Positions 1-52,910 of a stretch of 52,910 nt of DNA are shown in pieces. The notes under the pieces were generated by a model. That model saw only the letters and a program-made list of their open reading frames with translations. It did no database searches and was not told the DNA's origin. The first letter of the stretch is position 1, and the number at the start of each line of letters is the position of its first letter. The DNA is from a virus. Both the position numbers and the translations under genes were made by a program. The stretch covers positions 1 through 52,910 of IMG/VR virus record IMGVR_UViG_3300024319_000017; one strand, 5' to 3'.

Positions 1-89
1 AGTTTGGCTTCATTTACTGATTCTTTAAGTTCACCTCTTAGTCGTTTGATTTGTTCATTCATCAATTCTCTATTCTTTTTGATACTCAT
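1..89 (-). CDS. Partial CDS: N-terminus of a probable prohead core/scaffold protein (gp22 position)
   Basis: The reverse strand opens with ATG at 89 and runs open off the window edge for 29 codons (MSIKKNREL..., ending near LKESVNEAK). The visible part is charged and looks helical, as expected of a scaffold. It follows the gp21-type protease, and in T4 the next gene is 22, the main prohead core scaffold; that assignment rests on gene order alone. It carries an ESVNE string, which recurs in other head-region proteins of this window and fits the [hydrophobic]-x-Glu cleavage preference of T4-type prohead proteases. An AGGA stretch lies about 8 bases before the ATG. Confidence 0.55.
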   Translation of the reverse strand, partial: MSIKKNRELMNEQIKRLRGELKESVNEAK

Positions 90-107
90 TTTTGATTCCT
101 ATTTTAA

Positions 108-722
108 TTATAAACAACAAACGCCATCAATCTCACAAATGATGTCACGTATTATATTATTGATTTTATTATATGATTTTAATTTATTAGATGTTATTGA
201 TTCGTTTATTGGTCTCATAAATGCACCATGTGTAGATGGATTAGATACAAAATCCCAACAAACTAAATCAAAGTCATCTTCTACTACAACAGTGCCACCC
301 TTTGATTCTTTTACTGAACCCATACCACGTGATGATATACCAACTGTACAGCCAGCTTCCAATAGTTCTTTTAGGATGTTTCCGGCTGGAGTTTTTAGAA
401 TTTCAACTTTACCAACCACATCGTTACCATCCCACCATACATCTCTAACTATATGTGATGTATTTTTTAATTCCACCACCGATGAATCCGGATGGTCTAA
501 TTCACCATAAGCACGATTTTCTTTGATTTCTCTATCTTTGTATTTAGATACTTCACGCATTAGGATTTCTTTTGGATATACCCTACCATTTTGGTTTTTA
601 GCTTCAGCCCTTTGTAAGACACCCTCTACTATTAACCTACCACCATTAGTTGCAATAGCCTCATTGATTTGTGCTTTTGTTAAGCTGAAATTTTGTGTAT
701 CTACTAATAGTCTTTTCATCAT
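108..722 (-). CDS. gp21: Prohead core protease (T4 gp21-like)
   Basis: Serine protease that cleaves scaffold and capsid precursors inside the prohead before DNA packaging. The 204-residue protein shows the U9/S77 family landmarks: the catalytic His in GELDHPDS and the catalytic Ser in VGISSRGMG, followed by the DFDLVCWDFVSNPS stretch that usually follows the active site. Length matches T4 gp21 (212 residues). The gene starts ATGATG; an AAGGA ribosome-binding site spaces better from the second ATG (719), so the protein may be one residue shorter. It lies between the portal group and the presumed scaffold gene, as in T4. The C-terminal region contains INESI, a possible self-cleavage site. Confidence 0.93.
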   Translation of the reverse strand: MMKRLLVDTQNFSLTKAQINEAIATNGGRLIVEGVLQRAEAKNQNGRVYPKEILMREVSKYKDREIKENRAYGELDHPDSSVVELKNTSHIVRDVWWDGNDVVGKVEILKTPAGNILKELLEAGCTVGISSRGMGSVKESKGGTVVVEDDFDLVCWDFVSNPSTHGAFMRPINESITSNKLKSYNKINNIIRDIICEIDGVCCL

Positions 723-729
723 TTCCTTG

Positions 730-1236
730 TTATGAGCTTAGTTCTTTTATTTTTCGTGCAACTCTAACCATTCTTTCAGATATTTTCTGAAATCTAGCTT
801 GTGTTGATTTCCAATATTGTCCGTTGTGTACACCTGCTTCTTGTTTTAATTTTGAATTTTGGTTTACAATACGTTCCATTTTATACATCATCGAATTTAT
901 CTTTTTGATTGAATCGTTTATTTTTTGATAATCCTTTCTTGAATCATCTTTTTTGTATTCTTTATAAGATATTTCGTTGATTAATGATTCCATCTTAGTT
1001 TCAAAAGCTTCCATTGCTTGTGTATGCTTATTGGATTTTTTGGATTTTTTGTAACCCAACACTTCAATTGTGTCATCATCCAAATCATCTTCATCGTTAG
1101 ATTTTGAAAATGCCATTGGCGTTCTTGGTGGGCCTTCACCACCATCTAAATTAGATGTAACATTCGCTTCATCCAATTCTTCTTCTTCATATTGTTGAAA
1201 TTTATCGTTAAGTTCTTTTATTAAACTTTTCATCAT
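730..1236 (-). CDS. Acidic/coiled-coil protein in the prohead-core position (gp67/gp68 position)
   Basis: Not recognised by named family. The 168-residue protein has an acidic N-terminal half (residues about 15-60, with a GGEGPPRTP turn and a DEDDLDDD run) and a basic, probably helical C-terminal half. It sits between portal and prohead protease, where T4 has the small core proteins gp67 and gp68, so a role in the prohead core is inferred from position. The start ATG overlaps the stop of the upstream gene in an ATGA, indicating translational coupling. It starts ATGATG. Confidence 0.75.
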   Translation of the reverse strand: MMKSLIKELNDKFQQYEEEELDEANVTSNLDGGEGPPRTPMAFSKSNDEDDLDDDTIEVLGYKKSKKSNKHTQAMEAFETKMESLINEISYKEYKKDDSRKDYQKINDSIKKINSMMYKMERIVNQNSKLKQEAGVHNGQYWKSTQARFQKISERMVRVARKIKELSS

Positions 1237-2078
1237 TTATATACCTTTTTCAGTTCTTTGTATAATTCATAATACCTAAGTAATGATAATACTTGAGATT
1301 CTGATATTATTTTCGATTCTTTCAATTTGGCTGTAAGCTTTGTAACTTCATTTACTTTTATTTTTATAACATCATCTGTTATGTTAATTTTATTTAGAGC
1401 GGATTCTAAGATATTACATTCTTTAACAACAAATGATTTCAACTTTTCAGAATTATCTACTGAATTGATGTATTCCTTTAATACACTTCTTTGTTTTTTA
1501 GTCAGCGTTGTGTATTTTTCGTTAAAGTTTTCAACTAAAAGTTTCCAAGCGAGTAATCTAACTTCTTTAGGCTGTTTTGAATAACTTTCATTTACTTTAG
1601 ATTCTACAACAGATTTTTTAGATTTACCAGTCATATGCTCTAACAAAGTTGATTTACATTCTATATGTTGTTTAGGGTTATCGTTACTTGAATATTCAAA
1701 TAGTTTATATATTGATGCATTTTCTTTATAGTTTGTAATTCTATATTTAAAGAAATCCTCTAAAACATATTTATTTTTAATATCTTTTATTAAATTATAC
1801 TTTTCTCTATTTAATGATTTTTTATTTAATTTAGAGCGCTCGTTAAGTATTATATTTAAAAATTCACTAGCTTTATATTCTGAATTAAATACTTCGTTGA
1901 TTGTAGTTTGGTATAATTTAAGTTCTTTTGATAAATCAGTATTATTACTAAAATACTTTTTGATTATAGCCGTAGCGTTTGAATCTCTATTGTTTAAAGT
2001 ATCAGTAGCTATCTGCCTTACCAAAAGCTCAAATAGAACACCAGTATTTCTATATTTGTTGTGTTTAAGTTTTTTCAT
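1233..2078 (-). CDS. Conserved phage protein between portal and protease, probable prohead core component
   Basis: A 281-residue Lys-rich protein starting MKKLKHNKYRNTGVLFELLV. I recognise the general type from T4-like marine phages, where a protein of this size follows the portal gene, but I know of no assigned function. It looks mostly helical. It contains VNESY near residue 165, similar to the ES[VI]NE strings of other head-region proteins here and a possible prohead-protease site. The 45-base gap to the portal gene contains an ATATTTATA element (coding sense) about 35 bases before the start. The gene is translationally coupled to the following one. Confidence 0.75.
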   Translation of the reverse strand: MKKLKHNKYRNTGVLFELLVRQIATDTLNNRDSNATAIIKKYFSNNTDLSKELKLYQTTINEVFNSEYKASEFLNIILNERSKLNKKSLNREKYNLIKDIKNKYVLEDFFKYRITNYKENASIYKLFEYSSNDNPKQHIECKSTLLEHMTGKSKKSVVESKVNESYSKQPKEVRLLAWKLLVENFNEKYTTLTKKQRSVLKEYINSVDNSEKLKSFVVKECNILESALNKINITDDVIKIKVNEVTKLTAKLKESKIISESQVLSLLRYYELYKELKKVYK

Positions 2079-2113
2079 TATATTACATCAATTTTTACAA
2101 ACTATAAGTTAAC

Positions 2114-2122
2114 TATAAATAT
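2114..2122 (-). promoter_or_regulatory. ATATTTATA element upstream of the post-portal gene
   Basis: Coding-sense ATATTTATA in the 45-base gap after the portal gene, about 35 bases before the start at 2078. One of six exact copies in short intergenic gaps; function inferred only from recurrence. Confidence 0.3.
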
Positions 2123-2123
2123 A

Positions 2124-3956
2124 CTAAATATCAGATTCCAATATATTTTTTTCATCTAACATATCAATTTCATCTTTATTATCAGTAGGTTTTAAAGATT
2201 CTGTTATAATTTTCTTAGTTTTAAGCTTCATCTTCATAGAATCTAACATAGCATTAGTAGATTCACTATTTATAGATTTATTTCCCAATGGGTCACGACC
2301 AAATGGTGATTTATCAGTTGCGTAATTACCACCCTCTTTTGGTCTACCAGCACCTTCCCAACCACCATCTGGAACTTCATTTTCAAACTGTGGTTTTTCA
2401 CTATCACCGCCACTTTCTGTTTGTTGGATTGTTGCAAGGTCGTGTGGTGTTCCGAATGATTCACCTGTAACCGATGGGTCATTACCCTCATTCTGTATTT
2501 GCTCTTGCCTGAACCCTAATTTCAAATCATTGATAACGCCATATTGTTCTTTTTGCCACTCTTGCTGAGACATATTGAATATATTTTCATATATCCATTT
2601 TTGAGATATCAATTTACTATCTTTCAAATCATTAGCTAATCTAATTTTTTCAGACCATAAATTTGCTTTTTCTTGGTCATATATTACCGATGGGTTTGTT
2701 AATTCTATGTTGAAATTAACCAAATCGGCATCAGTATATCCTTGAGAGTATAAATGTATTATTGCTATTTTAGTTAGTTCTGAAAGTGCAATCTTTTGGA
2801 TTCGTTCAACCGAGCGAGCGAACCTAATATCTTGTTGAGCTAACGTAGCTTTACCCGATACACCCTCATCATATCCGATAAACGATTTTGGCACTTTAAG
2901 ACCTGCTAACATTCTGTTTTTTAAGTATTCAACATCATCAATACCACCAAATTCCATCCCACTTAGAGAATCAATTTCAGTTCCACTCTGACCACCCCTA
3001 ATTGGCAAGTAATAATCTTCCAACATATTTTGAAGATTGAACTTTAGATTGTAGTCTCCAGTGGTTTCATCTATATATGGTGTTTTTTTCATTTGGTCTA
3101 TGATATTACGCATATATGTATCCACTTCACCCGGTGGTATATTACCAATATCAATTTTAAAGATTCGCTTTTCAGGCGCCCTCATAATGCGATGTATCAT
3201 CATCGCATCTTCCATCAAGGTTAACTGCTTCCAAGTTTTCCGTGCTCCTTCTAATAAAGAGCGGCCGTAGGGTAGGAAATTACTATCAGATATTAATCTG
3301 AAGTGGGCCACTTGGAATGATTCTAAGTATTTTGTATTACTTTTAACTGAATGATGGTTTGTATTGTGTTGTTCTACTTCAAATCTAACTGAATATGGGT
3401 TATCCAAATCGTAACCTTCTTCTCTTATAGTTTCATATACTGAGAGTGGTTGTACATTTACAACACCCAATTCATCATCGATATCCAAATATAAATAGTA
3501 GTCACCATATTTGACCATACCACGAATCCATGCCCATAGGTTGAATTCGATATTCAAAACATCATAGAATAAATTATTTAAAGTTTTCTTTATTTTTTCA
3601 TTTGATGAATTTATTCTAAGAACATCATTCATATCATTTTTTAAAGTACATTCATCAGAATATATATCCAAAACAGATGATATTATGGAATCCTTATCCA
3701 TAGCTTCATAGTCTGTATAAAGTTCTAATTTGTTAGAATGATAATTAAAACGGTCATTGTAAGTTTGCCAATTCTTCTTTGAGTTAGAGCCGTGTAATCT
3801 ACCGTATCTATCATAGTAAGATGAGCTTTCTGAATTACCAGAGCTCTGAAGTCTTGATGAGTCAACTACTTTGATTTTGTTTTTGCCGAGCCGCCTTACA
3901 ACAACTTGTGTTGAAAACAATCGTTGAAGTCTACTGAATAATGATTTATCTGCCAT
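2124..3956 (-). CDS. gp20: Portal vertex protein (T4 gp20-like)
   Basis: Forms the dodecameric portal through which DNA enters and to which the tail attaches. The 610-residue protein shows gp20-family segments: GMVKYGDYYLYLDID near residue 146, DEDYYLPIRGG-type spacing as EDYYLPIRGGQSGTEI near 310, and the stretch GLKVPKSFIGYDEG followed by KATLAQQDIRFARSVERIQ. T4 gp20 has 524 residues; the extra length is a C-terminal Gly/Asp/Pro-rich tail of about 100 residues that ends acidic and contains IITESL. It follows the large terminase by about 55 bases, as in T4. The start ATG has no clear ribosome-binding site; an ATATTTATA element lies about 32 bases upstream. Confidence 0.95.
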   Translation of the reverse strand: MADKSLFSRLQRLFSTQVVVRRLGKNKIKVVDSSRLQSSGNSESSSYYDRYGRLHGSNSKKNWQTYNDRFNYHSNKLELYTDYEAMDKDSIISSVLDIYSDECTLKNDMNDVLRINSSNEKIKKTLNNLFYDVLNIEFNLWAWIRGMVKYGDYYLYLDIDDELGVVNVQPLSVYETIREEGYDLDNPYSVRFEVEQHNTNHHSVKSNTKYLESFQVAHFRLISDSNFLPYGRSLLEGARKTWKQLTLMEDAMMIHRIMRAPEKRIFKIDIGNIPPGEVDTYMRNIIDQMKKTPYIDETTGDYNLKFNLQNMLEDYYLPIRGGQSGTEIDSLSGMEFGGIDDVEYLKNRMLAGLKVPKSFIGYDEGVSGKATLAQQDIRFARSVERIQKIALSELTKIAIIHLYSQGYTDADLVNFNIELTNPSVIYDQEKANLWSEKIRLANDLKDSKLISQKWIYENIFNMSQQEWQKEQYGVINDLKLGFRQEQIQNEGNDPSVTGESFGTPHDLATIQQTESGGDSEKPQFENEVPDGGWEGAGRPKEGGNYATDKSPFGRDPLGNKSINSESTNAMLDSMKMKLKTKKIITESLKPTDNKDEIDMLDEKNILESDI

Positions 3957-3987
3957 AATATAATTTAGTTAATAATATCTTACAAAA

Positions 3988-3996
3988 TATAAATAT
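3988..3996 (-). promoter_or_regulatory. ATATTTATA element upstream of the portal gene
   Basis: In the coding (minus) sense the site reads ATATTTATA, about 32 bases before the portal start, in the gap after the terminase gene. The same or a one-base variant stands before several other genes of this window. It may be a late-promoter element for the gp55-type sigma factor; T4's own late motif is TATAAATA, which this resembles only in composition. Confidence 0.35.
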
Positions 3997-4010
3997 TGAA
4001 AAAAATACAT

Positions 4011-5582
4011 TTACAATAACCACCGAATATCTTCATTGTTTTTACCAACTTTCATATTCCACATATCGGTAGCTTTTTTAGATGTAGTTTTGAATACACC
4101 TGAATTTTTAGTTGTTAGAGATAGTGCCCTTTTATTTAGCTCAATACCCTGCTGTCTTAGTTTTAAGGCGGTATCTCTAACCCATAGCGATGTTGAGAAT
4201 GATATTACCAAATCATCATTATACCCACGCTGAGCTTCTGCTCTGCTACCATTCCAAATAAATACAAATAATTCATCAATCAGCCGTTTTGAACGTATAA
4301 TTGGTACACGCTCCCTCATATAAGTATCTAATTTTGATATTACCAGCGGCCTAGTCCTACTTGTCATTGAAAATCCAGGTACCATTTGTGATTTATCTTT
4401 TAAATCATATGCCTTTTGTAAATGTATATTTTCATCCACATATCCAAATTCCTTATATGAATAGTATAAGTTTTTATAGTTTCTATCTATTGCTTCTTGA
4501 ATTACAGCCCAGCCAATATTAGCGTTTTCAATCACTAACAATGCATCATTCCATTCAGTAGCAACATTTACTAACAGATTACCATATTGTTTAGTTTCTA
4601 TCTTACCTTTATACTCAGCCACTTGTTCTACCGTTTCAACATCAATTACATGGAATGCTGAATAATCTGCGCCATCACCACGAGCAACATCCGCAACAAC
4701 AATATAATTTTTTGTGTAATTTGGCTGTGACCATAACCAATAATTCCCATCAAAACCACGTTTTTCTATTGGAGTTTGTATGTGGGTATCTTCAAACCAT
4801 TTTAGCAATTCACCATCAACAACTGTGTAACCAGATGATATGAAATCGCAATCACATTCTTGTGCTGCCATCTTTTCACCTAATAGTTTTGTTTGTTGCT
4901 TTCTCCACTTTTTATCTCTTTCTGGATGAACAGTCCAATGTAGTTTAATAGGATTCCATTCATCACCCTCTTCACCTTTCAACCAAGTTTTATGAAAGAA
5001 ATTACCAACACCGTTTGGAGTTGATAACACAATTGCTTTACCACCGGTTGATAGTGTAGATTGTGATGATGCCCATATTTCATCAATACCTTTGATAAAT
5101 GCCGCTTCATCTATAATTAACATTGATAGTGCTTCAGAACGACCAGCGTCACCACTTGCTGATGTTGCTTTAATTTGTGAACCATTACCAAGTCTAAGTG
5201 AAAGTTTGTTATCTTCTATTGTATTTCCACGCAACCACGATGGTAAGTTTTCATGCATATATCTAACTTTAGTAACTAAGTTTTTAGCTATTTCTTGTTT
5301 GGTTGCAATTACTAAAATATTTTTATCTTCGTGGAATAACATCATCCACAATGAATATCCAGCTGATAATGTTGATATACCCAATTGTCTTGATTTTAAT
5401 ATAACATTATATTGGTATTCATTGAATTGACCTAATGCGTTTTCTTGGAAATCATATAGATTGAATAAAATTTTGCCACGTTTTGGATGTTGGATGTAAC
5501 AATATTTTTTAAAGAAGTATATTGGGTCTTTTGCACATTTTATATACTCTTCTCGTATTAATTCTTTTATACTCTTAGCCAT
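4011..5582 (-). CDS. gp17: Large terminase subunit, DNA-packaging ATPase/nuclease (T4 gp17-like)
   Basis: Motor that packages and cuts concatemeric DNA at the portal. With the start I choose it has 523 residues (T4 gp17: 610). The ATPase has a Walker A-type loop KSRQLGIST at 63-71, in which the Lys of T4's SRQLGKTT is Ile, a variation I believe is common in marine T4-like terminases; Walker B is LIIDEA at 155-160 (D158, E159). The C-terminal RNase H-like nuclease shows DVARGDGADYS, LVIENANIGW and DDLVISF, which supply the acidic metal ligands. I start at 5582 (MAKSIKEL) rather than at 5660, because the longer form overlaps the upstream gene by about 75 bases and adds a hydrophobic extension that does not fit the family. 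Confidence 0.95.
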   Translation of the reverse strand: MAKSIKELIREEYIKCAKDPIYFFKKYCYIQHPKRGKILFNLYDFQENALGQFNEYQYNVILKSRQLGISTLSAGYSLWMMLFHEDKNILVIATKQEIAKNLVTKVRYMHENLPSWLRGNTIEDNKLSLRLGNGSQIKATSASGDAGRSEALSMLIIDEAAFIKGIDEIWASSQSTLSTGGKAIVLSTPNGVGNFFHKTWLKGEEGDEWNPIKLHWTVHPERDKKWRKQQTKLLGEKMAAQECDCDFISSGYTVVDGELLKWFEDTHIQTPIEKRGFDGNYWLWSQPNYTKNYIVVADVARGDGADYSAFHVIDVETVEQVAEYKGKIETKQYGNLLVNVATEWNDALLVIENANIGWAVIQEAIDRNYKNLYYSYKEFGYVDENIHLQKAYDLKDKSQMVPGFSMTSRTRPLVISKLDTYMRERVPIIRSKRLIDELFVFIWNGSRAEAQRGYNDDLVISFSTSLWVRDTALKLRQQGIELNKRALSLTTKNSGVFKTTSKKATDMWNMKVGKNNEDIRWLL

Positions 5583-5583
5583 A

Positions 5584-6183
5584 CTATTTACCAATTCTAT
5601 ATGAATATTGTAAAGATATAGCTGGTTGTAAATCACTATCAATACCAATACCCAATCCAAATAAATTACGCTTTTTATCTTTATAATTTATCTGAGGTCC
5701 TATGAAACTTAATCTTTGTGGTGTTCCAATCAATCCCAATCCTAAATAAAATTCACGTCTGTTTATGAAATGTTTTTCAGTTATCGTTATTGTAGGTCTA
5801 ACTAATGTATAATCTATACCACGTGATAGTATTTTATTTTTTGATATGGTATCATTGATTACAAACTTAACCGAATCAAAATCTTGCGTATCTTTGTAAA
5901 TATATTGAGCAAAGAAATCTTCAAGAATCTTAGATGTATCTATAACGATATCACCATATAGTGTATCATATTTTACTATGTATAAACTATCTGTTACAGT
6001 ATCTACCTGTCTGATTATACGAGTCGTAAGTTTTGGAATGTAGTTTGTTATTTCATTGGTGATTGTATCGTATTTTATTTCCGTTTTAGTTATTACAACA
6101 GGCTCTACATCACCACCACAACTACGTAATAGTATTATTAAAATAACCAACCCAATAATTAATATATCCTTTATGTACTTCAC
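5584..6183 (-). CDS. Membrane-anchored beta-rich protein, spanin-like candidate
   Basis: A 199-residue protein with one hydrophobic N-terminal segment (residues about 5-19) followed by RSCGG, which could be a membrane anchor or a lipoprotein-type Cys (LRSC). Next comes a long stretch of D-T/Y-D-T repeats likely to be extended or beta structure, and the C-terminal 60 residues alternate polar and hydrophobic residues (FYLGLGLIG...ISLQYSYRIGK), like outer-membrane strands. Proteins of this plan are known from Bacteroidetes phages, but no function is established to my knowledge. An inner-to-outer-membrane link, as in spanins, is my inference. The start is GTG; an ATG two bases upstream is out of frame. 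The stop lies one base before the terminase start. Confidence 0.6.
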   Translation of the reverse strand: MKYIKDILIIGLVILIILLRSCGGDVEPVVITKTEIKYDTITNEITNYIPKLTTRIIRQVDTVTDSLYIVKYDTLYGDIVIDTSKILEDFFAQYIYKDTQDFDSVKFVINDTISKNKILSRGIDYTLVRPTITITEKHFINRREFYLGLGLIGTPQRLSFIGPQINYKDKKRNLFGLGIGIDSDLQPAISLQYSYRIGK

Positions 6184-6196
6184 ATTGATACTTTAG

Positions 6197-6205
6197 TATA
6201 AATAT
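6197..6205 (-). promoter_or_regulatory. ATATTTATA element upstream of the membrane protein gene
   Basis: Coding-sense ATATTTATA, 14 bases before the GTG start at 6183 and touching the stop codon of the preceding gene. Same motif as before the portal and other genes. Confidence 0.3.
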
Positions 6206-6492
6206 TAAAATTTCTTTAGTAATGATATCTTTAAATTAGTATTACCTTTAATGATACGGTGATATTCACCCTTTTTAATATATATAACATCACTCTTATT
6301 TAGTATAAATGGTAGTTCATTATCACGTTGGAATTTCCAACCATTACCCTCTAGTATTGTAACTTCCCTATCTTCTTTATCTCTATGCCATACCAATTCT
6401 GAAGAATCCGTATCTACTGTAAATTCTCTAATGTAAGTGTTATTACCCTTACTTATTTCGTTATATGGGTTACCAGAATCTACCACCACCAC
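6205..6492 (-). CDS. Small cupin-like protein
   Basis: A 95-residue protein with the look of a single cupin barrel: WHRDKEDREVTILEGNGWKFQRDNELPFILNKSD... then a YIKKGEYHRIIKG turn. Similar short proteins with WHRD, EGxGWKxQ and YHRxIKG occur in marine T4-like phages. The two His positions (WHRD and EYHR) could bind a metal, but substrate and role are unknown. The start is one of three consecutive GTG codons (6492, 6489, 6486); the gene overlaps the end of the previous gene by about 23 bases, so the exact start is uncertain. Confidence 0.7.
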   Translation of the reverse strand: MVVVDSGNPYNEISKGNNTYIREFTVDTDSSELVWHRDKEDREVTILEGNGWKFQRDNELPFILNKSDVIYIKKGEYHRIIKGNTNLKISLLKKF

Positions 6493-6991
6493 TTAGCCCT
6501 AATGATTTAGCGTATCTTGGCAATGCACATGACCAATACCCAGCTTTTGTTTTATCCTTTTTATTAGGACAATCGTGTCTATCGGAAAATGCTTTTCTTG
6601 CTTTTGGGTCTTTAAGTTTTACTGCGAGTTTACCACCACCACCTTTAGCACCAAATGATACTTTTATAACATTACCTTTTTTGTTTTTAACATACACATA
6701 GAACTTTTTAGAACCACCGCGTTTAGGTTTATTCAGTTCTACTTTTTTACTCTGATACTCAGCTTCAGCTAGTATTGGAAAATCTAACAATACAGGTTCA
6801 CCTTTATATCTACCAACGTTACCAATATCAGAATCTAAAAAGTATTTCAAATTATCACTAACAGATTCCAATTTAAGTTTTCTTAAGTCATTGAAATATT
6901 GAAAAAACTTTACTGAACCATATCTGTATGGATTCTTATGTAGTGGTACGTTATTGTCCACATTGTATATTATACCTTCATTTAGTTTCAT
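6470..6991 (-). CDS. Structural/internal protein with C-terminal Cys-basic domain (DUF5872-like)
   Basis: A 173-residue protein. The N-terminal 90 residues are not recognised. The C-terminal half contains KKFYVYVKNKKGNVIKVSFG, DPKARKAFSDRHDC and YWSCALPRYAKSLGLSGGG, an arrangement I associate with a small basic domain (DUF5872-type) common in head or tail proteins of marine phages. Two Cys residues (DRHDC and WSC) with neighbouring His may bind zinc or be structural. It belongs to the same run as the 651-residue linker-repeat protein and the other basic Gly-rich protein, all probably made late. Function not known. Confidence 0.7.
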   Translation of the reverse strand: MKLNEGIIYNVDNNVPLHKNPYRYGSVKFFQYFNDLRKLKLESVSDNLKYFLDSDIGNVGRYKGEPVLLDFPILAEAEYQSKKVELNKPKRGGSKKFYVYVKNKKGNVIKVSFGAKGGGGKLAVKLKDPKARKAFSDRHDCPNKKDKTKAGYWSCALPRYAKSLGLSGGGRFW

Positions 6992-6998
6992 AGTAGTA

Positions 6999-8954
6999 TT
7001 ATATATTTGTTAAATCTGATAGTAATTTCATTAATTTTTTATCGTTCTTTTGTTTAGCCAACTTAGCGATATTCTTTAGGTTTTTCTTATTAAGACCCTT
7101 ACCACTATGCCCAACTAAATCTGAATAACCTTTCATCCATCTATCCCTTTTATAATCAATAGAATCTTTGTGATTGACTTGGATATGTTTTTTGATTTGT
7201 TTTTGTATAGTATCAATCTTCTCCATTTCCGACCAAGATACTTCGTTTATTGATTTGAAATAATCTTTCCAATAATATTTAAGAAATCTAAAGTTATTAA
7301 ATGATAAACTGGTTGTCCAATCCTCTATACTATAGTCTAACGATGACCCGCCTGAATGGAAGTGAACAAATAAATCTTCCGGCGTATCTTGTTCATGATA
7401 TACTTGAGCAAATCTAAAATCGTTAGTCGTATCTGGATGAATAAAAATAGCGAGTGTAACAATACCATTTTCATAATAAAAAGGCCCATTCTTTTTTATC
7501 CATTTTTCTGGATTCTTAATTGATTTGAATCCCTGTATTTTAGCAAATTTCTGAACCATATTCAATAAATTAGTAGTAGAGTCTACTTCATTTATCGATT
7601 CACCTAGTGGTTTTAAGTCAGTCATATCACCACTCAATTCATAATCAGCAGTCCAACCTACTTTGTTTAACTGCTTAATAGTTTTTTTAGCAGCAGCATA
7701 TGAATCATCATCGAAATCATGTGCATCTAATACATCTTGTACTTCTTGTGGTAGTAGTTCATATTCATCAAAATAATCTATCTTAGGGTCGTATTTGAAC
7801 TTAGCTTCATTAATTGATTCATCAAGATAATCTAAGAAATATAGTGCTTGTTTTAATGTTCGTGGATAATTACCAGTTTTTTCTTTAGCCAATTTAACTA
7901 TGTACATAATAGCTTCTTTCCTACCTTTACCAGCCTTAACTTTATCTGTTATTGATATAGCTTTATCCAATTTCTGCTTTTCATCAGATGATAATTTAAT
8001 TTCATTTACTGATTCTTTTATACCTTGTTTTTTGATAGCTTTCAATAAGTCATCTGTATCTACATACAAAGTTCCAATAACTTCTGTATCACCATCAGGT
8101 AGTATTTTTTTAAATGTGGCACTTGTTGCATTTACGTTTGTACCTTTTCCTAAATAATATTGATTTTGACCAATTTCATACTTTTTACCATCCTTACCTA
8201 TTATGTTATGATGTTGTCCATGAACCCACATCTGACCACCTACAAATTGTTTTAATCTCTGCTCAGCACTCTTTGCACTTCCAACTACCGATGGCATTAT
8301 TTTTTTAAGTAAAGATAGATTCATATCTGGCTGTGACATATAAAAGTTTCTATCTGTCCATTCATTTACGGATTCTTTCTTCCAACCACCACCTGCGGCT
8401 TTGTATTTCTTAGCGGCCCATGCATTTGCATATGCAGATGGGTATACATCAAACTTTTTCTTAGCTTGTGATTTATAGTAAGACCACTTTGATGGATTTG
8501 TAGGTACATTCTTTTCTAACAATGTATTTAACTTTTCCACCAAATTGGGTTTATTTGTTGATTCATGTAAACCCATATCAACCCACATTTTTAAAACTTT
8601 ATAATAATCATCAGGAGTTAAACCTCTATCTTCTCCCCAAGTTGTTTCACTTGTAAGGTCGTACATTTGTTTTGCTAACGCTTTTAAATTCCCCTCTTTC
8701 CAATAAAGTGTTGCTCTACGGTTTCCTCTATCCATCAACCTTAATTCTCTACCTCTTTTATCGTGTGGGTCTGTACTCCATCCAGCTGATGAATTTACGT
8801 TAATACTGAACTGTGGTAATCCATCAACTTTAAAAACTGTAAAATCTGGACCAGTTGCATAGTCCTTTGATTGTCTAGTTATTTTTAAAGTTTCTGTAAT
8901 CTGAGATTCTCTTAAACTATCTATATATGATATAGTCCACTCTTTTAAATTCAT
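6999..8954 (-). CDS. Multi-domain protein with five ES[VI]NE/KSINE linkers, candidate processed head cargo protein
   Basis: A 651-residue protein built of short modules separated by near-identical linkers: ESVNE at 194-198 and 314-318, ESINE at 379-383 and 452-456, KSINE at 567-571. The first module ends with a PSKWSYYKSQAKKKFDVYPSAY-type motif (about 155-190) seen in many marine phage proteins; the others look unrelated to one another. T4-type prohead proteases cut after Glu with a hydrophobic residue two positions before it, so each linker is a plausible gp21 site and the protein may be released as about six fragments inside the head. This is inference. A good AGGAG precedes the start, which overlaps the upstream stop in TAATG. 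Confidence 0.75.
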   Translation of the reverse strand: MNLKEWTISYIDSLRESQITETLKITRQSKDYATGPDFTVFKVDGLPQFSINVNSSAGWSTDPHDKRGRELRLMDRGNRRATLYWKEGNLKALAKQMYDLTSETTWGEDRGLTPDDYYKVLKMWVDMGLHESTNKPNLVEKLNTLLEKNVPTNPSKWSYYKSQAKKKFDVYPSAYANAWAAKKYKAAGGGWKKESVNEWTDRNFYMSQPDMNLSLLKKIMPSVVGSAKSAEQRLKQFVGGQMWVHGQHHNIIGKDGKKYEIGQNQYYLGKGTNVNATSATFKKILPDGDTEVIGTLYVDTDDLLKAIKKQGIKESVNEIKLSSDEKQKLDKAISITDKVKAGKGRKEAIMYIVKLAKEKTGNYPRTLKQALYFLDYLDESINEAKFKYDPKIDYFDEYELLPQEVQDVLDAHDFDDDSYAAAKKTIKQLNKVGWTADYELSGDMTDLKPLGESINEVDSTTNLLNMVQKFAKIQGFKSIKNPEKWIKKNGPFYYENGIVTLAIFIHPDTTNDFRFAQVYHEQDTPEDLFVHFHSGGSSLDYSIEDWTTSLSFNNFRFLKYYWKDYFKSINEVSWSEMEKIDTIQKQIKKHIQVNHKDSIDYKRDRWMKGYSDLVGHSGKGLNKKNLKNIAKLAKQKNDKKLMKLLSDLTNI

Positions 8955-9373
8955 TATGCTCCTGTTTTTGAATATGTTGGTTTTTGACCTTTTTTCTTTT
9001 CACCACCCTTTTTGGTGTCTCCACTTTTCTTTTGTGCTGCACGTTTTCTTCTTACAAATGCGGCTCTTCCTTTTTTACCTAATTTTCTAGCTTTTTCTGC
9101 TGATAAACACGCGGCATATGCACCACCCTTTTTACCACCACCACACTTACCTAACTTTTGACCCTCAGCCCCATATCTATCCCAACCACCTTTAGTTGTT
9201 CCACCAGCACCACCTTGACCAAACCATTTTCTTAAATCTTCAGTCATTAGGTTTTGATTACACAACACTTCATAAATATCTGAAAGTGCGTATTCTTTAC
9301 ACAAAGTAACATCCACACCTTCATTATAATAATGTTTGAACCTACTGTTTAGGTAATTCTTTAGTACTTCCAT
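8954..9373 (-). CDS. Basic Gly/Lys-rich protein (DUF6321-like), possible DNA-binding head protein
   Basis: A 139-residue protein. After a 45-residue N-terminal segment comes EDLRKWFGQGGAGG, GGWDRYGAEGQKLGKCGGG and a Lys/Arg-rich tail of about 60 residues (KARKLGKKGRAAFVRRKRAAQKK and more). I recognise this as the small basic domain DUF6321, common in marine phages; no reaction is known. The strong positive charge suggests binding to packaged DNA, which is inference. Its ATG lies inside the end of the holin-like gene, and its stop overlaps the next start (TAATG), so it is co-translated with both. Confidence 0.72.
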   Translation of the reverse strand: MEVLKNYLNSRFKHYYNEGVDVTLCKEYALSDIYEVLCNQNLMTEDLRKWFGQGGAGGTTKGGWDRYGAEGQKLGKCGGGKKGGAYAACLSAEKARKLGKKGRAAFVRRKRAAQKKSGDTKKGGEKKKGQKPTYSKTGA

Positions 9374-9599
9374 GTCCTTTTGCCCAAATTTTATCTACAG
9401 ATGCTAAACCTAATGAACCAAATGCTAGAGCAGTTACTGCGTTTATCAAACCCATCTCAACCGGATGTTCTGTAAATAGGTTAATGAATAAAGCTACACA
9501 TAGACTTAACCCAGAAACAATACCGATAAATCGTTTAGATGATGGTGTACCCTTTTCATCTTTAAGTAATCCAGTTAACCAATTAACTATCTTTTTCAT
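9342..9599 (-). CDS. Small two-helix membrane protein, holin candidate
   Basis: An 85-residue protein with a charged N-terminus (KDEKGTPSSKRF), two hydrophobic segments (about 24-43 and 51-67) separated by a short acidic loop (TEHPVE), and a charged C-terminus ending in GSTKELPKQ. Size, two-helix plan and charged tail fit class II holins, which permeabilise the inner membrane at the time of lysis. Similar small proteins occur in Bacteroidetes phages. The endolysin candidate lies far away at 51.2-52.1 kb, so there is no compact lysis cassette. The start overlaps the end of the upstream gene by 17 bases. Confidence 0.65.
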   Translation of the reverse strand: MKKIVNWLTGLLKDEKGTPSSKRFIGIVSGLSLCVALFINLFTEHPVEMGLINAVTALAFGSLGLASVDKIWAKGHGSTKELPKQ

Positions 9600-10179
9600 T
9601 CAAATCCGTTTTTAACTTTCCAATATATTCTTCTTTAAATTTTTGGAAACCTTTTTCTATACGGTCTATTACTTCATCTTTATTTAAACCACCCCACTTT
9701 TCAATAGAACCATCTTCATTTATAAAGTTAGCTTCAATCGAATATTTTAAAATATCCTTTTCTATCTCTGCTTGTTTCAACCATGCTTCTGCATTAGCTA
9801 ATAACTTTTTCTTTTCGTATTCATCATATGTGCCATCTAACTTCATCTGATGTTCCATGTCCACAACACAATCTAAGCACATTCCATGATATGCTTTCAT
9901 TTTTAAATCAGCTTGCGCTGGGTCTAAACAACTACATTCATCCTTTCTACAATTAGGAAACTTTTTTAAATCATTTCTGAGCTTATGTAGTTTACCTAAC
10001 TTTACCTTATACCCTCGTTTTTGTTCCCACGTCTGACCATCTTCATCAGTCCAAACATCACCAACGTTTCGTTTTACAACTTCTTTTGTTTTATCAAATG
10101 ATACAGTTTTCTTTGTTTGGGTTTTGTGTTTACCCTCTAACATTTCTTTAACTGCTTTGATGTTTTTTAATTTACTCAT
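9583..10179 (-). CDS. Conserved hypothetical protein with paired Cys motifs
   Basis: A 198-residue charged protein starting MSKLKNIKAVKEM. The central part contains NCRKDECSCLD (about residue 76) and, about 30 residues later, HGMCLDCVVDMEH, which together look like a zinc-binding site made from two Cys pairs. The flanks are Lys/Glu-rich and helical. Related proteins are familiar from T4-like marine phages, but I know no function. It is followed, with overlaps, by the holin candidate and the basic DUF6321-like gene. In the 37-base gap before it is ATATTTATT, a one-base variant of the recurrent element. Confidence 0.7.
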   Translation of the reverse strand: MSKLKNIKAVKEMLEGKHKTQTKKTVSFDKTKEVVKRNVGDVWTDEDGQTWEQKRGYKVKLGKLHKLRNDLKKFPNCRKDECSCLDPAQADLKMKAYHGMCLDCVVDMEHQMKLDGTYDEYEKKKLLANAEAWLKQAEIEKDILKYSIEANFINEDGSIEKWGGLNKDEVIDRIEKGFQKFKEEYIGKLKTDLNEKDS

Positions 10180-10216
10180 AACTTTTGGTTTTTTAAAGTA
10201 ATTGATAATAAATATG

Positions 10217-12700
10217 TTAATAATACATTAAACCTAATATCTGATTCAATGGTGCAAATGTGCCTGTTAATTTGTAGGTATTACCTTTATATACAAATAC
10301 AATACCCTCACTTGGAACTAATTTTTGCTTACCACCTGCGGCTAGTAATCGTTCTAATTCTAATTTTAATTTTTCTATTTTACGTACATCACCACTCTTT
10401 TTGATATCTTTTACAGTCTGGTCTAATCGTTTTTTCATAGCTCGTAGTGCAGTATCACTATTTACAGTTAAAACCGAACTCATTATCGATAATACATCAG
10501 CACCAACCCCTAAGAATATATCTTCAAACTTTCTTAAATTAGATTTTGATAATTTCTTTTGGTCTTTCTTATCAGTTTTTTTAGCCCAAACTAATACATT
10601 CGTATCTGTTATGTTTCGTTTATCCAATCTAAAAGATTTATCCATAAACGCCCACCTCTTAACTAATCCCATTTTAGTTTTATTATCTAATGTAGATGGT
10701 GAATTTTCATCAACCCACACTTCCCACCAAGCTTGATGATAATCAGCAACACCATCACTATCAGTTAACCCATACTCTTTTTGTAATTTATCAATCATTG
10801 ATAGATATTTAGATTGTTTAGTTGATAGCTGGTCTGATTTAGGTAATTGTGTTACGGGCGGCCCTTGTATTGTGTAATTTTTCTGAATGTTTTTATTTAT
10901 TTGCTTAATCATACCGGCTAGCATTCTAGCAGCACTTTGATTTTCACCAATTGCCTTACCATCCACATCATACTGCATTGTACCATGAAATATAAGTAGC
11001 GGTTGTCCGTATGGTATTACATTTACGGATGTTGGATAAATTACCTCTAAATTCATAAACGATGAGCCTTGCTGAAACACTTTATCTCTTTGTGATTTAC
11101 TTAATGATTTGATAGCATTACTCAAATCAACCATAGCAAAATTATATGCATCTGTTAACCCACCCCTACCTTGAAACTTTGAAGCTATACCACTTATATC
11201 CAACGCACCCTCACCACTATTTTTTAGATGTGATTTATTCCTAGCAGCAATCAAACCCATATCATCACGCCAACTTATAGCTAATGCTTGACCATCAGTT
11301 TTTTCTCTTGTTAGTTCTAAGTTACCGGTTAGAGCACCCCTAACTATATTTTTCAAATCACTAAAGGTTAAATTCATTTCAATATCAAATGGATGATTCA
11401 TATGCCCATATGCTCCACCTTCTGTAAGTAATGATTCGTTTACGGGTGTTCCACCCAAAAATTCAACAAGTTTATATCCGACTTGAGTAGCAACATTATT
11501 AATATGATTTTTCCAAGTTTGATAATCAGGTGAATCTTTTATTGATTTATATGATTTAGCATTAACACCACTTACACCAGATGGAAAAAATGATACAGGA
11601 TAAGCATCATCTATTGAACGATTATCATCGGCATATATATCATCACCATTTGGATTTAATATGTAATCTATAACTTGAAATCCAAGTCGAAATGCAATTT
11701 TATCATTAATAGCCTTATATGATTTTGAATCTCCAAAGAAAACTCCAGGACCATCATCTACCAATGATTTACCTAAAGCTCCATTTGTTGATGCTTCTTT
11801 AATCGTTACAAAATTTTCCGATTCTGGTATTTCATCATATACTTTATATACTGATTTTATTATAGCATGTAATCCTTCAGTTTCATCATCTATTTCAGAT
11901 GGATACATATTATCTGCTGTTGGAAAGTGTAATTGTGTATATTTTAGTTTTTCAAACCACGGCTCACCTCTACCTTTAGCACTATTTTTACCGATAACCC
12001 TAACATCATTAGGTGGTAAATATCCTTCTTCAGGCTCACCGGGTTCTACATTCGATTCTGATATTAGTTTGTTTATATCAAACGTACTTAGAAACGATTC
12101 TAAAGTAGATTCAAGTTTATACAATTTACCACTTATTAGGTTGAAAATTTTAGGATTAAACTTACCGTAAATACGTTTGAATTCAGATTTACGTTTGGAT
12201 TCACTACCACTTGATAATGATTTTCTAACTTCAGTACCACTAATTGTGCTTAGAGCTGGTGCTACATAAACATACCCCTTTTGTTTATATCCCATTTGGA
12301 TTTTATCAGGATGGTATGGGTCGAAGTACTTCCCTTTTAATCTATACCTATCCTTTTCACCAACCACCGGTATAAACGCTGTGGTATTCGAATCGAAATT
12401 ACCAATGATTTCTTTAGGTGCATATGGATTTCTAATCTGAACTATTTTGGATGATGGAATACCAAACATTTTCATCATTATTTGTTTTTTTTCAACAAAC
12501 TTAAATGGTGATTTTAAAGTATCTGTTTTGTTTGATGTTCCAATGTAAACATTATCTTTACCAAACTTATCTACTAAGTGTTTGTAAGTAGCGTAATGTC
12601 CTGAATGAAATGGTTGAAATCTACCACTATACACTATAACTTTATTTTCTATATTTTCGGTTAATATGTTCTTAACCCATTCTTTAATTAATTTTCCCAT
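10217..12700 (-). CDS. Fusion of HxGH nucleotidyltransferase and KxDG ligase-like domain
   Basis: An 827-residue protein. Residues 20-200 form a cytidylyltransferase-like domain: SGRFQPFHSGH (HxGH at 32-35) and ISGTEVRK at 153-160, the two signatures of NMN/pantetheine/FAD-type adenylyl- or cytidylyltransferases. After an unassigned middle (about 220-430) comes a region with the order of motifs of covalent nucleotidyltransferases (DNA/RNA ligases): EKTDG with K467, NLEVIYP at 550-556, SEGIVFVY near 797-804 and YKLTG at 809-813, with a long helical insert between. This C-terminal part resembles a phage family usually labelled as unknown (DUF6267). ISES, VNESL and LTE strings flank the domains. 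I start at MGKLIKEW; the longer ORF would run into the upstream gene. Confidence 0.78.
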   Translation of the reverse strand: MGKLIKEWVKNILTENIENKVIVYSGRFQPFHSGHYATYKHLVDKFGKDNVYIGTSNKTDTLKSPFKFVEKKQIMMKMFGIPSSKIVQIRNPYAPKEIIGNFDSNTTAFIPVVGEKDRYRLKGKYFDPYHPDKIQMGYKQKGYVYVAPALSTISGTEVRKSLSSGSESKRKSEFKRIYGKFNPKIFNLISGKLYKLESTLESFLSTFDINKLISESNVEPGEPEEGYLPPNDVRVIGKNSAKGRGEPWFEKLKYTQLHFPTADNMYPSEIDDETEGLHAIIKSVYKVYDEIPESENFVTIKEASTNGALGKSLVDDGPGVFFGDSKSYKAINDKIAFRLGFQVIDYILNPNGDDIYADDNRSIDDAYPVSFFPSGVSGVNAKSYKSIKDSPDYQTWKNHINNVATQVGYKLVEFLGGTPVNESLLTEGGAYGHMNHPFDIEMNLTFSDLKNIVRGALTGNLELTREKTDGQALAISWRDDMGLIAARNKSHLKNSGEGALDISGIASKFQGRGGLTDAYNFAMVDLSNAIKSLSKSQRDKVFQQGSSFMNLEVIYPTSVNVIPYGQPLLIFHGTMQYDVDGKAIGENQSAARMLAGMIKQINKNIQKNYTIQGPPVTQLPKSDQLSTKQSKYLSMIDKLQKEYGLTDSDGVADYHQAWWEVWVDENSPSTLDNKTKMGLVKRWAFMDKSFRLDKRNITDTNVLVWAKKTDKKDQKKLSKSNLRKFEDIFLGVGADVLSIMSSVLTVNSDTALRAMKKRLDQTVKDIKKSGDVRKIEKLKLELERLLAAGGKQKLVPSEGIVFVYKGNTYKLTGTFAPLNQILGLMYY

Positions 12701-12731
12701 AATAATAAATACTATTTTAAAAAGTTTACGT

Positions 12732-15062
12732 TTAACTTGGTGCAGTTGGTAGCTCTGGTGAGTCAGAAACAGCCCCACTCGATGCATTAGCTGAAAACTG
12801 TCGTGTTGCGAATATATTTATGTTTTTAATTCTAGTATTAGCACCTGATGTTCCTGTACTTAAACTGAATATAATTTTAGAGTATTTGTTTAAGCTGCCA
12901 GTTGGTATTTCTTGTATAGCGCCAGCAACAAATCCAGAAGATATTGAATAACTTGATGTTAATGTAGATATAGCAGTACCGGTTGAACTTAACGGGTATG
13001 TTTGTATATTTGAAGTTGATTCGAACGAATCGTAGTAATCGATAGTTGTACTACTACCAGTTAAGGCGTTTGCTATTGATATTATAACATTATGTGAGCT
13101 TAATACCACACCATTAGCCGTACCTTTTGCTTGAAATGATATACCCATATGGGTTTCACCTTCTAAAAATCGGACCGGATATTCAACTACAACTGTGCTT
13201 GGGTTTACATCTGATATATATTCAGTATTATCTTGAACTAACACACGGCCTAAGTTTCTAAAATCAGCTACACCTGCTTGGGTGTTTATAAGTTCATATA
13301 AAGTACCACCATAATTTTGTCTAATTAGTAAGTTAGACCCACTAATACTACCACTTGCATTTAGAACTAAAGCGTTTATACTGCTTGATATTTCAAACTT
13401 AGATTCTATTGATTGTGATGTTATTGTGAATCCACCAATATCACCTGCTGTAGCCGTTACAGTACCATTTAAGGTTACATCACCATTTGGCTGTAGGTGA
13501 AAGTTAGATGAGCTTATTTCTATGTTTCCATCTGAACCACTTATGAATTGTGAACCCGTATTACCTACAAAGAACTTATCGGTTTTTATATCTAATACAC
13601 CACCACCAGCGGTTGTGAATATCATATGCCTATCATCATTATCACCTACCAATTGTAAACCCACCCCACTTAGCGAATCAGAACCTAAAGTAATACTTCC
13701 CGAATACATTATAAACCCACCAGCGCTTAACCCTAAAGATGCACTTGTTTGGCCGAGATAACCAACTGATTGAATTAACCCGCTTGAACGGCCAGACATT
13801 TCCATACCCTTTCCAATTTCATTGGATAGATACATTGAACCAGTTACAAGATTATCATTTCCAGCAAAATAATAATTACCACCTTGAAAAACATATGGTT
13901 CTGATGTAGTTAGAGTTTTGGATATTTCACCACCATAATTTAGGTATTGGAATCTTAGCTTCTTAGCATCTTTTAAGTGTTCTGATGGTATTGGTACTTT
14001 GATAGTGAATGATGTGCTAAATGGAACTTGCACTTCGTGTAATAGCTCATAGTCACCCGGCAACCCATCTGATTTTATTAATACCTTTACCTTCTCCACC
14101 AACCCAACTATTGGGTCTACATTACTAAGTGTAATATTAGCGTATGACCTCTTATTTTCTGTTGCTTGATTTGAGCTAGTTGAAAAGTAATCAACCGATG
14201 TTCTAACTTCATCTACAAAATTAAATGTATGGGTTAAATCAGTTTTATCTTGAAACTCGGTAGTGTATGGTTTATCTAATATAACAGTATTACTATCAAT
14301 TACAGAAACAATTATTGGATTATAGTTAAGTGATATTGGGTTTGGTATATTAGTAGCCGGTGTTGCTTTGTTAAATACAGTTGGTGTATCAAAATCAAGT
14401 GTAGACCCGACCATCTCACCATTAAAAGTGTTGCCAGTAGTACTTGTTTTTTGAGCGATTGGTGTACTTCCTTTATAAATATATCTGACTTTTATTGTAC
14501 CAGAACTTACTTTAGTTAATTCAGTACCGCTAAATGGTAAGTTCTGGTACGATTCTATACTTTCAGATATGGATACTGATGGTAATGATGTTGGGTTAAA
14601 TAAAACGGGCGATAGGTTATTCCTATCCCTATCCACTAAAACAACAACAGACCATCTTACGTTTGGGTTACCTTTGAATCTATCTGGTATAGGATTACCA
14701 TTTAAATCCACTTTAGATTCACCAACAATTGTTATCGTAGCGTTACCATTTGGTGTATTATCATCATCTTTATCATGGTATATCCAAATTGATATAACCC
14801 GACTCTTATCATCTTCTATGTAATCTGGTATTTCAAAATATATAGGATTTCCATTAGAGTCTCTAACATCAATCAATACTTTAGAACCATCAACAAGGTT
14901 TGTTGGATGTGCTTTTATCCTTAAAAGATTCTTCCCTTTCTGTAGTATTTGTGGAACATCGGATACTCTAAAAAAGTTTGGTGATAGCGGTGTACTATCA
15001 TCAATATAAACTTCTATATTTTGTAAATCTTCCCTCTGTTCGTTTTTAAATGTTAATGACAT
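12732..15062 (-). CDS. Tail fibre or appendage structural protein
   Basis: A 776-residue Ser/Thr/Gly-rich, Cys-poor protein. The N-terminal 370 residues look like several beta domains. Residues 390-540 carry repeated short strands (SGSITLGSDS, SGSDGNIEISSS, NGDVTLNGTVTATAG) that lead into GDIGGFTI at 540-547, a motif typical of fibre and tail-tip proteins just before a distal domain. A beta-rich C-terminal domain follows. Probably an adhesin or fibre on the baseplate; the receptor is unknown. Strong AAGGAG ribosome-binding site; an ATATTTATA element 15 bases before the start. It is separated from the other tail genes by the recombination genes. Confidence 0.75.
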   Translation of the reverse strand: MSLTFKNEQREDLQNIEVYIDDSTPLSPNFFRVSDVPQILQKGKNLLRIKAHPTNLVDGSKVLIDVRDSNGNPIYFEIPDYIEDDKSRVISIWIYHDKDDDNTPNGNATITIVGESKVDLNGNPIPDRFKGNPNVRWSVVVLVDRDRNNLSPVLFNPTSLPSVSISESIESYQNLPFSGTELTKVSSGTIKVRYIYKGSTPIAQKTSTTGNTFNGEMVGSTLDFDTPTVFNKATPATNIPNPISLNYNPIIVSVIDSNTVILDKPYTTEFQDKTDLTHTFNFVDEVRTSVDYFSTSSNQATENKRSYANITLSNVDPIVGLVEKVKVLIKSDGLPGDYELLHEVQVPFSTSFTIKVPIPSEHLKDAKKLRFQYLNYGGEISKTLTTSEPYVFQGGNYYFAGNDNLVTGSMYLSNEIGKGMEMSGRSSGLIQSVGYLGQTSASLGLSAGGFIMYSGSITLGSDSLSGVGLQLVGDNDDRHMIFTTAGGGVLDIKTDKFFVGNTGSQFISGSDGNIEISSSNFHLQPNGDVTLNGTVTATAGDIGGFTITSQSIESKFEISSSINALVLNASGSISGSNLLIRQNYGGTLYELINTQAGVADFRNLGRVLVQDNTEYISDVNPSTVVVEYPVRFLEGETHMGISFQAKGTANGVVLSSHNVIISIANALTGSSTTIDYYDSFESTSNIQTYPLSSTGTAISTLTSSYSISSGFVAGAIQEIPTGSLNKYSKIIFSLSTGTSGANTRIKNINIFATRQFSANASSGAVSDSPELPTAPS

Positions 15063-15075
15063 TTATTCTCCTTAA

Positions 15076-18000
15076 TTATAAATATCGTATGGTGGAAAAA
15101 CCATCTATTTTGTTAATATCTATTATCTTATCAACCATATCACGTGTTTTATCAATGTGAGATATTGTAACTATAAAATCAAACTGCGTTTTTAGGTAAT
15201 CAAACAATAAATATAATGAATTGAAGTTACCACTATCCAATGAACCAAACCCCTCATCAATAGCTATAAAATTAGGTCGTGGTAAGTTTGATACATTCGT
15301 TAGTGCTGTTCTAATTGCTACCGATGATATGAACCGTTCCATACCACTTGATAATTCCAATGGCCAATATTTATCATCAGAATATGCTATATATGAATTT
15401 ATATTTTTACCATCGGTGTTTAGTAGTATCTGAAAATCTACTAATGGATTTAATATGTTGTTGATTTCAATTTCTAACTTTGGTAATATGTTGGATATTA
15501 ATTGATATGGTATACCATCTCGCTTTACACATGATAGGTATGATTCATAACCCTCATACTTGTTTTCCATAGTTTCAAGCGTATCAATTGATGCACTTAT
15601 ATTTTCGATTGTATTAGTGGATATACTCACATTACCACTAATATCAACTATGGATTCATTTATTTCACCTATAGCTTCATCCATATCACTTAATGATATC
15701 CTATGTTCATTTATCTTTTCGTTTAATTTTGAATTATATTGAATTAAAACTTTTTTTTCTATCCAATTCTGAATGGATTGATTTGTAGATTCTAGTGAAA
15801 TATTTAGATTTTGTAATTCCAATTTACAAGAATTAGATATTAGTTTCAACCTATCAATTTCATTTTCAAGCTCTAATATCGATACGTTCAACTCCTTTAC
15901 TTCTGTTAGTGTGTCAGTTACATCGTGCTTTTTAACCCCAATAGATGCACTATCGAATTCACCACCAAGTGTAAGTAATTTCATAGATATAAGCCTAATT
16001 TCATTTTCTAAATTTTTAGCTTGCTTTGCAAATGGTGTATTTTTATTAGCTACACAATGGGTGCACCCATCATCGAAAGATAAAGAACCAATACCATCTA
16101 AGTGTTTTTGTTTATGTGACATATCATTTTCCAATTCAGATACTTGCAATTGAATTTTATCTAATAATTTGGAGTAATGTTGATATTTGGTGTAGCTTTC
16201 TTTTAGTGATTCAATGTTAAATTTAGAATATTCCATATTCAAGCAGTTTAAAGTAGTACCTTTTTTTGAAAGTATATCAATGTACTCCCCATACTCAATC
16301 TGCTTTTTTTGTATTTCATTTTCAAGATTATCTCTATCTGTAGTTAATTCTTCTATATCGATATTAGTTATATCAATTGACTTTATTTGAGATAACAATG
16401 TCTCTATTTTATTAGATAAGTCGTTTCTATTTAGTTTTAATTTATTTAATTTTAATTTAGTGTCTGATAATATAGCATTCTGCTTTTTAAATTCAATTTT
16501 TGATTGTGATAGTTTTTCCGGTAAGTTTCTATTTTTATAATCCTTAACCAAAGCACTTAGTTCTTTTATATCATCGCTAGCTATTTGATACAACTTTTCA
16601 AATACGTTAATATTTAAAAACTGAGCTAATAGTTCCTTTCTTTCTTTTTGTGATTTATTAATGAACCCACCGCTATTGTTTTGGTTTGACATGGCTGTTA
16701 ATACAAATTCATCATAAGAACCAACGTACTGTCTTATTATTGAATTAGTTTCCCTACGTTCTTCACCATTTAATGAATGTGTTTCACCATCTATAATACA
16801 GTAAAACTCGACATTAACTTTTACAGTACCCCGTTTGGGTGATTTTTTACCAATTCGTTCAATGTAATAATCTATACCATTTATTTCAAAAACATACTTA
16901 CAACTGAATTGTGATTTTTGGTTATTTAATACATCAATAGCCTTTGATGTTCTTGAACATTTATCAAATATACAAAATGATAAAGCATCCCATAATGATG
17001 ATTTTCCACTTGCATTTGGCTCAAATATACCATAAGTACCATTTAAATTTTGAAAATCAATGATATTATTTTCACCATATGAAAACATATTTGAAAATTC
17101 AAATCGTTTAGGTTTCCAAATTATATTTTTAAGCTTGTTATTATTAGTGATTCTGTTGTTAATATCAGTATTTATTGATGTTACTACATCAATCTGCGTA
17201 TCACTTAGGATAAGTTTATCGTTCAAAAATTCTTTAATAAGTTTATTTTGAAATCCAACATCATCCAAGTTATGAATTGATAAGCTTGATTTTTTATTGG
17301 TGCTTTCATTTACATTAAGTACTTTTTGTATGGATAATTCCTGTACCTTGCAATTTGTCTTTATATTGGTAACTATTTTATCCAACTGTGATTGTGTTGT
17401 GTTGTTAGCTCTGATTCGTATTCTCGGCTTAGTTGGTATCTCAGGATTACCAATTAATTTGCCATTTTGTACATCTAAAGTAACATATCCATAATCATTA
17501 TGTATTGGTACGAATTCAGATTTTTTAGTATCAACATCCCATACCAAAATACCATGTTCGTTATATTTAGCTTCTGAGTGGTTCTGCATAATAGTTGAAC
17601 CACAATATTTAACAGTCCCACTATCATTTAAAGATTGATTTGGAACGTGTATATCACCTAATAGTACTAAATCGTAACCATTAAATGAGTCAATATTTAC
17701 ATTCTTATTTTCTATCTGAAATCCATGTTCTGTTTTTACGTTATTAACAGGCCCATGATATAATGCTATTTTATAATCACCACTAACATCGTTTGATTTT
17801 ATTATATTTTTCGAATCACCAAATACAGATGTATGTGAAAATGAAATACCACCCATTTGCCAAACACCACTATCTTTTAAGTAATGTAAGTTTTTATGGT
17901 TTATAGCATTTACAATCGGTGTAAGCGCATCCATTCTAGATGGGTTATTCAGATTAGCATCGTGGTTTCCCGGTATCAATATGGTTGGTAATAAATCAGA

Positions 18001-18246
18001 TAGTCTTTTTAGAAATGTTTGAGTCATTTCTATAACTTCAGGTGTCATATCGGTTTTAGCATGGACTATATCACCGGCTAATACAATAACAGATTCTTTG
18101 GTTTTTGTATCTGAAATATATTTATATAGTCTATTAAAAACTTCTCTATATTCTTTGTGTCGTTTAAGGTTTCTTATATGTACATCAGCAATATGGTAAA
18201 TTTTACCTATATTACCCTTATAATCAATCTTTATTGGTTCTAGCAT
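15076..18246 (-). CDS. gp47-gp46: Fused recombination nuclease gp47-gp46 (Mre11/SbcD-Rad50/SbcC in one chain)
   Basis: DNA double-strand-end processing nuclease needed for recombination-dependent replication; T4 makes the two halves as separate proteins. Here 1056 residues carry both. Residues 1-270 are the phosphoesterase: DVH (21-23), AGDIVH (57-62), GNHD (94-97), YHG with H164, GDIH (197-200; Asp where many Mre11 proteins have His) and YCGSTIMQNHSE. From about 378 is the ABC ATPase: Walker A EPNASGKSS (409-417), coiled-coil arms, the zinc-hook CTHC at 728-731, coiled coil again, signature LSSGMERF (965-972), Walker B IAIDEGF (D997, E998), D-loop GSLD and switch His in TISH (H1030). The ATG overlaps the primase stop by 7 bases. 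No internal stop or frameshift is seen. Confidence 0.93.
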   Translation of the reverse strand: MLEPIKIDYKGNIGKIYHIADVHIRNLKRHKEYREVFNRLYKYISDTKTKESVIVLAGDIVHAKTDMTPEVIEMTQTFLKRLSDLLPTILIPGNHDANLNNPSRMDALTPIVNAINHKNLHYLKDSGVWQMGGISFSHTSVFGDSKNIIKSNDVSGDYKIALYHGPVNNVKTEHGFQIENKNVNIDSFNGYDLVLLGDIHVPNQSLNDSGTVKYCGSTIMQNHSEAKYNEHGILVWDVDTKKSEFVPIHNDYGYVTLDVQNGKLIGNPEIPTKPRIRIRANNTTQSQLDKIVTNIKTNCKVQELSIQKVLNVNESTNKKSSLSIHNLDDVGFQNKLIKEFLNDKLILSDTQIDVVTSINTDINNRITNNNKLKNIIWKPKRFEFSNMFSYGENNIIDFQNLNGTYGIFEPNASGKSSLWDALSFCIFDKCSRTSKAIDVLNNQKSQFSCKYVFEINGIDYYIERIGKKSPKRGTVKVNVEFYCIIDGETHSLNGEERRETNSIIRQYVGSYDEFVLTAMSNQNNSGGFINKSQKERKELLAQFLNINVFEKLYQIASDDIKELSALVKDYKNRNLPEKLSQSKIEFKKQNAILSDTKLKLNKLKLNRNDLSNKIETLLSQIKSIDITNIDIEELTTDRDNLENEIQKKQIEYGEYIDILSKKGTTLNCLNMEYSKFNIESLKESYTKYQHYSKLLDKIQLQVSELENDMSHKQKHLDGIGSLSFDDGCTHCVANKNTPFAKQAKNLENEIRLISMKLLTLGGEFDSASIGVKKHDVTDTLTEVKELNVSILELENEIDRLKLISNSCKLELQNLNISLESTNQSIQNWIEKKVLIQYNSKLNEKINEHRISLSDMDEAIGEINESIVDISGNVSISTNTIENISASIDTLETMENKYEGYESYLSCVKRDGIPYQLISNILPKLEIEINNILNPLVDFQILLNTDGKNINSYIAYSDDKYWPLELSSGMERFISSVAIRTALTNVSNLPRPNFIAIDEGFGSLDSGNFNSLYLLFDYLKTQFDFIVTISHIDKTRDMVDKIIDINKIDGFSTIRYL
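15077..15085 (-). promoter_or_regulatory. ATATTTATA element upstream of the fibre gene
   Basis: Coding-sense GATATTTATA just before TTAAGGAGAATAAATG. It lies in the 13-base gap between the nuclease-fusion and fibre genes and runs into the nuclease stop region, so it could start a late fibre transcript. Confidence 0.35.
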
Positions 18247-19175
18247 ACATTCATTAGTTTGTATTCCATTAACTTCTTAAAAGTTAATTTTTTAGTATTT
18301 TTCATTAATTCGTAAAAACTATTAAATCCCATTTCAGATGGGTCTGAATTTCCAAGTTCTATAAGATGTACATCTATACCAGTGTTCATCAATTCTTCTG
18401 CAAATCTTACTGAATTTTTTAGTGCATCCGAATCTAATGCAAGATATATTTTACTTACACCATTTTTTATGATACTCTTTTTTATATTTGATTGTGGTGA
18501 TTTACCAAATAATGGTATTGAATTATTCCTTATTGCTATAGCATCAAATACACCTTCACATATCACAATAGGAAAATCCCAATTAACAAACAATTCAAAC
18601 CCAATTACATCTTTTGATACTTGTGGGTTTTTGTGTTTAAAGTTACTTTCATAGAAACTTCTACCTACAAAGTAATTTAATCTACCATTTGAATCATATG
18701 ATGGTACAATTATCTTATTTTTATATTGACCACTATCACAATATCCGATTGAATATTTTATTATTTCACTTGGAGATACACCCCTACCAATCAGATAATT
18801 TAATGCGTGTTTTCTTATTATAGAGTTTGATGGTTTCCAAAGTGGGATGTATTCAGATGGTAGTTGAACACTTTCAGTAACTTCATCTTTTTTATTAGTA
18901 TGGTATCTATACTTTCGCTTGAGTATAGAATTGTGCTCAGACCATACATTCTTACTAACCTTTAGTTTTTTGAATAGGGATTTTACAGTTTTTCCCTTTT
19001 CATCTGAAATCCAACAATGCCACGGGTTTAATCCATCCGAATTTAATCGTATGTTTATTTCTAATTTAGGTTTGTAATGTTGTTCAAACGGCGAATAGAA
19101 TGCATAGTTATCACCTGAGGTTTTTTTAGATTTACCTAAAACTGATTCCAATAAATTTAATAATCGTTCTTCCAT
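18240..19175 (-). CDS. DNA primase with TOPRIM domain and degenerate zinc ribbon
   Basis: Makes RNA primers for the lagging strand. The 311-residue protein has the bacterial/phage primase core: a helical region with YLIGRGVSPSEIIKYSIGY (127-145), then TOPRIM with CEGVFDAIAI (E207, D211) and ALDSD (D248, D250). The N-terminal 70 residues have the frame of the zinc ribbon of related primases (FYSPFEQHYKPKLE..., PWHCWISDEKG), but of the four expected Cys positions only C54 is present; the others are S28, E31 and S57. It therefore probably binds no zinc in the usual way. The gene is coupled to the gp47-gp46 fusion downstream, forming a replication/recombination operon. Confidence 0.85.
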   Translation of the reverse strand: MEERLLNLLESVLGKSKKTSGDNYAFYSPFEQHYKPKLEINIRLNSDGLNPWHCWISDEKGKTVKSLFKKLKVSKNVWSEHNSILKRKYRYHTNKKDEVTESVQLPSEYIPLWKPSNSIIRKHALNYLIGRGVSPSEIIKYSIGYCDSGQYKNKIIVPSYDSNGRLNYFVGRSFYESNFKHKNPQVSKDVIGFELFVNWDFPIVICEGVFDAIAIRNNSIPLFGKSPQSNIKKSIIKNGVSKIYLALDSDALKNSVRFAEELMNTGIDVHLIELGNSDPSEMGFNSFYELMKNTKKLTFKKLMEYKLMNVC

Positions 19176-19183
19176 ATTGTTAT

Positions 19184-19214
19184 AATATACGAAAAAAGAT
19201 TGAACTATCCAAAA
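19184..19214 (-). promoter_or_regulatory. Possible promoter before the primase gene
   Basis: The 29-base gap before the primase start contains, in coding sense, CGTATATTATAAC preceded by TTTTG about 20 bases upstream, inside the end of the endonuclease gene. This fits a Bacteroidetes-type TTTG...TATA-rich arrangement and resembles the CGTATAATATAG core of the repeated cassettes at 41-49 kb. Confidence 0.35.
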
Positions 19215-19636
19215 AAAGTTTGAAATTGTTTTGGTGGTTCATCAATCCATTCTTGTGGTATCTCCTTCTTTGCCCACTTGAATCCGTTTTTGGTGCACCA
19301 CTGCGCATATGTAGTTTTAGAACCTTTATATATCTTACCATTTGGCGATTGTAATACGAACCGTAAGTCCATATCAGGATTTTGCTCTTTTATGATTAAG
19401 TGTTTTTTTCTATCACCAGGTAGAAACCACCCTTTAGATTCTATGTATATACCATTTGGTAATCTAAAATCAGGTTTATACGTATGTTCTGTAGCAGGTA
19501 TTACGTACTTTATCTCATTCTGTTCATACTCACCATCAATTCCTTTGGACTTTAGTTGCTCATCTATCTTAGTTTCAAAACCACTTTTATGCCCCTTTGA
19601 ACGTTGAATATGTGCCCAATTTGATTTTTTTATCAT
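19205..19636 (-). CDS. T7-type endonuclease I (Holliday-junction resolvase)
   Basis: Resolves branched DNA, probably Holliday junctions and replication intermediates before packaging. The 143-residue protein matches the T7 gp3 family: FETKI with E21, YKPDF with D56, YIESKG with E66 and K68, then KKHLIIKEQNPDMDLRFVL. These four residues have the same spacing as the T7 catalytic set (E20, D55, E65, K67). C-terminal YAQWCTKNGFKWA and EIPQEWI also fit the family. T4 itself uses endonuclease VII (gp49), an unrelated fold, so this is a functional replacement. It overlaps the start of the preceding small gene's stop by 4 bases (ATGA) and precedes the primase. Confidence 0.93.
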   Translation of the reverse strand: MIKKSNWAHIQRSKGHKSGFETKIDEQLKSKGIDGEYEQNEIKYVIPATEHTYKPDFRLPNGIYIESKGWFLPGDRKKHLIIKEQNPDMDLRFVLQSPNGKIYKGSKTTYAQWCTKNGFKWAKKEIPQEWIDEPPKQFQTFFG

Positions 19637-19872
19637 ACTTCATATGGATTTATTCGCCAAGAATCTGATTCTATTTCTGAATGAATTTCACCATCAACAT
19701 ATTCTGTATAATTCGATAGCTCATCATAAATACACTTATCACAACTTTTCAGTTTTATTAAAACTTTACTACCATCTAAAGAATATCTAGCGCTGGTTGG
19801 GTTTGTTACGGCAAATGTAAATATTTTATCTAAATTTTCATCATTAGAATTTACTATGTAATATCTATTCAT
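19633..19872 (-). CDS. Hypothetical small protein
   Basis: A 79-residue acidic protein starting MNRYYIVNSNDENLDK; not recognised. It has a single CDKC pair near residues 44-47. It lies between the LamG tail gene (6-base gap) and endonuclease I (4-base overlap), so it is probably co-transcribed with the replication/recombination genes. No signal peptide or membrane segment. Confidence 0.65.
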   Translation of the reverse strand: MNRYYIVNSNDENLDKIFTFAVTNPTSARYSLDGSKVLIKLKSCDKCIYDELSNYTEYVDGEIHSEIESDSWRINPYEV

Positions 19873-19878
19873 TTTAAA

Positions 19879-22563
19879 TTATGTATCAAATGGTGATTGA
19901 AATATTTGGTCACCAGATTCCATATTTCTGGTTCTAACACTACTTGTTGTAGCTGATAAATCAGTTATGGTAAATTCACCATCGCTGAATATGGAGTTAT
20001 TTATATCAAGATTTATTATTAGATTGCTAGAACTTGGAATTAGTGTATTATTATACAGATTGTTTACATCGTTTGATGATAATTCAACATCCCACATCCG
20101 TACTATATGTAAATCACTATCTGTATAAGCACCAAGGTCTGGTATACTACCTATTGTTAATGGTTCTGAATTTAATATTGTTCCACTTGTGATTGGGCCA
20201 CTACCTAATACTGATGTGAAATGTGGTTTCGTTGATGCTGTGTTGTTTATATAAAATTCAATATCATCTTTAGTTCCACCACCATTGTAAGTAGTAACCA
20301 CATGATTCCAAGCATCAAATGTTACAGCGCTGCCGCTAGAATATGCATCAATATACCCAGCTGCTGCTTGTCTTAATTGTAAACGTGCTGTACCGCTAAG
20401 AGTGGATGCTGGGTTATATCCTAATACTGAATTAAAATAACCACGAGGTAGACCACCATCCCACTTTGATAATTGAAACTTTGTACGAGATGATGTAGTA
20501 GCATAAAACCACGTTTCAATACTAAATGCATCAGTCCATTGCTTTCTATATTCTACATTATTACCTAATAAAATATCTTCATCTACACCATCAAATCTTA
20601 AAGATTTTATTATTGTTGGCGATGGAACGATTGGACATGATTTTTTAGGTTGAACTGATTTAGGTAACGTTATTGTGTTTTCAGTAGTTGCAGCCCAATC
20701 CACATCAATTGGTTTATTCCATACAAAAGAACCATCCGATGTTTCTGTTAGCGTTATGTTTGGTGATTGCTCTTCTAACTGCCCAACGAATGGCGTTCCA
20801 AATACACCATCTAAATCAAATCTAACTTTTACAGTTACATCAGTATCATTTCTTTTTTTAAGTGCTGAACCAAGTTTACCAACTGCTAATAAATCACCAA
20901 AATCATTGTATAATCCAATGGTGGTAACATATGGTTTAAAATTAGAACCAGTAGCGAATCCCTTTAAGGATGTGTTATTTATATCATCATTTTTACGTAG
21001 AGTTGGGTTTTGTGATACGTTAAATTCATTAGCACCAATTTCACATAGTAATGATACTTCGTTCAACTGCTTTGATGATTTATATTTAACTTGGAATCCA
21101 CTATCAGAACCATAATCCCAATTACCATTTTTACCAACTAAAACATTTTTATAGATGGGTCTTGGGTCTGATATGGATATTATACCATGTTTGTAAAAAA
21201 CTTCACCAACCACATTTGTTTGATATGCCGAACCGGTAACATAATCATTATTTGATAATAAGTCTATTTGTGTATCTGTTAAGTTTGTGTTGTATATTCT
21301 AACTTCATCTAATGATGCGGATAATGCTCTGAAATCACCACCTATCACATCGTTATCGGCATCGGATAAAAACTTAGAACCAAATAAAATATCGTATTCG
21401 TTTTGAATCTGACCACCAAATGATAAAGATGATGATGCTTCTTTAGTACCATCTACCCATAATTCTAATTCAGAACCATTTTTATTGAAAACAATATGGT
21501 GTTGGTTTGTGTCATTCACCCTAGTTGTGGATAATAATGATGTAGTTGTTAGTCCATCTGAAACAGCTATTTCTACAAGACCTATATTAGTATTACCCGA
21601 ACCATCTACACTTGTTCTGTTGTGTACTTTTATTTCAAAGGGGTATATTGATGTTGAAACGTTTCTACGTCTTAAAATAGGATTTATGGATGTATCTATA
21701 CCATAGTCTCTAAAAGTACCATTTTTACTAACTATCCAATTATATTCTGAAGATACATCAAATTGATAATTAGGTAACGTAACCCACAATGATATAGCGT
21801 AACTATTATCTTTAAAGAAATTGAAATTTGTGTTGTGGTCTACTCTAACATAGGAAGAACTACCATTTAAGGATATTTGCTTACCAGATGATAGCTGTGC
21901 ATCACCAGTTGTTTCTATACCACCAATATATTTTAAACACCTACCAACCGCATTGTGGCTGTAATTACTATTATCTTTGATATGGTCATCATGTGGGTTT
22001 CTATTATTTAATTCTTCATTAAATCCCCAATAACCAATTAGATTGGTGTAAGAAGCGTATGAACTTGTACTTATAGCATTATCTATAATATTACCATGAT
22101 ATTCATTTATCTTTTCATCCGATAAATTTAGTGCTGATACTATTGATGATGTTACACTATTATCTGTTATGGTGATACTATTGGGTTTTAAACCATCACC
22201 CATTCTTTTAACCGGTACTGAAAATATAGAAGCGGATGTATATAATATTCGTTCATTACCAGCCCTATGTTTATAAAATGTTTGATTTAAGCTAGACCAA
22301 ACATTCTTTTGAAACATATTAGAAAGTAGTGGTTTGTTATTTGATGCTGAATTATCTAATTCATCGGATTCTCTAACAACTTCGTTATCTACAGATTCGG
22401 ATACATTTATTTTTTGATTCAATAACGGGGTTATACCTTTTAATACAGATATTTGATAGTAATCATCACGATAATTAGAATCGGTTACTATCCAATTTTT
22501 GTATACATAATAAGGTTGTGTTCTTATTAATCCACCACATGGTAACGGTTTGTAAACTGCCAT
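19879..22563 (-). CDS. Large tail/baseplate protein with two LamG-like domains
   Basis: An 894-residue structural protein. After an N-terminal domain of about 170 residues, a concanavalin/LamG-like domain runs from YWGF (178) through GSSSYVRVDHN, WVTLPN and ELWVDGTKE to SLDEVRIYN. A middle module (about 470-590, with ANEFNVSQNPTL and TTIGLYNDFGDLLAVGKL) is shared with the C-terminus of the next gene product. A second LamG-like domain begins with SLRFDGVDED at 654 and includes FSIETWFYA, WNHVVTTYNG and HIVRMWDVEL. LamG domains bind glycans or proteins, so host-surface binding is likely but inferred. The N-terminal MAVYKPLPCGGLIRTQPYY is typical of such phage proteins. Confidence 0.75.
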   Translation of the reverse strand: MAVYKPLPCGGLIRTQPYYVYKNWIVTDSNYRDDYYQISVLKGITPLLNQKINVSESVDNEVVRESDELDNSASNNKPLLSNMFQKNVWSSLNQTFYKHRAGNERILYTSASIFSVPVKRMGDGLKPNSITITDNSVTSSIVSALNLSDEKINEYHGNIIDNAISTSSYASYTNLIGYWGFNEELNNRNPHDDHIKDNSNYSHNAVGRCLKYIGGIETTGDAQLSSGKQISLNGSSSYVRVDHNTNFNFFKDNSYAISLWVTLPNYQFDVSSEYNWIVSKNGTFRDYGIDTSINPILRRRNVSTSIYPFEIKVHNRTSVDGSGNTNIGLVEIAVSDGLTTTSLLSTTRVNDTNQHHIVFNKNGSELELWVDGTKEASSSLSFGGQIQNEYDILFGSKFLSDADNDVIGGDFRALSASLDEVRIYNTNLTDTQIDLLSNNDYVTGSAYQTNVVGEVFYKHGIISISDPRPIYKNVLVGKNGNWDYGSDSGFQVKYKSSKQLNEVSLLCEIGANEFNVSQNPTLRKNDDINNTSLKGFATGSNFKPYVTTIGLYNDFGDLLAVGKLGSALKKRNDTDVTVKVRFDLDGVFGTPFVGQLEEQSPNITLTETSDGSFVWNKPIDVDWAATTENTITLPKSVQPKKSCPIVPSPTIIKSLRFDGVDEDILLGNNVEYRKQWTDAFSIETWFYATTSSRTKFQLSKWDGGLPRGYFNSVLGYNPASTLSGTARLQLRQAAAGYIDAYSSGSAVTFDAWNHVVTTYNGGGTKDDIEFYINNTASTKPHFTSVLGSGPITSGTILNSEPLTIGSIPDLGAYTDSDLHIVRMWDVELSSNDVNNLYNNTLIPSSSNLIINLDINNSIFSDGEFTITDLSATTSSVRTRNMESGDQIFQSPFDT

Positions 22564-22575
22564 TATTGTTCATAT

Positions 22576-23661
22576 TTAAAAATCTAATTTAACCTTTACT
22601 AAGATTTCATTTGAAAACGATTTTAGTATAGGTTGTGATAATTTTGCTACTGCTAATAGTTCTTGATTGTTATTATATAAGCCAACTGTAGATATGTAGA
22701 CTTTAGGATTATTTACAAATGTAGTTTGAGTAAATGAACCATCAGATGATGTTGAAAATGATGGATTATTTGAAAAGTTATATTCACCATTTTTAGCTCT
22801 TACAAAATAGAATGTTGATTTAACATCTTCTTCATTACGTGCTGCAAATCCATATGATGTATTTATAACAGCCGCTCCACTAATTGATGTAAATAGTTTA
22901 AATGAATTATCACCATTTAAATTAGAACCTGTAACTGTATTGAAACTTAACTCACTATTAAGGGTATCAGCGTTTATTACTATAACACCTTGCTCTGGAT
23001 AGACTTGACCATAATATGTTTTGGGTGAATATACACCTGATGATATAGAACCTGATACTAAATTAAACACCCTACCAATCTGTGTTGATGTTTGGTTTGA
23101 ATCACCAGAATCATCTATTAGCGATACAACTTTATTTATGGTGGTATCCACTTGTACATTTGAGCCAGTATGTACATTATTAGCAAAAACACTACCACTC
23201 AATGCGGCTAAATTAAGTTGAAAATTACCGGGGTCTAATCTATCTTTCAATCTGGCTCTATTAACATTTACAACATATATTTGGTTAGTAGATACCGAGT
23301 TGAATTCAAATGTTCTTTGGCTATCCGGTAAAAGCGTTTGAACATATTGTGAGTATATGGCTTGTGATGGTGAATCCTCATTAACTGATAATGAGCCACT
23401 ACCAAGTTTGTTTCCATATGTAACTGAGAATTGTGCTACCGATGTAGATGTCGTAGAAACGCCATCAAATATTTCATAGTAATACTGCTTTTGCGTAGAT
23501 GATTGACCGGATGATGTATGAAATGTAGTTAATGTACCTACATTACCAGACCATAGACCCCTAGTTACTCTTTCAGAGCCACCTTCAACTACATCACCAA
23601 CTTTAAATGTTGTATATGTTCTTTTTACAGTATTATATACACCTGCGGGTAAAACTGACAT
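22576..23661 (-). CDS. Tail/baseplate structural protein sharing a C-terminal module with its neighbour
   Basis: A 361-residue beta-rich protein starting MSVLPAGVYNTV. Its C-terminal 90 residues (GEYNFSNNPSF, NPKVYISTVGLYN, ELLAVAKLSQP, EILVKVKLDF) align by eye with the middle module of the following 894-residue protein, indicating a duplicated domain. I recognise that module from large marine phage virion proteins but not its function. It is flanked by 12-base and 23-base gaps within the late tail operon. Ribosome-binding sequence AAGGAAAATAAATG. Confidence 0.72.
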   Translation of the reverse strand: MSVLPAGVYNTVKRTYTTFKVGDVVEGGSERVTRGLWSGNVGTLTTFHTSSGQSSTQKQYYYEIFDGVSTTSTSVAQFSVTYGNKLGSGSLSVNEDSPSQAIYSQYVQTLLPDSQRTFEFNSVSTNQIYVVNVNRARLKDRLDPGNFQLNLAALSGSVFANNVHTGSNVQVDTTINKVVSLIDDSGDSNQTSTQIGRVFNLVSGSISSGVYSPKTYYGQVYPEQGVIVINADTLNSELSFNTVTGSNLNGDNSFKLFTSISGAAVINTSYGFAARNEEDVKSTFYFVRAKNGEYNFSNNPSFSTSSDGSFTQTTFVNNPKVYISTVGLYNNNQELLAVAKLSQPILKSFSNEILVKVKLDF

Positions 23662-23684
23662 TTATTTTCCTTTTATTATTTTAA

Positions 23685-24338
23685 TTAAAATGATGTTGTT
23701 GGTACGTTGGATATGGTGGGGTTATTATTAACTTGTAAAGTTATTTCCGTTCTACCACCAGTTTCATTTCCAACCACTACAATTTTTGTGCTTATATTTA
23801 TACCAGTATCTAATATTTTAGAAGTAACTGTAAAGGTTGAACCACACGTTACTGTTATATTTCGTCTATCTTCATTTACACCTACAGGGTCGGTGTTGTT
23901 ACCAATACCATTACCATCGCCAGTAATAGTTGCGGCATCTGAATTTAAAAGTGTTACTGTGTATCCCAGTGATTCATTACCGCCATTTATGGTTGTTAAA
24001 TTTACAGTATCGGTAAACCCACCTTCTAATAAGGTTATACTATCCTTAGCATTTATAATTGGTATTCGTACTGTATTCTTAGGTAAGCTAAGTAACTTAT
24101 ATTTTAAAGAATAATTCTCGTCTGTAACAGCTTCTATGATTGGCATATTTTCAATTATGATACCATAGTAGTCAGACCCAAGCGGATGTGCTGGATTCCA
24201 TAAATTATAATCAACTTCATCGTCAGCTAATGCGAATTGGCTGATAACAAAGAAGTCTCTACCTTTAGCTAGCAATTCACGACCTTTTTTTGTTAAAATA
24301 GCATCTACCGTAATTGATGAATTATCTAAATATCCCAT
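23685..24338 (-). CDS. Conserved phage structural protein (tail/baseplate region)
   Basis: A 217-residue protein. The N-terminal part, ITVDAILTKKGRELLAKG then FALADDEVDYNLWNPAHP and YYGIIIENMPIIEA, is a conserved block seen in tail-region proteins of marine T4-like phages. The C-terminal 110 residues are Thr/Asn/Gly-rich and probably an immunoglobulin-like beta domain (ITVTCGSTFTVTSKIL). No enzymatic motif. An AAAAAGGAAA ribosome-binding sequence precedes it; two ATATTTATT copies lie 25-55 bases upstream, in the 68-base gap. Confidence 0.72.
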   Translation of the reverse strand: MGYLDNSSITVDAILTKKGRELLAKGRDFFVISQFALADDEVDYNLWNPAHPLGSDYYGIIIENMPIIEAVTDENYSLKYKLLSLPKNTVRIPIINAKDSITLLEGGFTDTVNLTTINGGNESLGYTVTLLNSDAATITGDGNGIGNNTDPVGVNEDRRNITVTCGSTFTVTSKILDTGINISTKIVVVGNETGGRTEITLQVNNNPTISNVPTTSF

Positions 24339-24406
24339 ATGTGATTTTCCTTTTTATTATGCTTATCTTACAATAAATATATTAATAAATATTGTTAAGT
24401 TAAATT

Positions 24407-25393
24407 TTACGTATATTTTAAAATGTAATCCTTTTCACTACTATCATCCAATAAACTTAGTCTAAGTTTTTCTAATTCTAATTTCTTTTTAATTTCAGTA
24501 TCAGTTATCTTATCACGATTGGTTAGTATAAGTATATCACTTGAATTTGTTATTGAATTTATATCGAAATCCGATTCACTACTTTCTATAATATCTCTAT
24601 GTGGTATTATTACTCTACCCATTGATATTTCCAAATCAGAAATATCTTGCTTTGTTTTTTGAGTCGGACTAAGATTTTCAATTTCTGGATTTGATTTTAA
24701 CTTTACCTTTTGTTCTAACATAACATCATCTTCCAAAAAAGTTTGTATTTCGGATGGTGTTAATTTGTTTATTTTTAGTTCGTTTTCTGATAATTTTCTT
24801 AATTTTTCACGCGCCAACCTATCTACTTTGTTTTTTTGTAACTCAGCGTTGGGTATTTGTAATAATTCTTTACCACGTTGTATAGATTCTTTTACAGTAC
24901 GTTCTTCACCACTGGTAATGAATTTATCCTTTACTATCATTGGATATGTATTTTTAACATATAGGTTAAATTCATCTTTCATCAATTGTATCTTTTTATT
25001 AAAGTTTTGCCTACGCTTTAGTTCATCTTGAAATGCGGATTCAATATCAACCCGACGTTCGTTTTCGATAGTTCTTCTATAGGTTTCTTCTTGCATTAAT
25101 CTTATTGAATCTTCATCATTTAACCCATCCGTTGATATAACAGTTGGAACGTTCTTAATTCGCTTAGCTGGTTTAGCTAATATTTCAGATAACTGTTCAT
25201 TTGTTACCTTATCTGAATCTAAAACTAATTTATTATTTTTTATTGGTTTGCCAGTGTCTACTATAAGTTCTACTGGTTTTATAATACCGGACACCTTAGT
25301 GGATTCAGATGTAACATCAGTTGGTGAACTTACTAATGGCTTTGATTCTGAAACCTTTATTTTATTATTTACTATTTTTTCGTTTTCATCCAT
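24407..25393 (-). CDS. Coiled-coil charged protein in the tail gene cluster
   Basis: A 328-residue, highly charged protein rich in Lys, Glu, Ser and Asp with almost no aromatic residues and no Cys. The central section (about 105-215) is predicted by eye to form long helices or coiled coil (EETYRRTIENERR, LARERK-like LAREKLRKLSENEL); the ends look disordered. Not recognised. It directly follows the 1467-residue baseplate protein, whose own C-terminus is also a charged helix, so the two may interact. Possibly a chaperone or length/assembly factor for tail parts, but this is speculation. Confidence 0.65.
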   Translation of the reverse strand: MDENEKIVNNKIKVSESKPLVSSPTDVTSESTKVSGIIKPVELIVDTGKPIKNNKLVLDSDKVTNEQLSEILAKPAKRIKNVPTVISTDGLNDEDSIRLMQEETYRRTIENERRVDIESAFQDELKRRQNFNKKIQLMKDEFNLYVKNTYPMIVKDKFITSGEERTVKESIQRGKELLQIPNAELQKNKVDRLAREKLRKLSENELKINKLTPSEIQTFLEDDVMLEQKVKLKSNPEIENLSPTQKTKQDISDLEISMGRVIIPHRDIIESSESDFDINSITNSSDILILTNRDKITDTEIKKKLELEKLRLSLLDDSSEKDYILKYT

Positions 25394-28300
25394 TTATTTA
25401 CCATTTTTTATATTAAATTCATTACGTCGGGTATCTTCTGTATCCTGTCTTAACTTTTCTAAACTAAAGTTTAAGTCAAATTCACGTATACGTTCTTCTT
25501 CAATTTTTATTAAGTTTTGTAAATTTCTACGAAATTCAACCAAATCATCGTTATATTGCTGTTGTTGATTAAATTGTAATTGTGAATTTATAACTAATTC
25601 ATCCATTAATAATGTACTTGGCGTTGTGTTTGTTCCTAATTGTAAATTACCATCAACTGCATTTTGTGATGTTACCACCAATATGTTTGGGTCTGCATTA
25701 AAAACTTCAACTACAGGCCCACCATCAGGTGTTTGTGTTGAATTCGTTGTTATTGAATCCGATGTTATACTACATCCATTGAAAAATAGGTTATCTAATG
25801 ATAGTGGTAAATTATCTGTTGATGTTACAGATGGTTTTAATGATGATGAATAAAATAAACCAAGTGATGCTGATAATGATGATGAATAAAAGAACTCGGT
25901 CGTTGATGCATCTACAGATGGTCTACTATTAAGTATAGATGTACCAATTGGATTGTAATTCCAACTACCATTCGAACCCGTTATCCAATTTATACCAACT
26001 CCGATATTAGCCGATTGTGAATATATTAAGATATCATATTCATATACAGATGGTGTATACTGTGTACTTACTGTATCAGCCCCAACCGATTCTAAATCAT
26101 CTCGCTGTGCTGTAACTACTAATTCATTACCCAAATCAAATGTGGTATTATATATTGTATTTGAGCCTGTTATATTATCAGATACATCTATGTTTAAAGT
26201 AGCTTCGTAATTAGAGTATTCACCACTTGGTGGTTTATCGGTTTGTTTTAATATTAATGTGTATTGTGGTTGTGTATAACTTAGATTAGTTTTTGATTTA
26301 ACCTTTGGCCTTTCTAAGATATGTGGTTCAATTAGGATACCAGATTGATACTTAACCCTAGCGGGTAGCAATTGCTTAATCTGTTTAAATACTGATAAAT
26401 CATATCTTGATAACAAATCTATTACCGTATCTATCAAATTCCTAGAACTATACTTTCTAAAAACTTGCCTTCTTAAATGGTCTAACTCAACATTTGTATC
26501 ATTGTATCCATCTCTAAAATCAGGGTCACCAATAAAATCATCCAATTCAAAATGTCCTGTATGGTTGTATATATCATCATTATACATACTTGTAGCGGAT
26601 AGATAAATTCCCAATAAATTTGAATCAATTGGTGCCCTATCAAATGCAGATTTTTCTTTTTTATTATCAACATCTAAATTACCACTCAATGTACTAGATT
26701 CAATTCTAACTTTATTATTTAATATATTGTTGAATGCGGCTGATGGTACTTTTGTATAATATTCATCAACAACACCTAATAAATCAGTAGAATCAAAACC
26801 AAATAATGATGCCGATACAATTCTTCCATCTTGACTTGATGTTATTTGCTGATTTGGGTGTTGTGATAATACACCATATGGGTTTGTTACACTTTTTAAC
26901 TGAGAATCTGTTATATACCTAAATTTCAAATCAAAAAATGATGCAGTTGGTGAATTACTATGATACATTTCTCTTGATAGTGTATGTTCATCCATTACTA
27001 TTTCAGATAGTGGATTTGCATAGTATCTTATTTCTTGAATAGAACCACTTAAATAATTTGATGATGCCCATAGTGATGGAACACCACTAGCTGGAACTGC
27101 TGGGTTACCGATTAAAACAGTACCACTACCAGTCCACGCCGCATTATACGATGGGTCGGATGACCCATTGATTGATATACTAGCAGATTTTCTTACTGAT
27201 ATTTCATCTGTTCTATTTCTACGATAATGGATAGTATATATATTATTTTGTGTAATATCATTTATGGGTGTACTTCTTTGTAAAAAGAAACTACTCATAG
27301 TTGAATCGAATACCTTAACATCGGATATTGATGCTGATTTATACCCACCACTACCACTAAGATATAAATGTATATTACCCCTATCGGATGAACCTGTTGG
27401 TTCTAATAGAACTAAGAAATCAACCGATGAGCTGCCTGTTTTGTAAAGTAGTGTTGTTTTTTGTTGAACATTCTGTTTGAATTGAAGTTCAATAGTATCC
27501 ATTGAATTTACACTATCTAAAACATAAGTTACCGGATTTATATCATTCATCTTATCCCAAGGTACTGATACATAACTTGGTGAATTCATTCTTAAATTAT
27601 AAACAAATCTGTCATGTTCCCATATTGGTTTAACATCACCATCAACAACAGGCCCACCATATTCCTTTATGTTTAAAAAAGTTTGTGGTATACCATACGT
27701 TGATATAAGTGCTTTTACTGACCTAGCAGTACCTTTTGTTTTTAGTAGGTATGGTAGGGTATTTACAATTCTTCTCCAAACCTCATAAGTTATCTGTTCA
27801 TCGGATTTAGATGCTAATGAACCACTTTGTAATGGGGTACCTGTATTATCAGTACCCAATGCGTACTTCCATAAATCAGAAGTTTGTTTACTATTAGTAA
27901 GTTGCCATCCCATTGACTTAGCAACATCATATAATAATTCGCTTGGCATACCATCAAATGGATGTTCTTCACGCTCATGTATTGATGTTAACTTTTTAAT
28001 GTAACTCCATGTTATATCAAAATGATGACCTACCATATCAATAAACAACACATATTCAAGATTTAAAGAATCTTCAGCTATTGATGCTGGTATCAATTTG
28101 GTTAATCTAGCATCATTACTTGCATCAAATATACTTGCTGAATCAATTAACCCATTGTAATGATTCGTACCTAATGTAGATATGGTTGATACTAATTCTA
28201 ATGGGTATTCGGATGTTTTAGGCCAAGGACTAATACTAAAAGCAGATGAGCTATAGTGGGTATATAATGAACCTGTTGTTTCATAATATAAGAATTTCTC

Positions 28301-29797
28301 AAACCCATCAAAACCACTTACTACATTATCACGCCTTGTTATCGATTGTGATATATTTGTTAGTGCATTAGAACCACTTACAGATTGTAAGGTTGTGATT
28401 CTACTGTTAAATGATTGTATTAATTCTAGCTTATATTTAAAGTTACGTACACGTTCAACCGCTGATGAAAAATGAACAAAGTTACCAAAATCAGTATAAT
28501 CTACATTTACATTGATATTACCGAACGATGAACTTATATATTTATCTATTATCTGCTGTGATGTACTTAGGTTAGCATCTAATAGGGAATTCCAACTTTG
28601 TAAATCTGTTCCAGCTGATTGACCATATGGTGTAAGATTTAAAGTAAAGTTTGGTGGTGAGAAGTTATTTTGAATTTGTTCTACAATAGCTGGGTATAAT
28701 ATAATCCTTTCAATTTTTGAATCTCTTACGATTCTATGCATTATTGGATTTATATTTTCCAAAGCTGGACTCAATGGCTTGTATAACTTAACAATTATTT
28801 TTTTAAGATTATTAGGACTACTTGTATCTATACTAGCATCAAAATAACGTACTTTAAACTCTGGTATTATAAAATCACCAGTGTATGTAAAATCTGCTAC
28901 TATATTGTAGTATCTACTTAAATCACTTGTATCATTAGTATAATATATAGGGTTACCATTAGTATCCGTCTCTTGAACTAATGTTACATCAGTTACATTA
29001 CCATCTACATCTAATATGGGTGTTACGATGAATTTAGCGGCACGGCCGGTTGTTTTATTACCAGTCACATTTCCGGCTAAGTTGAAGCTAGCATCTGTTA
29101 TTTCTATCCAAAAGTTATCATCGGAATCTTGTAGTGTTGGATAAAACTTTGTAGGTGTTGATATCGGACCAGTGGAAAAGCTATCAATTGGAAACCCATT
29201 TGATGGTGTAAATGATTTAACAACTTCACCAACACGTTTATTGTTATCAAATCTAACATCGGTTACAATTGATAATTCGTTATTTCCAAAGTTTAAAGAT
29301 AGGTTTTCTTTGTTATTATTTGCAAAGTTACCAAACCCAATTAGCTGATATAATTCTGTTAAGTTTTCTAAGTTATCAAATGGCGATAATTCCAATTCAG
29401 TACCATCCGCTGATATCCTATCTATCTTTAATTCAGATGTTATTGGTTTAACGTAGTTGTAAACAACACTATAATAACCTTTATTTAAATTAGCTTGCCT
29501 TATATCGTATTCAGGTACATTTAATATATCATATGTATAGTCGGCAGTTGGGTCTGCTGTTGTATATTTTAACTCGTATGGTGGTAGTGATTGTATTAGA
29601 TTTCCAGATGAATATATATGTGTTTCTACAAACGCATTATCCATTATATTTTCCGATGGTGGGAATTGTGTAGCACTATCCGATGGTAGATTTAGCCTAA
29701 CCAGCTTTGATAAATCTAGCGCAGAAAAAACAGGCACACTATCTATTGGTGTTTTTGTATCTGTTACTATATTTGGGTTTTGAAATCTATCTATCAT
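25394..29797 (-). CDS. Very large baseplate/tail structural protein (gp7 position) with LamG-like domain
   Basis: The longest gene in the window, 1467 residues. The first 600 residues are beta-rich and unassigned. Then comes ELLYDVAKSMGWQLTNS, VWRRIVNTLPYLLKTKGTARSVKALISTYGIPQTFLNIKEYGG-type sequence (about 620-720, a block common in marine phage virion proteins), followed by a LamG/concanavalin-like domain (about 730-960: RFVYNLRM, SSFFLQRS, GSIQEIRYYANPL). The last 45 residues form a charged helix. In T4, gene 7 (1032 residues) follows gene 6; here two genes intervene, so equivalence to gp7 is only positional. Likely a baseplate wedge or peripheral component. Confidence 0.72.
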   Translation of the reverse strand: MIDRFQNPNIVTDTKTPIDSVPVFSALDLSKLVRLNLPSDSATQFPPSENIMDNAFVETHIYSSGNLIQSLPPYELKYTTADPTADYTYDILNVPEYDIRQANLNKGYYSVVYNYVKPITSELKIDRISADGTELELSPFDNLENLTELYQLIGFGNFANNNKENLSLNFGNNELSIVTDVRFDNNKRVGEVVKSFTPSNGFPIDSFSTGPISTPTKFYPTLQDSDDNFWIEITDASFNLAGNVTGNKTTGRAAKFIVTPILDVDGNVTDVTLVQETDTNGNPIYYTNDTSDLSRYYNIVADFTYTGDFIIPEFKVRYFDASIDTSSPNNLKKIIVKLYKPLSPALENINPIMHRIVRDSKIERIILYPAIVEQIQNNFSPPNFTLNLTPYGQSAGTDLQSWNSLLDANLSTSQQIIDKYISSSFGNINVNVDYTDFGNFVHFSSAVERVRNFKYKLELIQSFNSRITTLQSVSGSNALTNISQSITRRDNVVSGFDGFEKFLYYETTGSLYTHYSSSAFSISPWPKTSEYPLELVSTISTLGTNHYNGLIDSASIFDASNDARLTKLIPASIAEDSLNLEYVLFIDMVGHHFDITWSYIKKLTSIHEREEHPFDGMPSELLYDVAKSMGWQLTNSKQTSDLWKYALGTDNTGTPLQSGSLASKSDEQITYEVWRRIVNTLPYLLKTKGTARSVKALISTYGIPQTFLNIKEYGGPVVDGDVKPIWEHDRFVYNLRMNSPSYVSVPWDKMNDINPVTYVLDSVNSMDTIELQFKQNVQQKTTLLYKTGSSSVDFLVLLEPTGSSDRGNIHLYLSGSGGYKSASISDVKVFDSTMSSFFLQRSTPINDITQNNIYTIHYRRNRTDEISVRKSASISINGSSDPSYNAAWTGSGTVLIGNPAVPASGVPSLWASSNYLSGSIQEIRYYANPLSEIVMDEHTLSREMYHSNSPTASFFDLKFRYITDSQLKSVTNPYGVLSQHPNQQITSSQDGRIVSASLFGFDSTDLLGVVDEYYTKVPSAAFNNILNNKVRIESSTLSGNLDVDNKKEKSAFDRAPIDSNLLGIYLSATSMYNDDIYNHTGHFELDDFIGDPDFRDGYNDTNVELDHLRRQVFRKYSSRNLIDTVIDLLSRYDLSVFKQIKQLLPARVKYQSGILIEPHILERPKVKSKTNLSYTQPQYTLILKQTDKPPSGEYSNYEATLNIDVSDNITGSNTIYNTTFDLGNELVVTAQRDDLESVGADTVSTQYTPSVYEYDILIYSQSANIGVGINWITGSNGSWNYNPIGTSILNSRPSVDASTTEFFYSSSLSASLGLFYSSSLKPSVTSTDNLPLSLDNLFFNGCSITSDSITTNSTQTPDGGPVVEVFNADPNILVVTSQNAVDGNLQLGTNTTPSTLLMDELVINSQLQFNQQQQYNDDLVEFRRNLQNLIKIEEERIREFDLNFSLEKLRQDTEDTRRNEFNIKNGK

Positions 29798-29798
29798 T

Positions 29799-30692
29799 TT
29801 AAGTTATATTTGTAATCTGTATGAAGTTTGGGCTTGGGTTTATAAATTGATTGGATGCATTCCAATCTCCAGTTAATTTAAAAATACCAATGATTTCACC
29901 AGTTTGATTTATTTGTAATATACCACCCGTATTAGTAGCATTATTCCAATTAGATGATATATCAGTTTTGATAGTACCCGGTATTTGATTCCACCCAGTA
30001 CCTTGGGTATCGGTTACTATCTTTTGAAGTAAATCATTATCAGCCGCGTTTAGTTTAGTGGATAGATTAGTATCTTTTAATTCATCAAACGATTCTATTA
30101 AAACATAATTATTAGTATAAGTTCCAACATATGGTGTTGTAGTACTACTATCTGTATATAGTTGAGCTCCAGCTGTTAACTGACCTACATAATAAACGGT
30201 GTTCTTATTAGAAGTATTAACTATAAAAGGTTCTAATACGTGTTTCCATTGATTAGATGAAATTCCAACACTAGGTGGGGCTATGGCTGGTCTCAATGTT
30301 TCTTTAAGCCTTCGCCTTGCACCTTGGCTACTTTGGTCGATATAGTTATTATTACCATCACCATATATCACCATCTCAACTGTATTGGATACTTGCTGTT
30401 GCTGTTGTATCTCAGCATCACTTAAAACTAAGTTCAAATCCACAAAATTATTACTTACTACAGTTGGTTGTAAATCTGAAATATCATTTATTAATTCATC
30501 TGATGCCAAATCAATAACATCATTATATTTTTCAGTTTGGTAAAATACAGTTTTAGCAGGTATACGTTTTAACCCATATTGTAGCGTTGAGTCGCTTGGT
30601 AACGTATACGATATTATCTGGTCAGAAAAGTTCTTTCTGATTGCTCGTCTGTTTATTAATAAATCATATATGTTTATTGGTGTATTTGGCAT
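29799..30692 (-). CDS. Baseplate-region structural protein, unknown
   Basis: A 297-residue protein starting MPNTPINIYDLLINRRAIRKN. Not recognised by family. The N-terminal half includes a short poly-Gln stretch near 97-101 and a helical region; the C-terminal half is Thr/Asn-rich, with VGQLTAGAQLYTDS and a possible beta domain, and contains no catalytic motif. Its start overlaps the upstream stop in TAATG and its stop lies one base before the giant gene's start, so all three are co-translated parts of the baseplate group. Confidence 0.68.
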   Translation of the reverse strand: MPNTPINIYDLLINRRAIRKNFSDQIISYTLPSDSTLQYGLKRIPAKTVFYQTEKYNDVIDLASDELINDISDLQPTVVSNNFVDLNLVLSDAEIQQQQQVSNTVEMVIYGDGNNNYIDQSSQGARRRLKETLRPAIAPPSVGISSNQWKHVLEPFIVNTSNKNTVYYVGQLTAGAQLYTDSSTTTPYVGTYTNNYVLIESFDELKDTNLSTKLNAADNDLLQKIVTDTQGTGWNQIPGTIKTDISSNWNNATNTGGILQINQTGEIIGIFKLTGDWNASNQFINPSPNFIQITNIT

Positions 30693-31792
30693 TATCTAAC
30701 TACTTTAAATATGTATCCATTATCAAAATATTCTTTTCTACCACTTCTATCAACTCTAAATTCAAACTTATAGAATCTTTCAGCTTGTAGTGTATTGAAT
30801 CTAAAATCAAAGTAATTGCCAGTTGAATCACAACTTACCTTAGTATACGTTGTATCAAATGGTATCAACACTAAATTAGTTTCAGCATCTCTTACTTGAT
30901 AATAAGTAGTTTGTGGTAGATACTTTATGGTTGAATACGTAGATGATGTTGAAAAAGTTCTTGTTGGATATCTATCCCTACCAACTATTCTAATTTTAGC
31001 AATTGATTCTTCTTTGTATTCAGATAATAAATTCTTAGGATACATAACTATATTTTCATTTGTTAATTCTTGCAAAGATGTAGTTACAAATGATGAATCA
31101 TCCCACCTAGCTTCTAAAGTTGGAACATATATAGTATGTGTTTCATTTGAAAAGAACTTTGATGAACCATATCTTATAGAACCACTTTCTTGGGTATCTG
31201 GTCTTTTTATGATAAACCCATTATTAACACGTGAACCACTTAACCAATCTCTAACATATTCACTTATTTCAACTTTCAAATCGCTAGTTGATTTGTTAAA
31301 CGTTTGTGAATATTGTGTATTGTTAACAGATGATGTATACCAAGTGCCACCACCATCGTTAATTATGGATGAACCAGTAGTACCAGTAGTAAATGAACCA
31401 GTCGGCCATTTAAAACTATCATTTCTGAATTGCCAAGAGCACCCATTCGTTACGATTGGATTATAATGGAATTGACCAATACCTTCTGACCAACTTTGTG
31501 AAACTTGTCGTATATCTAGTTGATATTCAGATTGAACTTCGTTTTCTTCAGTAGATGTTAAGTTAAGATAGAATTTAGCATTTGGTGATATATCACCATC
31601 TACAATTGATTGTGATATGTTCGAAATATCAAATTGTACCAATATTCTACTATTACCAATGAAAGTTTTTTCTGTTTCTTCATCATAAAACTTGGTTACC
31701 TCTAATATTTCATCGACACCGGTGTTCTGAGCTCTACGAGTTGTTTGCTCATATATCGTTGAATCTTTTTGTCCGTATATTCTAAATATCAT
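30692..31792 (-). CDS. Baseplate-region structural protein with DNRLRE-like fold
   Basis: A 366-residue protein. The first 220 residues resemble DNRLRE-type beta domains: KDSTIYEQ, NTGVDEILEV, RILVQFDIS, AKFYLNLTS, VSQSWSEGIG and WLSGSRVNNGFIIKR occur in the usual order. The C-terminal 130 residues are another beta domain with many aromatics (YYQVRDAETN, RFYKFEFRVDR). It sits immediately after gp6 in the baseplate operon. Likely structural; the family name is assigned by eye only. Ribosome-binding sequence AAAAGGTAAATAAATG. Confidence 0.7.
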   Translation of the reverse strand: MIFRIYGQKDSTIYEQTTRRAQNTGVDEILEVTKFYDEETEKTFIGNSRILVQFDISNISQSIVDGDISPNAKFYLNLTSTEENEVQSEYQLDIRQVSQSWSEGIGQFHYNPIVTNGCSWQFRNDSFKWPTGSFTTGTTGSSIINDGGGTWYTSSVNNTQYSQTFNKSTSDLKVEISEYVRDWLSGSRVNNGFIIKRPDTQESGSIRYGSSKFFSNETHTIYVPTLEARWDDSSFVTTSLQELTNENIVMYPKNLLSEYKEESIAKIRIVGRDRYPTRTFSTSSTYSTIKYLPQTTYYQVRDAETNLVLIPFDTTYTKVSCDSTGNYFDFRFNTLQAERFYKFEFRVDRSGRKEYFDNGYIFKVVR

Positions 31793-31803
31793 TTATTTAC
31801 CTT

Positions 31804-33744
31804 TTAAAAAGTTTGTGGTATAACTCTACCACGAATATCACTATTTGGAAACTTAACTTCAAAAACTGATGGGTCTTTTGGTGGATATATAATACCCTGC
31901 TTTGATGCCGTTTTTATACTATATTTATTTGGCGAATAACTACCATTAAATTTATTACTGATTTGTAAACCACCAGCACCATTTATATCTGGTCTTACAA
32001 CCGATAGTACACCATCGATACCATCCAATAAAACATAAATTTTAGATAAATATATTGGTTCGTTTATTCTCCAATTATCTATATTGAAATATTCTTTTAA
32101 TACATTAATACATCTTAGTAGAACTTCGTTAGCGTTGTAGTTTGGTAAAGTTATTATTTCAAAATCAACTGCTATATTTACTATAAATGCGTTTTTAATA
32201 TTTACAGCATCGGTTAATATCCTATGATACGATATATACGTTCTTAAATTATCTTTGGTAGCGGGATTTAATTCAGTTAATATTTTATTATTATCATACC
32301 CCAATGTATATAAATTAAGTGCCAGCGGGTTATCAATTTCAGTTGTTGTTATCTGACCTTCACTTTCTACACTTTGTAACTGACAATCTTGTGTTATATA
32401 TGCTTTTGCTACTGAACCGAATTGTGGTGGTAAAGCATAACATCTCATTAGGTAATCTTCTCGTGTTACAGTTCTGTTTTGTGCTCCGAAATATGCCATA
32501 GCATTATTACGAATTTCTTCCATCGTTTCTTCACTTCTAGCACCACGAGCTGGTTCTTGATTAGTTGTGGCAACTGAACTACGTACAAATCTAACTAAAG
32601 AACCATCTAACTGATTTTCGTTTTTGAATGTTGTAGTTATGCTTGTTACGTTTGTTAAGTCTTTAGCAGGTACATTATCAGCTATACCATTACCAACTAA
32701 ATATTCAACAGTTAATGTTGTATTGGATGGTGCAACACCATAGGTTTTTGTATATAAAAAGTTTGATGGGTCAATACCTTGGTCTAAATCACCAACCACA
32801 TTATATAAAGCTGAACCAACGTTATCTGGATTTGGTATTATTTCTTCATCAGCATTAGATGATATACCTGCGCCAAATTGTATAACAACCGAATCCTTAT
32901 CTTCAAATCTAGTTGTAAATCGCTTTGGAACTTTTTTTAACTCTAAAAGATATGGTGTATCACCACTATATGGAAAATATTCAGTAGAATTATCTTCATT
33001 ATTTTCAACTTGCTCAAATACTGTATTTTGTGCTAAGTATGGTACTTTAGTCCAAACATCATCATCACTATCAGTTATTTTTGTAATTCTAATAATATCT
33101 TCATCTTCAATTTTTATCTTATCATATATTCTTGGTGAACCAAAAGTAAATGTTGATGTTTTAACAGTACCACTACTAGCTTTTATATTCTTTTTTAAAA
33201 GATAATATGTTGGTTGATTTGTAGTGTTATCAATCTGATAAACGGTTACTTCTGTAGGACTGAATGATGATGATACTGAAAAATCTATAAGTTGAGTAGT
33301 TCTAAATTCAACATCTCTAAAATCAGTAGACCCGATAGTCATTCCTTCAGCTATAATCATAGCATATGAAAAATCAGGCTTTACATTATCACCACTTCCC
33401 TTTGCCGGTACTAACTGAAATACATCCAAATCAACAGTAGCAGGTACAACATTCTTTGGTTTGTAACCATATGCCGCGGCAAGATTAAATAGATTAGCTT
33501 TTTCTTCCGCCGTTGTAAGTAATGATTCTCTAAGTTGTGTATCTGTATAAAATGATAATACATCACCAACATAAGATGCCATTTCTATAAACATCATACC
33601 AGGTGATGATTCATTAAAATCATTATATGTATTTGGAAAATAGGTTTTAGCAAAATCTATTAGGTTTTTTCTAAACTGCCCGAAATCCCTACCAATTAAA
33701 CTAACATCCCTATTTAGTGTTTCATATTTTTTCTTTGTTGGCAT
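31804..33744 (-). CDS. gp6: Baseplate wedge protein (T4 gp6-like)
   Basis: Forms the ring of wedges around the baseplate hub. The 646-residue protein (T4 gp6: 660) shows the family's N-terminal block, with FRKNLIDFAKTYFPNTYNDF, SPGMMFIEMASYVGDVLSFYTD and LLTTAEEKANLFNLAAAYGYKP, and a baseplate-J-like core with RGARSEETMEEIRNNAMAYFGAQNRTVTREDY-type sequence near residue 400. It directly follows gp25 with an 8-base gap, exactly as genes 25 and 6 are arranged in T4. Ribosome-binding sequence ATAGGAACTATAATG. Confidence 0.95.
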   Translation of the reverse strand: MPTKKKYETLNRDVSLIGRDFGQFRKNLIDFAKTYFPNTYNDFNESSPGMMFIEMASYVGDVLSFYTDTQLRESLLTTAEEKANLFNLAAAYGYKPKNVVPATVDLDVFQLVPAKGSGDNVKPDFSYAMIIAEGMTIGSTDFRDVEFRTTQLIDFSVSSSFSPTEVTVYQIDNTTNQPTYYLLKKNIKASSGTVKTSTFTFGSPRIYDKIKIEDEDIIRITKITDSDDDVWTKVPYLAQNTVFEQVENNEDNSTEYFPYSGDTPYLLELKKVPKRFTTRFEDKDSVVIQFGAGISSNADEEIIPNPDNVGSALYNVVGDLDQGIDPSNFLYTKTYGVAPSNTTLTVEYLVGNGIADNVPAKDLTNVTSITTTFKNENQLDGSLVRFVRSSVATTNQEPARGARSEETMEEIRNNAMAYFGAQNRTVTREDYLMRCYALPPQFGSVAKAYITQDCQLQSVESEGQITTTEIDNPLALNLYTLGYDNNKILTELNPATKDNLRTYISYHRILTDAVNIKNAFIVNIAVDFEIITLPNYNANEVLLRCINVLKEYFNIDNWRINEPIYLSKIYVLLDGIDGVLSVVRPDINGAGGLQISNKFNGSYSPNKYSIKTASKQGIIYPPKDPSVFEVKFPNSDIRGRVIPQTF

Positions 33745-33752
33745 TATAGTTC

Positions 33753-34190
33753 CTATTCTATTATTGTATTTCCAGCTGAATCTACAAAGATTATTATTTG
33801 TGTATTAGCTCCTTGCTTAGTAACTCTAAAAGATAATTCTATTCTTACTAAGTTTCTATCAAAATCCGGCTGTATTAATATATCATCTATTACTATATAT
33901 GGTAACCAAAATCCTATATCATCACGTAATGATTGTTCTAAATCGACTTCTAAAGAAGAGTTCATTTGTTCAAATAATAATGATGGTATATTAGAACCAA
34001 AATTAGGTTGAAATACACGCTCACCCTTTCTAGTCAATAGTAAGTTTTTAAGATTGGATATTGATTGTTCTTCAGTAGTATAGCTTAAATTAAATAAACC
34101 ACTACTTTTACCAAATGGTAAAGTTATACCAACAGCAACATCCTTATTTAAATCTAAAGGATTATAGAAATATTCTTTCCGCTGTGCCAT
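33753..34190 (-). CDS. gp25: Baseplate wedge protein (T4 gp25-like)
   Basis: Sheath-initiating wedge protein of contractile tails. The 145-residue protein (T4 gp25: 132) has the lysozyme-like GPW/gp25 family pattern: SISNLKNLLLTRKGERVFQPNFGSNIPSLLFEQ, then LRDDIGFWLPYIVIDDILI and a strand ending RIELSFRV. The RKGER-F-P-FG core is diagnostic. Adjacent to gp6. The AAGGGAAATGATAAATG start region gives a good ribosome-binding site. Confidence 0.95.
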   Translation of the reverse strand: MAQRKEYFYNPLDLNKDVAVGITLPFGKSSGLFNLSYTTEEQSISNLKNLLLTRKGERVFQPNFGSNIPSLLFEQMNSSLEVDLEQSLRDDIGFWLPYIVIDDILIQPDFDRNLVRIELSFRVTKQGANTQIIIFVDSAGNTIIE

Positions 34191-34193
34191 TTA

Positions 34194-34679
34194 TCATTTC
34201 CCTTTTTTGGCGTTTATCTTTTTCATCAAAGATGAATAGTCACGTGTTAATGCTTCACCAACTTTAGTTCCTTCCAAATTTACATCCATTGGTCTACCAT
34301 CCGGGTCAACGGTTGGTGTCATATTATTAACGGTAGGTGTTCCACTATCATATCCTAACATTTCAGCCATAGCACCACGATTAAAACCTTGTGCTTGTTG
34401 GGATGTAAACATACCATTACCATTTATGTTCTGCCATTCATCAGAATCATAGGTTTCAGTCAATATCTGATTAACCATATTATCTTTTGAGAATTTAATC
34501 TGTTTCTTAGACTTAGGTTGTTTAGTTTCTAATATATGGGAAACATCTAATGGGTCAAACTTTGGCTGTTTAACTTTAGGTTGTACATTCTTAGATTCGT
34601 TAAGTAGTGATTTGAATTCTTCTCTAACTACTTTTCTAACTATACTTTCTAATAATTTAGCTATTTGTCTTGGTTTCAT
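34194..34679 (-). CDS. Hypothetical protein between hub and gp25 genes
   Basis: With an ATG start, a 161-residue protein beginning MKPRQIAKLLESIVRKVVREEFKSL; a TTG at 34706 would add nine residues but is less likely. The first 30 residues form a basic amphipathic helix ending LLNES, similar to the N-terminal targeting helices and NES/ESxNE strings of head-region proteins in this window. The rest is polar, with GFNRGAMAEMLGYDSG and TPTVDPDGRPMDVN. Function not recognised. Three bases separate it from gp25. ATATTTATA lies 16 bases before the ATG. Confidence 0.68.
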   Translation of the reverse strand: MKPRQIAKLLESIVRKVVREEFKSLLNESKNVQPKVKQPKFDPLDVSHILETKQPKSKKQIKFSKDNMVNQILTETYDSDEWQNINGNGMFTSQQAQGFNRGAMAEMLGYDSGTPTVNNMTPTVDPDGRPMDVNLEGTKVGEALTRDYSSLMKKINAKKGK

Positions 34680-34694
34680 AGTATTACTTTTGTA

Positions 34695-34703
34695 TATAAA
34701 TAT
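34695..34703 (-). promoter_or_regulatory. ATATTTATA element upstream of the gene before gp25
   Basis: Coding-sense GATATTTATATAC, 16 bases before the ATG at 34679, in the short gap after the hub gene. Could start a gp25-gp6 transcript. Confidence 0.35.
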
Positions 34704-34720
34704 CAATCAGTTTTAATTTA

Positions 34721-35821
34721 TTACTGTTCCATATTATTTATATTTTGTAAAATTGTCTGAATATTTTGTTTGATGGTTGTACTTTCAATCTTATTTGATT
34801 CAGATTTAGTTTTTGATTGTATGAATGATGTAAAGTTTATCAATGGTTGATTTCCTAATTGTGTAAGTACTTGTGATGTACTTAATGATTGAGCTATACT
34901 GCTAGATTCATCATGTGCTTTTTCCACATTTTCATTTAACTTAATAACTTCATCTATCAACGTTTTTAATTGTGTAAACAATTCATCCATATCCATAGCC
35001 CAATTAGGTGTACATATGTTTACGGATTTATCAGCTGATAGTATTATATAATCGGATTTAGAATTTAGTAAGATTCTATCGGATGATAGGATTATGCTGG
35101 GATTATCAAATTGTGATTGTACATCAACACCCCTACCAATATTACGTTGTGATGTTTGTATTCTAACCCGTTGTGATGCTGTTAACCAAATAGATGATAA
35201 GTCATCATCTATATTTTCAATAGTAAATTTATTGTATTCACCACTTTGAGCTCTACCATTTGATATTATAGTGATTGGGTCTGATTCATTTGATGTTGAC
35301 CATGTGGGTCTTTTGGTAGTTTGTGTTGTAGATGGTGTATATCCAAATCGGATAGAATGACCAAACCTTCCTTCAATTAAAACATCACCTAAGAATGGTT
35401 GTAATGGACTAACACCGGATTCTTCTATAAAACCCTCACCTAAATCATTTGAAGTATCATCTGTATTAGCAACATTTGGTGTACCGCTTGACGTGTTATC
35501 ATAATCGTTATTATTTGATTCCGATGGCTGTGGTGCTATAACTGGTGGTAACGCATTATTATTTGGGTTTAATTGAATTGATATGGGATTCATATAGTAT
35601 AATCTTGAATCCCTAGTAGCTCCATTAGTATTAACACCAATGCTAGGGAATAGTAGAACTAATTCACCTAGTATTGGTAATCTTTTTATATTTGTATCTA
35701 ACGGATACGCTTTTCGAAGTAATCCAGAAGAGTCGGATATAAGAACATCTATACTATAAATTTCATTTATATCTGAGTCTTTTAGATTTATATTTTTAAT
35801 TACTCCGGTTTTAAAATTCAT
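34721..35821 (-). CDS. Baseplate hub/spike protein (gp5-like, lysozyme domain absent)
   Basis: A 366-residue protein. The N-terminal 100 residues look like an OB-type domain (SIDVLISDSSGLLRKAYPLD, LPILGELVLLFPS), followed by an Asn/Ser/Asp-rich linker and PFLGDVLIEGRFGHSIRFG, a motif typical of baseplate hub/spike proteins where the beta-helix starts. A repetitive beta stretch with ILSSDRILLNSKSDYIILSADK and a helical C-terminus follow. T4 gp5 has 575 residues with an internal lysozyme; no lysozyme domain is visible here, so local peptidoglycan digestion must be done by another protein or not at all. Overlaps the upstream gene in TAATG. Confidence 0.72.
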   Translation of the reverse strand: MNFKTGVIKNINLKDSDINEIYSIDVLISDSSGLLRKAYPLDTNIKRLPILGELVLLFPSIGVNTNGATRDSRLYYMNPISIQLNPNNNALPPVIAPQPSESNNNDYDNTSSGTPNVANTDDTSNDLGEGFIEESGVSPLQPFLGDVLIEGRFGHSIRFGYTPSTTQTTKRPTWSTSNESDPITIISNGRAQSGEYNKFTIENIDDDLSSIWLTASQRVRIQTSQRNIGRGVDVQSQFDNPSIILSSDRILLNSKSDYIILSADKSVNICTPNWAMDMDELFTQLKTLIDEVIKLNENVEKAHDESSSIAQSLSTSQVLTQLGNQPLINFTSFIQSKTKSESNKIESTTIKQNIQTILQNINNMEQ

Positions 35822-36183
35822 TAAGACTCCATATCTTTTAATGAATCAATTTTATCATCAATTATTTTAGCGTTTTCTAATAATTGTTTTTTTTCTTCAT
35901 CGGATAACCCAAATGAATCTTCCATATTAGATGATGAGTCTTTAAGCATTCTTTGAATTATTGCCGCTAGTTTTACAATCTGGTCATCATTCTTTACTGC
36001 GATTTCCATATATTCTTTAATTAAAGGTACTACAACGGTAGCATCATTTATATCCTTAACCAACGGCTCTAACTGACTTATTAATAATTTTATCTGCCTA
36101 TCTTTCTTTTTTGAATTTGTATATATATCAGACATTATATCTGAAAATGTTTTTCCTTTGAAAAGTTCGGTATCCTTATCCAT
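35821..36183 (-). CDS. Conserved small phage protein next to the sigma factor
   Basis: A 120-residue helical protein: ELFKGKTFSDIMSDIYTNSKKK, then QIKLLISQLEPLVKDINDATVVVPLIKEYMEIAVKNDDQIVKLAAIIQR. This block is familiar from T4-like marine phages at the boundary between gp55 and baseplate genes; no function known to me. It lies in an overlap chain, with the upstream stop 8 bases into it and its own stop in TAATG with the hub gene, which suggests co-expression with the baseplate hub. An AAGGATATATATG start region. Confidence 0.72.
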   Translation of the reverse strand: MDKDTELFKGKTFSDIMSDIYTNSKKKDRQIKLLISQLEPLVKDINDATVVVPLIKEYMEIAVKNDDQIVKLAAIIQRMLKDSSSNMEDSFGLSDEEKKQLLENAKIIDDKIDSLKDMES

Positions 36184-36892
36184 ATATATCCTTTAATTTA
36201 TATTCAGGATTTAAATATCCATCTTTATTGTACTCGGTTAATAATTCAGCATATATCATTTTTAACTTACCAACTACCTTTGTTATGTATTGTGTATGTA
36301 CATTAGTTCGTTCTCTTATAAGTATATATAAAGCCTTCTTATTGTAAGAATATAAGTCAGCTCTAGCTCTAAATAGTTCATTTATGCTATCAGCTATCTT
36401 TTGGTCACGTTCTTTTGAAAATATATCGAATAAATTAATATCAATATAATCAACGTATTGGTCTATAAAATCGGATTTAGATTCTACTTGATTATTTCGT
36501 GTAACCTCATTTGTTATATTACGCGTGGTATCAATCATAGATATATCAGCCTTTGCTTTCATTCTAGCATAGTTATTATTATTTTCATTAAATAAATAGT
36601 TTCTAGCTATTACTGTAAAATATGAAAATGCCTTACCTTTACCCTTAGTGAACTTATGTATTTTTTCATTAAGAAACGCAACCACATTAGCCTTTACATC
36701 TTCATATGGTACATCGAAGTAGTAAGTTTTCCAAGTATGTATAGAGTTTTCTGCTAATTTATCAAATGCTTTGTGTATGAATCTATTGTAAATTTTATTC
36801 CTAAGTCTATCATCTTCACATTCATTATAAGCTATAATAGCCATTTCGGTTATTTTAGTAAAATACCGCTTACCCTTTTTCTTTCGTGCCAT
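36176..36892 (-). CDS. gp55: Late-transcription sigma factor (T4 gp55-like)
   Basis: Directs host RNA polymerase to phage late promoters. A 238-residue protein (T4 gp55: 185) containing a sigma-70 region-2-like segment: DVKANVVAFLNEKIHKFTKGKGKAFSYFTVIARNYLFNENN, the same arrangement as the gp55 family in other T4-like phages. The C-terminal third (about 165-225) is helical and could be a promoter-contact or sliding-clamp-binding region. It is encoded just upstream of the baseplate genes it may switch on. It overlaps the small membrane protein gene by 23 bases. Confidence 0.82.
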   Translation of the reverse strand: MARKKKGKRYFTKITEMAIIAYNECEDDRLRNKIYNRFIHKAFDKLAENSIHTWKTYYFDVPYEDVKANVVAFLNEKIHKFTKGKGKAFSYFTVIARNYLFNENNNNYARMKAKADISMIDTTRNITNEVTRNNQVESKSDFIDQYVDYIDINLFDIFSKERDQKIADSINELFRARADLYSYNKKALYILIRERTNVHTQYITKVVGKLKMIYAELLTEYNKDGYLNPEYKLKDIYG

Positions 36893-37169
36893 CTATATTA
36901 TACTTTTCGTTAATAGTATTTATTGAATTTTTTAATTGCTTAAATACATATCCAGTTTCATCATCGGATTCAAATGAACCAATCCTATCTAGTTTGGTTA
37001 TTTTATTATAAGCTGAATCTAAATCATTATAAATTGATAATAATAATTCATCCGTTTTATTTAATTCATCTTCAATTTCTTCATATTTTGTTAGTATATT
37101 ATAAAGAGCATAAAGGCATATTGCGAATAATGTAAGTACTACTATCAATATTGTTACTGCGAATTCCAT
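36870..37169 (-). CDS. Small single-span membrane protein
   Basis: With the ATG start at 37169, 99 residues: a hydrophobic span at about 4-27 (AVTILIVVLTLFAICLYALY), then an acidic coiled-coil-like tail (KYEEIEDELNKTDELLLSIY...). The longer reading from a TTG at 37211 would overlap the HD gene. Type and orientation resemble small phage inner-membrane proteins; function unknown. The stop lies inside the sigma factor gene. Confidence 0.62.
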   Translation of the reverse strand: MEFAVTILIVVLTLFAICLYALYNILTKYEEIEDELNKTDELLLSIYNDLDSAYNKITKLDRIGSFESDDETGYVFKQLKNSINTINEKYNIDGTKEKG

Positions 37170-37170
37170 A

Positions 37171-37947
37171 TTAAACTTCAGTTGTGTTTCCAAATATTGA
37201 TTTAAAATCAACTTTATCTGGCATTTTAATATCTTTTAACTTTTGTTTCTTAGTTGGCCTACCACCCTTATTTAAACTATTAGATACTTTTGATTGTTTA
37301 AGTTTCAACCATCTTTCATTTTCATATCGCGCTGCCATAATATCAGCCTGATGCATTATAAATGGTAGCGATGTTTTCAATGAATTATCTTTATTATATG
37401 ATATAAAGTATTCTTTATTACCATCATCATATAAACCATCGGTTAATTTGATACTTAAATATTCTATTTCGGATATTTTGATTCCATAATGGTTTAGTAG
37501 CCAAAAAGTTCTATCATTAAGATTCATAAAGTGCATACTAGCGTTTGTTTTATAAATCTTTCCTTGATTTTCTATATGCCATTGTGAATCATTTGGAATG
37601 TACCAACTATCTGTATCATTACCAACCTTTCCCAAATCATGATGTAATGCAGTAAATATTACAGTTTCTTTATCATAATCACCAATACCCATACCCATTT
37701 CAACATACAAATCATATACCTTTATGGCATTACGTGTAACTCTAAGTATATGGTCAATATACCCACCTGCGAATGCATTGTGAAAATGAGCGGTGGATGA
37801 TGCTGGCGTAAGGACTATTCGATTCTCTAATAAATCATACATATTGTTTAAGGATTCCAACCTACTACCACTAAAGGTATTATTGATTAGTTTTCTAAAC
37901 TTAACGTAATTTTCTTGTATTGTTGTTTCATCTAAAATGTGTACCAT
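37171..37947 (-). CDS. HD-domain phosphohydrolase
   Basis: A 258-residue protein with the metal ligands of the HD superfamily: HNAFAGGYIDHILRV (H66), ALHHDLGK (H102-H103-D104) and MHQADIMAA (H199, D202). HD proteins hydrolyse nucleotides, cyclic nucleotides or phosphate esters; the substrate cannot be told from the sequence. The C-terminus is basic (KGGRPTKKQKLKD), perhaps contacting nucleic acid. It lies between GroES and the small membrane protein. The T4 genome has no obvious homologue, but such enzymes are common in marine T4-like phages. Confidence 0.85.
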   Translation of the reverse strand: MVHILDETTIQENYVKFRKLINNTFSGSRLESLNNMYDLLENRIVLTPASSTAHFHNAFAGGYIDHILRVTRNAIKVYDLYVEMGMGIGDYDKETVIFTALHHDLGKVGNDTDSWYIPNDSQWHIENQGKIYKTNASMHFMNLNDRTFWLLNHYGIKISEIEYLSIKLTDGLYDDGNKEYFISYNKDNSLKTSLPFIMHQADIMAARYENERWLKLKQSKVSNSLNKGGRPTKKQKLKDIKMPDKVDFKSIFGNTTEV

Positions 37948-37952
37948 AACTT

Positions 37953-38252
37953 TTATTTTTTATTTTTTAATATTGATAATAATTCACTTTCTCTATAAAT
38001 GTGATATGTTTTTCCACCATTCTTATGTTTAAAGCCAGTACCATCTAATAATACAGTATCTCCAACTTTAACACTCATTGGTATTTTATTACCTGTATGT
38101 GTAAATAACCCATCACCAACGGCAATTACCTCACCCATCATTGTTGTTTCTGAACCAGATGGTTTGTAAAGACCACCCTTTGTTTTTTCGTCGTAACGTT
38201 TTACTATTTCAATCACAACTCTATCCCCTAAAGGTTTGTATTCCATTTCCAT
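37953..38252 (-). CDS. groES: GroES-type co-chaperonin
   Basis: Caps GroEL for protein folding; phages need it for capsid protein folding (T4 uses the unrelated-looking gp31). The 99-residue protein is a standard Cpn10: YKPLGDRVVIE at the start, mobile loop TKGGLYKPSGSETTMMGEV, then AVGDGL and KVGDTVLL. It should replace or complement host GroES with the host GroEL. Five bases separate it from HD, and two from ClpP; the three form one unit. A second ATG two codons in is an alternative start. Confidence 0.95.
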   Translation of the reverse strand: MEMEYKPLGDRVVIEIVKRYDEKTKGGLYKPSGSETTMMGEVIAVGDGLFTHTGNKIPMSVKVGDTVLLDGTGFKHKNGGKTYHIYRESELLSILKNKK

Positions 38253-38254
38253 AA

Positions 38255-38881
38255 TTATATTATTTTATCTACGATTCCTAATTCTAAAGCTTGAGTTGAT
38301 GTTAAAAAGTAATCAGTTTGTTGATTATCTGACCACCATTTCTTATCCTTTTTAGTACATTCTTCCATTATACGATTACAATCATCTTCCAATTGTTCTG
38401 CGAATTTAGCATTGGATTTTACATCTGATAACTTACCTGCTGTAAATGATGATAGCTGATGTACCATTATTTTTGAATGTTTAGATACTGCTCGTAATCC
38501 CGTACCTGCTGTTAATAACAAAGCCGCTGCAGACATAGCCATACCCCTACATACTATATTTGTTTTAACACCATCATTATCTAATGTACGAATGTAATCT
38601 ATCAAACCCAATGTTTCAACAACATCACCACCACCAGAATTAAGTAATATGGTTACCGATGTTAAGTTTGGATTAATCTTTCTAAGTAATCTACATTTGG
38701 ATATAACATCAAATAGTAGTCCCGGTTCTATTAAATCATTAATCATAATGATATTATCAGCTACATCAATACCATAATCCAATTCTCTGAATTCTTGAAA
38801 CCACTTACTACGCTCATCTGAATTTGTAGTTGTGTAATTTACATTCATTTCAGATTCATTCCCATCGTTATAAAGACTCAT
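38255..38881 (-). CDS. clpP: ClpP-like serine protease
   Basis: A 208-residue member of the ClpP/crotonase fold: NSGGGDVVETLGLIDYIR, catalytic Ser in RGMAMSAAA (S117), His in IMVHQLSS (H141) and Asp in QQTDYFLTS (D190), followed by LELGIVDKI. The order and spacing match ClpP, although sequence before residue 40 is phage-specific. No Clp ATPase gene is visible in the window, so it may use the host's or act alone, possibly on virion or host proteins. Transcribed with GroES and HD. Confidence 0.93.
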   Translation of the reverse strand: MSLYNDGNESEMNVNYTTTNSDERSKWFQEFRELDYGIDVADNIIMINDLIEPGLLFDVISKCRLLRKINPNLTSVTILLNSGGGDVVETLGLIDYIRTLDNDGVKTNIVCRGMAMSAAALLLTAGTGLRAVSKHSKIMVHQLSSFTAGKLSDVKSNAKFAEQLEDDCNRIMEECTKKDKKWWSDNQQTDYFLTSTQALELGIVDKII

Positions 38882-38908
38882 ACTACATATTTTTTTTACA
38901 ATTTATTA

Positions 38909-38938
38909 AATATACGAAAAATTATTTAAAAAACAAAA
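38909..38938 (-). promoter_or_regulatory. Probable promoter for the ClpP-GroES-HD unit
   Basis: In coding sense TTTTG, 19 bases, then TATATTTAAT with CG just before the TATA. This fits the Bacteroidetes housekeeping layout (TTTG near -33, TA-rich -7 box) and lies in a 61-base gap after the membrane-protein gene. Confidence 0.45.
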
Positions 38939-38942
38939 TTTA

Positions 38943-39947
38943 TTACATATTATTTTCGTTGAATCTATCTGAATCTGAATAATTTTTAAAATTAGGGTCA
39001 GCCTGGTTTTTAGGTTTTGTAATCTTAGGGTTTGGTGTTTCTATTTGTTTTTTAATTTCTTTTTTTTTACCCAATACTATAGGTAATTCTTCTACATCAT
39101 CATCAGAATCTTTAATTATAATTGGATTTATTTTTTTAGGTTTATCTGTATATGTTAATTTGTTAAGAGCTAAAACCATAGCTATAGCTAATGGGTCGAA
39201 TACAAAAACAATTAGTAAGGTAAACCAATTTACAACAACATCCATTGGTTTATTTGTTATTTTTGATAGATATCGAAGTGTGCCTATTTCAGCAGTAACT
39301 TCTGAATCGGATTGAACTTTTAATATCTTAAAATCAATATTTGTAACAGAGTCGGTTAAACTTTCTATTTTTGTAGAAATTACATTTCGTTGTTCTTTAG
39401 ATTCTAGTAACTGGCGTTCTAAAACTCGGCGTGTTGATGATGATGTAGTCGTTATTATTTGACCAGTTTCTCTATCTTTATATTGAATAACATTGTTTGA
39501 TAAGCCTTTAGATAGTTCTGTTATAGATTCACTCAAATTTTGCTTTTCAACTATTAACATTGATAGTTGATTATTATATCTATCTTTTTTAAATTCCAAT
39601 ACTGATATATTTTTATTTAAGATAGCTAATTCATCTGATGTTTTTTGGTATGCTGATGTTAAGAAACCATATATACCAGCTGATGTTATAATCATTAATA
39701 CGAATATCGATAATGTTAGATAGTACTTTACCCAACCCGCAGTTTTCCAATGATTGTGTAAATATGATGCAACTATTAATTTAGAAAATTCTAAAGAACT
39801 AGCTAAGATTATTACTTCATTTTTAGCACCGGCAAATAATGAACTAAGTCCAAAAACAGAATAATATGCAGCTGATGTAGCTAGCATAAACGTACTTATA
39901 AACATTATGAAAATAAAAATGTTTCTTTTATTAATGGTTTTTTTCAT
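38943..39947 (-). CDS. Conserved multi-span membrane protein with periplasmic/cytoplasmic coiled coil
   Basis: With ATG at 39947, a 334-residue protein. Hydrophobic spans at about 9-30 (FIFIMFISTFMLATSAAYY), 40-60 (EVIILASSLEF...IVASYL), 76-100 (LTLSIFVLMIITSAGIYG) and 236-262 (VVNWFTLLIVFVFDPLAIAM), with a 130-residue coiled-coil segment between spans 3 and 4. The blocks AYYSVFGLSSLFAGA and ITSAGIYGFLTSAYQ are characteristic of a membrane protein found in many T4-like marine phages; its function is unknown. The ORF could extend upstream to 40013, but the MKKTINKRN start is the more natural. Confidence 0.75.
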   Translation of the reverse strand: MKKTINKRNIFIFIMFISTFMLATSAAYYSVFGLSSLFAGAKNEVIILASSLEFSKLIVASYLHNHWKTAGWVKYYLTLSIFVLMIITSAGIYGFLTSAYQKTSDELAILNKNISVLEFKKDRYNNQLSMLIVEKQNLSESITELSKGLSNNVIQYKDRETGQIITTTSSSTRRVLERQLLESKEQRNVISTKIESLTDSVTNIDFKILKVQSDSEVTAEIGTLRYLSKITNKPMDVVVNWFTLLIVFVFDPLAIAMVLALNKLTYTDKPKKINPIIIKDSDDDVEELPIVLGKKKEIKKQIETPNPKITKPKNQADPNFKNYSDSDRFNENNM

Positions 39948-40016
39948 TTTATTAGTTTTATTAAATTTTAAATCTGTATTTATAAATAAACTATTTATTT
40001 TATAATATAGCAAAAT

Positions 40017-40045
40017 ATTATTAATGGGATAACCCCATCAATAAT
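40017..40045 (-). terminator. Hairpin after the UV endonuclease gene
   Basis: Inverted repeat with 12-base arms (one mismatch) and a 5-base loop in the 86-base gap between the UV endonuclease and membrane-protein genes; the minus-strand sequence after it is ATTTTGCTATATT, so the T-run is weak. Terminator or RNA-stability hairpin. Confidence 0.45.
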
Positions 40046-40099
40046 AATTATTAGAATAATTTAAATAAGAAAAAATAATTAAACTAATCATAAACAAGC

Positions 40100-41011
40100 C
40101 TACGGGGTAGTTATATCAACTTCACTCCTGTATTTGATTAAACATAGTTCTTTAGCCTTAGCCTCCAGCATTACATCAACATTATTACCATAAGTATTAA
40201 TATATTCAGATATATAATCTGAATGTGCTTGGGGTTTAATCTTATCATTAGATTCGTGTAATGATTTAGATTCAGAATAATGAACAACAGGTGTTATATC
40301 ACCCCAAGTAGATATCGCAAGTTCTAATGCTTCTTTCTCAGTAAGACCACCCGTATTGAATCTATGATGGTGGTAATCAAATACTATTGGTATACCAATC
40401 CTATTATGTATGTACATTAAATCTTTTACAGAGTACATGGATGCCTTATCATCGTTTTCTACAGTAAGTCGAGTTTTAACTGAGTCCGGCAATCTTTCAA
40501 AGTTTTTACAGAACCTATCCATAGCAGATTTCTTATCACCATACACACCATTACAATGTATATTGATTTTGTTGTAAGGAGTCCTACTCAATCCCATCAT
40601 ATCAAAAACTTCACCATGTACAGATAAATCCGTTATAGTATTGGTAACAACATTATCCTTTGGTGATACCAATACGTTAAATGGGCCTGGATGGCTCGTT
40701 ATTCGTTGATTATACTTTTTTGATAATAACCCAACGCCATTAAGTAAACGTTGTACTTTAGAGTAATCTGGAAGCTCTGATAGTTTATATTCAGATGACC
40801 AAGGAAATAGATTGGATGACATCCTAAAAAAGTGGATATCGTTCTTATAATTCCACTTTATAATCTCTATAAGGTCACGAACATTCTGTAACCCCAGCTC
40901 AGAAGCATAACGAATACCTTTTGATTGAAAGGTTCGTTTTATCATACCACGATTTGTTGTGATACCATCCTTCCGTAAATTCATATTAATACATGCGTAT
41001 CCTAAATTCAT
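40100..41011 (-). CDS. uvsE: UV damage endonuclease (UvdE/UvsE family)
   Basis: Nicks DNA 5' of UV photoproducts. The 303-residue protein is a full-length TIM-barrel member: NLGYACINM at the start, FFRMSSNLFPW, ITSHPGPFNVL, KINIHCNGVYGDK, LTVENDDKASMYSVKDL, GIPIVFDYHHHRFN and MLEAKAKELC carry the His, Glu and Asp metal ligands. T4 uses the different enzyme DenV, so this is an alternative repair route, useful for a phage exposed to sunlight. Three bases separate it from the upstream small gene and both are probably transcribed from the 41.4-kb cassette promoter. Confidence 0.95.
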   Translation of the reverse strand: MNLGYACINMNLRKDGITTNRGMIKRTFQSKGIRYASELGLQNVRDLIEIIKWNYKNDIHFFRMSSNLFPWSSEYKLSELPDYSKVQRLLNGVGLLSKKYNQRITSHPGPFNVLVSPKDNVVTNTITDLSVHGEVFDMMGLSRTPYNKINIHCNGVYGDKKSAMDRFCKNFERLPDSVKTRLTVENDDKASMYSVKDLMYIHNRIGIPIVFDYHHHRFNTGGLTEKEALELAISTWGDITPVVHYSESKSLHESNDKIKPQAHSDYISEYINTYGNNVDVMLEAKAKELCLIKYRSEVDITTP

Positions 41012-41013
41012 AT

Positions 41014-41310
41014 TTATTGTTTTTCTCTTATTTGTAAATAATCAAAAAATCCAACTTCTAATTCTGTATTAGAATCAAAATTGGTTTTCAAAAATGATAC
41101 CAATTCATTTAAGTACTCTTGAATCATATACGTTTCATCGGAATCTCCAAAACTCTGACCATCCGGCCAATTTTCAGACCACTTACGTATAACTTTAGTG
41201 GCTATATTAAGTTTCCAACTATGTGGAATTACTTCTAAATAATCCCAACCTCGTATTAGCTTGGTATACGAATAAAACTCAAACGGATTAACTAACAAAT
41301 CAACTGCCAT
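41014..41310 (-). CDS. Hypothetical protein in cassette-driven unit
   Basis: From ATG at 41310, 99 residues beginning MAVDLLVNPFEF; not recognised. It contains an acidic C-terminal half (ELVSFLKTNFDSNTELE). The reading frame is also open upstream to an ATG at 41352 in the conserved cassette leader, so an N-terminally extended form starting MGLLLFN is possible; in the other three cassettes the gene start lies 39-48 bases after that leader ATG, and 41310 lies 42 bases after it, which supports the shorter form. It is upstream of, and probably co-transcribed with, UV endonuclease. Confidence 0.6.
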   Translation of the reverse strand: MAVDLLVNPFEFYSYTKLIRGWDYLEVIPHSWKLNIATKVIRKWSENWPDGQSFGDSDETYMIQEYLNELVSFLKTNFDSNTELEVGFFDYLQIREKQ

Positions 41311-41337
41311 AACTGAATATTTAAAATGTGAATTAAA

Positions 41338-41403
41338 TAACAACAACCCCATAACCAAACAACCTACACTATATTATACGATGTCTAGCTCTAAAATGTT
41401 TCA
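41338..41403 (-). promoter_or_regulatory. Promoter/leader cassette copy A
   Basis: Coding sense: TGAAAC (rc of 41398-41403), 19 bases, TATAAT (rc of 41373-41378), then the leader GTGTAGGTTGTTTGGTTATG continuing into GGGTTGTTG. It shares the block AGAGCTAGACATCG just before TATAAT with copy B. The leader ATG at 41352 is in frame with the gene. Confidence 0.65.
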
Positions 41404-41414
41404 TTAAATGGCAT

Positions 41415-41441
41415 AAAAAAAGGGAACTTTTTCAAGTTCCC
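41415..41441 (-). terminator. Rho-independent terminator after Hsp20 unit
   Basis: Perfect 8-bp hairpin (GGGAACTT / AAGTTCCC, 4-base loop) followed on the minus strand by seven T and ATGCC. It ends the Hsp20/small-gene unit just before cassette copy A. The same T7-ATGCC ending follows the terminator at 52.7 kb. Confidence 0.88.
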
Positions 41442-41446
41442 AATTG

Positions 41447-41635
41447 TTAAGTATATTGTTCACATTCAATATCTGTTATCTCATTTACAAAGTAGTAGTA
41501 AGGTTCTTTTTTGAATACAGTATCAACATCAAGCCATTCTTTCCAAGTTTCTATAATAGGATTATGGTCAATATTAACTTTACGTATAACTGAAAACATT
41601 TTATCAGATACTTTTATAACTTCTTTTCCAAACAT
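41447..41635 (-). CDS. Hypothetical small protein after Hsp20
   Basis: A 62-residue protein starting MFGKEVIKVSD; not recognised. The ATG overlaps the Hsp20 stop (TAATG), so it is translated with Hsp20, and a strong terminator follows six bases after its stop. It has acidic and aromatic residues in its C-terminal half (EPYYYFVNEITDIE). No membrane segment. Confidence 0.62.
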   Translation of the reverse strand: MFGKEVIKVSDKMFSVIRKVNIDHNPIIETWKEWLDVDTVFKKEPYYYFVNEITDIECEQYT

Positions 41636-41988
41636 TACTTAACTTTAATTTCAATATTTTTTTTACGTTTCGCTTCGAACTTGGGTATTTTTAAATCCAA
41701 AACACCATTCGTAACAGATGCGCTAGCTTTAGATAAATCCCAATTACTACCAACTTTATAGGATTTACTTATCTGCCTATCAGTACATTCACCATCAATA
41801 GTAATAACATTATGTTCGGCTGATATATTTAGATTATCCTTAGAGAATCCAGGTACATCTAAAGTTACATTTAAGTTATCATCATCAACCTTATAATTAA
41901 TCGATTTCATACAAGGTAATCCATTACTAAATGATTGTTCAAAAACATCAAAAAGTTCATTGTAAATTCTATTTTTTGTTAAAAACAT
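41635..41988 (-). CDS. hsp20: Small heat-shock protein (Hsp20/alpha-crystallin)
   Basis: ATP-independent holdase chaperone. The 117-residue protein is an alpha-crystallin domain from VDDDNLNVTLDVPGFSKDNLNIS through NVITIDGE and SKSYKVG to the conserved ASVTNGVLDLKIPK, ending KNIEIKVK. The N-terminal arm is short (about 28 residues), as usual for phage versions. With GroES and ClpP it makes three proteostasis genes in 4 kb. Phage Hsp20 genes are known in cyanophages, where they are thought to help structural proteins. Confidence 0.94.
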   Translation of the reverse strand: MFLTKNRIYNELFDVFEQSFSNGLPCMKSINYKVDDDNLNVTLDVPGFSKDNLNISAEHNVITIDGECTDRQISKSYKVGSNWDLSKASASVTNGVLDLKIPKFEAKRKKNIEIKVK

Positions 41989-42068
41989 AGTTTATTAATT
42001 TAATTAAGTTTTAAAATTTAATTATATATATTCAATTTATGTACCATTGTGTTTTTTATGACAAATTG

Positions 42069-42464
42069 TCAGTTTACACATATAGGATTTGATTTACCTA
42101 TCATAGTAACTGACATTATAACATATCCATTATCTAAATGTTCTATTTTACAGTCTGATACAAGCAACCCATTTTCCATCATAAGATTTTTGATTGAAGA
42201 AATTGATTCTAAATTTTTACCTGTAAATCTTATAACAGTATGTTTATCTGTTAATTTAAATTCATCAAAGTTGATTTTTTCACCATCACCCATATCATCA
42301 TCGATATCATCATCCATATCATCTTCTTCAAATTCATCATCTATAAACCTAAAAGAATACTTAGATAACATAATTTCATATATATACATCAACTTATCAG
42401 CATTAGTCAGTTCACTAAAAAAATCAAATTCGTCAGCATCCCAGTAGTCATTACCATTAACCAT
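42069..42464 (-). CDS. Acidic hypothetical protein
   Basis: From ATG at 42464, 131 residues starting MVNGNDYWDADEFD. A run rich in Asp and Glu (residues about 48-62, DEFEEDDMDDDIDDDMGDGE) separates two folded-looking parts; the C-terminal 60 residues (HTVIRFTGKNLESISSIKNLM) may be a small alpha/beta domain. Not recognised. Overlaps the upstream small gene's stop; a 60-base A/T-rich gap leads to the Hsp20 gene. Confidence 0.6.
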   Translation of the reverse strand: MVNGNDYWDADEFDFFSELTNADKLMYIYEIMLSKYSFRFIDDEFEEDDMDDDIDDDMGDGEKINFDEFKLTDKHTVIRFTGKNLESISSIKNLMMENGLLVSDCKIEHLDNGYVIMSVTMIGKSNPICVN

Positions 42465-42466
42465 AA

Positions 42467-42661
42467 TCAAGCCTTTTTATTTTTGTTATTTAAAATTATT
42501 GATTTAACTAACCACGTAACATCCATACCTGAAATCAAGTTACTAAAATATTCGCTATGTTCTAACAAATATAATTTTAGCTTATGGGATAAGACTTCAG
42601 TATCGTTTTCACTTTTTAGAATTTCCTTTATTTTTGTTTTATGTTCATCTGATATTTCCAT
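42467..42661 (-). CDS. Hypothetical small protein
   Basis: From ATG at 42661, 64 residues starting MEISDEHKTKIKEIL; an ATG at 42694 would add 11 hydrophobic residues and overlap the upstream gene. Mostly helical, ends in a Lys/Asn-rich tail (NNKNKKA). No recognised domain. Part of a tight run of small genes with overlaps. Confidence 0.55.
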   Translation of the reverse strand: MEISDEHKTKIKEILKSENDTEVLSHKLKLYLLEHSEYFSNLISGMDVTWLVKSIILNNKNKKA

Positions 42662-42680
42662 ATAAATAGATATTGTACAT

Positions 42681-43097
42681 TTAATAATTATCATCTAAAA
42701 ATGGTATATCATCTTTATTTATCATATTTAAAAACTCCAAACCATCCTTAGATAATTTAAATAGATTGTTACCGCTATTAGTCATAACAGTTTGTGAATA
42801 ATAATCTAAAATTTTGTTTAGTATGTAATTGAACATATTAACATATTTTTTATTACTATCATTTAACATTTTACTAATATTAGAAATCATCTTTATAGAA
42901 TAACCACATCCATATTCTTTTAAACCGTAATCAGTTCTATCAAATAGGGCATACATTATGGTATTACTTTTAGCAAGTATTATAAAATCTCTACTTTTTG
43001 AGTATGAATCATTTAAATTTAAAGAAATACCAAAGTTATCTTTGAAAGATAATGATTTAACATAATCTATCAGTAATTCTTTGAATTCATCTGTCAT
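42681..43097 (-). CDS. Hypothetical protein
   Basis: A 138-residue helical protein starting MTDEFKELLIDYVK; ends in an acidic segment (DDIPFLDDNY). Not recognised; no catalytic motif, membrane segment or signal. Its ATG overlaps the stop of the upstream gene by four bases (ATGA). Confidence 0.6.
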   Translation of the reverse strand: MTDEFKELLIDYVKSLSFKDNFGISLNLNDSYSKSRDFIILAKSNTIMYALFDRTDYGLKEYGCGYSIKMISNISKMLNDSNKKYVNMFNYILNKILDYYSQTVMTNSGNNLFKLSKDGLEFLNMINKDDIPFLDDNY

Positions 43098-43381
43098 AAC
43101 CCCAATGCTATTTTTTTAGTATGAATTGATAATGCGTTTTCTAAAGTATTTATAAGCTTGTTAATTTCATATTCAGTTAATTCAAATTCCTTATTTGAAA
43201 CTGATAGCGTACCGATTGGAACTGATTTATCTCGGAAATTATTTTCATTGATATTACCATTTGGTGAAAAATCAATACTTGAAAAATACTTACCATATGA
43301 TTGTTTTTGCTTATCTTTTAGATTTTTTGGTGTAGCAAATGAATGGTTGATATAACCTTTTAAATTTTTCTTACGAGCCAT
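43094..43381 (-). CDS. Hypothetical protein with basic N-terminus
   Basis: A 95-residue protein starting MARKKNLKGYINHSFATPKN. N-terminal third is basic, while the C-terminal third (ELTEYEINKLINTLENALS) is an acidic helix. Not recognised. In the 37-base gap before it, ATATTTATA lies about 30 bases upstream of the ATG. Confidence 0.6.
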   Translation of the reverse strand: MARKKNLKGYINHSFATPKNLKDKQKQSYGKYFSSIDFSPNGNINENNFRDKSVPIGTLSVSNKEFELTEYEINKLINTLENALSIHTKKIALGL

Positions 43382-43410
43382 TTTATTTTATTTAAACGTT
43401 AACTATTTTA

Positions 43411-43419
43411 TATAAATAT
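43411..43419 (-). promoter_or_regulatory. ATATTTATA element in small-gene run
   Basis: Coding-sense GATATTTATATAAAATAG directly after the stop of the preceding gene and about 30 bases before the next start. The only exact copy outside the late/head region, which weighs against a purely late role. Confidence 0.28.
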
Positions 43420-43712
43420 CACTTTGTTTTATTACGACCGGAAATTCTTTGAAATTTTTTATTAAATTTTTCCAAGCTCATTTTTTTCGGATGCGTTCTT
43501 TGTATGTTTTGGTTTGTTTTTATTATAGAATCAAACCAATACCAAGCCATATGTGATGTTTTTTGTGGTGGTATCATATACTCATTGTGTAATTTATTAC
43601 CGTCACCATCCCAAACATAATATTTACCATTAACCATATAAACCTTTGATTTTGGGTATAAATTCATTACTCTTTTTTTTATTCTACTTAACTTATTATT
43701 AGATATTTCCAT
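43419..43712 (-). CDS. Hypothetical basic protein
   Basis: A 97-residue, strongly basic protein starting MEISNNKLSRIKKRVMNLY. It includes YYVWDGDGNKLHNEY and ends FNKKFQRISGRNKTK. The charge would suit nucleic-acid binding, but no domain is recognised. Its start lies inside the preceding gene's end (14-base overlap). Confidence 0.58.
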   Translation of the reverse strand: MEISNNKLSRIKKRVMNLYPKSKVYMVNGKYYVWDGDGNKLHNEYMIPPQKTSHMAWYWFDSIIKTNQNIQRTHPKKMSLEKFNKKFQRISGRNKTK

Positions 43713-43911
43713 TTTTGTTATTTTTTAAGAATGATTTAGTGACTCCGATGTGGATGTAAACACTATTATTTGAATCGGTAGTGATATTATCATAAACCTT
43801 TAAATCTTCAGTTTGAACTGTATATGTACCTTTTGAAACATCTATAATTTTACCAACTTTGAATTTTTTAAAAGTACTTACAACCACAAAAGAACCACAA
43901 TTAAAATCCAT
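43699..43911 (-). CDS. Hypothetical small beta protein
   Basis: A 70-residue protein starting MDFNCGSFVVVSTFKKF. The pattern FVVVSTFKKFKVGKIIDVSKGTYTVQT suggests a small SH3-like barrel. Not recognised. Eight-base gap to the upstream DUF4494-like gene, overlapping the next. Confidence 0.55.
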   Translation of the reverse strand: MDFNCGSFVVVSTFKKFKVGKIIDVSKGTYTVQTEDLKVYDNITTDSNNSVYIHIGVTKSFLKNNKNGNI

Positions 43912-43919
43912 ACAAACTC

Positions 43920-44120
43920 CTAATCTATTACTTTAATAATCTTAGTATCCGTAACTGATGATACTTCAAAATCAACCACACCGTTTCTAAATTCAGTATG
44001 AATTTTTGCTTCAACATCAGTAACCGAAACACCGTTTACTAAATACTGCTCTACAACTTTTTTTTCTTTACCATTTTGGTCTGTAATCAGAACCTTTACT
44101 TTTGCTATGTAATAAGCCAT
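43920..44120 (-). CDS. DUF4494-like protein
   Basis: A 66-residue protein matching by eye the Bacteroidetes/phage DUF4494 pattern: YIAKVKVLITDQNGKEKKVVEQYLV, VSVTDVEAKIHTEF, DFEVSSVTDTKIIKVI. The family is found largely in Bacteroidetes and their phages, so it supports that host range; biochemical function unknown. Two-base gap to the upstream gene. Confidence 0.66.
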   Translation of the reverse strand: MAYYIAKVKVLITDQNGKEKKVVEQYLVNGVSVTDVEAKIHTEFRNGVVDFEVSSVTDTKIIKVID

Positions 44121-44122
44121 AA

Positions 44123-44458
44123 TTAATTATATTTTATGTTAAATTTATTAAATAATGTATCTTCATCAATAAGTTCATACGAACCATTGCATTCACCTAA
44201 TTCAAAATCTTCAACAACTAAATGAAAATATTGAACCATACGTTCACCATTGTGTTGCCGGCCCGCCGGAATTATTATTATATATATAGGTAAATCTTTG
44301 TTTATATAAGTTTTGAATCGTCGTGGGCCTATTTCAGTTTCATCTTTATCATAGTTAGCCCGTAATGATTCAAAATAAGCTTCATCCATTTCAATCCAAA
44401 TAGATTCACCAAATAAAAATTGCTCCATTTCTATTACCTTTTTAATCTTATCATCCAT
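44123..44458 (-). CDS. Hypothetical protein
   Basis: A 111-residue acidic protein starting MDDKIKKVIEMEQFLFG. Beta-alpha pattern with PIYIIIIPAGRQHNGERMVQYFHLVVED. Not recognised. Six-base gap to the upstream gene. Confidence 0.58.
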   Translation of the reverse strand: MDDKIKKVIEMEQFLFGESIWIEMDEAYFESLRANYDKDETEIGPRRFKTYINKDLPIYIIIIPAGRQHNGERMVQYFHLVVEDFELGECNGSYELIDEDTLFNKFNIKYN

Positions 44459-44464
44459 AGTTAT

Positions 44465-44785
44465 TTATTTTAGTTTATCAAATATTATAGTATCATCAAC
44501 AGAATATGTTGTTTCACCATCATCATTTTTAGATTCAACTAACAAACCTCTATCAACTAATGAATCAATAGCATTCCTTAAATTACCATCAAACACTTCA
44601 GTATAAATATTATTTACAATAGAATCCAATTTTGTAAGTGCATCTAGTTCTGTTAATGGTAGTAGTGATTTGTAAAGTCTACTTTTAAATTTAAATTTAT
44701 CAATAAACGGGTTATCGAAAAGTAAGTTACCTTCGAATTCAGTTATAACTTCGTTGGTTACTTCTTTAGCTAATTTAGTATGCAT
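44465..44785 (-). CDS. Hypothetical protein
   Basis: A 106-residue protein starting MHTKLAKEVTNEVI; the second half (LRNAIDSLVDRGLLVESKNDDGETTYSVDD) looks like a winged-helix end with a beta hairpin, so a DNA-binding role is possible but unproven. First gene of the small-gene run after the AAA+ ATPase gene; the 63-base gap before it holds a hairpin and TATA-rich sequence. Confidence 0.6.
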   Translation of the reverse strand: MHTKLAKEVTNEVITEFEGNLLFDNPFIDKFKFKSRLYKSLLPLTELDALTKLDSIVNNIYTEVFDGNLRNAIDSLVDRGLLVESKNDDGETTYSVDDTIIFDKLK

Positions 44786-44803
44786 AATATATAATATATA
44801 AAG

Positions 44804-44833
44804 AATTGATGTTTCTTTTTAGAAACACCAATT
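44804..44833 (-). terminator. Hairpin after the AAA+ ATPase gene
   Basis: 12-base inverted repeat with one G-T pair and a 6-base loop, 15 bases after the ATPase stop; followed on the minus strand by CTTTATATATTA, so a weak T-run. Likely terminator or partial terminator before the small-gene run. Confidence 0.55.
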
Positions 44834-44848
44834 CAAATTAAGAAATAA

Positions 44849-46150
44849 TTATTTAAACGGATTATCTACGTTATCAGTATTAAACAAATTCGTATCACCA
44901 TCTGAAATACCTACAAACTTTTGAACAAATTGTTTGATGTACAATCTTTCTGATTCAACCCCACCACAATCATCAAATAATGGGTAAACTGTAATCTCAG
45001 CGGATTCAGCCAAGTTAAACCCATCATCAATCAAAGAACCAATTTCAACGGCCGTTCTGGTAGAAAGTGAATTAGTAAGCTGTGGTGCTTCCTTTTTAAC
45101 TTCACTACGAGTCATTGTAGTTATTTCAGATATGGATTGTAAAATCTTTTCATCAACATCAGGATACAACATTGTAAGTAGTGAATGTTCTTCTTCAAGA
45201 TTAAGAGTATCCATCTCTATAATTGTGAAACGGTCAATCATAGCCCGGTCCATTTGACGAGTTGAAGTATATTCATTACCAATGTTAGCGGAAGCGATGA
45301 ACGAAACACCATCAGCAACTTTAACCACAGGTGAATTTGCCGCCTCATCTAATCTAAGGTATCGTTGCCCATTATCCAATACGGTCATTAGAATGTTATG
45401 AGCCTCAGGATGTGCTCTGGAGATTTCATCTAATACAATTACAGTATTCGGAGTTTGTATTGCTTTAACAAAAGGTGATGGATTAAACACCGTACCTTTG
45501 GTATTATCAAATTGAGTATTACCAATCAGAGTAGTTCGGGGGTCTTGCGTAGAACCAAGATTGAAGATTTCCATATTATACCCATCAAGTGCGTTAGCGG
45601 CCGCCTTTGCTGCCATAGTTTTCCCACAACCAGCGGGTCCTGTCATCATAATATTTTTACCTCTAAGGATATTACGGATTAAATATTTCCATTTAAGTTC
45701 ACTCATAAATAACATTTTAGGTTTTAAATCCTTAGCTTCAGAGTGAATGAAGTTCAAAATGTTTTCATTAGATGGTGGTTTAACTGATGTATTTTCTACA
45801 GGCGTTTCAGTTATTTCAACCTTAACATCATCAGAAATATAATTACTATTAATACCAAATTCGATATTGTATTGTCCCATTTCAGCAATATTACAACCAA
45901 CCATAGCGAATGAACTGGGAACACCACCGGATTTTCTAGTGAACTTAGCCAATCGTAAAGCACCATTATTAAACGATACCTTAACACACCACTTATTTGG
46001 GTTATTAACTACAGTACCCATACGTTTGTAAGTCCATGTAGACCTATCATTTAGTTCATCTACAAAGTACTTATTACCAACACCATCAACTAAGATGATA
46101 TCTTTATTAGGATTTCTTTCAGCGGAAAAATAAAAAACTTCTTTTTGCAT
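44849..46150 (-). CDS. MoxR/CobS-like AAA+ ATPase
   Basis: A 433-residue protein. The first 120 residues form an unassigned beta domain; the AAA+ domain follows: Walker A GPAGCGKT (171-178), Walker B VIVLDE (D241, E242), sensor 1 in SFIASANIGN, and arginine-finger-like RQMDRAMIDRF. This is the AAA_5 type used by MoxR and CobS, ring ATPases that work with a VWA partner to insert metals or remodel proteins. The VWA partner gene is encoded just upstream (46.6-48.7 kb), with a small gene between. Phage homologues are often labelled cobaltochelatase subunits, but a target in phage is unknown. Driven by cassette copy B. Confidence 0.9.
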   Translation of the reverse strand: MQKEVFYFSAERNPNKDIILVDGVGNKYFVDELNDRSTWTYKRMGTVVNNPNKWCVKVSFNNGALRLAKFTRKSGGVPSSFAMVGCNIAEMGQYNIEFGINSNYISDDVKVEITETPVENTSVKPPSNENILNFIHSEAKDLKPKMLFMSELKWKYLIRNILRGKNIMMTGPAGCGKTMAAKAAANALDGYNMEIFNLGSTQDPRTTLIGNTQFDNTKGTVFNPSPFVKAIQTPNTVIVLDEISRAHPEAHNILMTVLDNGQRYLRLDEAANSPVVKVADGVSFIASANIGNEYTSTRQMDRAMIDRFTIIEMDTLNLEEEHSLLTMLYPDVDEKILQSISEITTMTRSEVKKEAPQLTNSLSTRTAVEIGSLIDDGFNLAESAEITVYPLFDDCGGVESERLYIKQFVQKFVGISDGDTNLFNTDNVDNPFK

Positions 46151-46162
46151 ATTTCTTAATTT

Positions 46163-46198
46163 TTAATAAATAATCAGATTAAATAACAACAGCCCCAT
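46163..46198 (-). other. Leader mini-ORF in cassette copy B (MGLLLFNLIIY)
   Basis: ATG at 46198, 11 codons, TAA, ending 12 bases before the ATPase start. The first six codons are identical to those in copy C. May be translated, or may be conserved only as RNA. Confidence 0.35.
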
Positions 46199-46249
46199 AA
46201 CCAAACACCCTACACTATATTATACGATGTCTAGCTCTAAAAGGTTACA
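46185..46249 (-). promoter_or_regulatory. Promoter/leader cassette copy B
   Basis: Coding sense: TGTAAC (rc of 46244-46249), 19 bases ending AGCTAGACATCG, TATAAT (rc of 46219-46224), then leader GTGTAGGGTGTTTGGTTATG and GGGCTGTTGTT. Drives the AAA+ ATPase. Confidence 0.75.
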
Positions 46250-46255
46250 AAAAAA

Positions 46256-46477
46256 CTAACTTTTTTTGAAAAAATAATGTCTATTTTGATAATGGTTATC
46301 AATACTATCTATGTAGTAGCCATTATAGTTACCACTCTGATGTAATACCATTTCAATCATATGAGCAATTCCATCTTTGAACCCATCCTTATTAGAATAT
46401 TCATCAGTCCTACATAACTGTTTATTAGCCCAAATAACCATATTTTCAACATTCATTGTTTTTCTACCTTTCGACAT
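46256..46477 (-). CDS. Hypothetical small protein between VWA and AAA+ genes
   Basis: A 73-residue protein starting MSKGRKTMNVENMVIWANK, with IAHMIEMVLHQSGNYNGYYIDSIDNHY in the middle. Not recognised. It has its own cassette promoter (copy C) and is followed immediately by that of the ATPase gene, so it is a separate transcription unit. Position suggests it might serve the AAA+/VWA pair. Confidence 0.6.
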   Translation of the reverse strand: MSKGRKTMNVENMVIWANKQLCRTDEYSNKDGFKDGIAHMIEMVLHQSGNYNGYYIDSIDNHYQNRHYFFKKS

Positions 46478-46486
46478 AATTAAAAT

Positions 46487-46516
46487 TTAAGAGATTAAAA
46501 ATAACAACAGCCCCAT
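46487..46516 (-). other. Leader mini-ORF in cassette copy C (MGLLLFLIS)
   Basis: ATG at 46516, nine codons, TAA, ending nine bases before the next start codon. Shares ATGGGGCTGTTGTTATTT with copy B. Confidence 0.35.
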
Positions 46517-46567
46517 AACCAAACACCCTACACTATATTATACGAAAAAAGTGCAACAAATGTTACA
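46503..46567 (-). promoter_or_regulatory. Promoter/leader cassette copy C, overlapping a terminator
   Basis: Coding sense: TGTAAC (rc of 46562-46567), 19 bases, TATAAT (rc of 46537-46542), then the common leader. The TGTAAC lies in the first arm of the terminator hairpin of the VWA gene. Confidence 0.72.
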
Positions 46568-46573
46568 CTTTTT
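46546..46573 (-). terminator. Terminator after the VWA gene
   Basis: 12-bp hairpin (AAAAAGTGTAAC / GTTGCACTTTTT on the minus strand, one G-T pair, loop ATTT) ending in T6. Starts 15 bases after the VWA stop and runs straight into the TATAAT of cassette C. Confidence 0.82.
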
Positions 46574-46588
46574 ACAAACTTTTTTTAA

Positions 46589-48658
46589 TTAATGAAAGAA
46601 TTTATTCAAAGATTTAGCCAACGGTATCAATGATTCAACATTAATTTTTTGTGAATCGTTACCGTACATTTTAACAAAACTATCATAATTCCAAGAATCA
46701 TAACTATCAGATATAAAATAACCTAAAACTTTTATACCATTAGCTTTGATTTTATCAACTTGCGTTTTAGTATGTTTAATAGCGTAATCTCTAACATAAT
46801 ATATATCATTGTTTTGAAATTGTGGTGCTCCATCTGAAAAGTTTATGAAGTACTTTTCTAAATTACCACCGGTATTTATGATATCTTTCATAATAGCTTC
46901 AAAACACAAACCTTCAGGAGTAGTACCCGTACAATCTATATATTTGAATAGTTGTGTAATTTTAGAAAACTTATCTTTTCTACTATCATAAGCCAATATA
47001 ACCAATGGTGTATCATCATTATGATTAGGACAATATGTAGTTCTGTAACTGATAACAACATCTAAATTAGTAGTCATACTTGCCGCCTTAGCAATAGCAA
47101 CAACCGCAGTTTGTGTTTTATCCCATCGAGAACCACTCATAGAACCACTAGCATCAACAGATATATGTATAAGAGATGGTGTTCTTTTATCTATCTCTAT
47201 CTGGTTAAATACATTGTAATTACCAGAACCCAATTCATGCATCAATCGGCCGGATATTCTACCTGATTTCATTCTTGGTGTAACTAAAGAACGTTCTTCA
47301 GAGCGTTTTTTTAATCTTTTACCTAACATAATACCCAATTGCGTTCCTTTAACAATGTTTTCATGATATCTATTAACTCTATCAATTCGCCAGGAATCAA
47401 TATCGAGAGGTAGTAAGGCGCTGCCCAATAATTTGGATTCAATTAACTTTTTTGTAAAGTTATTTACAATTGTTACATTGGTTTTATTACCACTTCTAGC
47501 TTTATTAAGTGAATTTTTATCATGCCCACCACCACCACACATTTTACTATTAACACCACTTTCATCAATAGCTTTTATCTTTTTAGAATCAGATTTAGAT
47601 ATTTTACGTTTTTTGATACTACCATCGATAAAATCTTTTTGCTTTTTAATAGCCTTATCTAATAGTTGTTTCTGTCTATCAGATAAATTACCATTACCAG
47701 CTGTAGTAGTATTACCATTATCAGAACCATCAGAACCATCACCATCAGAACCATCAGAATCACCATCATTTGATTGTTCGGAATCAGAACCATCAGAACC
47801 ATCACCATCAGAACCACCACCACCGGTAGATTGGTCAGAATCATCACCATCATTTGATGAATTGGAACTATCAACTGATATTTGAGATTCAATAACTTTA
47901 AAAACTTCTAAAGATAATTTAATAACATCCCATGTATCTTTCAATCTGGAAATGTTTTTTAAATCTAGCATTTGCCAAATCAATCCTAACTTAGATAACG
48001 CACCCAAATCACGTTTTGGATTTGTTATGTTGATAAGACGAAAAAAGTAAGAATCCCAATCTTCTGTACGATATTCAGAACTCAACAAACCCTTATCAAT
48101 TTGCTTAGCGTTGAAATACTTATCGTACATAGATTGATAATAACCCCTGTAGCCAGGTGACGTAGTGTAAACAAACCAATCAATACGTCTATCTTCAATA
48201 ACATTTACGATATTTTTCAATTTTGGTGATACGTAATTTTCACAAAAATTTGTGATATCATAAGAACCAACATTAACCATATTCTCATGATACTTTTCAT
48301 AAAGTGAATACCAATACGAACCAACAGAACAATCTTCAACATAGTTAGCCCCATTTATGTGGTTTAGTGTTCTAAAATCGGTAAGTTTAATATGCGACCC
48401 TTCGTGAAGAGCCAACCCAACGATTGGGTCAAAATCAGTTTCATCAATTTTAGATGAAATAGTAACAGTTTTACCATCCGTATAACTATCACCTGTAACG
48501 TTAAAATTAACTTTGATTGATTCACCTGTTACGATGTTAACGAAGTTAGATACGGCCCGTTTATATGATGATAAGGCAATATAATCTAACTTAGAATCAC
48601 CATCAATTGGTGAAAAGAAGTCATAATCAATCCAAAATTTACTATTTTTATTATCCAT
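46589..48658 (-). CDS. VWA-domain protein with HExxH motif (CobT/NorD-like)
   Basis: A 689-residue protein. The N-terminal part has LALHEGSHIKL (HEGSH, 85-89) and later NVIEDRRIDWFVY, a pairing seen in CobT/NorD-type VWA proteins and reminiscent of zinc proteases. A low-complexity Gly/Ser/Asp stretch (about 255-330) follows, then a basic linker and a C-terminal VWA domain with a complete metal site: VDASGSMSG, TGTTPEG and NFSDGAP. It probably partners the AAA+ ATPase encoded downstream, as CobT works with CobS. Whether it cleaves protein is unknown. Starts after cassette D. Confidence 0.88.
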   Translation of the reverse strand: MDNKNSKFWIDYDFFSPIDGDSKLDYIALSSYKRAVSNFVNIVTGESIKVNFNVTGDSYTDGKTVTISSKIDETDFDPIVGLALHEGSHIKLTDFRTLNHINGANYVEDCSVGSYWYSLYEKYHENMVNVGSYDITNFCENYVSPKLKNIVNVIEDRRIDWFVYTTSPGYRGYYQSMYDKYFNAKQIDKGLLSSEYRTEDWDSYFFRLINITNPKRDLGALSKLGLIWQMLDLKNISRLKDTWDVIKLSLEVFKVIESQISVDSSNSSNDGDDSDQSTGGGGSDGDGSDGSDSEQSNDGDSDGSDGDGSDGSDNGNTTTAGNGNLSDRQKQLLDKAIKKQKDFIDGSIKKRKISKSDSKKIKAIDESGVNSKMCGGGGHDKNSLNKARSGNKTNVTIVNNFTKKLIESKLLGSALLPLDIDSWRIDRVNRYHENIVKGTQLGIMLGKRLKKRSEERSLVTPRMKSGRISGRLMHELGSGNYNVFNQIEIDKRTPSLIHISVDASGSMSGSRWDKTQTAVVAIAKAASMTTNLDVVISYRTTYCPNHNDDTPLVILAYDSRKDKFSKITQLFKYIDCTGTTPEGLCFEAIMKDIINTGGNLEKYFINFSDGAPQFQNNDIYYVRDYAIKHTKTQVDKIKANGIKVLGYFISDSYDSWNYDSFVKMYGNDSQKINVESLIPLAKSLNKFFH
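47717..47863 (-). repeat. Low-complexity repeat coding for Gly-Ser-Asp
   Basis: Imperfect short tandem repeat inside the VWA gene built of GGTTCTGATGGTGATGG-type units; a block of about 30 bases occurs twice (near 47723 and 47787). It encodes a Gly/Ser/Asp-rich flexible linker and may vary in length between isolates. Confidence 0.8.
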
Positions 48659-48668
48659 ACGTAATGTT

Positions 48669-48701
48669 TTAATTTAAATAAGTGAATACCAACAGCCCCA
48701 T
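48669..48701 (-). other. Leader mini-ORF in cassette copy D (MGLLVFTYLN)
   Basis: ATG at 48701, ten codons, TAA, ending ten bases before the VWA start. Same position and opening codons as in copies B and C. Confidence 0.35.
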
Positions 48702-48752
48702 AACCAAACACCCTACACTATATTATACGAAAAAAGTGTAACAAATGTTACA
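48690..48752 (-). promoter_or_regulatory. Promoter/leader cassette copy D, overlapping a terminator
   Basis: Coding sense: TGTAAC (rc of 48747-48752), 19 bases, TATAAT (rc of 48722-48727), common leader GTGTAGGGTGTTTGGTTATG. The TGTAAC sits in the terminator hairpin of the upstream gene, as in copy C. Confidence 0.74.
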
Positions 48753-48758
48753 CTTTTT
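48731..48758 (-). terminator. Terminator after the 48.8-kb small gene
   Basis: Perfect 12-bp hairpin (AAAAAGTGTAAC / GTTACACTTTTT, loop ATTT) with T6 on the minus strand, immediately after the stop of the 89-residue gene and overlapping promoter cassette D. Confidence 0.88.
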
Positions 48759-48759
48759 A

Positions 48760-49029
48760 TTACTTTTTTTGTATTTCTTTTTTGATAAAATGTAAAATAG
48801 AACTATCCGTCTGATACTTAACAGCTAAATCCCAAGCCGATTCTAAAAAATTCATATGGTTTTTTGAAAATTCAAATGATAATTCGCCTGAATATGTATT
48901 TCTAGAACCGGTTATAAGTGCATCAACTGTATAGATATCACTTTTATTAAATGTACCATCAGAGCAATTTTGCATAAGTTCTTTTAGGTACAATATTTTA
49001 TAATTTAGGGTTATAGATTCCCATCCCAT
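48760..49029 (-). CDS. Hypothetical small protein
   Basis: An 89-residue protein starting MGWESITLNYKILYLK. Central segment DIYTVDALITGSRNTYSGELSFEFSK; helical C-terminus. Not recognised. Last gene of the unit started by promoter E; its stop touches the terminator. Confidence 0.6.
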   Translation of the reverse strand: MGWESITLNYKILYLKELMQNCSDGTFNKSDIYTVDALITGSRNTYSGELSFEFSKNHMNFLESAWDLAVKYQTDSSILHFIKKEIQKK

Positions 49030-49040
49030 ATTACTTAATT

Positions 49041-49361
49041 TTAATCAAACCATTGTGAGCGATGTGTCTTAATATTCTTTACATTTAGATTAGGTTCTTT
49101 CAAATCATTTTTAAACATAGTATCTATGATTTTATCATTAACCATTTTATCATTTTCAGAACCTATTTCAGAAGCTTTATCTATCCTATCTCTATCGAAT
49201 TCGTTACCACATATGAAATCTGATGTAGCGGTATATAATTTAGTATGATACCTACCTAAAGGTCTACTACATTCATTTAATTCGTTAGAGCGTTCATCTA
49301 ACAATTTGAATAATTCTTCATCGGACATATTATCCAATTGCTCTTTTGTATGTTTTCCCAT
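49041..49361 (-). CDS. Hypothetical protein
   Basis: A 106-residue charged helical protein starting MGKHTKEQLDNMSDEELF. It has a single Cys pair area (ELNECSR, DFICGNEF) and ends HRSQWFD. Not recognised. Tightly spaced between neighbours (11 and 6 bases). Confidence 0.6.
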   Translation of the reverse strand: MGKHTKEQLDNMSDEELFKLLDERSNELNECSRPLGRYHTKLYTATSDFICGNEFDRDRIDKASEIGSENDKMVNDKIIDTMFKNDLKEPNLNVKNIKTHRSQWFD

Positions 49362-49367
49362 CTTAAT

Positions 49368-49778
49368 TTATTTAGTTTTATAATACCAATATAAATCTTC
49401 AGTATTTCCATTGAAATCATCATTCATGACAGAATCCCACAAATCGAATCCGAACTCTTTAAACAACGCTTCACGTAACGTACAGAGTCGGTTATATTCA
49501 TGTTTATGCGCTTCATCATCCAACTTTAAAGCACGTACACGATTCATACGACCAGAATCTAACGAATCCATATACTTTGTTATATAACTATTTGATTTTG
49601 AATTTTTAAAAGTAGTATCAAACAATTCATCAGAAAGCTTACGCTGTGATTCAGCTTGTTCAAAATATGGTGAATATTCAAAATCACCATTACGAATTCT
49701 ATCCAATAAAGGTTTTGTTGATGGTAGTGGTTTCTTAATACGACCGGTTACCCACCATCTAAATTTGTTGTATGCCAT
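49368..49778 (-). CDS. Hypothetical protein, first gene after promoter E
   Basis: From ATG at 49778, 136 residues starting MAYNKFRWWVTGRIKKPLPS. Basic N-terminus; the middle (MDSLDSGRMNRVRALKLDDEAHKHEYNRLC) is helical. Not recognised. A TTG at 49799 would give a 143-residue form, but promoter E predicts transcription starting near there, so the ATG is preferred. Confidence 0.62.
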   Translation of the reverse strand: MAYNKFRWWVTGRIKKPLPSTKPLLDRIRNGDFEYSPYFEQAESQRKLSDELFDTTFKNSKSNSYITKYMDSLDSGRMNRVRALKLDDEAHKHEYNRLCTLREALFKEFGFDLWDSVMNDDFNGNTEDLYWYYKTK

Positions 49779-49813
49779 AAATCTGTATTTTATTAACAAT
49801 CACTATACACTAT

Positions 49814-49844
49814 TATATACGATGTCTGTTGATAAAAGGTTACA
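49814..49844 (-). promoter_or_regulatory. Promoter copy E (no common leader)
   Basis: Coding sense: TGTAAC (rc of 49839-49844), 19 bases ending AGACATCG, TATATAATAG. It shares the -35-like box, the spacing and the AGACATCG block with copies A-B, but the GGTTATGGGG leader is missing. Confidence 0.62.
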
Positions 49845-49862
49845 GTATTTATAACTTTTATT

Positions 49863-50390
49863 TTATTTAGTTAGTGGTACAGATTTCCAATTTATTCTAT
49901 GTATAAGAGAATCGGCAGCACATGTCGCAAACAATTCATCAGGCTTAGATGATACGTTATACCCAAGACCCCTAAACAAACCTTCTGCGGCGGATATAAG
50001 TCTATTGGATTCGTAAATCTTATTTTTATTAAAATCCAAATCAATACAATGGATATGTATGCCAGAATTCCTAAGTTTTTCAGCTATATACATAGTTGCT
50101 TCAACTTCTCGCCACAACCTACGAAACGTATCCCTAATTTTAGGAACTTTAAATTCTTTATAGATAGTATGAACACCATGTCCATAGAATTCAAAATCAT
50201 CAAGCGTACCCAAATGAAAAGCAACACAAGTTACATAACCTGTATCGGGATATCTTTTTAAGGATTGTGAATCAGTACCAACGTAAATCCTAACATCGAA
50301 TTGGGCATTTTCTGCTAGGTATCTTTTTACATATGGTACTAATTCAAATTTATCATGTCTATTTCTTTCAGTTTTCCAAAAAGTATTCAT
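49863..50390 (-). CDS. YkuK-type RNase H-like protein (DUF458)
   Basis: A 175-residue protein of the RNase H-like YkuK family: RIYVGTDSQS (D40), YVTCVAFH, a Glu in LWREVEATMYIAEKL, CIDLDFN and SKPDELFATCAADSLIH in family order. The acidic residues could bind metal for nuclease activity, but no biochemical role is established that I know of. It starts directly after the stop of the aaRS-like gene, and the 85-base gap after it holds promoter E. Confidence 0.82.
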   Translation of the reverse strand: MNTFWKTERNRHDKFELVPYVKRYLAENAQFDVRIYVGTDSQSLKRYPDTGYVTCVAFHLGTLDDFEFYGHGVHTIYKEFKVPKIRDTFRRLWREVEATMYIAEKLRNSGIHIHCIDLDFNKNKIYESNRLISAAEGLFRGLGYNVSSKPDELFATCAADSLIHRINWKSVPLTK

Positions 50391-51233
50391 TTATACAATT
50401 TCACTTAGTTCACTTTCTTTTTCTTTTTTTAATAATTCCCAAGCTCTACCCAATCTAGTCAACCCAATACCACCTCCGAATCTTGGAAAGAACTCATAAG
50501 ATAGGAACTCGTTTAACTCTGATTCAACACGCTCTTTACCAAATAGTTCAAATAACTTCTCACAATATGTACCATCCATAATAGAGTAAAAGAAATGCCG
50601 CATTTCATCAGAATCACAACTACGCTCAGCCGTACCAAATGTCTCTTGGCCGAACAGTATGATATCACATTTATTAAACTTACCATCACCAATATATTTC
50701 ATATTCCAAAATGGTGATGTTCTAATTGGGAATGTTTCAAGTGATATCGAATGACCAAGCTCTTTCCACATCTTAGATTCGTGCTCATCTTCGAGTATTT
50801 CTACATCACCATATTCTTTACAAGTCGTATCATAATCAAGTTGTACAGGTGTATCAAATCCTAAATACTCTGCTAATTCAATGTTCAACTTCTTTAGAGC
50901 TTCGAAATCACCTTTGGATTCAAATTCAAACATTGGGAAAATCTTTTCATGTCTGCCTGGTATTGGGTCTTTTTCATTTCTGTATGATGTGGATACACAA
51001 AAACACCCATTCCAATCCGGATTTTTAAGCAACTCATATTCCAACCACATCTGACCAGTCTGTGGTAATGGCCATACAACACCATCGTAGGTGAACGTTG
51101 CTACTGAATGTGGGTTTTCACATGCGGCCAATATTGATTTTCTAGATTGTGATGGTACTTCTATAAATCCTTTAGATAAAAAAAAATCTCTTAGTTTTTG
51201 AGTAACCTCGTGATAAGTTTGTGTTTGTTTCAT
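50391..51233 (-). CDS. Class II aminoacyl-tRNA-synthetase-like enzyme (Asn/Asp type, no anticodon domain)
   Basis: A 280-residue catalytic core. LPQTGQMWLEYELL (56-70), motif 2 with STSYRNEKDP and GRHEKIFPMFEFES (R85, E87), ILFGQETFGTAERSCD and motif 3 GGGIGLTRLGRAW (253-265) are the class IIb pattern. The N-terminal anticodon-binding domain of Asp/AsnRS is absent. Such short paralogues include archaeal asparagine synthetase and tRNA- or protein-modifying enzymes, so asparagine synthesis is one plausible role; a direct charging role is unlikely. Next to tRNA genes, which may or may not matter. Good AGGA ribosome-binding site. Confidence 0.85.
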   Translation of the reverse strand: MKQTQTYHEVTQKLRDFFLSKGFIEVPSQSRKSILAACENPHSVATFTYDGVVWPLPQTGQMWLEYELLKNPDWNGCFCVSTSYRNEKDPIPGRHEKIFPMFEFESKGDFEALKKLNIELAEYLGFDTPVQLDYDTTCKEYGDVEILEDEHESKMWKELGHSISLETFPIRTSPFWNMKYIGDGKFNKCDIILFGQETFGTAERSCDSDEMRHFFYSIMDGTYCEKLFELFGKERVESELNEFLSYEFFPRFGGGIGLTRLGRAWELLKKEKESELSEIV

Positions 51234-51238
51234 AAATC

Positions 51239-52111
51239 CTATTTTTTGTTATGTTTAATAATTCTATCAGTTAATCTATATTTATTTATTATATATTTTA
51301 ATTTTTGTGAATAACATGGCTCTGTCATACACGATGTAGCATAAACTGAATTACCACGTTTTACAAATTTCTTACTACTATCTACGGTTAAACCACCACA
51401 TAAAGCGTATAGCCATCTGTTTAATGTTGGTTCTTTATGTATTCGCTTTCTATACTTACGCATTAGTAATTGACTATGATATCTAATTGAAAACCAGACT
51501 GACCTATATTTTGTGAATCTATCTGTAGGTGAGTCGTCGTGGGCAATTACAAACATATCTGATTCAGAACCACGATACTTATGCCCGAAATAATTATTAG
51601 CTTGGGATGCTAATCTACTCTTTCCGAAATTTGATTCAATGATAGCTTGAGCTACTATCAGTTCTGGTGGGATATCTGTATAAACAACCGTTTCTTCTAT
51701 GGCAGCCATACACATAAAATCTATAAAATTATCTATTTCGGTACTTTTCCAAGCTCTAAATGCTTTCTTTTGTACACTACCCCTACAATGACTACCACGC
51801 CATTCACGTTGTGTTACCCAATTACGATATCTTGGCGCACCATTCCATAAATATTTTGAAAGTTTTTTAGTGGGTTTTTCATCGATAACTACTGAATCAA
51901 ATCTACCAGCATATATTTCTAAATCAAATAATAAAGAATCGGTAGTATTGTAATTAATAATATCAACAGATGTATTGATATTTGTATTAGTAGAATCATC
52001 GATAATTAAATTAGAATTACTACTTTTGTAGTTTAGCGTTAATAAGTATAATAATAGTATTAATAATATTGCTAATTTGTAATTCGATATGAGTATCTTC
52101 CAAAATTTCAT
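51239..52111 (-). CDS. Membrane-anchored glucosaminidase (GH73-like), endolysin candidate
   Basis: A 290-residue protein with an uncleaved-looking hydrophobic N-terminal anchor (residues 12-26), a Ser/Asn/Asp-rich spacer, and a glucosaminidase domain (about 125-285): IPPELIVAQAIIESNFGKSRLA with catalytic Glu 159, NNYFGHK, and later RYHSQLLMRKYRKRI. The family cuts the N-acetylglucosamine bond of peptidoglycan. The N-terminal anchor would hold it at the inner membrane, like signal-arrest-release lysins, or it may act during infection. Next to a secreted protein gene (one-base gap). Confidence 0.86.
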   Translation of the reverse strand: MKFWKILISNYKLAILLILLLYLLTLNYKSSNSNLIIDDSTNTNINTSVDIINYNTTDSLLFDLEIYAGRFDSVVIDEKPTKKLSKYLWNGAPRYRNWVTQREWRGSHCRGSVQKKAFRAWKSTEIDNFIDFMCMAAIEETVVYTDIPPELIVAQAIIESNFGKSRLASQANNYFGHKYRGSESDMFVIAHDDSPTDRFTKYRSVWFSIRYHSQLLMRKYRKRIHKEPTLNRWLYALCGGLTVDSSKKFVKRGNSVYATSCMTEPCYSQKLKYIINKYRLTDRIIKHNKK

Positions 52112-52112
52112 A

Positions 52113-52499
52113 TTATAACAGTTTGGTATTAGTATTGTTAATAAGTATTACACCATTCGGAATTTGTATATTTAATGTTACATTTTCTTCAAGTTTAACA
52201 CCATTAATAAATACTATTTTTTTTATTCTATCCAATAGAATTTCACCATTTTTTATAATTATGTTGTATCTACCTACTTTAAAAAGTTGATTAAGTATCC
52301 TATCATTTGTATTTGCTTTTATTTCCGCAGAAATTGTAATTAAGTTGGAATTTGTTGTGGAAATCTGTGTATCATAATCTTCATTAGATATGAAGTACTC
52401 ATGTGTATTTACTTTAAACTGTTTTACAAAATTCAATGTTGATTGTGAATATGTAAATGTTGATGCGAGTATTAAAATTGCTGTTAGTAATTTTCTCAT
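52113..52499 (-). CDS. Small secreted protein with flavobacterial-type signal peptide
   Basis: A 128-residue protein: signal peptide MRKLLTAILILASTFTYSQS (cleavage after the YSQ/S region typical of flavobacteria), then a beta-rich domain (ISTTNSNLITISAEI, GRYNIIIKNGEILLD, VTLNIQIPNGVILI). It resembles small exported Bacteroidetes proteins, but I do not recognise a family. Probably a host-derived gene acting in the periplasm or at the surface. Coupled to the glucosaminidase gene. Confidence 0.66.
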   Translation of the reverse strand: MRKLLTAILILASTFTYSQSTLNFVKQFKVNTHEYFISNEDYDTQISTTNSNLITISAEIKANTNDRILNQLFKVGRYNIIIKNGEILLDRIKKIVFINGVKLEENVTLNIQIPNGVILINNTNTKLL

Positions 52500-52737
52500 A
52501 ACTTTAGGTTTTTAATTTTTAAAAATTCATTTCGATTCTAATATACAAAATATTATCTATATATACAACTTTTTTTATATAAAAAACAAAATTAAATTTT
52601 GAAAAAGAAAGATTAATAAAATAAAGAACAAATAAAAAACTAAAATTTTCATTATAGTATACATATATAATGGTTACATATTATTTAGTAGAATATTGTA
52701 TTGTATTTACAATAATAACAGAATCAAAAAACGGCAT
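52500..52737 (-). other. Intergenic region between secreted-protein and tRNA genes
   Basis: About 240 very A/T-rich bases with no credible gene. In coding sense it holds TATTTTGTATATTAG about 40 bases before the secreted-protein start, a possible Bacteroidetes-type -7 box. Confidence 0.4.
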
Positions 52738-52766
52738 AAAAAAATGGGTTTGATGTAAATCAACCC
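52738..52766 (-). terminator. Terminator after tRNA-Leu
   Basis: Hairpin of 8 pairs with one bulged base (GGGT-TGAT / ATCA-ACCC) followed on the minus strand by ATTTTTTTATGCC. Its T-run and ATGCC tail match the terminator at 41.4 kb. Ends the tRNA transcript. Confidence 0.8.
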
Positions 52767-52776
52767 AAATTTAAAG

Positions 52777-52861
52777 TACCCGAAGTGGGAATCGAACCCA
52801 CACTCCAACAATTGGAACAGAATTTTAAGTCCTGCGTGTCTACCAATTCCACCATTCGGGC
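52777..52861 (-). tRNA. tRNA-Leu(UAA)
   Basis: 85-base class II tRNA. Acceptor GCCCGAA pairs with TTCGGGT (first pair G-T), D-arm GGTGGAATTGGTAGACAC, anticodon arm CAGGACTTAAAATTCTG with anticodon TAA, a 15-base variable arm with stem TCCAA/TTGGA, T-arm GTGGGTTCGATTCCCAC, discriminator A; CCA is not encoded. UUA is the most used Leu codon in A/T-rich genes, so the phage-supplied tRNA suits its own codon use. Confidence 0.93.
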
Positions 52862-52868
52862 TTATTCA

Positions 52869-52910
52869 GCGGAAAGAGTGGGATTCGAACCCACACGTCA
52901 AATCTATGAT
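52869..52910 (-). tRNA. Partial tRNA, class II, probably Ser
   Basis: 3' part only, cut by the window edge: T-arm GTGGGTTCGAATCCCAC, 3' acceptor strand TCTTTCC, discriminator G. The stretch before the T-arm (ATCATAGATTTGACG) looks like the end of a long variable arm; with discriminator G this suggests tRNA-Ser. The anticodon lies outside the window. Confidence 0.6.

Follow-up and report, generated by a model that had tools for sequence, protein, structure and literature searches.

Linker-joined modules beside the head genes of an uncultured T4-like phage as candidate internal-protein cargo

Gene P0001 and its linkers

The window analysed here is a stretch of viral DNA of 52,910 nucleotides (IMG/VR record IMGVR_UViG_3300024319_000017, whole length). 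Upstream of the terminase gene, on the minus strand, lies P0001 (6999..8954; the P locus), which encodes a polyprotein of 651 aa and about 75 kDa. A sequence-only reading had listed five short linkers in this protein, and all of them were found at exactly the residues given: ESVNE at 194-198 (8361..8375), ESVNE at 314-318 (8001..8015), ESINE at 379-383 (7806..7820), ESINE at 452-456 (7587..7601) and KSINE at 567-571 (7242..7256). In 20,000 residue shuffles of P0001 the motif [EK]S[VI]NE occurred 0.0021 times on average and at most once, compared to five times in the real protein. Hydrophobic-x-Glu tripeptides as a whole numbered 14, against 6.8 in the shuffles.

Residues 1-21 (8892..8954) form a putative N-terminal leader, which ends in I-T-E (residues 19-21) and may, judged by its sequence, resemble a capsid targeting leader; in the relatives L125 and L102 the leader ends in I-N-E. 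A CTS-like leader pattern was weakly enriched among the ORFs of the linker-bearing loci (53/252, against 66/501 other plus-strand ORFs, gp23 among these). The module of residues 129-198 (8361..8570), which ends in linker 1, is DUF5872-like and common to many P-locus proteins, and residue 198 is the exact end of 12 homology segments. It is followed by residues 199-318 including linker 2 (8001..8360), present only in the window phage and its relative L003; residues 319-383 including linker 3 (7806..8000); residues 384-456 including linker 4 (7587..7805); residues 457-571 including linker 5 (7242..7586); and a basic C-terminal module of residues 572-651 (7002..7241). These modules had been described as having no visible similarity to each other; indeed, the six modules of P0001 fall into different clusters, none of them alike at E 1e-4.

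Comparison with Pfam and NCBIfam assigned the modules to no significant family, and effector domains gave no significant Pfam, NCBIfam or PHROG match. The AlphaFold2 model of P0001 (mean pLDDT 50.3) was too poor for a fold search and lent no support to separately folding modules. P0001 shares its multidomain and mosaic make-up, its phage origin and its position near packaging genes with the polyvalent proteins, which are thought to be delivered with the DNA (PMC5512222). P0001 is nevertheless very unlikely to be such a protein (Iyer et al. 2017) and to enter the host whole and uncut as an effector of several domains: polyvalent proteins are defined by recognisable effector domains, whereas no P0001 module significantly matches an effector domain family, and the available excerpt of the source names neither repeated linkers of the protease type nor a regular array of them as a polyvalent feature (PMC5512222).

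A second polyprotein gene and the head-gene neighbourhood

The head-gene setting proposed for P0001 was borne out. A gp21-type prohead protease is encoded at 108..722 (minus strand; phrog_207, E 4e-56; T4 gp21 structure 5jbl, E 8.8e-23), and portal and terminase were also detected in the window. Directly downstream of gp21, at the window edge, begins a second polyprotein gene, X (1..89, minus strand; first linker at 23..9), which is absent from the earlier reading. It is complete in L009, with 807 aa and seven linkers. The 67,428-bp contig IMGVR_UViG_3300028416_000014 represents the same phage (100% identity) and shows the gene order gp21, X (807 aa), acidic gp22-like scaffold, gp23. The two genes with linkers border the head block, one upstream of the terminase gene and one between gp21 and gp22/gp23. 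All 12 core linkers of this contig are located in P0001 (five) and X (seven), i.e. in two of 83 non-overlapping ORFs, while shuffling of the ORFs (20,607 aa) gave a mean of 0.17 motifs. In two further long contigs the motif occurs three times in 2 of 129 ORFs and four times in 2 of 90 ORFs.

The nearest cultured phages by portal identity are Microcystis phage Mel-JY01 (56%) and the Flavobacterium phages immuto (47%). In immuto, the P position is taken by an 841-aa protein (QQO92109.1) with a single ESVNE↓G site. A separate 154-aa protein of Mel-JY01 corresponds to the conserved core domain of X; X may therefore be a cargo-laden core protein, that is, a core protein which acquired its cargo later.

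The gene after P0001 (6470..6991, minus strand) encodes 173 aa and contains the junction L-A-E↓A-E-Y-Q at 6772..6764, a predicted cut site of the type hydrophobic-x-Glu↓Ala. In one relative a linker-flanked insert of approximately 120 residues is located exactly at this junction. The C-terminal module of the 173-aa protein (AEYQGK type) is also found in cultured phages of different kinds, namely the Pelagibacter phages Aegir, Kolga and HTVC008M as well as Roseobacter phages, and is thus a widely shared phage domain.

Linkers resemble the processing sites of gp21 and gp23

The T4 protease gp21 cleaves after L/I-X-E; gp23 loses 65 residues, and the internal proteins and Alt are trimmed (PMC9026906, PMC9958956). 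The core linkers of the window phage and its relatives agree with this rule for gp21 substrates in presenting hydrophobic-x-Glu followed by a small P1' residue (A 60, G 22 and S 17 times among 135 core linkers), although P3 is usually V here. The fit of [VI]-N-E to the prohead protease rule, proposed earlier from P0001, extends to processing sites of the phage's own head proteins. An N-terminal site [ILV]xE is present in 47/47 aligned gp21 relatives and reads QINE↓A in the window (668..660), and many of these relatives carry a C-terminal VNE↓SV-like site as well. At the propeptide position of gp23, [VILM]xE was found in 36/36 sequences with mostly Ala at P1'; the window phage has LVKE↓A. The agreement of the linkers with these sites strongly suggests that gp21 cuts P0001 and X at the linkers.

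Distribution of linkers among relatives

Relatives were collected by scans of IMG/VR with P0001 (4 loci), gp21 (70 loci), X (13 loci) and terminase (best 80 of 234). Relatives were counted per contig, leaving aside contigs known to be duplicates and any further copy of the window phage; restriction to non-redundant terminases left 15 loci. Among the best 80 of 234 terminase matches, 33 contigs had at least 4 kb upstream of terminase. An ORF with at least one core linker was present in this P region in 26/33 of them, and one with at least two in 17/33. Downstream of gp21, in the X region, an ORF of the same terminase set carried at least one core linker in 14/18 cases and at least two in 5/18. 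Over all loci examined the P region had an ORF with at least one linker in 27/40 and one with at least two in 18/40, and the X region in 17/59 and 6/59, respectively; distant gp21 relatives lack core linkers at the X region. The close relatives without a core linker (7/33 in the P region, 4/18 in the X region) count against a role of these genes as cargo polyproteins.

The density of core motifs per 1000 aa was 1.29 for the 203 ORFs of the P locus and 1.59 for the 78 ORFs of the X locus, compared to 0.09 for the remaining 546 ORFs. Outside the P and X loci the motif occurs 19 times, in seven ORFs. Four of these belong to loci lacking anchor genes (L080, L086 and two in L088), two have N-termini resembling the gp22-like scaffold, and one is a homologue of the window gene at 2078..1233.

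In L106 an ORF upstream of the polyprotein gene (2290-3006) holds a second copy, 44% identical, of the N-terminal module of that polyprotein.

Modules turn over as cassettes between linkers

For module clustering, 99 proteins with at least one linker-like site, four of them included manually from L080, L086 and L088 owing to the lack of anchor genes there, were split at their linkers. This yielded 417 modules of at least 30 aa in 159 similarity clusters, 112 of which are singletons. The modules at the ends of the proteins recur while those in the middle vary, and several clusters are common to P and X loci. In a set of 74 modules the median length was 76 aa and the median pI 9.4, with 80% of the modules above 8.5; all but two of the six P0001 modules are basic.

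It had been suggested that related phages should keep the linkers and swap the modules. This comparison was carried out with a positive result: modules are swapped, lost or reordered among the relatives while the linkers remain. One such comparison is that with L003. Up to linker 2 its DNA agrees with that of the window in 934/946 columns (~98%), and the agreement breaks inside linker 2. A different cassette then takes the place of residues 319-383, and from linker 3 onwards the sequences agree again (201/207). Furthermore, L003 lacks a 345-bp unit extending from linker 4 to linker 5, beyond which 236/257 positions agree. The swap and the loss thus both start and stop in linkers. In terms of clusters, P0001 reads C2-C24-unique-C25-C26-C27 and L003 reads C2-C11-C24-unique-C25-C27; module C26, missing from L003, is present in the gp21-downstream polyprotein X of L004. 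A 12-base indel near residue 130 gains or loses a linker core between the window and L003. Linkers, modules, the turnover of cassettes at linkers and the match to the protease rule are directly visible at the level of sequence.

In L003 (2290-2380) the swapped-in cassette repeats, in front of its own linker, part of the tail end of the DUF5872-like module, possibly a trace of the recombination event.

A 633-aa linker-bearing protein of contig G005 (L174:10487-12388), in which no terminase was found, matches phrog_5268 in its C-terminal module from residue 332 (E 5e-45). A linker directly precedes this domain, which is otherwise a separate phage family, and this fits the import of a whole protein as a cassette. 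The 633-aa protein also gives a weak Zeta-toxin hint; weak ParB-like or Zeta-like hints were seen only in relatives.

The fate of the pieces has to be weighed against that of known core proteins. In T4, gp22, gp67 and gp68 are broken by gp21 into many fragments (PMC9958956, PMC9026906). P0001 and X would resemble them as core proteins with several gp21 sites, and X adjoins gp22 and keeps the conserved core domain that Mel-JY01 has as a separate protein. P0001 and X could accordingly be dispensable parts of the scaffolding core, whose gp21 fragments leave the head and whose modules do nothing in the host. We consider this unlikely. The pieces are hypervariable here, and the turnover of modules among close relatives, with 112 of 159 clusters as singletons and both a swap and a loss in L003, would be odd for a scaffold; a separate acidic gp22-like scaffold gene is located between X and gp23; and the median module length of 76 aa equals that of mature T4 IPI, which has 76 residues (PMC3012670). 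Rapid turnover, basic charge, size and the separate scaffold gene are the reasons why we favour cargo over scaffold. Counting against cargo, none of the P0001 modules could be given a recognised function.

Homology breakpoints follow the protease rule

In an all-against-all comparison of 827 ORFs (ORFs of L005-L007 having been removed beforehand) we scored the points at which homology stops abruptly within both of the proteins compared. The P and X ORFs, picked by gene position and not by motif, gave 788 such breakpoints. Core linkers accounted for 85 of them against 7.1 expected (12-fold). Other xS[VIL]xE sites coincided with 43 breakpoints (expected 5.2; 8.3-fold), x[VIL]NE without Ser with 55 (8.6; 6.4-fold) and the remaining [VIL]xE sites with 121 (39.7; 3.0-fold). 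The controls were [VIL]xD (32 against 40.2; 0.8-fold) and xSxxE with a non-hydrophobic P3 residue (19 against 11.7; 1.6-fold). The breakpoint excess tracks the prohead protease rule in a graded manner. A logo built solely from homology ends peaks at E-S-V-N-E, and over all ORFs 123 of 1590 boundaries fell on core motifs against a null value of 18.3. Boundaries of related proteins are non-independent in these counts, and a shared linker pulls alignment ends to itself. Moreover, 703/788 abrupt breakpoints lie away from core linkers, which counts against the cargo reading of the polyproteins.

The linker could also act as a mere recombination seed at the DNA level, or as a neutral interdomain linker in a protein that is used uncut. 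The codon skew is indeed strong: one identical 15-base sequence makes up 64 of the 135 linker copies, and 29 distinct DNA forms were found where 72 were expected. Part of the linker conservation is thus due to copying of DNA along with the cassettes. Nevertheless, the 108 copies in P and X ORFs with at most one mismatch are without exception in frame and none is reversed, one-base variants are synonymous in 27 of 42 distinct cases (20% expected), and no two of the five P0001 linkers share a DNA sequence. Breakpoints favour other [VIL]xE sites too, but not [VIL]xD, and the linker peptide agrees with the processing sites of gp21 and gp23. A role as DNA seed or neutral linker alone is therefore very unlikely; the linkers seem to matter at both the peptide and the DNA level.

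Proposed role as head cargo

P0001 and X probably represent internal-protein cargo of the T4 type, fused into polyproteins which are cut by gp21 and which turn over in a cassette-like manner. Each would consist of a leader and recurrent end modules, between which small, mostly basic domains are strung on ESVNE-type linkers. The polyprotein would enter the prohead core as a single chain, and the phage gp21 would then cut after the Glu of each linker to release separate mature domains. The freed domains might stay with the DNA and, once injected, take effect early in infection, probably by countering host defences. On the gene level, the linkers would in addition provide short stretches of in-frame homology for the exchange, loss and gain of cassettes.

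The closest known counterparts are IPI, IPII, IPIII and Alt of T4, which carry a capsid targeting sequence and are cut by gp21. A head-gene setting, a gp21 homologue and a cleavage rule after Glu are common to both systems, as are small, mostly basic, diverse domains; the putative short leader of P0001 would, like that of T4, end in hydrophobic-x-Glu. The internal proteins of T4 are described as diverse and injected (PMC9026906, PMC3012670), and those of T-even phages as diverse defence proteins in which only the targeting leader is conserved (PMC3012670). T4 has one leader per gene, whereas here a single chain contains many domains, each joined to the next by a candidate cut site, and cassettes are exchanged at these joints. 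The ejection proteins of the giant phages phiKZ and SPN3US are likewise head proteins cut after x-x-Glu, sometimes at several sites each, but in 13 of 14 mapped cases the cut takes off an N-terminal propeptide, and the consulted portion of that source describes no chain of exchangeable cargo modules (PMC10052503). A search of open-access journal papers by title and beginning of the abstract listed none on a polyprotein of internal head proteins.

It is about an even chance that the phage in this way keeps its injected anti-host factors as an exchangeable set within one polyprotein, with one in-frame element of 15 bases acting both as the recombination site of the cassettes and as the site at which the protease frees them inside the capsid. 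As the T4 internal proteins illustrate, anti-defence proteins can travel in a phage head, and their small size and mutual unlikeness make such proteins hard to find. If the linker marks cargo, it would offer a simple sequence handle by which many unknown proteins injected by uncultured T4-like phages could be listed, and would reveal how head cargo is re-stocked. The arrangement would also lend itself to loading a phage head with several proteins encoded by a single gene.

Other proteins of the window and its relatives

An N-terminal module of relatives had been considered, by eye, as an ADP-ribosyltransferase on account of a motif. A PDB sequence search gave nothing significant, the predicted structure was too poor for a fold search (mean pLDDT 49.5), and the assignment was dropped as evidence. 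PDB sequence searches with a similar-looking Mel-JY01 protein, a ParB-like-looking module and the phrog_5268 domain also gave nothing significant.

A 1378-aa ORF upstream of terminase in L094 (2847-6980) and L093 combines a cytidylyltransferase-like nucleotidyltransferase with an HD domain and a head domain of the poly(A) polymerase type; its C-terminus gives a sub-threshold hint of an ADP-ribosyltransferase. The window itself encodes, at 10217-12787 on the minus strand, an 856-aa protein whose N-terminal domain is NMN adenylyltransferase-like and whose long C-terminal part is of a different type.

Follow-up and report, generated by a model that had tools for sequence, protein, structure and literature searches.

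Fusions of the Mre11 nuclease with the Rad50 ATPase were described by Yoshida, Claverie and Ogata in 2011, who recognized Mimivirus R555 as such a fusion and reported twelve further ones from bacteria, plasmids, eukaryotes and Bacillus phage 0305phi8-36 (PMC3175470). The same study reported the replacement of a His of motif V by Asp (Asp242 in R555), used the T. maritima structure to argue that 9–12 linker residues are sufficient and that the fusion is compatible with that complex, and noted that abundant marine homologues adjoin phage primases and T7-type endonucleases and are most likely phage-borne (PMC3175470). A search of the open-access literature found no paper discussing phage fusions later than that of 2011. 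In T4 the gp46/gp47 pair resects ends for the recombinase (PMC3016280).

The window, i.e., the whole stretch of DNA analysed, is a 52.9-kb genome fragment of an aquatic, T4-sized phage. The fusion encoded in it resembles R555-type fusions in its Mre11-Rad50 N-to-C order, the retained cap and helix-loop-helix, the short linker and the Asp in motif V, and the marine homologues of that type have the same adjacent primase and T7-type endonuclease genes; R555, however, is an amoeba-virus protein of 1351 aa with longer coiled coils, whereas the window protein has 1056 aa and belongs to a tailed phage. T4 gp47/gp46 and the cyanophage proteins have the same two domains and share the role in recombination-dependent replication inferred for the fusion, and the T4 genome is similar in size to those of the large fusion relatives, which carry a RecA/UvsX-type recombinase, but these proteins are encoded by two separate genes, have GH(F/Y)H as motif V, and include a shorter gp46 (560 aa in T4). 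Bacterial SbcCD and archaeal and eukaryotic Mre11-Rad50 likewise comprise nuclease, cap, helix-loop-helix, ABC ATPase, coiled coil and zinc hook, but as separate proteins; in E. coli, motif V of SbcD is GHIH and the SbcC coiled coils are longer. The statement of an earlier note on this DNA that nuclease and ATPase are encoded separately elsewhere is correct for T4, T4-like cyanophages and E. coli.

Gene and domain architecture

The fused SbcD/Mre11(gp47)-SbcC/Rad50(gp46) gene lies at positions 15076–18246 on the minus strand as a single uninterrupted frame of 1056 codons with an ATG start, in place of the two separate genes whose products form a complex in T4. Pfam identifies Metallophos at residues 15–202 (E 1.2e-12), AAA_23 at 385–621 (E 3.8e-7) and SMC_N at 577–1046 (E 1.6e-10), and PHROGs assigns the protein to the phage SbcC proteins (phrog_77, E 4e-47). 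The single open frame and the presence of both Pfam families bear out the proposal that gp47 and gp46 are joined in one 1056-residue polypeptide.

An AlphaFold2 monomer model built from 44 family members has a mean pLDDT of 79 and a pTM of 0.46, the latter leaving the relative placement of domains uncertain. The modelled order is nuclease, cap, helix-loop-helix, short linker and lobe I, then a pair of long coiled-coil arms that come together at the CTHC hook, and finally lobe II. The calcineurin-like phosphoesterase (Mre11/SbcD nuclease) domain, with conserved motifs I–V, spans residues 15 to about 251 (17494–18204, minus strand, as are all features below). It is followed by the modelled capping domain (252–309, with strands at 252–281 and a helix at 285–298) and by helices 330–344 and 349–365, which occupy the place of the Rad50-binding helix-loop-helix of Mre11, the whole region covering residues 252–365 (17152–17493). 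The linker, residues 366–376 (17119–17151), is exactly 11 residues long in all 85 full-length homologues listed, within the range of about 9–12 residues before Rad50 predicted for R555-type fusions (PMC3175470); its sequence varies moderately (mean column identity 0.42) around a mostly conserved N-x-x-W. Pfam, motifs, conservation and the model place Rad50/SbcC lobe I at residues 377–546 (16609–17118) and lobe II at 908–1056 (15079–15525), separated by modelled helical coiled-coil arms at about 547–907 (15526–16608) that flank the zinc hook (16054–16065). The earlier note took residues 270–378 for a connector; given the modelled cap and helix-loop-helix, this region consists mainly of functional Mre11 domains, and the model and alignment confine the true linker to 366–376.

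In Foldseek searches against BFVD the best matches are full-length fusions from giant viruses, among them Tupanvirus, Harvfovirus and Yasminevirus, the mimivirid proteins matching the model at 16–26% identity, together with the fusions of Tenacibaculum phages pT24 and PTm1; the best matches in the PDB include Mre11-Rad50, SbcCD and Rad50 chains.

Conserved motifs and the motif-V aspartate

The motifs of a functional Mre11-Rad50 are all present, namely metal-binding motifs I–V, Walker A (EPNASGKSS, residues 409–417), the zinc hook (C728-T-H-C731), the Rad50 signature (SGME, 967–970) and Walker B (D997/E998), the only departure being the Asp that replaces the first His of motif V. The motifs given in the earlier note are all found, but its numbering of GNHD as N95/H96 is wrong and should read N94/H95. 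Residues D21, D59, H95, H164, D198, H200, K415, C728, C731, S967–E970, D997 and E998 are invariant in the 85 homologues listed, and H23 is conserved apart from a Gln in one of them.

Motif V reads G197-D198-I-H200 (17647–17658), which substantiates the proposed His-to-Asp change, D198 standing at the equivalent of Pfu His206 as in R555-type fusions. GD occurs in 22/22 fused or re-split proteins compared and GH in 14 of 15 separate ones, among them those of T4, cyanophages, herelleviruses and E. coli; the exception is the T5-like phage Brizo, whose separate D12 protein carries GDLH. By this sequence comparison, Asp in motif V marks all fused forms tested, versus one of 15 separate proteins, which ties this residue to the fused state. 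The first His of motif V is a metal ligand in Mre11, and Asp is itself able to bind metal; the substitution might change metal binding and hence nuclease activity. The divergent 1310-aa fusion of Tenacibaculum phage pT24 (L044:5986–9918), annotated merely as metallo-phosphoesterase or DNA repair, has D-x-Q instead of D-x-H in motif I.

Fused homologues in phage genomes

A close-relative scan of IMG/VR yielded 40 loci and a profile scan 80 (the best 80 of the 482 relatives that the first 600 pattern matches contained), giving, after removal of duplicates, at least 85 distinct full-length fused homologues of 39–100% identity, nearly all on IMG/VR phage contigs. Two of the checks proposed earlier, a search for other fusions in phage databases and inspection of the junction in related phages, thus gave positive results: every one of the 85 is fused in one frame, and the frame runs through the junction in about 100 loci. 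The closest cultured relative found is Microcystis phage Mel-JY01, whose protein WWT39521.1 (40% identity over 99%) is also a full-length fusion with a primase upstream, annotated merely as 'AAA domain containing protein'; its host is a cyanobacterium. One scan of bacterial and archaeal genomes returned only five loci, all in metagenome-assembled genomes, and no plasmid copy was found beyond a partial Ilyobacter SMC-family match. One homologue has a single in-frame stop in the coiled coil (L059:8485–8487, near residue 840) and is otherwise intact, reflecting either a sequencing error or a real truncation.

Because the window protein matches every point of the 2011 report (PMC3175470), it is another member of the known fusion group; on its architecture, linker and Asp it is assigned to the Mimivirus-R555-type class, the trees described below having been built without R555. 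The novelty implied by the earlier note does not stand, as fusions with the same Asp have been known from a phage and from marine contigs since 2011 (PMC3175470), and knowledge of this kind of protein is not altered by the window fusion. Beyond that report, the analysis places the fusion in assembled phage contigs, shows its clade to be large and uniform with a linker of constant length, and reveals that a separate gp46 is lacking and that some of the genes have been re-split; these findings support the 2011 proposal that such fusions are at home in phages and not in giant viruses alone.

Gene neighbourhood

The fusion is apparently part of a cassette. Its start codon overlaps, by 7 nt, the stop of the DNA primase gene directly upstream (18240–19175; phrog_47, E 1e-29), and the third gene encodes a T7-endonuclease-I-like junction endonuclease (19205–19636; phrog_945 endonuclease, E 8.5e-51, with the T7-type reading taken from the sequence). 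Of the 90 loci listed that extend far enough upstream, every one has the primase directly upstream (84 under a strict criterion, the other six with an overlap of a few bases), and 83 have the endonuclease no more than 2.5 kb upstream. Seven contigs of 132–245 kb, perhaps incomplete, have no phrog_77 (SbcC) match other than the fusion, and in Mel-JY01 it is the only credible one, two extra matches there being weak and partial; no credible separate gp46 (phrog_77) gene was detected in these eight large, perhaps incomplete, records, each of which contains one RecA-family (RecA/UvsX-type) gene. This context fits a T4-like scheme of recombination-dependent replication.

Phylogeny and re-split genes

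In trees of the Mre11 half and the Rad50 half the core fused proteins group as a single clade (97/96 and 100/100), with T4 gp47/gp46 and the cyanophage homologues outside it in both. Two very divergent fused proteins also fall outside the core clade, those of a 735-kb huge phage (L043) and of pT24. The trees do not reject a single origin for the fused forms as a whole (AU p 0.37 for Mre11 and 0.17 for Rad50), but with deep branches this long they do not decide the matter.

Two genes that are split by putative homing endonucleases nest inside the fused clade in both half-protein trees, at different places. In a 169-kb IMG/VR contig (L030:8541–9660) the fused gene is interrupted by an endonuclease gene with a weak NUMOD3 match, and in the 484-kb phage LR756508 (L041:6481–7740) by one with a TnsA-like nuclease match; the two endonucleases are unrelated members of different families. 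Both interruptions lie inside the nuclease domain just past GDIH, around residues 200–214, and the upstream pieces end in a similar C-terminal tail, ELEEYLKNGWEI and ELEKYLNSGWKL (ELExYLxxGWx). A group I intron was rejected, there being no Rfam intron match and too little non-coding sequence outside the endonuclease genes, and on these same grounds the insertions are read as free-standing homing-endonuclease genes; a split intein was rejected by eye only, as the flanks lack intein-like ends. Searches for relatives of the two endonucleases gave weak matches apart from the first contig's own locus, and the shared tail was found near none of them. A similar case is the nrdA gene of Aeromonas phage Aeh1, which is split but stays functional (PMC2988022). 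In a metagenome-assembled contig (L125:3–210) the frame before residue 97 looks by eye like an intein C terminus, ...NENLLIRYNGKISISGN followed by CNLNN; such an insertion would sit at the GNHD metal-binding motif, and NCBIfam intein models did not match it.

A wider reading would have one ancient fusion give rise to all viral Mre11-Rad50 fusions, in marine T4-sized phages, huge phages, Tenacibaculum jumbo phages and mimivirids, that fusion being marked by the Asp of motif V, which would confer a different metal chemistry, and some descendants, re-split by homing endonucleases, functioning from two pieces. We regard this as possible but rather doubtful.

Proposed role and alternative explanations

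That the protein is the phage's sole Mre11-Rad50 machine, a single chain assembling as M2R2 and taking the gp46/gp47 role, is the best explanation and a highly probable one, given the frame, domains, invariant residues and conservation of the fusion, and given that the large related records contain a RecA-family gene and the neighbouring primase and endonuclease genes but no credible separate gp46. Two copies would dimerise through ATP-dependent association of the Rad50 heads, through the nuclease domains and through the zinc hooks. The result would be the usual M2R2 assembly, with the helix-loop-helix and the 11-residue linker holding each nuclease in cis on the Rad50 of its own chain. The fusion would bind DNA ends, resect or nick them, and bridge them, resection providing 3′ single strands for a phage RecA/UvsX-type recombinase, and it would thereby fill the gp46/gp47 place in recombination-dependent replication. 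It most likely performs the T4 gp46/gp47 task of ATP-gated resection and bridging of DNA ends.

The canonical Mre11-Rad50 complex is already 1:1 (M2R2). The earlier suggestion that fusion fixes stoichiometry for this reason adds little, and the suggestion that it constrains head dimerisation is weakly supported, as the model has the normal order of nuclease, cap, helix-loop-helix, short linker and Rad50, which is compatible with the T. maritima complex (PMC3175470).

Adjacent genes 47 and 46 might have been joined artificially in assembly or sequencing, through a lost stop codon or a frameshift, since T4, cyanophages and herelleviruses as a rule have separate, closely placed genes and the loss of a stop is easily imagined. 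Nevertheless, the continuous frame and fixed-length linker recur in about 100 loci from many samples and in the isolate Mel-JY01, and among the matches listed no relative of at least 39% identity is split at the nuclease/ATPase junction. The lost stop or frameshift near residues 270–378 named in the earlier note as what would refute the fusion is thereby excluded, an artefact is exceedingly improbable, and the fusion is confirmed as a genuine, strongly conserved design. Post-translational cleavage into gp47 and gp46 halves acting as ordinary separate subunits is another conceivable outcome, because the short and moderately variable linker could serve as a cleavage site; the invariance of its length and the mostly conserved N-x-x-W argue against this, no protease site was identified, and the natural re-splits lie elsewhere, inside the nuclease domain, so that cleavage appears very unlikely.

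A nuclease-dead or altered fusion, acting mainly as an ATPase that bridges or clamps DNA ends, would be in keeping with the replacement of the first motif-V His by Asp in all fused proteins compared and with the additional absence of the motif-I His in pT24. However, the remaining metal ligands are kept across 85 divergent homologues (with the one H23Q), the replacing Asp can also bind metal, GDLH occurs in a separate D12 protein as well, and conservation over long times favours catalysis; we consider this reading improbable. If a large uncultured phage lineage has it as its only enzyme of this type, a single-chain Mre11-Rad50 would lend itself to biochemical and structural work as a convenient model, owing to its fixed 1:1 pairing, modest size and short linker.

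Other genes of the window

Further genes, all on the minus strand, include a UV damage endonuclease UvdE (40100–41011; Pfam E 2e-64), an 856-aa protein (10217–12787) whose N-terminal part is a nucleotidyltransferase (NMN adenylyltransferase-like) and whose large remaining part is unassigned, and an AAA_5/MoxR-like ATPase (44849–46150) adjoining a 689-aa protein (46589–48658) that by eye resembles a partner of the von Willebrand A type (cobaltochelatase-like). A ClpP-like protease gene (Pfam) and genes that by eye are GroES-like and small heat-shock-like lie near one another at 37953–38881 and 41635–41988. A 280-aa protein (50391–51233) comprises only a class II (D/K/N) tRNA-synthetase-like core with no evident anticodon-binding part, and is possibly an asparagine synthetase-like enzyme.
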